Source of the DNA: Thermodesulfobacteriales bacterium
GTDB lineage: Bacteria; Desulfobacterota; Thermodesulfobacteria; Thermodesulfobacteriales; Thermodesulfatatoraceae
Length of the DNA stretch: 40,591 nucleotides
Assembly (NCBI GenBank): GCA_026986115.1
Contig: JALSPG010000067.1
Coordinates: forward strand, 1-40,591
Direction: 5' to 3'
The position numbers and the translations under genes are program-made. The first letter of the stretch is position 1; every line of letters starts with the position of its first letter. Below the pieces are notes generated by a model that was given only the letters and a program-made list of their open reading frames with translations, was not told the origin of the DNA and ran no database searches. Positions 1 to 40,591 of the stretch are shown here, piece by piece.

Positions 1-680
1 TTACCAAAAAAGACTTTGAGGCTTTCGAGAAGAGGTTTGAAGCCTTTGCAGAGAGAACAGAAGAAAACTTTCGTCGGGTATGGGAGGCCATTAACAAGCT
101 AGCCGAAGCCCAGAGGAAGACCGAAGAAAGGCTCGATCGTTTGGAACGGATTGTCGAAGAGCTAGCTGAGGCTCAGAGGAAGACCGAAGAGCGGTTAACA
201 ACTCTTGAAGAAAAGATGGCCGAGCTAGCTGAGGCTCAGAAGAAGACCGAAGAGTTCTTAAGGGGGCGTTTAGGAGACTTGACCGACTGGAGGAGAGGGT
301 GGAAGGTCTTTCAGATACGGTGGGTTACACGCTTGAGAATCGGGCTTATAAAACTTTACCTACCATTCTGGCTGAACGTGGTCTTAAGGCGGAAGGCCGC
401 TTTGTAAGGAAGTATATAAAAATCCGTGGTAAAGAGAGGCAGATCAACATTTATGGTTATGCCCTTAAGGAGGGCGAAAAAGTCCTTGTTCTTGGGGAAG
501 CCAAGGTAAGACCATTCTAAAAAAGAAATTTCCCGTTTCGAAAAGTTATGTGAATCTCTTCATAAGAAAGAAGGTCTTTTGGTATTTAAAGTTTTTGTGG
601 CCCACGATTTTCCACCTGCTATAGAAGAAGAATTACGCAAGAGAGAGATTCTTCCCATTTGGTCTTATGAATTAGAGTAA
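1..680 (+). pseudogene. Coiled-coil protein with PD-(D/E)XK-like C-terminus, 5' end outside the window, two frameshifts
   Basis: The reading frame is already open at the left edge. Its first part is a highly charged coiled coil with three near-identical 21-residue units containing LAEAQ+KTEE. The frame breaks around 262-266 in a run of five Gs: adding one G joins it to a second frame that continues the coil (RRLDRLEERVEGL) and leads into a globular region with NIYGYALKEGEKVLVLGEAK. A second break near 513-521 (an apparent extra T before a run of As) joins to a third frame that ends at 680 with REILPIWSYELE. The layout, coiled coil followed by a VLGEAK strand, resembles thermophile proteins with a PD-(D/E)XK nuclease-like fold that are sometimes labelled DUF3782-like. 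The usual first Asp of that fold is not obvious. Function is unknown. Either the gene is decayed or two single-base errors are present. Confidence 0.6.
99..255 (+). repeat. 63-bp tandem repeats inside the coiled-coil gene
   Basis: Near-identical segments beginning CTAGCYGARGC start at 99, 162 and 225, an exact 63-bp period (21 residues, three heptads). Each encodes LAEAQ followed by (R/K)KTEE. The DNA-level similarity suggests recent unit duplication or conversion. Confidence 0.75.
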
Positions 681-774
681 TGTGAAAAGATATTTTGCTC
701 ATCGGGTTTAACCATAGAAAGACTTTTTAGCATTGGTAAGCACAATTGTTAGAGTTCCGTTTCTATTTTTGTTC

Positions 775-898
775 TGAGACCTCTGAGAAATTCTCAAGCG
801 CATTTAAAACTTATCAGTTTTCTTATATATTTCTTTAAGTAACAGATTTACGTTCACTGTGAATTAATATAGCAATTTGGACTTTTTCAGAGGTCTCA
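775..898. mobile_element. MITE-like element, 124 bp, with 16-bp terminal inverted repeats
   Basis: The left end TGAGACCTCTGAGAAA (775-790) and the right end TTTTTCAGAGGTCTCA (883-898) are inverted copies with 15 of 16 positions matching; the outer 12 are identical. The interior is AT-rich and has no convincing ORF. The trinucleotide TTC lies directly outside both ends (772-774 and 899-901), which would fit a 3-bp target duplication. It sits between two gene ends, where such elements are usually tolerated. No second copy was seen in the window and no transposase is present, so the parent transposon family is not assigned. Confidence 0.5.
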
Positions 899-944
899 TT
901 CTGACAATTAGGACAGATCCTGAGAGAGGCTTTGAGAAAAGTTT

Positions 945-2312
945 TTAATTATTTTTGCGCAGGCGAGCGGCGAAAAAGCCATCAAGCCCATGACGATGGG
1001 GGTAAGTGTGAAGAAAGCCGTCTTCTCCTACCAGTTCGTGGGCTGTTTGAGGAAGGGCCTTGCGGGCGTCTTCGACCACAAAGCCTGAAACTTCTTCTAG
1101 AAAGCGTCTTATGACATCTTCGTTTTCTTCAGGCTCAAGACTACAAGTGGCGTAAACCATTACACCGCCCCGTTTAAGTAAAGGAGCAAGAGATTTAAGT
1201 AAAAGGAGCTGTTTTTCCGGTACACGTATCAGATCTTCTGGGCTGCGGGCCCACTTAATGTCCGGATGTCTCCTGATAACACCTGTTCCAGTGCAAGGAG
1301 CGTCGATCAAGATGCGGTCGAAGAAATTACCTCCTAAGGTTTCGATAGATTTGGTGGCGTCTCCGGTGATTACTTCAATATTAGTTACGCCAAGACGTCT
1401 CGCGTTTTCTTCAAGGCGTTTAAGCCGCCAAGGAAGGACATCCATGGCGTAGATTCGACCAGTATTGCGCATCAGTTGGGCTAAATGGGTAGTCTTTCCT
1501 CCCACCCCCGCACAAGCATCTAAAATGCGCTCTCCAGGCTTGGGGCTTACAAGGTAGCTTACAAGCTGGCTGGCTTCGTCCTGAACCTGGAGCCAGCCAA
1601 CTTTAAAGGCCCGCAGGTTGGTTATTCTTCCCTGAAAACCTTGGAGGGCAATACCATCCGGGCTATATTTACAAGGTGAGGCTCCGGGAATTTCGGCTTT
1701 GAGATAAAGAAGAAGCTGCTCCCGTGTAACCCGCAGGGTATTGGCGCGCACTACGAGTACCGGCCTTTCGTTTCCGGCTTTAAGAAGGGCTTCGGTTTCT
1801 TCTTCTCCAAAGCGAGTAAGCCATCTCTCTACCAGCCAGCGGGGGTAAGAATAACGCACAGTAAGGTAGGCTGCAGGATCCATTTCCCGTGGGGGAAGAT
1901 CTATTTCATCCTTGCGGCGGGCAAGTTCTCGCAAGATGGCGTTTACAAAATTTACAATCCACTGTCCCCGCCGGCGCTTTAGGATTTTTACCGTTTCTGC
2001 CACTGCTGCCTGAGTTGGGACCCGGGTAAAAAGTAGCTGATAAGCTCCAAGGCGTAAGGCATTTCGGACTTCGGGATCCAGTTTTTCAAGAGGTTTTTTG
2101 CTTATACGGGCGAGCAGGTAGTCAAGATAGGTAAGGTATCTTACCACGCCATTGATGAGTTCTGCCACCAGAGCCTGATCTCGTGGATCGGGAAGCACGC
2201 TTTTATCAAGTACTTCCGAGAGCACTTCGTCAAGAAGGGGCTTTTTAACCTCCCAGCGGATAAGGACTTTAAGGGCCATTGCACGGGGATTTTTACGAGG
2301 AAGTTTGGGCAT
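945..2312 (-). CDS. rsmB: 16S rRNA (cytosine-5)-methyltransferase RsmB
   Basis: This is a SAM-dependent enzyme of the NOL1/NOP2/Sun family that makes m5C in the 16S rRNA (C967 in E. coli). The N-terminal third is the NusB-like RNA-binding domain (ALKVLIRWEVKKPLLDEV, then LNGVVRYLTYLD-type helices). The C-terminal half is the methyltransferase with LDACAGVGGKTTHLA (SAM loop), DAPCTGTGVIRRHPD (first catalytic Cys) and YATCSLEPEENE (second catalytic Cys). About 455 residues, normal for the family. The ATG at 2312 is chosen because AGGAGG lies directly upstream; a longer frame to 2342 would be placed before that site. It is divergent from the thioesterase gene with about 46 bp between starts. Confidence 0.93.
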   Translation of the reverse strand: MPKLPRKNPRAMALKVLIRWEVKKPLLDEVLSEVLDKSVLPDPRDQALVAELINGVVRYLTYLDYLLARISKKPLEKLDPEVRNALRLGAYQLLFTRVPTQAAVAETVKILKRRRGQWIVNFVNAILRELARRKDEIDLPPREMDPAAYLTVRYSYPRWLVERWLTRFGEEETEALLKAGNERPVLVVRANTLRVTREQLLLYLKAEIPGASPCKYSPDGIALQGFQGRITNLRAFKVGWLQVQDEASQLVSYLVSPKPGERILDACAGVGGKTTHLAQLMRNTGRIYAMDVLPWRLKRLEENARRLGVTNIEVITGDATKSIETLGGNFFDRILIDAPCTGTGVIRRHPDIKWARSPEDLIRVPEKQLLLLKSLAPLLKRGGVMVYATCSLEPEENEDVIRRFLEEVSGFVVEDARKALPQTAHELVGEDGFLHTYPHRHGLDGFFAARLRKNN

Positions 2313-2358
2313 CAGGCCTCCTTGGCGTAAGCAAATTTTCAAGTTAGGTTATGCCTGC

Positions 2359-2787
2359 ATGGACACGGTTGCAAGGGTTTCTTATCGGGTTATCTACGGA
2401 GATACCGATTGTGGTGGAGTGCTTTACTACGGCAATTATCTTCGCCTCTTTGAGATTGGCCGTACCGAGCTTTTACGTCAAAATGGGCTTACTTATCGTG
2501 AAATAGAAGAAAAGGAAGGTCTTATCTTACCTGTGGCTGAAGCTCATGTGCGTTATCGTCGTCCGGCCCGTTACGATGATTTGCTAGAGATCAAAACCTG
2601 GATCAGCGAGGCCAAAAGTTATAAAGTGTGTTTCAATTACAGGATATATCGCCAAAAGGAGCTCATTTGCGAGGGTTATACGGTACATGCTCCGGTGAAC
2701 CGCAGGGGAAAACTCGTTAAATTTCCGGAAAACATTTTGGCCTTTCTTCAAGATATTAGTCTTTCTAGTGATCCTGAGAATCAATAA
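2359..2787 (+). CDS. Acyl-CoA thioesterase, YbgC/4-hydroxybenzoyl-CoA thioesterase family
   Basis: A hot-dog-fold thioesterase of about 142 residues. The signature near the N-terminus, VIYGDTDCGGVLYYGNYLR, contains the catalytic Asp of the YbgC/4HBT type (xYxDTDxxGxVYxxxY). YbgC proteins hydrolyse short- or medium-chain acyl-CoA or acyl-ACP and are often linked to the Tol-Pal envelope system, but no tol genes are nearby. The ATG at 2359 is preferred because it places the signature at the usual distance from the start; the frame extends upstream to 2305 without clear homology. The upstream signal is only a weak AGG. The substrate cannot be predicted from the sequence. Confidence 0.85.
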   Translation: MDTVARVSYRVIYGDTDCGGVLYYGNYLRLFEIGRTELLRQNGLTYREIEEKEGLILPVAEAHVRYRRPARYDDLLEIKTWISEAKSYKVCFNYRIYRQKELICEGYTVHAPVNRRGKLVKFPENILAFLQDISLSSDPENQ

Positions 2788-2819
2788 TGAATGAATCTTC
2801 ATTTTTTAAAGTCTTCTAG

Positions 2820-2847
2820 TTGACACCCCTTCCAGGGGTGTTATTAT
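2820..2847 (+). promoter_or_regulatory. Sigma-70-type promoter for rpsU
   Basis: TTGACA at 2820-2825 and TATTAT at 2842-2847 are separated by 16 bp, a near-consensus housekeeping promoter. It lies about 40 bp upstream of the rpsU start. Confidence 0.75.
2823..2841. promoter_or_regulatory. Putative operator: inverted repeat within the rpsU promoter spacer
   Basis: ACACCCC-ttcca-GGGGTGT is a perfect 7-bp inverted repeat that fills the space between the -35 and -10 elements. A protein bound here would block RNA polymerase. Alternatively it is chance symmetry. The binding protein is unknown. Confidence 0.4.
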
Positions 2848-2885
2848 GCAAGGCACTATAACTCAAAACGGAGGGAGGGAGTTTT

Positions 2886-3092
2886 TTGGCTGGCGTAATT
2901 GTTAGGGAAGATGAGCCTTTTGAGCAGGCGCTAAAGCGCTTTAAGAAGGCATGTGAGAAGGCGGGAATCCTCTCTGAGATCAAAAAGCGGGAGTATTACG
3001 AAAAGCCCAGTGTGCGCCGCAAAAAGAAGCTCATGGCAGCTCGCAAGCGGCTCCTCAAACGCCTAAAGCGCATGAAACAGCGCGAATATTAA
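2886..3092 (+). CDS. rpsU: 30S ribosomal protein bS21
   Basis: A 68-residue basic protein matching bS21: [19 protein letters not shown] is the conserved N-terminus, followed by [16 protein letters not shown] and a tail rich in Arg and Lys. It binds the 3' region of 16S rRNA in the 30S subunit and helps initiation. The start is TTG at 2886, with a strong GGAGGGAGG site ahead. It leads the rpsU-mutS2-dnaG-rpoD cluster but is followed at once by a strong terminator, so its transcript can be made in excess of the downstream genes. Confidence 0.95.
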
Positions 3093-3096
3093 AGAA

Positions 3097-3128
3097 AATA
3101 AGGCCCGGCAAAACCGGGCCTTATTTTT
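3097..3128 (+). terminator. Rho-independent terminator after rpsU
   Basis: AATAAGGCCCGG-caaaa-CCGGGCCTTATT forms a perfect 12-bp stem followed by further Ts. It lies 4 bp after the rpsU stop and 12 bp before the mutS2 start, so it probably terminates most rpsU transcripts and lets a fraction through into mutS2-dnaG-rpoD. Confidence 0.9.
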
Positions 3129-3140
3129 GCCTTTTAAGGC

Positions 3141-5474
3141 ATGAAGTCATTTAGTCTTGAAAAACTTGAATTTTCCAAGCTAAAAAATTTTCTCCTTCAC
3201 GAAGCGCGCACGGAGCCTGGCCGTCGTCGACTTGAAGCTCTGAGCCCTTTAGTTTCACTTACAAAGCTCCATGAATTGGGGTCTAAAGTCCAGGAGATGA
3301 TGCGTCTTTTAGCAGAGGCGGGCCGTCCTCCCCTGCCAGAACTTCCTTCCCTTTCTCCGGTGGTAAAGCGGGCCCTTCAAGGAGGGGTTATTTCCTTGGA
3401 AGAGGCCCTTGTTTTAAGACGCTATCTTTGGGCCTTACGGGAGGTTGCTTCTTACCTCAAAAAAATTAAAGATTTGAAGGCCCTTTTGCCCCTCTTACGT
3501 TCTTTACCTACTCTTTCTAAGCTCAGACGTCATGTAGAAAAAATTCTTGCTCCCGATGGAATTCGTCCAGATGCTTCCTCCACATTGTTGGAGCTAAAAG
3601 AGGCTCAAAAACGATTAGAGAAACAGTTGCGCAAGCGTTTAGAGGAGCTTTTGCTGCGTTTTGCTAAAGAAGGGCTCCTTCAGGAGGAAATTATTACCCA
3701 GAGGCGTGGGCGTTATGTGTTTCCTATTAAGGCCGAAGCAAAAGGAAAAGTTTCGGGGATTCTTCATGACGTTTCTGCCAGTGGTGCTACGGTTTTTATT
3801 GAGCCGTTAGAGATTGTCCAGTTGGAGAACGAACTTGAAAGGCTGCGTAGAGAAGAAGAAAGAGAGATCGAAAGGATCTTAAAGCAACTTTCGCAGGAGA
3901 TAGCTACTTTTGCAGAGGAGCTCTTTTTGCTAGAGGAAATCTTTGCCGAGTTAGACATTCTACAAGCGAAAGCGGCTTTAGGGGAACGTCTAGGGGGTAC
4001 TATTCCTATTTACAAGGCCGCTGGAGATATTAAGTTGTGGGGGGCAGCCCATCCTCTTCTCCTTCTTGCTGGTCGCAACGTGGTGCGAAACGATTTTCTC
4101 TTTCCCGAAGAAAAGCCAGTTGTCATCGTTAGCGGTCCTAACATGGGTGGTAAAACCGTAGCCCTTAAGACGTTAGGGCTCCTTTTGGTTATGGCCCAAT
4201 GTGGGCTTCCTATTCCTGTAGCCTCTGGGAGCGAGGTGCCGCTCTTTAAAGAGATTTTTGTAGATCTAGGAGATGAGCAAGATCTTTCCAATAGTGAGAG
4301 TAGTTTTTCTGCCCACGTCAAAAATCTCAAAAGGGCCCTTTTGGAGGCCGGTCCAGGGTGTCTTTTTCTCCTCGATGAGATTGGTCGGGGCACTGCTCCC
4401 GAAGAAGGGGCCGCTCTTGCCATGGCAGTGATTGAAAAGCTTTATGAAAAAGGGGCCCGGGTTTTTGCTACCACTCATTATGAAGCTTTAAAAGCCTTTT
4501 CTTTCACTAAAGATTGGATTTTGCCACTGGCTGTTTCTTTTGAGGAAGAAACCGGTGAGCCTACTTATCGTTTAATTTATGGAGTAGCCGGGCTTTCTTT
4601 GGGATTAAGACTTGCCGAAAAACTTGGTCTTCCGTCAGAGATAATTTCTCGGGCCCAAGAGTATTTAGGTCGGGGAGATGAAGCCTTCAAAGAGGTAATT
4701 TTCGGGCTTGAAAGGCTTCTTAAGGAGCTTGAAGCCGAAAAACAAAATCTTTTGAAGGAAAAGGAGGCCCTCGAAAGCGAGAGAAAAGCCCTTAAAGAGC
4801 TTGAAAGGGAGCTTAAGACCCGTTTCTCCCAAAAAGAGGCTCATCTTATCCACAAATGGGAGGAGAAACTTAAAGAACTTGAAAAAGAATTTCAGGAATT
4901 TTTGAGAGGTCTTAAGGCCCGCAAAATTGGGGAGAAGAAGGCGCGTCTGGCTTTTGGCGAATTTTTGAAGCAAAAGGCCAAAGAGGCCTCTGCGGAGGAG
5001 GTGGTTTCTCTCCCTGTAAGAGCAGGAGCTCGGGTAAGGCTTAAAGGCTTTTCTCAGGAAGGGCGGGTATTGCGTCTTAAAGGGCAGATAGCAGAAGTGC
5101 AGATGGGGCCTTTTAGGGTGGAAGTTGAGCTTAAAGACCTTATAGTATTACCTGAAGAAGGACCAAGGCCTTCTTACGCCACTTTTAAGATAGACGCTGA
5201 AAAAGAAGTTCCGGAGACGCTTAATTTGATAGGTCTTACGGTAGAAGATGCCCTTTGTGAGCTTGAAAAAGTTCTGGATCGGGCCTTTCTTTCCGGAAAA
5301 TCAAGACTCACCATTGTCCACGGACTTGGGAGTGGTCGTCTTTTGCGTGCTATCCGGCAATATCTTAAGGAGCATCAACAAGTAGCTACCATGCGGCCAG
5401 GGTCCCCCTTTGAGGGAGGCGAAGCAGTAACCATAGTGGAGCTAGCCAATCAAGGGGGAAGGCGTGGGGCTTAA
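3141..5474 (+). CDS. mutS2: Endonuclease MutS2
   Basis: A MutS-family ATPase of 777 residues, the usual size for MutS2. It lacks the mismatch-recognition domain of MutS and acts in anti-recombination or in rescue of collided ribosomes in species studied. Visible parts: core/clamp helices (about 1-320), Walker A GPNMGGKT at about 332-339, FLLDEIGRGTAPEEGAA (Walker B and signature), a long Glu/Lys-rich coiled coil (about 510-620), a small beta domain (GARVRLKGFSQEGRV), and a C-terminal Smr nuclease domain from about 693 (LNLIGLTVEDALCEL, IVHGLGSGRLL). The start is the ATG at 3141, right after the rpsU terminator, with only a weak AAGG ahead. Its end overlaps dnaG by 11 bp, suggesting translational coupling. 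Confidence 0.95.
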   Translation: MKSFSLEKLEFSKLKNFLLHEARTEPGRRRLEALSPLVSLTKLHELGSKVQEMMRLLAEAGRPPLPELPSLSPVVKRALQGGVISLEEALVLRRYLWALREVASYLKKIKDLKALLPLLRSLPTLSKLRRHVEKILAPDGIRPDASSTLLELKEAQKRLEKQLRKRLEELLLRFAKEGLLQEEIITQRRGRYVFPIKAEAKGKVSGILHDVSASGATVFIEPLEIVQLENELERLRREEEREIERILKQLSQEIATFAEELFLLEEIFAELDILQAKAALGERLGGTIPIYKAAGDIKLWGAAHPLLLLAGRNVVRNDFLFPEEKPVVIVSGPNMGGKTVALKTLGLLLVMAQCGLPIPVASGSEVPLFKEIFVDLGDEQDLSNSESSFSAHVKNLKRALLEAGPGCLFLLDEIGRGTAPEEGAALAMAVIEKLYEKGARVFATTHYEALKAFSFTKDWILPLAVSFEEETGEPTYRLIYGVAGLSLGLRLAEKLGLPSEIISRAQEYLGRGDEAFKEVIFGLERLLKELEAEKQNLLKEKEALESERKALKELERELKTRFSQKEAHLIHKWEEKLKELEKEFQEFLRGLKARKIGEKKARLAFGEFLKQKAKEASAEEVVSLPVRAGARVRLKGFSQEGRVLRLKGQIAEVQMGPFRVEVELKDLIVLPEEGPRPSYATFKIDAEKEVPETLNLIGLTVEDALCELEKVLDRAFLSGKSRLTIVHGLGSGRLLRAIRQYLKEHQQVATMRPGSPFEGGEAVTIVELANQGGRRGA

Positions 5475-7164
5475 AGAGGTTGCCCGGCGCATCAAAGAGG
5501 TGGCCAATATCGTAGATATCATCGGGGAGCATATTTCTTTAAGACGCAGTGGGCGCAACTATTTGGGTCTTTGCCCTTTTCACGCTGATAAAAAACCCTC
5601 CTTTACGGTAAGTGAGGAGCGTCAAATTTTTCATTGTTTTGGCTGCGGGGTAGGGGGCGATGTCATTACCTTCTACATGAAGTTTCATAATCTTGATTTT
5701 GCCGAGGCGGTAAAAGAGCTTGCCAGGCGGTTTGATATCCCTATTTCATCGTCTCTGCCTGATCGCGAACTTAGTGGAAAAAGAGAGGTCCTTTTTGAAA
5801 TCAACGAAAAAGCCAGACGTTTTTTTGAACATCTTCTCTGGGCCTCAGAAGCCGGGAAGATTGGCCGGGAGTATCTTAACGAGCGAGGTCTTTCCGAAAA
5901 GACAGCCCGTCTTTTCGGCTTAGGATATGCTCCCGATTCTTACGATAGTCTGGTTTCCCATTTGCGTCTGGCCGGGGTAGATCTTTCCCTTGCGGAGGAA
6001 GCTGGTCTTTTAGTGCGTCGAGAAGATGGTAGTTTTTACGATCGTTTTCGCCAGAGGCTCATCTTTCCTATTTGGGATAGCTCTGGGAGAGTGGCAGGCT
6101 TTGGAGGGCGGGTTATCGGTCCAGGAGAACCGAAGTATCTCAACACTCCAGAGACTTTGGTTTATCACAAGAGTGCTATCCTCTACGGCTTTTCTCATAC
6201 CAAAGCCGCTATCAAAGAAGCAGGGTTTGGTTTTGTGGTGGAGGGTTATCTCGATCTCCTTTCCCTTTACGAATCTGGTGTAAAAGAAAGTGTAGCCACT
6301 TTGGGTACTGCTCTTACATCACAACACGTTCGTCTTTTAAAAGGGCTTCAGGCAGAGTGGTTTTTGGTCTTCGACGCGGATGAGGCAGGCTTTAAGGCTG
6401 CCATGCGAGCGGCTCCTGTTTTTTTCAATGCTGGTCTCTTTCCCAAGGTCATATTGCTTCCTGCAGGGCATGATCCAGATAGTTTCGTAAGGAAATATGG
6501 CCCACGGGCCTTTTACACCCTCAAAGAGGAAGCCGAAGAGGTTTTTGATTTTATGATTCGTTATTTGGCGGCCAAGTTTCCTCAGAGCCTTGAGGGACGT
6601 TTGGCCCTTTTTAAAGAACTTCAACCAGTGCTCGAGTCTATTAAAGATCCGGTACTTTTTGAACTCAAGCTCAGCCAAGTGGCAGAAAGACTTCAGGTTT
6701 CAGAATCTGCTCTTCGCCGAAGTCTCAAATTTTCTGACGGAAATTCCGGCCCCAAGAGAGTTGTTCCTTATTCTGAAAGGGCTCTCGTGGAATTTGTTGT
6801 CCATTATCCTCGGTATCTAGAAGAACTTTGGGATGTCGGGCTCTTAGAGGTTGTTAAGGATTCCCGTCTGCGAGCCCTTTTGGAGATCCTCAAGGCCTCA
6901 CGGGATACTTTGCCAGCTGATCTGGCTCTTGAAGATTTAGAGCTTCAGGCTCTTCTAAGTGAAATCCTCTTGTCTTCTCCGCCATTTGAAGGAGAACCAC
7001 CCGAGAAAGTAGCGGTAGAGATTAAGGTTTGGCTTATACGGCGCCAGAGAAAGGCCCGGTTAGAAAGCCTTCTTAAAGCTATTAAAGAGGCCGAGGCCTC
7101 TGGCCGAGAGGAAGAGGCCTTAAGGCTTCTTAAAGAATATCAACAGCTTCGGTGTCAATTTTAA
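5464..7164 (+). CDS. dnaG: DNA primase DnaG
   Basis: Synthesises RNA primers at the replication fork. The 566-residue protein has the CHC2 zinc finger C37-x2-H40...C58-x2-C61 (LCPFH, then HCFGCG), the DnaG core with RFRQRLIFPIWDSSGRVAGFGGR, and a TOPRIM domain whose acidic residues are seen in VVEGYLDL (about residue 260) and FDADEAG (about 306). A C-terminal helicase-binding-type helical region follows. The start is GTG at 5464, inside the end of mutS2, with AAGGGGGAAG ahead. rpoD follows after about 30 bp, the classic dnaG-rpoD order. Confidence 0.96.
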   Translation: MGLKEVARRIKEVANIVDIIGEHISLRRSGRNYLGLCPFHADKKPSFTVSEERQIFHCFGCGVGGDVITFYMKFHNLDFAEAVKELARRFDIPISSSLPDRELSGKREVLFEINEKARRFFEHLLWASEAGKIGREYLNERGLSEKTARLFGLGYAPDSYDSLVSHLRLAGVDLSLAEEAGLLVRREDGSFYDRFRQRLIFPIWDSSGRVAGFGGRVIGPGEPKYLNTPETLVYHKSAILYGFSHTKAAIKEAGFGFVVEGYLDLLSLYESGVKESVATLGTALTSQHVRLLKGLQAEWFLVFDADEAGFKAAMRAAPVFFNAGLFPKVILLPAGHDPDSFVRKYGPRAFYTLKEEAEEVFDFMIRYLAAKFPQSLEGRLALFKELQPVLESIKDPVLFELKLSQVAERLQVSESALRRSLKFSDGNSGPKRVVPYSERALVEFVVHYPRYLEELWDVGLLEVVKDSRLRALLEILKASRDTLPADLALEDLELQALLSEILLSSPPFEGEPPEKVAVEIKVWLIRRQRKARLESLLKAIKEAEASGREEEALRLLKEYQQLRCQF

Positions 7165-7194
7165 AATTTTGAAAAATCTTAGAGGGAGGGGTTT

Positions 7195-8874
7195 ATGGCA
7201 GACCTCACCAAAGAATTGGCCGGCCTTGGGGGTTTTGAGGAGGGGCGTCGGGCAAAACAAATTTCCATCATTAAACCTTTGGCAGCCCAACTCGAAGAGG
7301 TAGCAGACCTTGTAGAAAATCTAGATGTAAAGGTGGTTCCGGAAGAATCTGTGACAGAAGAACTCTCCGAAGAAGTGATCGAAGAAATTTCCCGTTCAGA
7401 TCCGGTAAAGATTTACCTTAAGGAAATGGGGCAAGCACGGCTTCTTTCCCGCGAAGAAGAAGTAGAAGTGGCCAAAATTATAGAAGAAGGAGAGCATCAA
7501 GCATTAAGGGCTGCGATTAAGGCTCGAGGCACGGTGGAAGAACTCTTAAATATTTGTGAAGAGTTTTTTGCCGGAAGGCTTAAAGCCAGGGAGATTGTAA
7601 GGGATCTTGATGATTATCTGATGGAAGAGGAAGAAGCGGTTGAAGAGCGCAATCAAGGGCTTAAAGGTTTATTGCTTGAGATCAGGAGTCTGGCTAGAGA
7701 GCTTCTCTCTTTAGAAGAAAAAGTTTCCAAACTTGAGGAGAAAAAGGCCCGTCTTCGTATTCGCCAACGGATTAACAAGCTTCGAGAAGAGGTCTTATCG
7801 CGCTTGCTTCAAGTGCGTCTTGACAAACGTTGTTTGGAGCGACTTACGGCACCCGTCCTCAAGGCCTTCGAGGAGGTCCGCAAAGCCCACAGAGAGCTCA
7901 GGGCCTGTACGCAGGAGTCGGGGCATTCTCTTGCTAGGCTTACAGCCTATTTTTCCCGAACTAATGGCCATTTTTCTGAGATAGAAAAGGCAGCAGAAAG
8001 GCTTGGACTAAACATTGATCAATTTCTTAATCTGCGGGCCCGCTATCTTTTGGCCAAAAAGGCCCTTAAGGCTGCAGAAGAAAGATCGGGACTTCCGGTC
8101 AAAAAACTCGAAAATGTAGCCAAAGAAGTTGAGATTGGGGTCTTTCGGGCCAAACGAGCTAAAGAAGAACTCGTTAAGGCCAATTTGCGTTTGGTAGTTT
8201 CGATTGCCAAAAAGTATACCGGCCGGGGGCTTCAATTTTTGGATCTTATTCAAGAAGGAAATATTGGTCTCATGAAGGCCGTTGAAAAATTTGATTATCG
8301 CCGCGGTTATAAATTTAGTACTTATGCTACCTGGTGGATTCGCCAGGCCATCACACGGGCTATTGCAGATCAGGCCCGTACTATCCGCATTCCGGTCCAC
8401 ATGATCGAAACCATTAATAAGTTGGTTCGTGTTTCGCTTCAGATTTACCAAGAAACTGGTCAAGAGCCCTCACCAGAAGAAATTGCGGCACGAATGGATC
8501 TGCCGGTAGAGAAGGTGCGCAAGATCCTAAAGATCGCCAAAGAGCCCATTTCACTTGAAACCCCGGTGGGGGAAGACGAAGATTCCCATCTTGGAGATTT
8601 TATCGAAGACCCCCGGGTGCCAGCTCCAGACCAAGTGGCAGTTTCTTTAAGTTTAGTAGAACAAACCAGACGTGTTTTGGCTACCCTTACTCCACGAGAA
8701 GAAAAGGTCTTGCGGATGCGCTTTGGAATTGGAGAAAGGGGAGAACACACACTTGAAGAGGTGGGGCGAGAATTTAAAGTTACGAGAGAAAGAATTCGTC
8801 AGATAGAAGCTAAGGCCCTTCGAAAACTTCGCCATCCCAGTCGGAGCCGTAAGCTTAGGTGTTTTATCAAATAA
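7195..8874 (+). CDS. rpoD: RNA polymerase sigma factor RpoD (primary sigma-70)
   Basis: A 559-residue primary sigma factor. Region 1.2 is [22 protein letters not shown] (split view), followed by a long non-conserved helical insert. Region 2 is intact with [20 protein letters not shown] and [16 protein letters not shown], region 3 carries [12 protein letters not shown], and region 4.2 is [20 protein letters not shown], the helix-turn-helix for the -35 box. A strong GGAGGGG site precedes the ATG. The consensus-like promoters seen ahead of rpsU and the aminotransferase gene fit recognition by such a factor. It is the last gene of the cluster and is followed by a 13-bp hairpin. Confidence 0.97.
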
Positions 8875-8876
8875 AA

Positions 8877-8905
8877 GTATAAAGGCGGGAAGCCCGCCTT
8901 TATAC
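8877..8905 (+). terminator. Hairpin terminator after rpoD
   Basis: GTATAAAGGCGGG-aag-CCCGCCTTTATAC is a perfect 13-bp stem with a 3-nt loop just after the rpoD stop. There is no long T run after the stem, so it may act as an RNA 3'-end stabiliser as well as, or instead of, a classic rho-independent terminator. Confidence 0.75.
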
Positions 8906-8926
8906 TGGGGGATATAGAATGTCAGA

Positions 8927-8975
8927 TTAGGATCCGTTCCCATTTTTCGGAACAAAAAATGAGAACGGATCCTAA
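8927..8975. repeat. Palindromic repeat element, copy 1 (intact arms)
   Basis: Two 21-nt arms, beginning TTAGGATCCGTTCCC (8927-8947) and ending GAACGGATCCTAA (8955-8975), match at 20 of 21 positions around a loop of about 7 nt. A weaker similarity continues outwards and includes TGTCGACA at 8981-8988. A diverged copy is found at 11792-11850. This may be a REP- or MITE-like element, or two transposon ends joined head to head. It lies between rpoD and a small membrane-protein gene. Confidence 0.7.
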
Positions 8976-8992
8976 TATACTGTCGACAAAAA

Positions 8993-9286
8993 ATGCTCCA
9001 AAGTAATATATTAAAAACCAAAAAGATGTTAGGAATGTTAGGAATGTTATTTCTAACGTTTATATGGTTCTTGGGATTTACAGGTCCCGTCTGGGCTGGC
9101 GAAGAAAAGGGGACAAGTTTTGGTTTAATAAGTGGGTTGTTACTCCTCGTCTTGCTCTTTTCTACAGCAGGCATTGGTTTTGCGATGCTTAGGGGCAAGG
9201 CTACCCGTAGACGCCATCATCTTTTGGCATATAGCACCCTTCTTTTGGCCTTGATACATGCTTTTTATAATATCTTTTTCCATTAA
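8993..9286 (+). CDS. Small exported membrane protein, function unknown
   Basis: An ORF of 97 residues with a plausible signal peptide: basic KTKK, a hydrophobic stretch, then GPVWA before GEEKG as a likely cleavage site. After it come two predicted membrane helices, the second preceded by ATRRRHHLLAY. His residues at both ends of the last helix (RRRHHL and IHAFYNIFFH) could ligate heme or metal, but this is only a suggestion. Several ATG codons follow the first one (at 9026, 9035 and 9044) and there is no strong ribosome site, so the start is uncertain; 8993 is kept because it includes the basic signal-peptide head. It lies alone between the palindromic repeat and the aminotransferase promoter. 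I do not recognise the family. Confidence 0.55.
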   Translation: MLQSNILKTKKMLGMLGMLFLTFIWFLGFTGPVWAGEEKGTSFGLISGLLLLVLLFSTAGIGFAMLRGKATRRRHHLLAYSTLLLALIHAFYNIFFH

Positions 9287-9364
9287 TTAATCTTTGTTTT
9301 TGATAATATAATTTCTTATTTGCTTAATAAGATAAACTTCCCGGAATTCTAAGGAAATGCCCCA

Positions 9365-9393
9365 TTGACACCAGCCAGAAGGAGGGGCATTAT
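9365..9393 (+). promoter_or_regulatory. Sigma-70-type promoter for the aminotransferase gene
   Basis: TTGACA at 9365-9370 and CATTAT at 9388-9393 have a 17-bp spacer. The start codon is about 35 bp downstream. Together with the rpsU promoter this is one of the two clearest promoters in the window. Confidence 0.6.
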
Positions 9394-9427
9394 CATAGTT
9401 TGACATTATTTAAGGTGAGTGGAGGAA

Positions 9428-10651
9428 ATGAGAGGAAGTTTTGAGCCGATTAAGCCGGCTAAACGTACAGAAAATATTGAGTACGCCGTAAGAGACATTG
9501 TTTTGGTAGCGGAGGAGGCCCGCAAGAAAGGAAAGGAGCTTCTTTTTTTAAATATTGGAGACCCAATCCAATATGATTTCCGCACCCCAGCCCCTTTAGT
9601 AGAGGCCACTTACCAAGCCATGTGTGAGAATCTTACAGGTTATTCAGCTTCAGAAGGAGTAGATGAAGCTATTTGTGCCATTCGCAAGGAAGCCAGACAG
9701 AAGGGCATTGAGCCTGCGGATATTTTTATCACCACTGGGGCCAGTGAAGCCATTGATTTTACCCTTACGGCTTTGGTTAATGAGGGAGAAAATGTTCTTG
9801 TTCCTTACCCAGGCTATCCCCTCTATACGGCTATTTTGGCCAAACTGGGGGCGGAGCCCAATCCCTACTACCTTGATGAAGAAAATGCTTGGCAGCCCGA
9901 TTTGGATGATATTGCATCCAAAGTAAACGAAAAGACCCGTGCTATTGTTATCATTAACCCTAACAATCCTACTGGGGCTGTTTATTCGGAAGAGACCTTA
10001 CGCGGTATCATAGAGATTGCCAAAAAACACCAACTTGTCATTTTATCGGATGAAATTTATGACAAACTGGTATTTGACGGAAAAAAGCACATTTCCATCG
10101 CCTCTTTAGACCCAGAAGTCCCGATGGTTACCTTTAACGGCCTTTCCAAATGTTATTTAGCCCCGGGTTTTCGTATTGGCTGGGGAATAGTCTCTGGCCC
10201 TTGGGAAGTGGTAAGAGATTTTGTAGAGGCCATTCATAAGCTGGCTCGTGCGCGCCTTTCTACTAGTCATCCTAAGCAATATGCTATTCCTGTGGCCTTA
10301 AACGGTAACCAAAGCCATCTTCAGGAGGTCTTGGAAAAACTTGAACGCCGGCGAGATCTTACCGTAGAGATGTTGAATGATATTCCTGGTATATCTTGTG
10401 TGAAGCCGGAAGGGGCTTTCTATGCCTTCCCTAAAATTGATATTCCCGGTGTTTCGGATCGCGATTTTGTAAAAGAACTCATTGCTGAGACTGGAGTGGT
10501 AGTTGTCCACGGGAGCGGTTTTGGCCAAAAGCCCGGGACAGCTCACTTTCGGGTGGTATTTTTGCCTCCTGAAGATGTTTTAGAACGTGCTTACGAACGG
10601 ATAAAAAAATTCATGAAAGGCTATCTGTCTCGCAAAGGGCTTGGAGCTTAA
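9428..10651 (+). CDS. Class I/II pyridoxal-phosphate aminotransferase, AlaA-like
   Basis: A fold-type I aminotransferase of about 407 residues. Typical features are FLNIGDPIQYDF near the N-terminus, ITTGASEAIDFTL, VPYPGYPLY, the INPNNPTGAVYS substrate/cofactor motif, LSDEIYDKLVFDG with the Asp that contacts the pyridine ring, and FNGLSKCYLAPGFRIGW with the Schiff-base Lys and phosphate-binding Arg. The sequence resembles alanine/glutamate aminotransferases (AlaA/YfbQ type) more than the second aminotransferase of this window. The ATG at 9428 is preferred because AAGGTGA lies 9 nt upstream; a GTG at 9419 is in frame. It has its own promoter. The exact amino donor and acceptor are inferred. Confidence 0.88.
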   Translation: MRGSFEPIKPAKRTENIEYAVRDIVLVAEEARKKGKELLFLNIGDPIQYDFRTPAPLVEATYQAMCENLTGYSASEGVDEAICAIRKEARQKGIEPADIFITTGASEAIDFTLTALVNEGENVLVPYPGYPLYTAILAKLGAEPNPYYLDEENAWQPDLDDIASKVNEKTRAIVIINPNNPTGAVYSEETLRGIIEIAKKHQLVILSDEIYDKLVFDGKKHISIASLDPEVPMVTFNGLSKCYLAPGFRIGWGIVSGPWEVVRDFVEAIHKLARARLSTSHPKQYAIPVALNGNQSHLQEVLEKLERRRDLTVEMLNDIPGISCVKPEGAFYAFPKIDIPGVSDRDFVKELIAETGVVVVHGSGFGQKPGTAHFRVVFLPPEDVLERAYERIKKFMKGYLSRKGLGA

Positions 10652-10718
10652 GGCCGCTCCAAATGTAAACTTCTGTGAGCTTTACTTTCCGATTTAGAGG
10701 ATTCTGGAGGCCCTAATC

Positions 10719-11687
10719 ATGCAAGGGTCCTTAAAGGAAAAATATTTTGCTTCCCTTCTAGGCTTAGCAATAGGGGATGCTTTGGGTTTTCCTTTTGAAG
10801 GATTAAGGCTTGAAGATTTAATTGAGATAAATCTTTGTTATTTTCAGCGTGGGAAATTTCCTCCTGGTACTTGGTCTGATGATACTTCTCTAACTTTTCT
10901 TACGGTAGAAAGTCTTTTAGTCTGCCAAGGACTTAATCTTAGGGATCTTGCTTTTCGTTTTTGGCGCTGGTTAAAGGAAGGATATTTTACGCCTTTTGGA
11001 GAGGCTATCGGGATAGGAAAGGCTACTAGAAAGGCTCTTTTGCGTTTTGCAAGTGGTATCCTTCCGGAACATGCTGGAGGAAGAGGGGAAAGAGATTGTG
11101 GAAATGGCAGTCTTATGCGTCTTCTTCCAATAGTTTTATGGTATGGAGACGCCTCCGAAAAGACGTTACTAGCCCGGGTTTGGGAGGCTTCTTCCCTCAC
11201 TCATGCCCATCCGCGGGTGTTTCTGGCCTGTGGACTTTATGCCCTTCTCCTCCAGAGGTTTATCCTCGGCCAAAAACTTACGGAAGCTCTCCTTTATGTA
11301 AGGGCGCAAGGTCTTAGCCTCTGCAAAGAAAATCGTCTTTTTTCGCGAGAGGCATTACATTTTACCCCTCTTTGGGATGGTTCATTGTTTTCTCTTCCTG
11401 TAGAGGCGCTTCAAACTTCAGGTTATGTGGTTCATACCCTTTTAGCCGCTTTCGGGATTCTTTTTCACACAAATAGCTTTAAAGAAGCCGTAAAACTTGC
11501 AGTACGTTTGGGGGGCGATACTGATACTACGGCAGCCATAGCAGGGGCGGCGGCTGGTCTTTATTATGGTCTCGCAGAGATTCCTCTACCTTGGCTAGAC
11601 GGATTGGTAAAAGGGAGGAAGCTCCGGGAGCTGGCTAATCAATTTGTGACCGAAGTTTTAGAGCAGAAAAATAAAGAGAGAATCTAG
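10719..11687 (+). CDS. ADP-ribosylglycohydrolase family protein
   Basis: A 322-residue protein of the DraG/ARH fold, which removes ADP-ribose from proteins or small molecules using two metal ions. The N-terminus has SLLGLAIGDALGFPFEG, the metal-binding WSDDTSLTFLTVESLL follows, and the C-terminal part has VRLGGDTDTTAAIAGAAAG, the other half of the metal site. GNGSLMRLLPI in the middle is also typical. A GGAGG site lies 8 nt before the ATG. No ADP-ribosyltransferase or nitrogenase gene is nearby, so the target is unknown. Confidence 0.9.
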   Translation: MQGSLKEKYFASLLGLAIGDALGFPFEGLRLEDLIEINLCYFQRGKFPPGTWSDDTSLTFLTVESLLVCQGLNLRDLAFRFWRWLKEGYFTPFGEAIGIGKATRKALLRFASGILPEHAGGRGERDCGNGSLMRLLPIVLWYGDASEKTLLARVWEASSLTHAHPRVFLACGLYALLLQRFILGQKLTEALLYVRAQGLSLCKENRLFSREALHFTPLWDGSLFSLPVEALQTSGYVVHTLLAAFGILFHTNSFKEAVKLAVRLGGDTDTTAAIAGAAAGLYYGLAEIPLPWLDGLVKGRKLRELANQFVTEVLEQKNKERI

Positions 11688-11791
11688 CTTCTTTGATTTC
11701 CAATAATTTTGAGAATTTGTTCATTTTAAATTTAAACGAAAAAGAAGACTACAATTTTTTTATCACTGGAGCACTTTTGGCGAGATACTCT

Positions 11792-11850
11792 TTGGGATCC
11801 ATCCTGTTTTTTCGCCGAAAAATAGGAACGGATTCTTTACGATGTCGGCG
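11792..11850. repeat. Palindromic repeat element, copy 2 (diverged)
   Basis: TTGGGATCCATCCTG...AGGAACGGATTCTTTACG aligns along its length with the element at 8927-8988, including the central T and A runs and a right flank ATGTCGGCG equivalent to CTGTCGACA. The inverted arms still pair at about two thirds of positions. The 284-bp gap holding it has no convincing gene; a 69-codon frame beginning at 11693 has no ribosome site or family resemblance. Confidence 0.55.
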
Positions 11851-11971
11851 TTTAATGTCCCCAATATTAAAACTCTTTTTGTTTTTTGTCGTTTTAGGAT
11901 AAAATGAATTTAAAAGCTTTATAAGCTGAAACCGAGCTTCGTAAGATCTCTAAAGCTTGTCGTGGGGAAGT

Positions 11972-12499
11972 ATGGATCTTAAAGAAGCCGTAAGGGCTGC
12001 TCTTAAAGAGCTTGTTTTGCCGAAGCTTGAAGATATTCGCAAAGAAAGTTATGAGCTGCGCAGCCAGATGGAGATCACCAACAAGCGGCTCGACGACATA
12101 AATCGCCATCTGGTAGATCAGAGCCGTCGTATTGATGAAACTAACAAACGTATTGACGAAGTACGTGCAGAGCTTACGAACCAAATTAGGGAAGTACGGG
12201 CAGAATTTACCGCTCAGATCAGGGAGGTGCGAGCAGAGCTTACCGGTCGAATCAGCGAATTTCGGGCAGAACTTACCGATCAGATCAGTGATGTACGGGC
12301 AGAGCTTACCAATCAGATTGGTGAGGTGCGAGCAGAGCTTGCCGGTCGGATAGACGGGCTTAATACACGAGTGGATCAACTTACCTTCCAGGTAGGCAAA
12401 CTTGCTCAAGAGATTGAGAGAATGAGACAGAACCGAGAAGTTACAGCTGATCTTTTGAGTCGCATTCAACGCCTTGAGAAAAGAGTCATTGGAGAATAA
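11972..12499 (+). CDS. Coiled-coil protein with 11-residue repeats, function unknown
   Basis: A 175-residue, almost wholly helical, charged protein. After a short head (MDLKEAVRAALKELVLPKL) and a first coil, six tandem 11-residue units of the form (E/D)(V/F)RAE(L/F)TxQI(R/S/G) run from 12158 to about 12355, then a heptad-like tail. Eleven-residue periodicity indicates a right-handed or straight coil rather than a regular left-handed one. No signal peptide, membrane helix or enzyme motif is visible. A GGGGAAGT site precedes the ATG at 11972; the frame reaches back to 11957. The style is like the coiled-coil part of the gene at the left edge, but without a nuclease-like domain. Confidence 0.7.
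   Translation: MDLKEAVRAALKELVLPKLEDIRKESYELRSQMEITNKRLDDINRHLVDQSRRIDETNKRIDEVRAELTNQIREVRAEFTAQIREVRAELTGRISEFRAELTDQISDVRAELTNQIGEVRAELAGRIDGLNTRVDQLTFQVGKLAQEIERMRQNREVTADLLSRIQRLEKRVIGE
12158..12355 (+). repeat. 33-bp tandem repeats encoding hendecads
   Basis: Six units with cores such as GTACGGGCAGAGCTTACC recur every 33 bp and encode EVRAELTNQIR and its variants. The similarity at DNA level suggests that unit number can vary between strains. Confidence 0.8.
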
Positions 12500-12504
12500 G
12501 AACC

Positions 12505-13212
12505 CTAAATTTTTGAGGCTTGATAGATACTTACCACCCCAAAGGTAAGATTTTCAAAATTTACCTCTCGAAAGCCAGCGGCTTCTAAGCTGTAGCAGAT
12601 TTCCCTTGGCGAGGGAAAGCTTTCTATAGAACGGGCCAAGTATTCGTAGGCTTCACGGTCGCCAGTAAGGCTGCCGCCTAAAAGGGGCATGAAATGAAAG
12701 AGATAAAAGCGATAAAGAGAGGCGAAGATAGGCGTTTTGGGACGAGAAAATTCGAGAATTACAAATTTTCCTCCGGGTTTTAAGACTCGAAAAACCTCAG
12801 TAAAACACCTATCAGGATGGGGAAGATTTCTGATTCCAAAGGCCACGGTGACAGCAGAGAAAATTTCCTTCGGGAAGGGGAGATTTTCTGCATCTCCTTG
12901 GACAAGAAAGATAAAGCTGGTAGCGGGGTGGCTGGCCAGACGAAATTTTCCGTAGGCGAGCATTTCTAAGGTTATGTCAAGCGCTATTACTGGGCGCGGG
13001 CGTTGCCTTACAATTTCTTTGGCAAGGGTTAGGGTTCCGGCACAGAGATCGAGGATAGGGCCGGTATAAGAACCAATTTTTTGGACCAGGCGATAACGCC
13101 ACCAGTGATCTAATCCGAAACTTCCCAAGGTATTTACGAGATCATATCTTCTTGTTACTCGTGAAAATTTCTGACGGACAAATCTCTTCTTTTGAGAAAG
13201 CTCTGGTAGCAT
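12505..13212 (-). CDS. menG: UbiE/MenG-type quinone methyltransferase
   Basis: A SAM-dependent C-methyltransferase of the UbiE/COQ5 family, likely methylating demethylmenaquinone in menaquinone synthesis. Seen are KFSRVTRRYDLVNTLGSFG (the family's FDxxAxxYDxMN-like start), ILDLCAGTLTLAKEI (SAM loop), DAENLPFPKEIFSAVTVAFG (the family's fD.vt.aFGlRN motif, continuing IRNLPHPD) and VLKPGGKFVILEFSRP. About 235 residues from the ATG at 13212, normal for the family. The frame runs up to 13284 but that extension is not family-like and neither start has a clear ribosome site. It is divergent from the antiporter gene. A menaquinone role fits the anaerobic respiration genes here. Confidence 0.85.
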   Translation of the reverse strand: MLPELSQKKRFVRQKFSRVTRRYDLVNTLGSFGLDHWWRYRLVQKIGSYTGPILDLCAGTLTLAKEIVRQRPRPVIALDITLEMLAYGKFRLASHPATSFIFLVQGDAENLPFPKEIFSAVTVAFGIRNLPHPDRCFTEVFRVLKPGGKFVILEFSRPKTPIFASLYRFYLFHFMPLLGGSLTGDREAYEYLARSIESFPSPREICYSLEAAGFREVNFENLTFGVVSIYQASKI

Positions 13213-13303
13213 GGAGGCAAAACTAGTAAGCAAACACGCAGCTGGCAAGACGAGACCTTTGCAAAAATAAATCTCGGCTATCATCTTGAAGGAGGTCTAA
13301 AGA

Positions 13304-14512
13304 GTGAAAGTCGACGTCCACACCCTTTTGTTAAATTTGGCTCTTATTTTCTTCTTAGCCCGGCTTTTTGGTACCCTTTTTCATAGGTTTGGGGTTCCTT
13401 CTGTTTTAGGAGAAATCTTCACAGGCCTACTTTTAGGGCCTAGTTTTTTGGGCTGGGTGGAACCTCAGGCTGTCCTCAAATTTTTGGCAGAAATAGGCAT
13501 TATTCTTCTCCTTTTCGAGATTGGACTTGAAGTTGACATTGGTTATTTACGCCGGACAGGGTTTCAGGCCTTTTGTGTTGCGATTCTAGGGGCTTTTCTA
13601 CCCATTGTGTTTGGTTTTGCAATAGGTCGTTACTTTATGGGGCTTTCAGGAACAGCCTCTCTTTTTATTGGGGGTACACTTGCTGCTACTAGTATTGGTA
13701 TTACAGTGCGTATTTTACATGATCTAGGCCATTTAGAAACGAGAAGCGCTCAAATTGTTTTAGCTGCAGCAGTAGTAGATGATATCTTGGGAGTACTTCT
13801 TCTTACTCTTCTCTATGAATTTGCTCAAACTGGGACTTTAGGTTTTTTAACTACTTTTACCTATGGTTTTTACATTTTTACTTTCTTTTTCTTGGCGCCC
13901 CTCGCCGCTCATATTATTGCTCTCCTTATAGATTTTTTAGCACGTAAACTCAAAAGCTACGATTTTGTGCCTTCTACTATCCTTTCTCTTATTTTCTTTT
14001 TAGCTTATTTGGCAAAACGTTTTGGTGCCCCTGAAATTTTAGGGGCCTTTACCGGAGGTCTGGCTTTTTCGCGGCGGTTTGTAGTGCCTTTTGCTGCAAG
14101 TCTTCGAGTCTCCCCCGCCACTTTTAAGAGCGTTAAAAGTATTATTGACCCTCTAATTTTAGTTTTTACTCCTCTCTTTTTTGTTTATGTAGGGCTTGAG
14201 ATCAATTTTCGAGCTATAGAGCTCGACTGGCATTTTGTGTTTTACTTTTTAATGTTTTCTATAGTTGCTCTCTTCACCAAAGCCGTGGCAGGCTTTGCTA
14301 TAAGTGGACCTATAAAGGAGAGATTTTTCGTAGGTCTGGCAATGGTTCCTCGTGGCGAAGTAGGCATTATTTTTGCCGAGTTTGGACGTTTGAGTCAGAT
14401 TTTTGACCAGACCCTATATACTATTATGATAGCCGTGGTAGCTTTTACTACTTTGGCAGCGCCTTTTATTCTGAAGTTTTATATCCAAAAGGTCAGGCTC
14501 TTTGCTTCCTAA
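13304..14512 (+). CDS. Cation:proton antiporter, CPA2 (Kef/NapA-like) family
   Basis: A 402-residue polytopic membrane protein with about 12 predicted helices and the CPA2 pattern: PSVLGEIFTGLLLGPSFLG early, LLFEIGLEVDI, GGTLAATSIGITVRIL, then AAAVVDDILGVLLL, where the two Asp residues are the ion-binding pair. VPRGEVGIIFAE near the C-terminus is also conserved. It exchanges Na+ or K+ for H+ across the inner membrane. No C-terminal TrkA/RCK nucleotide-binding domain is present, so it is closer to NapA-type exchangers than to gated KefB/C. The start is GTG at 13304 with GGAGG 8 nt upstream. It overlaps the next gene by 11 bp. Confidence 0.88.
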   Translation: MKVDVHTLLLNLALIFFLARLFGTLFHRFGVPSVLGEIFTGLLLGPSFLGWVEPQAVLKFLAEIGIILLLFEIGLEVDIGYLRRTGFQAFCVAILGAFLPIVFGFAIGRYFMGLSGTASLFIGGTLAATSIGITVRILHDLGHLETRSAQIVLAAAVVDDILGVLLLTLLYEFAQTGTLGFLTTFTYGFYIFTFFFLAPLAAHIIALLIDFLARKLKSYDFVPSTILSLIFFLAYLAKRFGAPEILGAFTGGLAFSRRFVVPFAASLRVSPATFKSVKSIIDPLILVFTPLFFVYVGLEINFRAIELDWHFVFYFLMFSIVALFTKAVAGFAISGPIKERFFVGLAMVPRGEVGIIFAEFGRLSQIFDQTLYTIMIAVVAFTTLAAPFILKFYIQKVRLFAS

Positions 14513-14930
14513 ACCAGAAGTTCAGAAAAAATGGCTTTATTTTATTTCAGGCCTTCTCTGGCTTGCTGTAGGGCTTTTCCTCTGTATGAGGGCCTTTTTT
14601 TGGTTAGAGCCCTTGGGTTCTTCGGGAATGCTTTTGCTAATTTTGGCCCTTCTGGCTTCTTATTTTGTGGGTCGTTGGGGCTTGGCAAGAATTGCTTTTC
14701 GTAATCTCAAGCGGCTGGATAAAAAACCAGAAAGAATTTGTTGTTTTGCTTTTCAACCTTTAAAAAGTTACTTCATCATTGCAATAATGATTGTTTTGGG
14801 AATAACCTTGAGAAGATCCAGTCTTCCCCGGCCTCTTTTGGGTTTTCTTTATGCTTTAATGGGGGGAGGCCTTATTACAGCAAGTTTTATTTATTTTGAA
14901 GGGGGTTTAAAACAATTTCAGAAGGGCTAA
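14502..14930 (+). CDS. Small membrane protein, function unknown
   Basis: 142 residues with four predicted membrane helices (about 10-32, 39-57, 86-101, 110-128), separated by short basic loops such as ARIAFRNLKRLDKKPERI. The start appears to be TTG at 14502, inside the end of the antiporter gene, which suggests translational coupling and a shared transcript. It converges on fdhC, overlapping it by 4 bp. I do not recognise the family; an accessory role to the antiporter is only a guess from position. Confidence 0.65.
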   Translation: MLPKPEVQKKWLYFISGLLWLAVGLFLCMRAFFWLEPLGSSGMLLLILALLASYFVGRWGLARIAFRNLKRLDKKPERICCFAFQPLKSYFIIAIMIVLGITLRRSSLPRPLLGFLYALMGGGLITASFIYFEGGLKQFQKG

Positions 14931-15796
14931 AATTCTTTGCGGATTTTTTCGTAAAATTTGGGGTGCATTTTGGCCACTTCTTCTACATCTTTAAAGCCTG
15001 TAAGCATGCTTTGGAGAGCCCCTTTGACAGCAATAACAGACATATAAAGATGGATGAGAAAAAGCCCTACCACAGCAAGCCCAAGATAAAGATGGATTTT
15101 GAGAAGTTCGCGCAAGTACGACACCGGAGCAGTAAATTGATAGAGCTTATAGCCGGTATAAAACATTACGAGCCCCCCAGCAGTGCCTACCCAAAACCAC
15201 ATTTTCTGCCCAGCGTTAAACTTTCCAGCGGGTACAGGTCGGGGCTTCCTGGTAAGATATCCCCCTAAGATCAAAAACCACTTCAAGTCATAAGGTGCAG
15301 GGAACATATCCTTCACCAAGGAAAGAAAAAGAAAAACGGCGAAGATGGCGAAAACAAAGGCTGCGGCTAAATGAACACTTCGCAGTCCCATTACTAAAGG
15401 GCCTCCTCCAAAGACCTTGGCAAATAAAACCGCAAGCCCTGAAGCCACAAGAAAAGTCATGCTAACCGCCGCTCCCCAATGGACAAACCTGGTAAAAAAG
15501 CCATAATAGGCAACTTTCTCCCCCCGGTGGAGAAACCTTCGCGGTCCAAAAATAAAATAGTGAAGTAAAAAAATCCCGAAGAGGCCGAGGATTATATAGA
15601 GATAATAATCCTTAAAGGAAGAAACAGACTTGATAAAAGTTGCTCCTTCATCTGGCCAGGCATCCAGAAGGAGGGCGTTTAATTTTCGGAAAACAGCAAC
15701 CGGCGAGATCGGCCCAGAGGGGCGAAGAATTTCTGCCCCAAGGGCCACAGCTGAAAAAGCAAAAAAGGAAAGGCTCCCTAAAATGGCTCTTTTCAT
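14927..15796 (-). CDS. fdhC: Formate dehydrogenase cytochrome b556 (gamma) subunit
   Basis: A 289-residue membrane cytochrome b of the FdnI/FdoI type that takes electrons from the Fe-S subunit and reduces quinone. It starts with a hydrophobic signal-like segment ending AVALGA, then about four core helices plus an extra N-terminal one (YYLYIILGLFGIFLLHYFI). Candidate heme b His ligands are in FFTRFVHWGAAVS, LRSVHLAAAF, LLKIHLYLG and LFLIHLYMS. It begins 3 bp after fdhB and is the last gene of the formate dehydrogenase cluster. The extended periplasmic N-terminus is longer than E. coli FdnI. Confidence 0.9.
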   Translation of the reverse strand: MKRAILGSLSFFAFSAVALGAEILRPSGPISPVAVFRKLNALLLDAWPDEGATFIKSVSSFKDYYLYIILGLFGIFLLHYFIFGPRRFLHRGEKVAYYGFFTRFVHWGAAVSMTFLVASGLAVLFAKVFGGGPLVMGLRSVHLAAAFVFAIFAVFLFLSLVKDMFPAPYDLKWFLILGGYLTRKPRPVPAGKFNAGQKMWFWVGTAGGLVMFYTGYKLYQFTAPVSYLRELLKIHLYLGLAVVGLFLIHLYMSVIAVKGALQSMLTGFKDVEEVAKMHPKFYEKIRKEF

Positions 15797-15799
15797 ATT

Positions 15800-16381
15800 T
15801 TATTCCTTGTAGGCTTTTGACCAACCCCAAGCGATTCCGCTTCCGCGTCGGGCTACCCTTTCGCGAAAGATGTCTGCTATTACGGCTCCGTCTCCTGCTA
15901 ACAAAGCTTTGGTAGAACACATTCCAGCACAAAGAGGCACTTTGCCTTCAGCAATGCGATTCTGTCCGTAAAGACGGCGCTCCTTTTCAGAAAAAGTAGG
16001 AGCAGGGCCTCCAGCACAAAAAGTGCATTTGTCCATGGCGCCTCGGGCACCAAAAGCATTACCCCGTGGAAACTGTGGCGCTCCAAAAGGGCAAGCCATA
16101 AAGCAGTATCCACAACCTATGCAAATGTCTTTGTTTACAAGGACAATACCGTCTTCTCGTTGGTAAATAGCACCTACCGGACAAACGGCTATACACGGAG
16201 CGTCAGAGCAATGCATACAGGCAATAGAAATGCTTTTCTCCCCGGGTTGCCCTTCGTTAATTATTACTACCCGGCGACGATTGATTCCGACTGGTAGTTG
16301 GTGCCCTTCTTTGCAAGCCACCACGCAACCATTACAAGCAATACAACGCTCAATATCACAAAGAAATTTCATCCTTGCCAT
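15800..16381 (-). CDS. fdhB: Formate dehydrogenase iron-sulfur (beta) subunit
   Basis: 193 residues with four clusters of Cys for [4Fe-4S] centres: CDIERCIACNGCVVACKEGH, CMHCSDAPCIAVCPVGAI, CIGCGYCFMACP and a last group from CTFC and LCAGMCSTKA. It carries electrons from FdhA to the cytochrome b subunit. Unlike E. coli FdnH it has no C-terminal membrane helix, so it must be held by FdhA and FdhC. It has no Tat signal of its own and would be exported with FdhA. AAAGGAGG precedes the ATG. A strong hairpin separates it from fdhA. Confidence 0.93.
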   Translation of the reverse strand: MARMKFLCDIERCIACNGCVVACKEGHQLPVGINRRRVVIINEGQPGEKSISIACMHCSDAPCIAVCPVGAIYQREDGIVLVNKDICIGCGYCFMACPFGAPQFPRGNAFGARGAMDKCTFCAGGPAPTFSEKERRLYGQNRIAEGKVPLCAGMCSTKALLAGDGAVIADIFRERVARRGSGIAWGWSKAYKE

Positions 16382-16397
16382 GAGTGCCTCCTTTGAT

Positions 16398-16426
16398 TTA
16401 ACCCCGGCGGTTCCGCCGGGGGTTAA
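16398..16426 (-). promoter_or_regulatory. GC-rich hairpin between fdhA and fdhB
   Basis: TTAACCCCGGCGG-tt-CCGCCGGGGGTTAA can form a stem of about 13 bp immediately after the fdhA stop and before the fdhB ribosome site. No T run follows. It probably protects or processes the fdhA message, or lowers transcription of fdhBC, rather than ending the operon. Confidence 0.6.
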
Positions 16427-16427
16427 T

Positions 16428-19190
16428 CTAAGCCTTTCTTATCCGACAAAGGCCCTCTTTGGTGGCCTGAATTTGGGTAATAATGTCGTAGCCATAATTC
16501 GTAACAATATTTGCTGGTTCCCCCAAGGCATAAGGTACGTGCCCTTCAGGATAATTATGGGCCAAAGATTTCCCCATGAAAAACCCACCAAAATGAAAAG
16601 GTAAGAAAATCGTTTTTTCATCTACCCGGTCGGTAACCTTGGCTTTGACTTTGATTTTTCCTCCTTCAGGAGATTCTATCCAAAAATATTCTCCATCCCG
16701 GATACCGTAATCATTTGCTACTTTGATGTTGATTTCGGCGTACATTTCAGGGGCAAGTTCAGCCAGATACTTGTTGCTGCGCGTTTCTGCTCCACCTCCC
16801 ATATGTTCTACCATCCGTCCGGTAATGAGAATAAGTGGAAATTCTTTGGAAAGCGCCACTTTTTGTTCGCTGGCAAAGCGGGTGTAAACTCGATAATGAT
16901 CCGGCTTGTCGGGATAAGTGGGGTATTTTTTGATGAGATCCGATCGTGGAGAATGAAGAGGTTCTCGATGTACCGGGACAGGATCAGGGAAATTCCAGCA
17001 ATAACATCGAGCCCGGGCATTACCAAAAGGAGCCATTCCACGTTTTAAAGCCTCTTTAATAACATTGATGTCAGTTTTCCAGCCCGGAAATTCCGGATAT
17101 CCTCCTTTTACTTCACTTCCCGGGTTGGCCACCCCTGGAGCTGCAAGCAGGTTTTCTTTGCGCCCGTCAGGGTAGGTATATTCCGTGCCAAAACGAGCCC
17201 GGAAGGGCAACCCTCCTTTGGTTACCGGTTTCGAGATATCATAAAGGATCGGGGTGCCGGGGTGGGTTTCCGTCCAACAAGGCCAAGGAAGACCGTAATA
17301 TTCACCATCACAGGGCCCTCCCTTGGCCTGTAAGGTATCTACGTCGAAAGTGTGCCAATTATCAGTGTGTTTCTTTATTCGTTCCGGAAGCCAACCACAA
17401 AGACCAATCGTGAGGGCTCCTCGTGCAATCTCTCTTGTGACGTCTTCTGGTACTTTTTTGATATTTTTGTAGAACTTGTCTGCAAAACCAAACCGTTTAA
17501 CAAATTCCTCCATAATTTCGTAGTCGGTCTTAGATTCATAAATGGGATCTACCACTTTGTAGCGCCACTGAGCCTGACGGGAAGAGCTGGTTACACTTCC
17601 TTCGGTTTCATATTGGCTGGTAGAGGGGAGAATATAAACGTTATCCTTCTCACACATGGCAGCGGTAGTAGTCGGGAAGGGGTCGATTATTACCACAAGG
17701 TCTAACTTGTCAAGCGCTCTTTTGAGTTTGTGATATTGGGATTGGGAATTTGAGGCGCATCCCCAAAAAACTACCGCCTTGATAGGCGTATACTGAGTGA
17801 TTTTATCTTCCTGAATTACCCCTTCGTACCAGCGGGCAAGAGTGAAGCCCTTTTTGTGCAGATATTCTTTATTATGGAAGCGACTCTTTATCCATTCAAA
17901 ATCTACTCCCCATACCTTACACCAGTGTTTCCAGGCCCCTTCTTTGAGCCCGTAATAAGCAGGCAAAGAGTGGGAAAGTACACAGACATCTGTGGCTCCC
18001 TGCACATTATCGTGACCTCGAAAAATGTTGGTCCCCCCACCTGAAACCCCCATGTTTCCGAGGACAAGCTGCAGGATGCAACAAGCCCTGGTGTTACTCG
18101 AACCGATATGGTGTTGGGTAATACCCATGCACCAAATTACCGTGCCAGGCCGATATGTAGCCAGGAGTTTGGCTACCCGAGCAAGCTGTTCTTTGGAAAT
18201 TCCGGTGATATCTTCCACCACCTCAGGGGTATAATGGGCAGCCACTTTGCGCATTTCTTCAAAACCAGCCACTCGAGTACGGATGAATTCTTTGTCGTGC
18301 CAGTCGTTTTCAATAATGTAGTTGATAAGTCCCATAAGAAAAGCCGTGTCTGTTCCGGGTCGGATTCGCACGTATTCGGTTGCTTTGGCTGCAAGTTTTG
18401 TGAAACGCGGATCAACCACGATAAGAGGGGCCCCATTTACTTCTTTGGCGTAAAGGATGTGTTGTAAAGCCACGGGATGGGCCTCGGCGGCGTTAGAGCC
18501 AATCATAAAAATACACCGAGAGTGCCGGATATCGTTCATGCTATTGGTCATAGCTCCGTATCCCCACGTGTTGGCGACACCTGCCACCGTGGTGGAATGT
18601 CAGATACGGGCTTGGTGATCGATGTTATTGGTCCCCCAGAAAGCTGCTAATTTTCTCTGCAAATAAGCCATCTCTGTTGAGACCTTGGCACTGCCGTTCC
18701 AATGTACGGCATCTGGGCCATATTTTTCGCGGATCTCAAGAAGCTTGGAACAGATTTCATCAAAAGCCTGTTCCCAAGAAATCTTTTTCCAGCGGCCTCC
18801 TTCACGTTTCAGGGGATATTTGAGCCGCTTTTCGCTTCTTACCATGTCTATGGCGCCTGCTCCTTTACAGCAATGGCCACCCCGAGAGATAGGATGATCC
18901 TGGGCGATTTCCTGGCGTACCCAGACCCCATTTTGCACCTCAGCATAAATGCCACACCCTACAGCACAGTGAGTACAAATGGTGCGGATGATTTTAGAGC
19001 CTGGATAAGGGGTCTTGGGCCTCTCTTTGGCCTCGGTGCGCCGAACGATCTTACTTGAAAGGGCAAGGCCTGTAAGGCCAGCAGTGGCGGCTGCAATCTT
19101 GAGAAAGGCCCTTCGGGCTAGTTTAGGATTAAGGGTGATAGGTTTGCCTGCTATTTTGGCAGGGTTAGAGAAGACCTTTTTGGCTCCCAT
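16428..19190 (-). CDS. fdhA: Selenocysteine-containing formate dehydrogenase catalytic (alpha) subunit
   Basis: The catalytic subunit of a respiratory formate dehydrogenase, with molybdopterin (Mo or W), one [4Fe-4S] cluster and selenocysteine. Two long frames are joined by an in-frame TGA at 18600-18602 that encodes residue 197: upstream NNIDHQARI, then U, then [17 protein letters not shown], the exact context of Sec in FdnG/FdhA proteins. Total about 920 residues. The N-terminus has a Tat signal ([17 protein letters not shown]), then the Fe-S motif CTHCAVGC...GGHCCKG, molybdopterin domains ([29 protein letters not shown]) and the C-terminal cap ([13 protein letters not shown]). The start at 19190 is chosen for its GGAGG site; the frame extends to 19262. 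The enzyme is expected on the outer face of the membrane. Confidence 0.95.
18564..18602 (-). promoter_or_regulatory. UGA selenocysteine codon and SECIS-like hairpin in fdhA
   Basis: After the TGA (18602-18600), CCACG (18592-18588) pairs with CGTGG (18568-18564), and an inner GGC/GCC stem closes an apical loop AGGTGTC about 17 nt from the UGA. The core GGCAGGTGTCGCC strongly resembles the GCAGGTCTGC top of the E. coli fdhF SECIS, which binds SelB. The role is inferred from this likeness and from the protein alignment across the UGA. Confidence 0.8.
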
Positions 19191-19200
19191 TTTTTCCTCC

Positions 19201-19383
19201 TTAACGCCGCAAAGATTCATAGTAGGCCCTAAAGGCCTTGGTCTCCCGGTAAAGGATTTCATCTTCTTGTGGTGTCAACTTCTGGGCTTTCACTTTGCGA
19301 GGACCGGAGAGGGCCAATGCTGCCCCGGCAGCTAAAAGGGCCTTTTTGATGAAAGATCTTTTAGGTTTATCAACCTTGGCCAT
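19201..19383 (-). CDS. Small formate-dehydrogenase-region Tat-signal-like protein
   Basis: A 60-residue protein: PKRSFIKKALLAAGAALALSG resembles a Tat signal, followed by a short tail PQEDEILYRETKAFRAYYESLRR. It matches the family of short 'formate dehydrogenase region TAT target' proteins found between torD-like and fdhA genes. The twin-arginine pair is here Lys-Arg, so export by Tat is less certain than for FdhA. It begins 14 bp after the torD-like gene with a GGAGGGAAAA site and ends just before fdhA. The function of the family is not known; it may help assembly or membrane attachment of the complex. Confidence 0.8.
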   Translation of the reverse strand: MAKVDKPKRSFIKKALLAAGAALALSGPRKVKAQKLTPQEDEILYRETKAFRAYYESLRR

Positions 19384-19397
19384 TTTTCCCTCCTGAA

Positions 19398-19967
19398 TTA
19401 AGCTTCCTCAAAAAAGCGCGCTTCAAGTTCTAAAAAGGCCTCAAGCATCTTTACTACAGTCTTATAAAAAGAATTCTTTTTGCCAAGCCTTTTACTTACC
19501 CCGTAAACACAGGGCCTAAGAAAGTTATAGAACAATTCACGTTGTTCGATCAAGCTCTTTTGACGGGCGCTTTCCGCCATTAAAGCCAAAAGTACTCCTA
19601 AGTGATCTTCAGGTTCTGGAATTTCTTCCACCTTTGCAAGCCCCAACCGCTCTAGAAGTTGGCGCAATTTTACTAAACTCGGGCCGAAGATTTTGCCATC
19701 TAGGTAGTAGGAAGCTTCAAGCGGGATTTGTTCTCCTTCAAAGGGGACAATAAAAAATTTTTCAAATTCTTCTCGAATCTCGGAAGGCTTTTGCCTACAA
19801 AGGGCTTCTTTTAGGGCCTTTGAGGCCTTATCAAAAGATTCTACCCCGGTCTGGGGTAAATTTTGAATTATTTTTAAGGCCAGGGTGTATTTTTCTTCGT
19901 TAAAATCCGGCAGAAAAAAGAGGGCAAAGAGATCATAAAGGATACTTCGAGCCCGGGAGACCTCCAT
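19398..19967 (-). CDS. TorD/DmsD-family molybdoenzyme chaperone
   Basis: 189 residues, all-helical, with the TorD-type beginning (ARSILYDLFALFFLPDF), the middle LEASYYLDGKIFGPSLVKL, which matches the family's conserved Y(x)xxG..p.xxxL segment, and EPEDHLGVLLALMAESA, the family's E.PDHL motif. Such chaperones bind the Tat signal of the catalytic subunit and aid cofactor insertion before export. FdhA two genes downstream is the obvious client. It starts 3 bp after the polyferredoxin gene, so the two are probably co-translated. Confidence 0.88.
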   Translation of the reverse strand: MEVSRARSILYDLFALFFLPDFNEEKYTLALKIIQNLPQTGVESFDKASKALKEALCRQKPSEIREEFEKFFIVPFEGEQIPLEASYYLDGKIFGPSLVKLRQLLERLGLAKVEEIPEPEDHLGVLLALMAESARQKSLIEQRELFYNFLRPCVYGVSKRLGKKNSFYKTVVKMLEAFLELEARFFEEA

Positions 19968-19970
19968 AAG

Positions 19971-21782
19971 CTATTCCGCCTTTTCAAAGATTTCTTTTAC
20001 CCGGCAATCTTCACAATAGTCCAGCAGAGAAAGTATTTCTGTAAACCTGCCTAAAGAAAAAAGGCTTTGGCGGACCCTTTCTTGGCTCTTTTTAGTTCCA
20101 AAAACCTTACCACAACGCCGACACAGGACCGGCTCATCTTGAGCCAAAACTAGCTTTTTAAAGAAATCTTCCCGCAAAAAGAGCCCTTTCCGTAATCTTA
20201 GGGCCTTTTCTGGACAGATCTTTTCGCAAACACCACAAGCTACACAGAGGGCCGGTTCAAAGATAAGGGCAAAATTTTCTGCGTCTGCTGAAAGGGCATT
20301 TTGCCTACATTCGTTGAGACAAGCCAGACAAAGGGTACATTTTTTTATATCAAGTTCTACCCAGCCAAAATCTTCTCTTGCCAGGTCGAAATGTGGTTTT
20401 CCAAACTTTTCCCAAATTTTGTAAAGGAGCGTTTTGAGATAGAGTCTTCGCCCCTGGTAGGAAGGAAGCTCCGGAAGGCAAAAAAAGGGATCCTCGTGAG
20501 AATATAATTCTTGGCCCAATTTTTCTAGACTAACGGCCTTAAAAGGCTCTCTTTTAAACAGATGGGAGGCTATCTCGCAGGCTGCTTTTAGGTTATAATT
20601 CTGAGTAGAAAGTAAAATCACTTTTGTTACGCCTTTTGCCAAGAAAGAAAAAAGCTGCGCGAGTCCCAAGGCATCAGGGGCTTCATGGGTGAGGAAAAAG
20701 AAATTTCCTTTTTCAGGGAAAAGTCGGTTCCAGAAAAATTGCCAAAGTTCTTCCTCTCTCCCCACTACCACCGTGCGTCCTTCAAGAGGAAGTTTGTTAA
20801 GATATGAAACAAAGCTCCGCTCTTCAAAAGGGGTGTAATCTAGTGCTCCGGTGGGGCATAAACCTACGCAAAGGCCGCAATCTTCACAAAGAAACTGGTC
20901 TATCACGAGGCCTTCTTCTATTTCTAAGGCTTTTTGGGGGCAGTTTTCGAAACAGAGCCGACAACCAAAACCAAAACGGGAGATGAACTGGCAAATATCT
21001 TCTCGAAAACGAAGAGTTTCCGTGATTTCAAAATTTCCAAGGCGAGAAAAAAATTCTTCTAATTCTTCAGGCCCGTAAAGGCGCCCCCTTTTTTGGGGAA
21101 TTTCTGGAGGAATCTCCTCCAGAAAAAGTAAAAAATGGAATTCTTCAGCGATTTTTTCGTAACGAGAAAGATCAAGAGCCTTTTCAGGGCATTCTTTCTC
21201 GCATTTCCGGCAAAAATCGCAACGTCTAAGATCTATCACCGGTCCGGCTAAGATGGCCTCCTGAGGACAAAGGCGTCCACAAAGGCCGCAGAGGCTACAT
21301 TTTTCTTCCTGAAGCGGAGACCAAAGGAGATAGGAAAGACAGTATTTGCCATTTTTCAGAGTGATAGCAAGTTCTTCAATAACTGGAAATGCTGGGTCTT
21401 TGGTCAGACAAAAAGGCTTGGCCTGAAAAAGTCCCCCGTAAACGTCAAGAAAGTGCTTGAGTACCTGGGGCCGCTTTGAAATTACGGCCACCGGTTTTTC
21501 GCGGGTGTCTTGGAAATAGCTTTTAAAGACGTTTTCTTCAAGACGGTTCTTTTCTGCTTCCGCTAAAAGGAGAAGGTTTTCAGAGTCAAAAAAGGAGGTG
21601 TTCAAAAGGAGGGTGGGAGAAGGGGGTGGCCCATAGGCAGTGGCCTCCTTAGAAAAACCTCCAAAGAGAAGGGCTTTGGCAGGAATTTCTTTCTTTTCGA
21701 TCCAAGAGAGGATATATTTTCCTTGTTCTTTAAGTAAAACTGGCCGCTTCAAGGTTCCAAACTCCCAAGTTTTTGGCATCAT
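19971..21782 (-). CDS. Formate dehydrogenase-associated polyferredoxin
   Basis: A 603-residue cytoplasmic protein with repeated ferredoxin modules: CSLCGLCGRLCPQEAI with CDFCRKCEKECPEKAL, a short CRLCFENCPQKAL with CEDCGLCVGLCPTGAL, and CTLCLACLNECRQNAL with CVACGVCEKICPEKAL, so about six [4Fe-4S] clusters in three pairs. A final CRRCG...CEDCR pair near the end may bind zinc or another cluster. Between clusters are non-cysteine domains (about 60-140 and 330-450), the second carrying an alpha/beta segment (VTKVILLSTQNY). No signal peptide or membrane helix is seen. Related large ferredoxins occur at the head of formate dehydrogenase operons in other anaerobes. An electron-transfer or maturation role is inferred from position. 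Confidence 0.78.
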   Translation of the reverse strand: MMPKTWEFGTLKRPVLLKEQGKYILSWIEKKEIPAKALLFGGFSKEATAYGPPPSPTLLLNTSFFDSENLLLLAEAEKNRLEENVFKSYFQDTREKPVAVISKRPQVLKHFLDVYGGLFQAKPFCLTKDPAFPVIEELAITLKNGKYCLSYLLWSPLQEEKCSLCGLCGRLCPQEAILAGPVIDLRRCDFCRKCEKECPEKALDLSRYEKIAEEFHFLLFLEEIPPEIPQKRGRLYGPEELEEFFSRLGNFEITETLRFREDICQFISRFGFGCRLCFENCPQKALEIEEGLVIDQFLCEDCGLCVGLCPTGALDYTPFEERSFVSYLNKLPLEGRTVVVGREEELWQFFWNRLFPEKGNFFFLTHEAPDALGLAQLFSFLAKGVTKVILLSTQNYNLKAACEIASHLFKREPFKAVSLEKLGQELYSHEDPFFCLPELPSYQGRRLYLKTLLYKIWEKFGKPHFDLAREDFGWVELDIKKCTLCLACLNECRQNALSADAENFALIFEPALCVACGVCEKICPEKALRLRKGLFLREDFFKKLVLAQDEPVLCRRCGKVFGTKKSQERVRQSLFSLGRFTEILSLLDYCEDCRVKEIFEKAE

Positions 21783-21827
21783 AGCACGGTAATGTCTCTA
21801 GAAAAACATGGGGATGCAGGTTAAAAG

Positions 21828-24341
21828 ATGACAGACTGGCAAAAGCGTTGGGAAGAAATTATCGCTCGGGTACGGAAACCTTCTCGTTATTTGGGTGCTG
21901 AGCTCAATACAGAACCGACCACCACCTTTGAAGAGGCTCGCTTACGAGTCTGTCTTGTCTTCCCCGACCTTTACGAAGTGGGGATGTCTCATCTCGGGCT
22001 CCAGATTCTTTATCTTATCCTTTCCCAACAGGAGGGCATTTTTGTAGATCGAGCCTACGCCCCGGCCCGCGATCTGGAAGAAGTATTACGCAAAGAGCGA
22101 GTACCTCTTCTTTCCTTAAGGGCCAAAAGGCCACTTAAAGAATTTGATCTCCTCGGGATTAGCTATCCTTATGAGCTTTGTGCTACAAACATTTTAAATC
22201 TATTAGACCTTTCCGGGATTCCGATTTGGGCAAAAGATCGTACTACAGAAGATCCCTTTATCTTAGGAGGGGGGTCTGCAGTTGCCAATCCGGAGCCGAT
22301 AGCAGACTTTTACGACGCCATCATCATTGGCGAGGCGGAAGAGGCCATTTTAGAAGTGGTGGAAAAGATTTTGGCAGCCAAGGAGGCTGGAGCCTCTCGT
22401 CAGGAACTCCTCGAAGAACTTTCCCGGCTCTCCGGGCTTTATGTTCCTTCTTTTTTTGAGCCCCTTTATGAAGGGGAAAGGTTTAAAGAGCTCCGGCCTT
22501 TAAAGACAGGTTACGAAAAGATACATCGTCGGATAATCCCTTTCCTTGATGTGATTCCTTACCCATATCGCCCTCCGGTGCCCTGGGCAGAGATTGCCCA
22601 TGATCGTCTGGCTCTCGAAATTTCTCGTGGTTGTACTAGGGGATGTCGCTTTTGTCAGGCAAGCAGTATTTATCGACCCGTAAGGGAGAGGTCTCTTCGG
22701 CGTCTTCTTGAGATGGCAGAAGAGGGTCTTTCGGCTACCGGCTGGGATGAAGTTTCTTTTCTTTCACTTTCTGCTGGCGATTACTCTTGTCTAACCGAGC
22801 TTATCGTCACCTTCAACCGCCGTTTTGAACCAGAACGGGTGGCGATTTCTCTTCCTTCTCTACGGGTGGGAAGCCTGAACCAGACCATCATACGGGAAAT
22901 TCAAAAGGTGCGGAAGACGGGCTTCACTCTGGCTCCTGAAGCAGGTACCGAAAGACTACGGCGGGTTATCAACAAAGACATTTCCGAAGAGGCCCTTATT
23001 GAGACTGCTAGAACGGTCTTTGAGGCTGGTTGGCGCCATCTCAAGCTCTATTTTATGGTTGGTCTTCCTACTGAAACCCCAGAGGATCTCGAAGGTATTG
23101 TGGGCCTTTCCCGCAGGCTCACTCGGGTTAAGGGAAAAGATGGTCCTGCAGTAAATGTTTCGGTCTCTACTTTTGTTCCCAAAGCCCATACTGCCTTTCA
23201 GTGGGAAAGACAGATAAGTCTTGCGGAAACACGGGCGAGGCTTTCCTTTTTACGAGCAAAACTTAAGGGGCGCAAGCTCAAACTTAAATGGCACAAGCCG
23301 GAGCAGAGTTTTTTGGAAGGGGTCTTTTCTCGGGGAGATAGAAGGCTTTCGGCTCTTGTTTACGAGGCTTTCAGGCGGGGGGCAAGGCTTGATGGCTGGA
23401 GCGATGAGTTTCAGTTTGAGCTTTGGATTGATGCCGCTAAAGCCTTGGGGATAGATCTCTCCGGGTATCTCAAAGAACGAAATGTTCAGGAACCCCTGCC
23501 ATGGGATCACATTGATCTCGGTGTATCCAAAAATTTCCTCCTGCAAGAAAGAAAGAAATCTTTACAAGGAGAGACGAGCCCGGATTGCCGCTTTAACCGT
23601 TGTTTAAAATGTGGGGTTTGTGATTTCCAAAAAATAAAGAATCGGCTTGCCAAAGATTGTGAAGTCCCGGAAATAAGGCCTCCGGTGCGCAAAGAGGAAG
23701 GGCGTTTTACTTATCGTTTGGTTTATCAAAAGCGAGGGTGGGCCCGCTTTCTTTCTCAGCTAGAACTCATGCGGGTCTTCCACCGGGCCCTACGTAGGGC
23801 AGCCCTTCCCATGGCCTTCTCTGAAGGTTTTCATCCTTTGCCAAAAATCTCTTTTGCCCGGGCTCTGCCTGTGGGAGTGGAAAGCCTTTTTGAGGTGGCA
23901 GCCTTAGAATTAATAAAAAAACTTAGTCCTTCAGAGATTCAAAAAAGCTTAAACTCCGAGCTGCCCGAGGTTCTTAAAATAAAAGAAGTAAAACCTTCCC
24001 CTCCGGAAATGGCTTTGCTAGTGCCAGAAGAGGTAATCTATGAAATTATCCTTCCTGAAAATGTAGAAATCGGAGAAGAAAAAATAAAGGCCTTTCTTGC
24101 CTCTCGAAGCTACCCTCTTGAGGTGCGCCGCGGGAAAAAAATAAAGAAAATTGATGTTCGCCCTTACGTGGTTACCCTTTCTCTGCTCAATCCACAAACT
24201 ATAAGATTGGTCTTGTTTGAGCCCCAGCAAGGAGGCGTAAGGGCTGAAGAGGTGATGGCTGCTCTTTTAGATGTTTCCCCTGCGGCCCTTCCACCCTTAA
24301 AAATCTTGAAACTTCCTCCTCCAAACTCAAAGTCTTTCTAA
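21828..24341 (+). CDS. Radical SAM protein with B12-binding-like domain fused to DUF2344
   Basis: An 837-residue fusion. The N-terminal part has a cobalamin-binding-like domain (LRVCLVFPDLYEVGMSHLGL, FILGGGSAVANPEPIADFYD), then a radical SAM core with SRGCTRGCRFCQAS, the CxxxCxxC cluster motif, followed by SLSAGDYSCLTELI and LAPEAGTERLRRVINKDI. A small Cys group (CRFNRCLKCGVCDF) precedes the C-terminal DUF2344 domain from about residue 620 (YRLVYQKRGWARFLSQLEL, FSEGFHPLPKISFARALPVG). This matches the known fused family TIGR03960/TIGR03936, often encoded near ribonuclease G genes and thought to modify RNA, but its reaction is not established. It is divergent from the polyferredoxin gene, with 45 bp between, and converges on the HDOD gene, overlapping it by 15 bp. 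Confidence 0.9.
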   Translation: MTDWQKRWEEIIARVRKPSRYLGAELNTEPTTTFEEARLRVCLVFPDLYEVGMSHLGLQILYLILSQQEGIFVDRAYAPARDLEEVLRKERVPLLSLRAKRPLKEFDLLGISYPYELCATNILNLLDLSGIPIWAKDRTTEDPFILGGGSAVANPEPIADFYDAIIIGEAEEAILEVVEKILAAKEAGASRQELLEELSRLSGLYVPSFFEPLYEGERFKELRPLKTGYEKIHRRIIPFLDVIPYPYRPPVPWAEIAHDRLALEISRGCTRGCRFCQASSIYRPVRERSLRRLLEMAEEGLSATGWDEVSFLSLSAGDYSCLTELIVTFNRRFEPERVAISLPSLRVGSLNQTIIREIQKVRKTGFTLAPEAGTERLRRVINKDISEEALIETARTVFEAGWRHLKLYFMVGLPTETPEDLEGIVGLSRRLTRVKGKDGPAVNVSVSTFVPKAHTAFQWERQISLAETRARLSFLRAKLKGRKLKLKWHKPEQSFLEGVFSRGDRRLSALVYEAFRRGARLDGWSDEFQFELWIDAAKALGIDLSGYLKERNVQEPLPWDHIDLGVSKNFLLQERKKSLQGETSPDCRFNRCLKCGVCDFQKIKNRLAKDCEVPEIRPPVRKEEGRFTYRLVYQKRGWARFLSQLELMRVFHRALRRAALPMAFSEGFHPLPKISFARALPVGVESLFEVAALELIKKLSPSEIQKSLNSELPEVLKIKEVKPSPPEMALLVPEEVIYEIILPENVEIGEEKIKAFLASRSYPLEVRRGKKIKKIDVRPYVVTLSLLNPQTIRLVLFEPQQGGVRAEEVMAALLDVSPAALPPLKILKLPPPNSKSF

Positions 24342-25487
24342 AAGACTTTCCAATGTGCGTTTGACAAGTTCTAAGCCCCGCATCTCTTCTGGTGGAAGAA
24401 AGCTATCTTTTTCTAAAAGCAAAATTAAGGCGGGATTTCCTTTAAAACTTATAGGGATATAAACTTGACCGTCTTCATTGATAATTTCTCCTTTGAGAAG
24501 GAAATACTTAAGTTTTTCTTCTTTATCGACTTTTCCTTCTAAGGCGAAGATTTTTTCTCCCTCCCGGTAAAAAAGTCTTCCCCGGGCAGACATTTCTTCG
24601 CAAAGAGTATGAAGAACTTTTTGGGACAGATTAAGGGCTTCTTCTGGGAGGAAAGGACCAAAGACAAAAGTTTCTTCTGGCTTTTCAACTGCTGGAATTT
24701 TTATCGCAAAGTTTTCAAGGATACTCCGTGGCAGGTGTCCGCCTGTACTTGCCAACTTTTTGAGAACTTCTTCGATCTCTTGGGGGGTTTCAAAGAGATT
24801 TTGCCATCCTAAAGGCCCCTTGCCGGAGACGAGACCAGCAGCCAAAATGTCGGCATAGAGACAAAGATGGCCTAATTTCCGTGGGCGGATATAAAGTTCT
24901 CTCCCTTCAAGGTTTTGTAAAATGTTATCTGGAAGATTCCATTGTTTGGCAAGTCTTTCACCTACGAGGTGGAAAAATTCTTTTTTACGCCGCGGAACTT
25001 GGGCCCGAATTTTTTGGTAAAAGGAAGGCGCGTAAAGAAGAAGGATGAGCCTTCCAAGCCGTTTAAAGAGACTGGCTAGATATGCTTCCTCTCCGGGTAA
25101 ACCTTTTTTGCGAGCCGCTTTAGCGGCAAGATGGGCAGAAAGTATAGAGATGGCTATTTCCTGTGAAAAGTTTCCCCTCTCAAGGACTTCGTCTTTCACC
25201 GTGGGAGAACTTTCCGCTAATAGTTTTAGGTTTTGAAATCCTATTACTACCACCGCCCGAGAAATAGTTTTGAGAGGATAGCCGCTCGGGTTAAAAAAGA
25301 CCGAATTCCCCGCCCTTAGCACCTGACAGCAAAGTCCTGGGTCCAATAATACAATGCGGACGAGCCTTTCTGGAGTGGCTTCAACCTCGGTGCGAAAGTG
25401 TCGTAATTTTTGGACACTTTCCCTAAAAACCGGGAAATTAGCTACCCGTTTAAGACGGTTAATAAGGCGTAAAATTTCAGCCTTCAT
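24327..25487 (-). CDS. HDOD domain protein, probable signalling regulator
   Basis: 386 residues. The N-terminal two thirds is an HDOD domain, the degenerate HD-type helical fold found in bacterial signalling: FPVFRESVQKL, LVRIVLLDPGLCCQVLRAGNSVFF (the typical DP.L...iLr.aNSa..), and VVVIGFQNLKLLAESSP. LAAKAARKKGLPGEEAYLAS continues the typical second half. No intact HD catalytic pair is visible, as is normal. The C-terminal 100 residues (about 285-386) form a mixed domain without a recognisable enzyme motif. It starts within the last bases of the dihydrouridine synthase gene (4-bp ATGA overlap), so the two are coupled. Its partner is unknown. Confidence 0.82.
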   Translation of the reverse strand: MKAEILRLINRLKRVANFPVFRESVQKLRHFRTEVEATPERLVRIVLLDPGLCCQVLRAGNSVFFNPSGYPLKTISRAVVVIGFQNLKLLAESSPTVKDEVLERGNFSQEIAISILSAHLAAKAARKKGLPGEEAYLASLFKRLGRLILLLYAPSFYQKIRAQVPRRKKEFFHLVGERLAKQWNLPDNILQNLEGRELYIRPRKLGHLCLYADILAAGLVSGKGPLGWQNLFETPQEIEEVLKKLASTGGHLPRSILENFAIKIPAVEKPEETFVFGPFLPEEALNLSQKVLHTLCEEMSARGRLFYREGEKIFALEGKVDKEEKLKYFLLKGEIINEDGQVYIPISFKGNPALILLLEKDSFLPPEEMRGLELVKRTLESLLERL

Positions 25488-26443
25488 TTATATTTTGCAT
25501 CGGTTGAAGAAGCCAAAAGGTGAAGAGCTTGCCAAAAATCCGAAAGAGTGGAGGCTTTGAGGACTAAAGGCAAGATCTTTCTCTTGCCAGGGAGACCTTT
25601 TAAAAATTTAGGGATCCAAAGTTTTAGTGTCTTTAAGACTTCCTCAGAAGAGCGATAGGCCTTAAGATAGCTTTCCAGGCGCCTAAGGAGTTCTAATCTC
25701 TCTTTAAGAGAAAAGTTAATTTCATGTTTTTGTTTCCATTCATAAAAAATCCAGGGTCTCTTCAGAGCCGCCCGTCCGATAAGTGCTCCGTGAGCCTTGG
25801 TGTTTTTAAAAAAACGTTCAAGATCTGAAAGGCAAGTAATATCTCCGCTTCCCAAAACTAGCACTTCCCCACCGACCATTTTTACCAAATCTCGGATACG
25901 CTCCCAGCGAGCTCTGCCAGAGAAGCCTTGACTGGCCGTACGAGGATGAAGTGCAAGAATATCTACTCCGGCCTTAAGGAGAGTTTCGGTAATTTTTTCT
26001 AATTCGTCTTCTGCAAATCCTAGCCTAAATTTCACAGAAAAATTACTTCCAAAGGAATGGGCTATTTCAGCGAGGTTTTTGGCTATCTCAAATAGGAGAG
26101 GAAGATTTGTGAGAAGAGCTGCCCCGGCCCCGGTCTTAATAACCTTCCTAGCTGGACAGCCGGCATTGAGATCTAGCCCTTCAGGCTTAAGAGAATAAAG
26201 GACCTTCTGGGCAGCCTCTACCAGGTTTTTGGTCTTACTTCCCTGGAGCTGAAATCTAAGAGGGCGTTCTTCGAAAAAAATATGAAATTGGGGATGGTTA
26301 ATCCCCCTTGACAATATAAAATCTCCACTAATTAGCTCTGTCCAAGTAAAATCGGCTCCTAGCTCCCGAGCAAGCCTGCGGAAGGCACTTTCGGTAAAAC
26401 CTGCCAGAGGAGCCAGACCGACAATTTTTCTAACCCTTTGCAT
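25484..26443 (-). CDS. dus: tRNA-dihydrouridine synthase
   Basis: A 319-residue FMN-dependent TIM-barrel enzyme that reduces uridine to dihydrouridine in tRNA. It shows APLAGFTESAFRRLARELGAD at the N-terminus, FQLQGSKTKN, LDLNAGCPARKVIKTGAGAAL with the catalytic Cys, VKFRLGF, ILALHPRTASQGFSGRARW with the FMN-contacting His and Arg, and LGSGDI. Length is typical. No ribosome site is clear before the ATG at 26443. It forms a two-gene unit with the downstream HDOD gene. Which of the DusA/B/C subfamilies it belongs to cannot be decided by eye. Confidence 0.93.
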   Translation of the reverse strand: MQRVRKIVGLAPLAGFTESAFRRLARELGADFTWTELISGDFILSRGINHPQFHIFFEERPLRFQLQGSKTKNLVEAAQKVLYSLKPEGLDLNAGCPARKVIKTGAGAALLTNLPLLFEIAKNLAEIAHSFGSNFSVKFRLGFAEDELEKITETLLKAGVDILALHPRTASQGFSGRARWERIRDLVKMVGGEVLVLGSGDITCLSDLERFFKNTKAHGALIGRAALKRPWIFYEWKQKHEINFSLKERLELLRRLESYLKAYRSSEEVLKTLKLWIPKFLKGLPGKRKILPLVLKASTLSDFWQALHLLASSTDAKYK

Positions 26444-26496
26444 TTTTGACGTTCTATTCAGTACTTATACCAAAATTACTTCAATTTTAGTGAATT

Positions 26497-26512
26497 TTTC
26501 GATCAGTCGAAA
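26497..26512. promoter_or_regulatory. Small palindrome upstream of the cytochrome c gene
   Basis: TTTCGA-tcag-TCGAAA is a perfect 6-bp inverted repeat 39 bp before the cytochrome start. The spacing and size would suit a dimeric regulator such as a CRP/FNR-family protein, but the half-sites are not the FNR consensus. Confidence 0.3.
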
Positions 26513-26550
26513 CGGTTTTTTGAAAAAGAAAAAGGGAAGGAGGAGTAGTT

Positions 26551-27111
26551 ATGGGAGGGCGGGTTGCCTTGGGGCTTTTTCTCTTCCTTTTCTTAGCTAG
26601 TCTGGTTTTGGCTCAGGAAGAACAAAAACATTACGTAGGAAGTCGAGCCTGCGCCGATTGTCACGAGGAGGAATATGTTACTTACCAAAAATTTTCGAAA
26701 AAGGCCCATTCATTCGAAGCTGTAACCAAAATGCGCGACAAACTTACCGCAAATGAAATTAAAAATTGTTATCAATGCCATACTACCGGTTATGGAAAAC
26801 CCGGTGGCTTTACAGATGAGCTTTCTACTCCGGACTTGAAAAATGTAGGTTGTGAGGCCTGTCATGGGCCTGGATCCAAGCACATCAAAAGCGAAGATCC
26901 GAAAGACATTTGGGCTTCTCATGAGAATATGAAGAAAGTGTGTAAGAGCTGTCATACAAGAGAAGTGAGTAGAAGCCTTTCGTTTTCGGCCTCTTCTTCA
27001 TGGAGGAGCGCATTAAAAAAGGATGTTGTTTATGTTTGGAAGATGGAAGTCTTATTTAAGAGATGTAAAGGTCCGAATTCTCTTTCCGGTGATAGTTTTT
27101 CTAGTGGTTGA
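26551..27111 (+). CDS. Tetraheme cytochrome c (cytochrome c-554-like) with a C-terminal frameshift
   Basis: An exported protein with a signal peptide (ALGLFLFLFLASLVLAQEE) and four CxxCH heme-binding motifs: CADCH, CYQCH, CEACH and CKSCH, with GPGSKH and the pattern of the cytochrome c-554 family (YVGSRACADCHEEEY). It would carry electrons in the periplasm. After CKSCHTREVS the frame goes wrong near 26970: dropping one base gives EAFRFRPLLHGGAH and a stop at 27014-27016, which is how such a protein would be expected to end. As read, the frame instead runs to 27111 through the start of the next gene. The damage spares all heme motifs, so function may survive. AAGGAGGAG precedes the ATG. Confidence 0.8.
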   Translation: MGGRVALGLFLFLFLASLVLAQEEQKHYVGSRACADCHEEEYVTYQKFSKKAHSFEAVTKMRDKLTANEIKNCYQCHTTGYGKPGGFTDELSTPDLKNVGCEACHGPGSKHIKSEDPKDIWASHENMKKVCKSCHTREVSRSLSFSASSSWRSALKKDVVYVWKMEVLFKRCKGPNSLSGDSFSSG

Positions 27112-28375
27112 AGCTATTTTGTTTCTCTTTTTACATCGTCATTATATGTAAAAGCTTTCTTCAGAAATCGGCCACGAAGATGCTATCTCTCTCTTAAGTT
27201 CGGTAAGTCTTAATTTTTTCTGTTTTAGCCCTCACTTTACTTTTGCAAAAGGTAGCGATAAGACCAATTCGTTTTCTTTGCACCAAATTGCAAGATCTTG
27301 CTGTAGGAGAAGCAGACCTCACTCGAGAACTCCCGATAAAGGCTCTTAATTGTTCCGAAGAAATGGGCTGTAAAGAAACCCATTGTCGCAGTTATAGTAA
27401 AGAAGTGCCTTGTTGGTATATATCTGGTAGCTATGCTACAAATCCTGATTGCCAAAAGATTACCGAGGGAGAATATAAAGACTGTAAAGAATGTAAAGTT
27501 TACCAGAAGGCCGTTTGTACTGAAATAGATGAAGCGGCATCCTTAGTAAATGCTTTTATCAACCGAATGCGACAAATGATAGCTCAAGCTAAATCACATA
27601 CAGAAAATGTCGGTCTTGAATCCCGCAAATTGCATCAAGAATCCGAAAATATGAATGAAGTAGCTACAAAAACTTCAGAAGGTACGAAATCGCTTCTTCA
27701 GTCTGCAGAAAAAACAAACGAAATGGTTAATCACGTAGTACGGGCTATGGAAGAAATGAACGGCGCCGTGGTAGAAATTTCTCGCAATACTAGCCTTTCT
27801 CGTGAAAAGACCCTTGAAGCTACAGAGAAAGCCCGCCATACCGTAAAGGTAATCGAAAACCTTTCAATAGCCTCTGAAAAGATTGGCGAAATAAGTCAAC
27901 TTATCGGGAACATTGCCGAGCAAACTAACTTGCTTGCTCTGAACGCCACTATTGAAGCCAGCCGTGCAGGTGAAGCAGGCAAAGGTTTTGCTGTAGTAGC
28001 TAACGAAGTCAAAGAGCTTGCTCGCAAGACAAGCGAATCGGTAGAAATAATCGATAAGATGTTCAGAGACTCAAGGATGATGTTTCTCAGGCTGTTTCTG
28101 CTATTAACGAAATTTTGAAAGTGATCGAAGATCTAAACAATATGGCCCAAAACATTGCAAGCGCCGTTGAAGAACAAACTGCGACCACAGAAGAAATTAG
28201 CACCAGTGCTCAACAAGCCGGAGATACAGTAACTCAAACTACTGGGCTGATTCAGAAGATTGCAGCAGGAAACGAAACTGTTTATAGAAGTAGTAAACAA
28301 GTAAAAGAAGCAGCTGAGAAATTGAATAACCTTTTTAAGGATTTGCAAAAGCTTTTAGCGTCTTTCAAAGTATAA
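27032..28375 (+). pseudogene. Methyl-accepting chemotaxis protein with Cys-rich HAMP insert, disrupted
   Basis: Pieces in order: ATG at 27032, first membrane helix (ILFPVIVFLVVEAILFLFL), stop TAA at 27149-27151, a short outer segment SSEIGHEDAISLLSSV in the same frame, a frame change near 27204 (one extra A), a second helix [16 protein letters not shown], a HAMP region starting [20 protein letters not shown], then an insert of about 60 residues with eight Cys ([31 protein letters not shown]). The signalling domain has [21 protein letters not shown] and [17 protein letters not shown] further frame change near 28065-28080 separates the last part (VEEQTATTEEISTSAQQAGD). Three lesions make this a likely pseudogene. 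The outer loop is too small for a ligand-binding domain, so sensing would have been intracellular, perhaps by the Cys cluster. Confidence 0.8.
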
Positions 28376-28397
28376 AGAGGGGGCTTAGCCCCCTCTT
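28375..28397. terminator. Bidirectional terminator between the chemoreceptor and paaK-like genes
   Basis: AAGAGGGGGC-tta-GCCCCCTCTT is a perfect 10-bp stem followed by T-rich sequence. It lies exactly between two converging genes and has Ts on the plus side and As on the other, so it can work in both directions. Confidence 0.85.
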
Positions 28398-28399
28398 GT

Positions 28400-29665
28400 T
28401 TATTTTTCGATTTTTTCTACGCGAACCGCTTTACCTTCCCGGCGTGGAATCTTTCCTTCTGGCAAGAGGATAACATCTGCTCGAAACCCTAGGTAATTGT
28501 AAATTTCCTCTTCCAGTCTGTGCTTGAGACTTTCATCAAGGCTGCGGCTTTCTACCAAGATTTCAATAAAATCTTTACCTTCTTTTTTCCCGATACGGAT
28601 AAGGTAGTCTGGGAGTGTTTCGGGATGAGCCATAATTATTTCTTCAATCTGGCGAGGATAGAAATTTACTCCTTTTACTTTGAGCATATCGTCGGTGCGG
28701 CCTTTGATGCGGGCAAGACGCAGCATGGTACGTCCACAGGTACAACGTCCTCTCGAAAGGATCTTCGTTATATCTCGCGTTCGATAGCGTACCAGGGGAA
28801 GGCCTTCCCGAGTGAGGGTAGTGACAACCAGTTCGCCCTCTTCTCCGTCAGGCAAGATTTCTCCTGTTTCTGGATCTACAATTTCGATGAGATAATGATC
28901 TTCCCAAACATGAATTCCGCTGTGGGCTACACAATCGATACCAAGTCCTACACCGCCTGTTTCCGTCATTCCGATAATATCAAAAGTCTCAATCCCGAGC
29001 TCTTTTTCGATAAATTTGCGGGTTTCGTCGCTCCAAACTTCGGCCCCAAAAATTCCCACCCGAAGTTTGGTTTGTGAGAAGTCGAATCCTTCACTTTTGG
29101 CGACTTCTATGAGGCGGAGGGGATAGCTTGAAATAGCTGCTAAAGCAGTGGTGCCGAAATCCCGGATGAATTTGAGCTGCATGAGGGTTCGGCCCGGACC
29201 GATGGGAACAACAAAGCAACCGATTCTTTCAGCTCCGTAATGGAAACCAAAACCTCCGTTGAAAAGACCAAATCCGGGGGTGATTTGGAGAACATCTTTG
29301 TGGGTAAGAGTGGCAGCGGAAAGACAACGGGCCATAATCTCAGACCATTGCTCTACATCAGAACGGGTATAGGGATTTATGACCGGAGTTCCTGTGGTTC
29401 CGGAGGACATGTGAAATCGTACAAAATCTTCTTTAGAGGCACAGGCAAGTTTAAAAGGATACGCTTCTCTTAGTTCATCTTTGGTGATAAAGGGAAGCTG
29501 CTTTATATCACTTAGATCTTTTAAGTCTTCGGGCGCAAGATCCCCAAAACGAGCAGCATAAGTGGGGTTATTTTCTAAAATATGTCGGAGAGTACGACGG
29601 AGTCTTCGAAGTTGAAGTTTTTCTAGTTCTTCCCGGGGCATAGTTTCCAAGCGAGGCTGATACAT
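28400..29665 (-). CDS. Phenylacetate-CoA ligase (PaaK-like)
   Basis: A 421-residue acyl-adenylate-forming enzyme that would activate phenylacetate, or another aryl acid, to the CoA thioester using ATP. It shows HMSSGTTGTPVINPYTRSD (AMP/ATP loop), IGMTETGGVGLGIDC, LVVTTLTREGLPLVRYRTRD (the AMP-binding Asp region), and RIKGRTDDMLKVKGVNFYP (hinge and start of the C-terminal domain). Size and pattern fit PaaK proteins of anaerobes. GGAGGGAAAG precedes the ATG. It is 9 bp downstream of an aminotransferase on the same strand; the pair could degrade aromatic amino acids through aryl pyruvates, although the oxidoreductase of that route is not in this window. Confidence 0.88.
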   Translation of the reverse strand: MYQPRLETMPREELEKLQLRRLRRTLRHILENNPTYAARFGDLAPEDLKDLSDIKQLPFITKDELREAYPFKLACASKEDFVRFHMSSGTTGTPVINPYTRSDVEQWSEIMARCLSAATLTHKDVLQITPGFGLFNGGFGFHYGAERIGCFVVPIGPGRTLMQLKFIRDFGTTALAAISSYPLRLIEVAKSEGFDFSQTKLRVGIFGAEVWSDETRKFIEKELGIETFDIIGMTETGGVGLGIDCVAHSGIHVWEDHYLIEIVDPETGEILPDGEEGELVVTTLTREGLPLVRYRTRDITKILSRGRCTCGRTMLRLARIKGRTDDMLKVKGVNFYPRQIEEIIMAHPETLPDYLIRIGKKEGKDFIEILVESRSLDESLKHRLEEEIYNYLGFRADVILLPEGKIPRREGKAVRVEKIEK

Positions 29666-29674
29666 CTTTCCCTC

Positions 29675-30865
29675 CTATTTTGCCATTTCCCTAGCCTTTT
29701 TGGTGGCGCGTTTGAAGCCTTCCCGGGCCTTTTCAATATAAATTTCGTCGATACAAAAGGCCAACCGAATATGCCCAGGCCCTCCAAATCCGCGTCCTGG
29801 TACTGCTAGGATTAATTCTTCTTGGAGAAGACGACAAAATTCTACGTCATCTATAGGAGTTTTGGGAAAGACATAAAAAGCCCCTTTTGGTTTTACGAAT
29901 TCCAGCCCGGCTTCTTCAAGGACTTCGCAGAAAAGATCCCGTCTTCTTTCATAGACAGTTACATCTACTGTTTCTTCGGCACACTTTGCCGCTATTCGTT
30001 GGGCGATAGCCGGGGCATTTACAAATCCCAGAATTCGGTTCGCCAGAATAAAGCCTGCTAATAGCTCTTCTTTCCCTTCTGCCTCCGGATGAAGAGCGAG
30101 AAATCCGATGCGTTCTCCTGGAAGAGAAAGCTCTTTAGAAAAGCTCGTAACCACAATGGAATTTTCGTAATAGGGAAAGATGGGAGGAGTTTCAAGACCA
30201 TCGAAGACAAGATTACGATAGGGTTCATCGGAGATAAGATAGATGGGATGGCCAATTTCTTTTGACTTTTTTTGCAGGAGTTCGCAAAGGACCTTTATTT
30301 CTTCCTGTCCGTAAAGCTGGCCCGTAGGATTGTGGGGAGAATTTATAAGAACGGCTTTGGTTTGAGAATTAATTGCTCCTTCCAGAGCCGAAAAATCAAG
30401 AGAAAAATCTTCTTTGCTTGGTACTGGTCGGGGGACTCCCTGATGGTTTTCTACATAAAAATTGTATTCTACAAAAAATGGGGCCGGGAAGACGACTTCG
30501 TCTCCCGGGTCAAGCAAGGCCTTGAAAATGACATTTAGGGCCCCTGCGGCTCCGCAAGTCATGATTACATGTTCCAGAGGGACAGCATATTTTTGTTCTT
30601 TAGAAACCTTGATAGCCATAGCTTCTCTGGCAAAGGGAAAACCGGCGTTTGGCATGTAGCTGTGAAAAGACGGCTGGTCTTCTCGGACAATCTCTTCTAG
30701 AGCTTTTTTTACTGCCGGAGGCGGGGGGACATCCGGGTTACCAAGACTAAAATCACAAACATTTTCTGCCCCAAAGCGGGCCTTAAGCCTAGCCCCTTCT
30801 TCAAACATTTTACGGATCCATGAGGCCCTAGACAAATACTCTTTGATTTGTGCTGAAGCAGCCAT
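29675..30865 (-). CDS. Pyridoxal-phosphate aminotransferase, class I/II
   Basis: A 396-residue aminotransferase with DFSLGNPDVPPP, ITCGAAGAL-type cofactor loop (MTCGAAGALNVIFKALLDPG), INSPHNPTGQLY, LISDEPYRNLVFDG and SFSKELSLPGERIGFLAL with the Schiff-base Lys; the C-terminal substrate Arg is in GHIRLAFC. It differs clearly from the aminotransferase at 9428-10651. GGAGGGAAAAAA precedes the ATG. It is upstream of the PaaK-like gene on one transcript and divergent from the MoaD/ThiS gene. Aromatic or aspartate-type substrates are possible; the specificity is not visible. Confidence 0.87.
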   Translation of the reverse strand: MAASAQIKEYLSRASWIRKMFEEGARLKARFGAENVCDFSLGNPDVPPPPAVKKALEEIVREDQPSFHSYMPNAGFPFAREAMAIKVSKEQKYAVPLEHVIMTCGAAGALNVIFKALLDPGDEVVFPAPFFVEYNFYVENHQGVPRPVPSKEDFSLDFSALEGAINSQTKAVLINSPHNPTGQLYGQEEIKVLCELLQKKSKEIGHPIYLISDEPYRNLVFDGLETPPIFPYYENSIVVTSFSKELSLPGERIGFLALHPEAEGKEELLAGFILANRILGFVNAPAIAQRIAAKCAEETVDVTVYERRRDLFCEVLEEAGLEFVKPKGAFYVFPKTPIDDVEFCRLLQEELILAVPGRGFGGPGHIRLAFCIDEIYIEKAREGFKRATKKAREMAK

Positions 30866-30939
30866 TTTTTTCCCTCCTGAAAAACTTTTAGAGCTTTAAA
30901 CCTTTCTACAACCACCAAGTCAAGTGTTATGTTAAAGAC

Positions 30940-31224
30940 ATGGGAAGAAGTGTCAAAGTAAAGCTTTTTGGAACTTTGCGCCTTAAGTTTCGGCCCTGGG
31001 AGACAGAGATTGAAATTCCTTCTCCTGTTAGGCTGAAAGAATTTCTGGCGCTTCTTGAGGAGAAGTATCCTGGGCTAAGTGAAGTCCTTCTGGCAGAGGG
31101 AAACCTCCGCAAAGGGGTCATCATTCTCAAAGAAGGACGAAATATCTGGCACTTAAAAGGTCTTGATACGGAAATATCACCCGGAGAAAGGTTAGTTATT
31201 TTTCCACCAGGAGCAGGAGGATGA
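30940..31224 (+). CDS. MoaD/ThiS-family sulfur-carrier-like protein
   Basis: A 94-residue ubiquitin-fold protein: VKVKLFGTLRLKFRPWETEIEI opens the beta-grasp, RLKEFLALLEEKYPG is the helix, and PGERLVIFPPGAGG is the last strand ending in Gly-Gly, the tail that is adenylated and converted to a thiocarboxylate in sulfur carriers. The stop codon overlaps the start of the E1-like gene (ATGA), so the pair is co-translated. It may serve molybdopterin (or tungstopterin) or another sulfur-transfer pathway. The formate dehydrogenase needs such a cofactor, but no other moa genes are here. Confidence 0.85.
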   Translation: MGRSVKVKLFGTLRLKFRPWETEIEIPSPVRLKEFLALLEEKYPGLSEVLLAEGNLRKGVIILKEGRNIWHLKGLDTEISPGERLVIFPPGAGG

Positions 31225-31892
31225 CCTCTTTTTACGCACGTCAACAAGGCCTTTTTAGCCCGGAGGAGTGGGCCCGCCTAAAGGCCGCTACGGTGTTGGT
31301 GGTTGGTCTTGGAGGGTTAGGCAGTTTTGTAGCTGAAGGCCTTTGCCGGGCGGGTCTTGGGGGCCTTTTTCTTCTGGATCACGACCGGGTCTCTATTTCC
31401 GACCTGAACCGTCAAATACTCTATACCTCAGATGACATCGGGCGCTTTAAGGCCCAGGTGGCCAAGGAGAGATTACAGAAAATTAGAGAGGACCTCTGGG
31501 TGGAAGCTTGGGTCCAACGTTTGGGCCCTCAATTTGTAATACCGGCAAAGGTATCCTTAGTAGTAGATGCCCTTGATAACTGGGAAAGCCGTTTTGTGCT
31601 GGATGAGCTCACTTTTAAGACTAAAAAGTATTTGGTTCACGCGGGCCTTAAGGGACGCTTCGGACAGGTGCTAACATTTCCTCCTTCTCCGCCACGCTTG
31701 AAAGATATCTTGGTCGGTGTGGAGGAAGAGCCTTCTCCTCCAGCTGCCTTTCCAATTTGTGCTATCTTAGGGGGGTTGGTAGTGGAAGAGGTATTGAAAA
31801 TTATTTGCGGAAAAGAGGGTGTACTTGCTCATAAGATGCTACTTGTAGATCTCCAAAATTATGACTTTGAGATTGTGCCGCTTGCCAAATAA
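31221..31892 (+). CDS. ThiF/MoeB/HesA-family E1-like activating enzyme
   Basis: A 223-residue adenylyltransferase with the Rossmann loop VVGLGGLGSFVAEGLCRAG, the acidic LLDHDRVSISDLNRQILY with the R-containing catalytic segment, and DALDNWESRFVLDELTF. It would adenylate the Gly-Gly tail of its partner encoded just upstream. The CxxC zinc pairs typical of MoeB and ThiF are not seen; only a single Cys in FPICAILGGL occupies the place of the C-P-x-x-G-V-L-G loop. This makes it a compact form of the family. Its 3' end overlaps the convergent marC gene by 34 bp. Confidence 0.87.
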   Translation: MTSFYARQQGLFSPEEWARLKAATVLVVGLGGLGSFVAEGLCRAGLGGLFLLDHDRVSISDLNRQILYTSDDIGRFKAQVAKERLQKIREDLWVEAWVQRLGPQFVIPAKVSLVVDALDNWESRFVLDELTFKTKKYLVHAGLKGRFGQVLTFPPSPPRLKDILVGVEEEPSPPAAFPICAILGGLVVEEVLKIICGKEGVLAHKMLLVDLQNYDFEIVPLAK

Positions 31893-32509
31893 GGAAAGGC
31901 CTCGCGTAAGCCTTCTAAAATCATTTGTACGGCAATGACTGCAAGAATTAAACCCATAAGCCGGGTCACAACACCAATGCGTGTGCGTCCAAGACGATTC
32001 GAGATGGCTTCTCCATAAACAAAGCAAACATAAGTGAGCAGGCAGACCACCCCGAAAACAGAAATAATAACAAGAAGATCATAAAAATGGGTTCTTGCAC
32101 CGGCAAAGGACATGGCTGTGGTGATGGTTCCGGGGCCAGAAAGAATTGGAGTAGCAAGGGGTGTGATAGCAATGGAGTCCGGATCGGCCTCTTCGTGTTC
32201 TTCTTCCCCGGGGTGGTGTTGGCGAGAGGCCTTTCCACGCAAAAGATGATAGGCGATAAGGAAAACAAGTATGCCTCCTGCAATTCGAAAGGCCGTGAGG
32301 GTGATACCAAAAAAACGGAAGATGAAGTTGCCGGCAAAGACAAAAAGGGAACAAATAATGAAAGCCCCCACCGTTGCTTTTTTGGCTACACGTCGCCTTG
32401 TCTCTTCATCGAAGTCTTCGACAAGACTTATAAAAACGGGAACATTTCCAATCGGATTCATAATCGCGAGAAAACCACTAAAAATCTGGAGAACAAAACT
32501 AATCATCAT
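31859..32509 (-). CDS. MarC-family integral membrane protein
   Basis: A 216-residue, six-helix inner-membrane protein of the MarC/UPF0056 family: FLAIMNPIGNVPVFISL in helix 1, FGITLTAFRIAGGILVFLIAYH in helix 3, and IAITPLATPILSGPGTITTAM in the fourth, a strongly conserved pattern. A short charged loop (HHPGEEEHEEADPDS) lies between. The family is not essential for multidrug resistance despite its name, and its transport role is unknown. Its 3' end overlaps the E1-like gene on the other strand, and it is divergent from the DAHP synthase gene. Confidence 0.9.
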   Translation of the reverse strand: MMISFVLQIFSGFLAIMNPIGNVPVFISLVEDFDEETRRRVAKKATVGAFIICSLFVFAGNFIFRFFGITLTAFRIAGGILVFLIAYHLLRGKASRQHHPGEEEHEEADPDSIAITPLATPILSGPGTITTAMSFAGARTHFYDLLVIISVFGVVCLLTYVCFVYGEAISNRLGRTRIGVVTRLMGLILAVIAVQMILEGLREAFPYLASGTISKS

Positions 32510-32595
32510 CTTTTTGGTTTTTCTTGCCCTTTGCTTCTTCTCCTGCTGTGGTTAGATTAAAATGAATTTTGTAAATTTTACCAGGAGTGAAAAAA

Positions 32596-33747
32596 ATGAT
32601 CATTATCCTTAAGCCAGATGTAGATCCTAACGGCCCAGAAGTCCAGCGTATTTTAGAAACCCTTCATTACTATCAAGGGGTTACCACCAGAATATCCGGG
32701 GTTACCGGTGCCGAACGCAAAGTTATTGAAATTTATGTCATCGGAGACACTTCTCGCATCCCGGACGAAGAAATAGCAATGCTGCCGGGGGTGGAACGAG
32801 TCGTTCGGGTTTCCAAAAAATATCGTCTCATAGGGCGCCATACTGCAGACCAAGAGAGTTTGGGTTTTGATTATAACGGACTCTATTTTGATCAAGATTC
32901 CTTTTATATCTTCGCTGGTCTTTGTGCTGTGGATACTCCAGAACACGTAGAAATGATGTTTGCAGCCTTAAAGGAGGTAGGTATTACCACCTCTCGTATG
33001 GGTGCTTACAAACCCCGCACTAATCCTTATTCCTTCCAAGGGCACGGGCGCAAATGTCTTCCATGGCTTTTCGAGTTGGCAGGTAAATACGGTATTCGTT
33101 GCATTGCTATGGAGGTATGTAAAGAGGCCCATATCGAAGAAATTTACGAGGAACTTGAGCGGGCTGGGCGTCCCACCGGGGTAATGCTTCAGATTGGCAC
33201 CCGAAATGCCCAAAATTTTGAGCTTCTAAAAGCCGTTGGGAGCCAAGAAGAATTTCCTGTGCTTTATAAGAGGGGAATGGGGATCACTATTGAAGAGAGT
33301 CTTAATGCTTGTGAGTATATTGCCAGTGAAGGCAATCGGAATATTGTCTTTTGTTTGCGCGGGGTAAAGACTAATCTTGGTGATCCTCACCGTAATCTTG
33401 TAGATTTTGCCCATGTGCCGGTAGTAAAAGGCCTGACAAGGCTTCCCGTCTGTGTAGATCCTACCCACTCTGTGGGGCGGCGCCAGATTGCCCCCGATGG
33501 GATTCATGAGATCTTCCATGCCGCTGCCCAAGGGGTGATTGCTGGTGCCAATATGATTCTTGTAGAGTTTCATCCCCGTCCTGATAAGGCCCTTTGCGAT
33601 GGTCCGCAAGCTCTTACTCTTGAAGAGCTTCCCCATTTTGTGGAAGACATGAAGATAGTACGGGAGGCTTATCAGCAACGCAAAGACCTTGCCAGTCGTT
33701 ACGCTCTTCAATCTCTTTCTCCTTCTATACAAGTGGTTAGGAGGTAA
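32596..33747 (+). CDS. DAHP synthase-like protein (AroF type, divergent)
   Basis: A 383-residue enzyme resembling type I-beta DAHP synthase, which condenses phosphoenolpyruvate and erythrose 4-phosphate in the first step of aromatic amino-acid synthesis. An N-terminal ferredoxin-like regulatory domain (about 1-75) precedes the barrel. Conserved are AYKPRTNPYSFQG, VCVDPTHSVGR (metal His), VEFHPRPDKALCDGPQAL (metal Glu and Asp) and the Cys in GLCAVDTPE. Several usual motifs are changed: GPCSVE is GLCAVD, and the expected CERG is CLRG. ATG at 32596 fits an AGGAG site better than the in-frame GTG at 32587. The family is clear, but these changes leave catalysis slightly uncertain. Confidence 0.82.
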   Translation: MIIILKPDVDPNGPEVQRILETLHYYQGVTTRISGVTGAERKVIEIYVIGDTSRIPDEEIAMLPGVERVVRVSKKYRLIGRHTADQESLGFDYNGLYFDQDSFYIFAGLCAVDTPEHVEMMFAALKEVGITTSRMGAYKPRTNPYSFQGHGRKCLPWLFELAGKYGIRCIAMEVCKEAHIEEIYEELERAGRPTGVMLQIGTRNAQNFELLKAVGSQEEFPVLYKRGMGITIEESLNACEYIASEGNRNIVFCLRGVKTNLGDPHRNLVDFAHVPVVKGLTRLPVCVDPTHSVGRRQIAPDGIHEIFHAAAQGVIAGANMILVEFHPRPDKALCDGPQALTLEELPHFVEDMKIVREAYQQRKDLASRYALQSLSPSIQVVRR

Positions 33748-33748
33748 A

Positions 33749-34453
33749 ATGAAAAGGCTTCATTACATTCAGCATGTACCCTTTGAGACCCCGGGAGCCA
33801 TTTTGGATTGGGCTCGAAGTCGGGGTTTTGAAGTCTCTCATACGCGAGTTTTTCTTAATGAACCATTCCCCTCGGCGCTTGATTTTGATCTTCTCGTCCT
33901 CATGGGGGGGCCAATGAGCGTTCATGACGAAGGTCAGTATCCCTGGCTTCCTGAAGAGAAAATCTTTCTTAAAAACGTGTTAGGTGAAGACGAAGATCGC
34001 ATCAAGATTATTGGCATTTGTCTGGGAGCACAACTTTTAGCTGAAGCTTTAGGGGGGGAGGTTTATCCCAATCGCTATAAGGAAATAGGATGGTTCCCTA
34101 TTGAGCTCACCAAAGCTGCCCGGGCGCATCTTCTTTTTCGGGATTGGCCGCCCAATTTCACAGTTTTTCACTGGCATGGGGAGACTTTTTCTCTTCCAAA
34201 AGGAGCTTTGAGGCTTGCCCGTTCTGAGGCCTGTGAAAACCAGGCTTTTCTCTATAAAGAGCGGGTTTTAGGGCTTCAGTTTCATTTTGAGGTTACACCT
34301 GAAATTGTGGCGGCGCTTCTAGAGGAAAGTGCCTCAGATATTGTTCCAGGCCCGTACGTGCAAGATCCAGAAGCGATCAAAGGGCAGGCTGAACTGTACG
34401 AATTTTGTCATGAAAGGCTTTTTCGTCTCTTAGATACTTTTATAAGACTTTAA
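33749..34453 (+). CDS. Stand-alone class I glutamine amidotransferase (GuaA-like domain)
   Basis: 234 residues with the class I amidotransferase triad: Cys in IIGICLGAQLLAEALGGEVY, and His-x-Glu in LGLQFHFEVTPE. LLVLMGGPMSVHDE is the early oxyanion loop. It matches the stand-alone 'GMP synthase-like glutamine amidotransferase' group, with no synthetase domain. Substrate is unknown; related proteins act on small amines or glutamyl conjugates. The ATG at 33749 follows GGAGG and comes 1 bp after the DAHP synthase stop, so they share a transcript. The 3' end overlaps rsmA by 14 bp on the other strand. Confidence 0.87.
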   Translation: MKRLHYIQHVPFETPGAILDWARSRGFEVSHTRVFLNEPFPSALDFDLLVLMGGPMSVHDEGQYPWLPEEKIFLKNVLGEDEDRIKIIGICLGAQLLAEALGGEVYPNRYKEIGWFPIELTKAARAHLLFRDWPPNFTVFHWHGETFSLPKGALRLARSEACENQAFLYKERVLGLQFHFEVTPEIVAALLEESASDIVPGPYVQDPEAIKGQAELYEFCHERLFRLLDTFIRL

Positions 34454-35303
34454 GACTTACCAATCTTTGGGTAAGTGCCAGAAATTTTTCCGGCTCTACC
34501 TCTTCGGCTCGGACCTTTGACGGTAAGCCCAATTCCTCAAAAATTCTGTTCAACTTATCTTTAGGAAGACCTAAGGCCCCCAAATTTTTGAGGAGTTTTT
34601 TGCGTCTGGCAGAAAAGGCTAATTTTAGAAGTTTTTGAAGTTCCTTTTCTTGGTAAATTTCTTCCCTTAAAACCGAAATCTTTACCACCGTGGAATACAC
34701 TTCAGGGGGCGGATAAAAATTCCCCGGGCCTAAGGTAAGAAGCCTTTCTACTTTGCAGGTGAGGGCAAGGTAGGCACTTAGGTGTCCGTAATCTTTACTT
34801 CCGGGTTTGGCAAGTAGCCTTTCTGCCACCTCCTTTTGAAACATGAAGACTGCAAACTCCCAAGCATTTCGTTCTTCAAGGAGTTTATAAAGGAGGCGGC
34901 TAGAAAGATAATAAGGAAGATTGCCGAAGAGGAGGAGTTTTTTACCGAGTTCTCGGGCCAAAGATAAATAATCGATCTTTAAAATGTCACCCTTTCGGAT
35001 CTCAACATTAGGTGGGAGCAAATTTTCTTGGCGCAAAATACGGATCAAATCCTCATCGATTTCGTAACCAATCACATGTGAGGCCTTTTCTGCAAGTGCC
35101 AAAGTCAGGACACCAAGACCAACCCCTAACTCTACCACCGGACACTTGCTTGGAATGTTAGCGAGAGCTACGATTTTTTGGGCAAGCTTTAAGTCAATAA
35201 GGAAATTTTGCCCCAGTCCTTTTTTGGCTTTGATACCGTATTTCTTGAGAAGATAGGCTGGAGATTTGAATTTATTTGTAACGGGGAAATTGACTTCTGG
35301 CAT
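34440..35303 (-). CDS. rsmA: 16S rRNA (adenine1518-N6/adenine1519-N6)-dimethyltransferase
   Basis: 287 residues of the KsgA/RsmA family, which dimethylates two adenines in the last helix of 16S rRNA. KKGLGQNFLIDLKLAQKIV is the conserved N-terminus, VVELGVGLGVLTLALAE is the SAM loop, YEIDEDLI the acidic strand end, and LLFGNLPYYLSS the catalytic NLPY motif. NFYPPPEVYSTVV and a C-terminal helical domain complete it. It begins inside the end of tsaD (32-bp overlap), so the two are tightly coupled. Confidence 0.95.
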   Translation of the reverse strand: MPEVNFPVTNKFKSPAYLLKKYGIKAKKGLGQNFLIDLKLAQKIVALANIPSKCPVVELGVGLGVLTLALAEKASHVIGYEIDEDLIRILRQENLLPPNVEIRKGDILKIDYLSLARELGKKLLLFGNLPYYLSSRLLYKLLEERNAWEFAVFMFQKEVAERLLAKPGSKDYGHLSAYLALTCKVERLLTLGPGNFYPPPEVYSTVVKISVLREEIYQEKELQKLLKLAFSARRKKLLKNLGALGLPKDKLNRIFEELGLPSKVRAEEVEPEKFLALTQRLVSLKVL

Positions 35304-36285
35304 AGACGTCTAGATCAAGGCCTGCAAATTCACCTCGCAGCCATTTTTGATAACCTGCTACGCCTACCATAGCAGCGTTATCGGTACAAAATTCCGGGCG
35401 AGGAAGGAAAAGGCGGAATCCCATTTTTTGAGCGGCCTCTTGAAATTCTTTTCGGAGTCGTTTATTGGCTGCCACCCCTCCTGCAATTACTAAGTCTTGA
35501 ACTCTGGTGACGGAAAGAGCCTTTAACGTCTTGGTGACGAGCACCTCCACCACTGCGGCTTCAAAACTGGCACAAAGGTCGTGTACTGGAATGGGGAGCC
35601 CCTTTTTCTTTAAGCCCTTTACAAAATTGACCACGGCGGTCTTAAGCCCTGAAAAGCTGAAATCGAAATTTTCTTTGTCGAGCAAAGGTCGGGGGAGGGG
35701 GATGCTTTGTGGATCTCCCTTTTCGGCTAAACGGCTGATAATTCGCCCTCCAGGGTAACCAAGCCCTAGAAGTTTGGCCACTTTGTCGAAGGCTTCACCA
35801 GCGGCATCGTCTCGAGTTTGGCCGAGGAGGTAGAATTTGAGGTAATCTTCCACCAAAAAAAGGGCAGTATGTCCCCCTGAAACCACTAACGCTAGAAAAG
35901 GAAAAGGGGGCTTTTTTTCTTCCAAAAAAGCCGCTAGAAAATGGGCGTTTATGTGATCTACCGCTAAAAGGGGTATTTTTTGAGCAAAAGAAAGCGCTTT
36001 AGCAAAAGAAACTCCTATTACCAAAGAGCCGATGAGCCCAGGGCCATTTGTAACGGCTACCGCCTCTATTTGGGTGAGTAATGTTCCAGCCTTTTCAAGT
36101 GTTTCGTAGGCAAGGGGCAAAATGAGTTCCATGTGTTTGCGAGAAGCAAGCTCAGGAACAATTCCGCCATAGCGGCGGTGAAGCTCTTCTTGAGATGCTA
36201 CCAGATTCGCAAGAACCCGCTCCCCGTCTTCAAGGATAGCAAAGGCTGTTTCATCACAAGAGGTCTCCAATGCTAAAAGTTTCAT
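35272..36285 (-). CDS. tsaD: tRNA N6-adenosine threonylcarbamoyltransferase TsaD
   Basis: Transfers threonylcarbamoyl to A37 of tRNAs that read ANN codons. 337 residues from the ATG at 36285; the frame reaches 36306 but family proteins begin at MKLLALETSCDETAFAI. It shows GGIVPELASRKHMELILP and HINAHFLAAF, giving the His metal ligands, then FLALVVSGGHTALFLV, DDAAGEAFDKVAKLLGLGYPGG, FSFSGLKTAV, IAGGVAANKRLR, and CTDNAAMVGVAGY. It heads the tsaD-rsmA pair and is divergent from radC. Confidence 0.96.
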   Translation of the reverse strand: MKLLALETSCDETAFAILEDGERVLANLVASQEELHRRYGGIVPELASRKHMELILPLAYETLEKAGTLLTQIEAVAVTNGPGLIGSLVIGVSFAKALSFAQKIPLLAVDHINAHFLAAFLEEKKPPFPFLALVVSGGHTALFLVEDYLKFYLLGQTRDDAAGEAFDKVAKLLGLGYPGGRIISRLAEKGDPQSIPLPRPLLDKENFDFSFSGLKTAVVNFVKGLKKKGLPIPVHDLCASFEAAVVEVLVTKTLKALSVTRVQDLVIAGGVAANKRLRKEFQEAAQKMGFRLFLPRPEFCTDNAAMVGVAGYQKWLRGEFAGLDLDVYARSQFPRYK

Positions 36286-36352
36286 AAAAATGAAATGTAA
36301 CAGCAAAATATAACTTTGCAGCTAAAAAGGCTTTCTTTCCGAAAAGAGAGGC

Positions 36353-37072
36353 ATGGAAAAAGATTTCAAGAAAAGAGTGGTCGGTCATCGGGAAAGACTG
36401 CGGCGCAAATTTTGGGAATATGGTATTGAGGCCTTCACCGATGAAGAAGTGCTGGAACTTCTCCTCATTTTTGGCACCCCGCGCAAAGATTGTAAACTTG
36501 CCGCTCGGGAAGCCCTTAAACGCTTTGGTGATTTGGCCACAGTGATGGAAGCCTCGGTGGAAGATCTTTGCAAGGTGACTGGAATTGGGAAAAAGAACGC
36601 CTTAGCTATCAAATTTGTGCACGCCGTGGCTCGAAGATTCCTTGCAAGACGGATCGAAAAGAGACCTTATCTTTCTTCAGCCCGCGAAGTTTATGAATAC
36701 TTGGCCCATAGCATGATGGATCTCAAGAAAGAAGTCTTCAAAGCCCTTTATCTTGACGCGGGGAATCGTATCTTGGCGATAGAAGATCTCTTTAAAGGTA
36801 CGGTGAATGAAAGCGTTGTCTACTTGCGTGAGATTTTTGAACGTGCTTTCAAACATCATGCAAGCGCGCTGGTGGTGGTCCATAATCATCCCTCAGGAAG
36901 ACTCTCTCCTTCTCCAGCAGATATCGATCTTACGCGCAGTCTTTGGCTGGCAGCAAAACTTTTGCAAGTTAAACTCCTGGATCATCTCATTATTGCTAAA
37001 GGTGGTTATTTCAGTTTTGCTGAAGAAGGACTTCTAGTGCAAATCGCTACGGAGGTGGAAAGCCGCCTATGA
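36353..37072 (+). CDS. radC: RadC family JAB-domain protein
   Basis: 239 residues. An N-terminal helix-hairpin-helix-like part (VGHRERLRRKFWEYGIEAF, VTGIGKKNALAIKF) precedes a metal-dependent JAB/MPN domain from about residue 110 with GTVNESVVYLREIFERAF, VVVHNHPSGRLSPSPADI (metal His pair with the following acidic residue) and LLDHLIIAKGGYFSF. It has the same two-part layout as other RadC proteins. The molecular role remains debated; the E. coli repair phenotype was re-assigned. Its last 4 bp overlap the IspH fusion gene, so they are co-transcribed. Confidence 0.93.
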   Translation: MEKDFKKRVVGHRERLRRKFWEYGIEAFTDEEVLELLLIFGTPRKDCKLAAREALKRFGDLATVMEASVEDLCKVTGIGKKNALAIKFVHAVARRFLARRIEKRPYLSSAREVYEYLAHSMMDLKKEVFKALYLDAGNRILAIEDLFKGTVNESVVYLREIFERAFKHHASALVVVHNHPSGRLSPSPADIDLTRSLWLAAKLLQVKLLDHLIIAKGGYFSFAEEGLLVQIATEVESRL

Positions 37073-38802
37073 AGGTGGTTATGGCCAAAAAGGCAGGTTT
37101 TTGTATGGGGGTAAGACGGGCGGTACAACTTGCCATTAAGGCCTCTTATGAAGCGGAAAAGCCGGTCTATACTTATGGCCCTCTTATCCATAACGAACAA
37201 GCCTTAAAACTGCTTGAAATGTTAGGAGTAAAGCCTCTTAAAAAGATCCCCTCTAAAGCTCAGGGCACTATTATTATCAGAGCCCATGGGGTTCCTCCGC
37301 AAGATAAAAAAAATCTTAAAGAGGCAGGGTTTAAGGTAATAGATGGGACCTGTCCGCGTGTTTCAAGAGTTCAAGCCCTGGCAAGAAAATATAGTCGGGA
37401 AGGATATCATGTAATCATTGTAGGAGATCCAGACCACGCCGAAGTAAAGGGTATTCTGGGGTATGCGGGTAAACAGGGTATTGTGGTCAGCAACTTTCGG
37501 GATTTAGAAAATCTTCCCCCCTTAAAGAAATACGTAGTCCTTTCACAAACCACCCAAGATGAAGAATTCTTCAAGCTGATTTCAGAAGAAATTTTGGCTC
37601 GCTATCCGGGAGGCAAAGTCTATAACACTATTTGTAACGCTACCCATGATAGACAGCGCGAGGTAAGAAACCTTTGTAAGGAATGTGACGCCATTGTGGT
37701 TGTTGGGGGAAAACACAGTGCCAATACCAAACGTTTGGCCATGATTGCTCGGGAAGAAGGCAAAGAGGTCTTTTTGGTGGAGACAGCAGAAGAGCTTGAT
37801 CTTGGAAAAATTCAAAAATTTCGCAAGGTTGGCGTTACTGCAGGGGCTTCTACCCCCAATTGGGTAATCAACCAAGTTATTCGTACCCTGGAAGAGCTTC
37901 CTTCTCCCTACGAATCACCTTTCAGGAGATGGGGGCGGAAATTTTTACGCTTTCTTATGGAAAGCAATCTCGCTCTGGCTGGCGGAGCAGCTTTTTTGGC
38001 TTCAGCGGTCCTTTTGGCGGCAGGTTATCCTTTTAAGATTTCTCTGGCCCTTCTTTCAGCTCTTTTCCTTTTCGCTGCTCATACGGTAAATCGTCTGGTG
38101 GATTTAAAGTCGCTTCGTCTTAATGACCCTTTTCGTGCACAATTTTTGGAGAAAAATCGCAAAATTTTCGCTATAGCTACGGTTATTTCCTTTATTCTTT
38201 CTCTTTTTCTTGCATGGCATTTGAATCCAGCTGCATTTGTGATAGTAAGCTTCCTCATCCTAGGAAGCACTCTTTATAGTCTTCCGCTTTTTGGGCGGAG
38301 GGAACATTTTTCTCCTGTCCAACGTATTCCCGGGGCTCGGAGTCTTTTTATCGCCTTGGGCTGGTGGTCAATATTGTGTTTTTTGCCAGCCCTTGTTTTC
38401 AAGTACCGACCGGTACTCTTTTGGCTTGGGATGATAGTTTTTTTGGTGGCTTTTATGCGGGCGGTACTTTTGGAACTTCTCGAACTTCAAGGCGATGGTT
38501 TTGTAGGGAAAGAAACCTTGCCGGTGTTTATTGGCCCCCGAAAGACCTTTTTGGTACTCAAGATTTGCTGGCTGGGTTTTGGCTTTTCTATTTTAGGGGG
38601 GCTCCTTTGGGGAGGCCTTATGAAAGAGGGGGTCGTAGCCTTTTTGGCTTTTATATACATTTATTTTGTACTTCGACAGTATGAAAAAGAACTTTTGGGC
38701 AGGGATTTTTATCTGGAACTTTTAGCCGAAGGCCTACCTATAATTACTGGTTTGAGTTTACTCTTTGCTGTGGGAATAAAGGGAGTGGTTTCGCAAGAAT
38801 GA
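37069..38802 (+). CDS. ispH: Fusion of IspH (HMBPP reductase) and a UbiA-like prenyltransferase domain
   Basis: 577 residues in two domains. Residues 1 to about 282 are a full IspH, the last enzyme of the MEP pathway, reducing HMBPP to IPP and DMAPP with a [4Fe-4S] cluster: KAGFCMGVRRAVQLA (Cys 12), GTCPRVSRVQ, ATHDRQREVRNLC, and VGVTAGASTPNWVINQVI. Residues about 283-577 hold about nine predicted membrane helices resembling UbiA prenyltransferases: NRLVDLKSLRLNDPFR in place of the usual NxxxDxxxDxxNxxxR, so the second Asp is missing, and ELQGDGFVGKETLP in place of DxxGDxxxGxxTLP. The frame is continuous, with no stop or start at the joint, and overlaps radC by 4 bp and tadA by 4 bp. Prenyl transfer by the second domain is inferred and may be altered. 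Confidence 0.88.
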   Translation: MKVVMAKKAGFCMGVRRAVQLAIKASYEAEKPVYTYGPLIHNEQALKLLEMLGVKPLKKIPSKAQGTIIIRAHGVPPQDKKNLKEAGFKVIDGTCPRVSRVQALARKYSREGYHVIIVGDPDHAEVKGILGYAGKQGIVVSNFRDLENLPPLKKYVVLSQTTQDEEFFKLISEEILARYPGGKVYNTICNATHDRQREVRNLCKECDAIVVVGGKHSANTKRLAMIAREEGKEVFLVETAEELDLGKIQKFRKVGVTAGASTPNWVINQVIRTLEELPSPYESPFRRWGRKFLRFLMESNLALAGGAAFLASAVLLAAGYPFKISLALLSALFLFAAHTVNRLVDLKSLRLNDPFRAQFLEKNRKIFAIATVISFILSLFLAWHLNPAAFVIVSFLILGSTLYSLPLFGRREHFSPVQRIPGARSLFIALGWWSILCFLPALVFKYRPVLFWLGMIVFLVAFMRAVLLELLELQGDGFVGKETLPVFIGPRKTFLVLKICWLGFGFSILGGLLWGGLMKEGVVAFLAFIYIYFVLRQYEKELLGRDFYLELLAEGLPIITGLSLLFAVGIKGVVSQE

Positions 38803-39251
38803 TAGAGGATGAAATCTTTATGCAAAGGGCCCTTTATTTGGCCCGAGAGGCAGCAAAGAAAGGGGAAGTGCCAGTAGGGGCGGTTTTAGTGGGCCCGGAA
38901 GGAGAAATTCTTGCGGAAACTCATAATCAACCGCTGAAGCTTTGTGATCCCACGGCACACGCAGAGATTTTGGCCTTAAGAGAAGGGGCCCAAAAACTTG
39001 GTAATTATCGCCTGGTTGGGACAACCCTTTATGTGACTTTAGAACCTTGCCCCATGTGTGCCGGTGCTTTAGTATATGCGCGGGTGAAACGCTTAGTTTT
39101 TGGGGCCTTTGATCAGAAGACGGGGGCGTGTGGTTCGGTGTATAATATTGTCAATGACCCGCGCCTTAACCACAGGTTGGAAGTTTTAGGAGGTCTTTTG
39201 GCCGAAGAGGCCAAAGTTCTTTTACAAGAATTTTTTAGGCTCAGACGTTAG
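38799..39251 (+). CDS. tadA: tRNA-specific adenosine deaminase TadA
   Basis: A 150-residue deaminase that converts A34 of tRNA-Arg(ACG) to inosine. It shows GEVPVGAVLVGPEGEILAE, TAHAEILAL (zinc His and catalytic Glu) and LEPCPMCAGALVYAR (two zinc Cys), then FGAFDQKTGACGSVYN, a segment typical of TadA. The ATG overlaps the end of the preceding fusion gene (ATGA). Its last base is also the first base of the tRNA-Ser(CGA) gene. Confidence 0.94.
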   Translation: MIEDEIFMQRALYLAREAAKKGEVPVGAVLVGPEGEILAETHNQPLKLCDPTAHAEILALREGAQKLGNYRLVGTTLYVTLEPCPMCAGALVYARVKRLVFGAFDQKTGACGSVYNIVNDPRLNHRLEVLGGLLAEEAKVLLQEFFRLRR

Positions 39252-39341
39252 GAGGGGTGCCCGAGTGGTCGAAGGGGGCGGCCTCGAAAGCCGCTGAGGG
39301 CCTCTGGCCCTCCGGGGGTTCGAATCCCTCCCCCTCCGCCA
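39251..39341 (+). tRNA. tRNA-Ser(CGA)
   Basis: Acceptor GGAGGGG pairs with CCCCTCC (39331-39337), the anticodon stem GCGGC/GCCGC holds the loop CTCGAAA with anticodon CGA at 39285-39287, and a long variable arm (GAGGGCCTCTGGCCCTC) is present, as in serine tRNAs. The T loop is TTCGAAT. The CCA end is encoded. It reads UCG codons. Confidence 0.96.
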
Positions 39342-39387
39342 AAAGACTTGTGTAAGCTCAAAAGGCCAATTAAAATGCCTCTAAAAA

Positions 39388-39481
39388 GGAGGGGTGCCCG
39401 AGCGGCCGAAGGGGCACGACTGGAAATCGTGTGTGCGGGCTAAACCCCGCACCGTGGGTTCGAATCCCACCCCCTCCGCCA
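39388..39481 (+). tRNA. tRNA-Ser(GGA)
   Basis: Acceptor GGAGGGG pairs with a CCCCTCC near the end, the anticodon stem CACGA/TCGTG holds CTGGAAA with anticodon GGA at 39422-39424, and a long variable arm (TGCGGGCTAAACCCCGCA) is present. CCA is encoded. It reads UCC and UCU. The 5' part is nearly identical to the tRNA-Ser(CGA) gene 46 bp upstream, as expected of a duplicated pair. Confidence 0.96.
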
Positions 39482-39526
39482 CTTCTTCCAAAAAGTAAAA
39501 TCTTCCGTTAAGATAACTTTCGCTAT

Positions 39527-39628
39527 GGCTGCTGGGTCCTGCGCGACGGATCCCCGCGAACCCCGCCAGGCCCGGAAGGGAGCAACGGTAGTGGGGCTCT
39601 CCGGGTGCCGCAGGGGAGCCCAGCAGCC
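39527..39628 (+). ncRNA. ffs: Small signal recognition particle RNA (4.5S type)
   Basis: The ends GGCTGCTGGG (39527-39536) and CCCAGCAGCC (39619-39628) pair to close one long hairpin. The internal GCCAGGCCCGGAAGGGAGCA and CAACGGTAG segments are the conserved Ffh-binding region with its GGAA tetraloop. About 102 nt, typical of short bacterial SRP RNAs without an Alu domain. Translated frames over this region are artefacts. Confidence 0.95.
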
Positions 39629-39634
39629 GCCAGC

Positions 39635-39730
39635 GGAAGCGCCAGGGGCCTGGTGGCCCCCCCGGGCTTCAAACCCGGTGCACCGTCGGAGACGGCGGTG
39701 GGTGGGTTCGATTCCCATGCGCTTCCGCCA
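39635..39730 (+). tRNA. selC: tRNA-Sec(TCA), selenocysteine tRNA
   Basis: About 96 nt with features special to tRNA-Sec: an 8-bp acceptor (GGAAGCGC with GCGCTTCC at 39719-39726), a long 6-bp D stem (GGGGCC-TGGT-GGCCCC), anticodon stem CCGGG/CCCGG around CTTCAAA with anticodon TCA at 39669-39671, a long variable arm, and a T loop TTCGATT. Discriminator G and CCA follow. It decodes UGA as selenocysteine when helped by SelB, matching the UGA in fdhA. It lies 6 bp after the SRP RNA. Confidence 0.96.
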
Positions 39731-39911
39731 TTTTTTTCGATTTCTTGCAGACTTACGAGCGCTAAATCCAGCCTGGTGACAGTCCGGTGACACTAGCCAA
39801 AAATCCGTTGATACTCAAGGCTTTCCCGCCGAGACTCAATTGCAGTAAGAGCCCAATAAATCTTATTTTGATGGCCAATATGGCGGGGGGGAGCGCTAGC
39901 CCTTGCCAATT

Positions 39912-40591
39912 TTAATTTTTAAGCTCCTCCACCTCAAAGGAGACGATGTTGCGCTCGCGCTTGCTTAATTCCACTCCGATGAGAAAGATTTTGTGGCACT
40001 CTGCGGTATATTTTTCAAAGTAGCGTTTCTCTTTGAGTTGCTCTAGAGCCCTGCCTTCGGCTTCTCCCTCCACCACCTTGAATTCGAAAAGATAGCAGCG
40101 GTCTTCAAAGAGCACCGCCATATCTAACCGGCCATGATTGGTGGCGTCTTCCACCCGCACCTCTAACCCCAGCGCCGCAAAATAGCAGTAAAAGATGCTC
40201 GCATAAAAAAACCTCGTAGCCTGAAAGCTCTGTCTTTCGGTACCAGTCATGCGGTATGGAAGCAAAGAAGGCAGAGAAGATCTTCTGTAATCCTTCAAAG
40301 TCATTGGCCTCCAGGGCATCGTAGAGTCTGTCTATCAGGCGTTCTTTCTCAGAAGTTCTTTCTGCCAGGAAATTGAGCACCGCATCCGTAAAACTCATCT
40401 TCACTTCCAGATTTGGATAACCGAGGAGATACCTGCGCCTGGGGCCTCGCTTTCTCAACTCCTTGATGGTGAGGTAGCCGGTTTGAAAGAGGAGGGTTTC
40501 GGGTTCGATAGAATCGACGTCGAAGCTTTCAAGGATTTCGTCTCCGACTTCGAGATGTTCGAGTTCTGGGAGGAAGAATTTTTTCCGTAAG
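39912..40591 (-). pseudogene. AAA-ATPase-like/DUF1703 (PD-(D/E)XK) protein, 3' part, frameshifted
   Basis: The frame is open at the right edge (FFLPELEHLEVGDEILES, then LLFQTGYLTIKEL), the C-terminal part of an AAA-ATPase-like domain. It continues through SFTDAVLNFLAERTSEKERL into the DUF1703 nuclease-like domain. At about 40203-40209 a run of seven Ts on the coding strand (seven As on the plus strand) breaks it: with six, YEVF joins to YASIFYCYFAALGLEV, NHGRLDMAVLFEDRCYLFEF and the end EVEELKN. The D...EFK motif of the PD-(D/E)XK fold is intact. Many copies of this family occur in thermophiles and anaerobes; function is not established. A single homopolymer error or real decay would both explain the break. 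Confidence 0.75.

Follow-up and report, generated by a model that had tools for sequence, protein, structure and literature searches.

Palindromic repeats in a Thermodesulfobacteriales genome are probably orphaned REP-derived hairpins carried by miniature transposons

REP palindromes and their RAYT transposases, the REPs that lie inside subclass 2.4 RAYT genes, REP dimers held in longer palindromes, and MITEs have all been described already, as recorded in the accessible portions of the relevant papers (PMC6006769, PMC3733652, PMC2817692, PMC3116915). According to the available sections of one of them, TnpA_REP cuts single-stranded REPs and joins them again, and it probably multiplies them; double-foot REPs can arise by central deletion of an inverted dimer (PMC6006769). 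The accessible part of the RepRanger paper gives repeat counts for Thermodesulfatator atlanticus and contains no RAYT (PMC12306157). In the open literature on Thermodesulfatator repeats, RAYT/REPIN systems, and REP/MITE hybrids, we found no earlier description of the hairpin family considered here.

In this study, we analyzed two copies of a GGATCC-containing palindrome located in a 40,591-nucleotide stretch of DNA (the window; contig JALSPG010000067.1) from a Thermodesulfobacteriales bacterium, whose genome assembly (G000) comprises 1.83 Mb in 137 contigs and is 96.8% complete. The interpretation that we consider probable is that these repeats are orphaned REP-derived hairpins, carried by miniature transposons, and that the REP comes from a RAYT surviving in sister genomes.

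A first-pass annotation of the window had marked an element at 8927-8988 with 21-nt arms matching at 20 of 21 positions, and recomputation of the pairing between 8927-8947 and 8955-8975 gave the same value. The 43-nt core of this first copy (8930-8972), delimited by genome matches, arm pairing, and folding, consists of two inverted REP half-sites GGATCCGTTCCYATTTTT and has a DNA folding energy of -14.1 kcal/mol, compared with a mean of -4.76 for shuffled sequences (z -5.2; none of 200 shuffles equally good). The core of the second copy (11795-11835), delimited by genome matches and alignment, folds no better than its shuffles (z 0.16; 103 of 200 equally good), and copy 2 is for this reason called a decayed copy. 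It can still be aligned over its full length with copy 1 and with elements from other genomes, so that the annotation's description of one intact and one diverged copy, aligning throughout, agrees with our results. The palindromes themselves are real, but the elements that contain them are larger than had been marked. Copy 1, with TA at both ends, occupies 8903-9008 on the minus strand, as defined by alignment with three other genomes; the diverged copy 2 occupies 11761-11869 on the plus strand, as defined by end-to-end alignment, and has 77-88% identity to other genomic copies. Both are thus elements of approximately 106-109 bp, running from TA to TA or a decayed version thereof, and lie in opposite orientations; they align end to end with elements of the genomes G002, G004, and G010 that belong to the second of two kinds of miniature transposon described below (wrapper B). 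As far as alignment and folding can tell, the two palindromes represent a small mobile DNA element in decayed form.

At E<=0.001, a search of the window's own genome with copy 1 gave 26 matches, which correspond to 15 distinct places, as most of the palindromes score on both strands; copy 2 as query identified itself and two additional places. With a pattern of the palindrome centre at up to 2 mismatches, we counted 13 matches in G000, 29 in G002, 139 in G004, and 40 in G008, as well as 3 in G006, 2 in G007, and 1 each in G005 and G010; G001, G003, and G009 had none. With the reversed pattern as control, nine of the eleven had no match, G003 had 1, and G007 had 2; the G007 count is therefore not above background. 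The first-pass annotation had proposed a genome-wide count, and had stated that a lack of further copies and of similarity to transposon ends would reduce the two palindromes to unrelated hairpins; the 15 places and the 13 centre-pattern matches against a control of 0 speak otherwise, and chance hairpins are rejected on the grounds of copy number. A longer query matched 10 of 41 genomes, the own genome being included among the 41. An exact scan for the core in the genomes of 84,980 species, a collection that may omit near relatives of the window's genome, returned 23 stretches in two genomes, both titled Thermodesulfobacteriales. The core had no match in viral contigs, in a plasmid collection, or in a phage collection, and Rfam gave nothing at threshold, with one chance-level match scoring 25 bits where the gathering score is 90; a plasmid or phage origin and a known RNA family were rejected on these results. 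Within the searches made, the element is restricted to heat-loving Thermodesulfobacteriales.

The probable source of the hairpin is a close group of seven RAYT genes found in six genomes, which encode proteins of 213-216 aa. Their identity to the G004 protein is 95% in G002, 74 and 70% for two genes of G005, 66% in G023, 63% in G018, and 56% in G001. The Y1_Tnp domain (PF01797) was detected in all six proteins scanned at 42-60 bits, above the Pfam cut-off of 23, the top-scoring NCBIfam family was 'REP-associated tyrosine transposase' (REP_Tyr_transpos), and a profile match was obtained to E. coli TnpA_REP (4er8, E 4e-4). The motifs NHVH (59-62) and YIERNP (120-125) are invariant across five aligned RAYT proteins; those of G018 and G023 have NHFH. 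All eight proteins scanned with REP_Tyr_transpos scored 66-70 bits, below its equivalog cut-off of 80. By eye, the palindromes of the RAYT loci have no GT[AG]G (or CGTC) tag at their foot and have AT[AG]G instead, the C/T of CC[CT]AT being the A/G of AT[AG]G; this looks like the known GT[AG]G foot with one base changed. The score below the equivalog cut-off and the missing canonical foot both count against our preferred interpretation.

Each RAYT locus carries palindromes of 25 bp, of the form AAAAATRGGATC-N-GATCCYATTTTT or a GGATCCGTTCCYATTTTT relative. A REP palindrome is located upstream of the start codon in all seven cases (with the second G005 gene having a diverged one, recognized by eye), within the gene at codons 143-151 again in all seven, and at or after the stop in six of seven; in G001, G018, G023, and one of the G005 genes, the palindrome contains or adjoins the stop codon. 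The intragenic palindrome follows the catalytic tyrosine. In G001, it is shifted by one base and encodes FQKWDLIP in place of SKNGIGSH or a similar peptide of equal length in the other proteins; it seems to be the DNA, to a greater degree than the peptide, that is conserved here. The arm of the core, GGATCCGTTCCYATTTTT, is one half (the 3' part) of the 25-bp palindrome, which bears out the earlier suggestion of a REP-like element. The form of the REP tracks the RAYT, being GATCNGATCC in G001 and GATCCGTTCC in G002, G004, and G005. The 25-bp pattern in its GATCNGATCC form has 15 copies in the G001 genome, of which 4 fall inside a 760-bp stretch at the RAYT gene, where an even spread would by our arithmetic place about 0.007; the corresponding shares of copies at RAYT genes are 3 of 8 in G004, 2 of 2 in G002, and 2 of 6 in G005. 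REP pairs in G001 are spaced 63-97 bp apart. The window's own genome gave no RAYT (Y1_Tnp) match, with one match below the cut-off at E 0.057, and because the RAYT is missing there its copies are probably immobile. A RAYT is also absent from G006 and G010, although both carry core copies, and the presence of core copies without a RAYT in these three genomes counts against a RAYT-derived origin. In G008, with its 40 core copies, the sole relative is longer and distant.

The flanks of the core fall into two kinds of terminal inverted repeats, which we call wrappers A and B. Wrapper B, which holds both window copies, has the ends TTAMTGGGAGCAT, a length of about 110 bp, and TA on each side; TA was present at both sides in 14 of 22 clean elements, obtained from 53 candidate pairs by removing those with more than 4 total end mismatches, against a background TA of 0.084. 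The ends of wrapper A, GAGACCTTTGCAAAA, are 15-bp terminal inverted repeats unrelated to wrapper B. Of 45 distinct wrapper-A elements, 26 were 130-132 bp long, and an exact 5-bp target duplication was found for 13, with 0.41 expected. Wrapper A, by its terminal repeats and 5-bp duplication, and wrapper B, by its terminal repeats and TA target, can both be classed as MITEs. The first-pass annotation had also considered joined transposon ends, and this was right insofar as miniature transposons carry the hairpin between their terminal repeats, but the hairpin itself is not two joined ends. Among 16 own-genome copies, 7 have a wrapper-A end, 7 a wrapper-B end, and 2 neither, an end being counted when one or both sides beat the 5th percentile of shuffles; a wrapper-A copy at C18 passes for B too on one side. 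For copy 1, the right end alone passes the ungapped end test, and gapped alignment reveals both ends. Of 55 G004 copies drawn from listed places with 0-1 mismatches, 27 have a wrapper end at up to 3 mismatches (24 A, 3 B), and the 28 without one count against the proposed carriage by miniature transposons; several of these 28 resemble decayed wrappers by eye. Inspection of the own-genome list by eye revealed no inward pairs of wrapper-A ends at insertion-sequence distance.

These observations bear on an alternative account, namely that the hairpin is nothing more than a normal internal segment of miniature transposons that DDE transposases moved and that its likeness to the RAYT palindromes results from a chance insertion beside the gene. 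The target duplications of both wrappers are typical of DDE transposition, and in G004 and G002 wrapper-carried cores do adjoin the RAYT gene. We nevertheless judge this account unlikely: the RAYT palindromes of G001, G005, G018, and G023 stand without any wrapper, with the intragenic one at the same codon, the sequence of the RAYT-locus palindrome changes along with the RAYT, and the occurrence of one core in two unrelated wrappers would be unexpected.

Some wrappers have no core. Wrapper A lacking the core, or with a single GGATCC, is present in G004 and G008, and wrapper B lacking it is present in G004, G003, and G010; such elements may be either ancestors or deletion products. They could suggest that the 43-bp core is a palindrome mobile in its own right, inserting at GGATCC and duplicating it, given the core-less or single-GGATCC elements of both wrappers (L061, L062, L063, L064, L066, L082), the wrapper B without core in G003 (L100) and G010 (L093), and the existence of unwrapped cores. 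We give this possibility little credence. GGATCC is the end of the palindrome, and slippage deletion of the hairpin would yield the same single GGATCC; moreover, the place of the core is constant inside each wrapper, and this constant junction fits joint amplification.

Copy 1 is located downstream of rpoD (7195-8874, plus strand; NCBIfam RpoD, 612 bits, cut-off 555), between a G+C-rich terminator-like hairpin that abuts it (8881-8904, plus strand, recognized by eye) and a small membrane-protein gene. In G001 and G002, rpoD is also trailed by comparable hairpins. As the earlier annotation had stated, copy 1, which ends at 9008, lies just ahead of this small gene, whose listed open reading frame (8993-9286, plus strand) had no matches in Pfam or NCBIfam. 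The first ATG of the frame (8993) sits within copy 1 and is provided by its right arm, and for this reason the real start is probably later, at about 9027-9045; the start codon of the orthologues in G001 and G002 lies further in. The gene upstream of copy 2 belongs to the ADP-ribosylglycohydrolase family (10719-11687, plus strand; PF03747, 248 bits). In G001 and G002, the sole two relatives with the same gene order, no element is present between rpoD and the gene for the small membrane protein, and copy 1 would therefore have been either acquired in the lineage of the window or lost on more than one occasion. Its absence from the matching spacer of these sister genomes is in line with the mobile hairpin that the annotation had envisaged. 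Seven other relatives are readable at this site and, as judged by eye, have a tRNA-like sequence on the 3' side of rpoD instead, and the contig of one further relative ends there.

From this position, copy 1 could possibly alter the leader or promoter of the small membrane-protein gene. A more far-reaching proposal is that the core is a selected cis element (a structured leader, a transcription or mRNA-stability hairpin, or a protein-binding dyad) spread by transposons for its benefit. The location of copy 1, with a terminator-like hairpin on one side and a start codon on the other, would suit such a role, as would the conservation of the core stems above the wrapper arms, with a likeness among 32 wrapper-A elements of 0.90 for the stems versus 0.68 and 0.75 for the arms, the stems being not clearly above the terminal repeats (0.93, 0.88). 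We regard this proposal as highly improbable, since folding is lost in copy 2, close relatives have anywhere between 0 and 139 copies, the site of copy 1 is empty in two of them, and Rfam thresholds were not reached.

Under the preferred interpretation of orphaned, transposon-borne REP hairpins, the REP palindrome would belong to the RAYT (a REP-associated Y1 HUH transposase) still present in sister genomes, which, by analogy with the family mechanism, would nick and join the hairpins as single-stranded DNA. The 43-bp core may be a fusion of two inverted REPs that lost their middle. The fused hairpin would then have entered two miniature transposons, whose transposases multiplied it; the wrappers were presumably mobilized by DDE transposases. 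That no autonomous transposase was found for A or B counts against the scheme, and the greater likeness of core stems than of wrapper arms among wrapper-A elements speaks for it. In the window's genome, the copies would now be immobile and decaying. The chief amplified form is the 43-bp core, whereas the RAYT genes carry the 25-bp REP, which counts against this scheme, as the step between the two is conjectural. A bolder extension, which we put forward only tentatively and think somewhat doubtful, is that a REP hairpin recognized by an HUH/Y1 enzyme was permanently adopted as the core by two unrelated miniature transposons of the DDE type. If true, a single element would combine the signals of two chemistries of transposition, target duplication at its double-stranded ends and single-strand nick-and-join at its core, while the RAYT would retain REP sites ahead of its own gene, within it, and spanning its end.

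The system is similar to REP/REPIN with RAYT (TnpA_REP) and to the REPtron in having a Y1 HUH transposase gene surrounded by hairpin repeats, with the repeat matched to the transposase, and, as far as the accessible parts of the literature describe them, in its one or two RAYT copies, paired REPs, and orphan populations without transposase (PMC6006769, PMC2817692, PMC3116915). It differs in its foot, AT[AG]G...C[CT]AT here and GT[AG]G there, and in its chief amplified form, which is a fused hairpin of 43 bp carried within miniature transposons that have terminal repeats of their own. Among the nearest systems is also, in the consulted sections of PMC6006769, TnpA_Y1 subclass 2.4 (RAYT group 4) with its double-foot REPs, which shares a symmetric hairpin and an in-gene REP that keeps the frame. 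The W motif is WK/WR here and WQ there, the Y motif YIERNP and YIxNNP, respectively, and the intragenic REP follows the Y motif here and lies generally between HuH and Y in that paper (PMC6006769). By motif comparison, the 213-aa RAYT protein with NHVH, WK/WR, and YIERNP matches no subclass row cleanly in the accessible part of PMC6006769. The wrappers resemble bacterial MITEs of the IS630/Tc1-mariner type (TA) and of the IS type with 5-bp duplications in their terminal inverted repeats and non-coding nature; unlike those, both kinds share one REP-derived core, and no parent insertion sequence was found, as far as inspection of the own-genome list by eye for wrapper-A ends can tell.

This clade offers natural contrasts for REP spread, which is poorly understood to date, with 0 to 139 copies in the presence and absence of the transposase. 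A foot other than GT[AG]G, together with a RAYT gene carrying its own fixed-codon REP, provides candidate cleavable substrates for tests of RAYT specificity, and a core common to two transposon kinds would show that REP material can ride classical miniature transposons. The nearest parallel for the latter are REP dimers in longer palindromes, GTAG-15 of A. variabilis and CGTC-1 of H. neapolitanus, in which, according to the available portion of the source, a REP is likewise nested regularly in another repeat, the REPs bearing GTAG or CGTC tags and, in each genome, occupying a single kind of palindrome (PMC3733652); here, in contrast, one core is shared by two wrappers whose target duplications differ. 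The AT[AG]G foot, the fixed-codon intragenic REP after the Y motif, the REP at the stop codon, and the single core in two wrappers are new relative to these systems.

Variants of both miniature transposon kinds that carry the 43-bp GGATCC-containing core were observed in the related genomes. In four stretches from genomes G005 and G006 (L085, L086, L089, and L096), left ends of wrapper B, the terminal repeats with a TA target, are followed by a GTCAT(T/C)GCGA...GATTGCTTC-type repeat in place of the core. Stretch L127 of G004 holds a fold-back form of the element with wrapper A, the terminal repeats with 5-bp target duplications, in which both halves resemble the right arm. The window also contains a solitary, perfectly matching wrapper-A end (GAGACCTTTGCAAAA) at 13252-13266, where a ubiE-like methyltransferase gene on the minus strand (12505-13284) has its 5' end; no partner for it was seen in the vicinity. 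The ORF at 11957-12499 contains repeated coiled-coil units; its Pfam and NCBIfam matches were limited to coiled-coil models with low scores, all below the cut-off.

Several core copies without wrapper ends are located in short tandem-like tracts (L043, L116, L125, and L130) with the sequences GTGATCAGTGATCAG, GTTGTAGAGG, and AAGGGCTAAAGG. A gene-start fragment (MKRKKADKDRTDPW...) adjoins the core in two genomes (L043, about 6130-6330; L009, about 260-390); in L043 it ends abruptly at GGATCCTTG, a truncation that looks as if recombination had made a join at GGATCC.

A longer protein of about 280-350 aa, similar to the REP-associated tyrosine transposases (RAYTs), is multicopy in G003 and G007 (19 and 10 matches, respectively; e.g., L165, L167, and L169). 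Close inverted repeats were absent at both such loci checked, L166 (G008) and L167 (G007). High copy number is unusual for the RAYT family.
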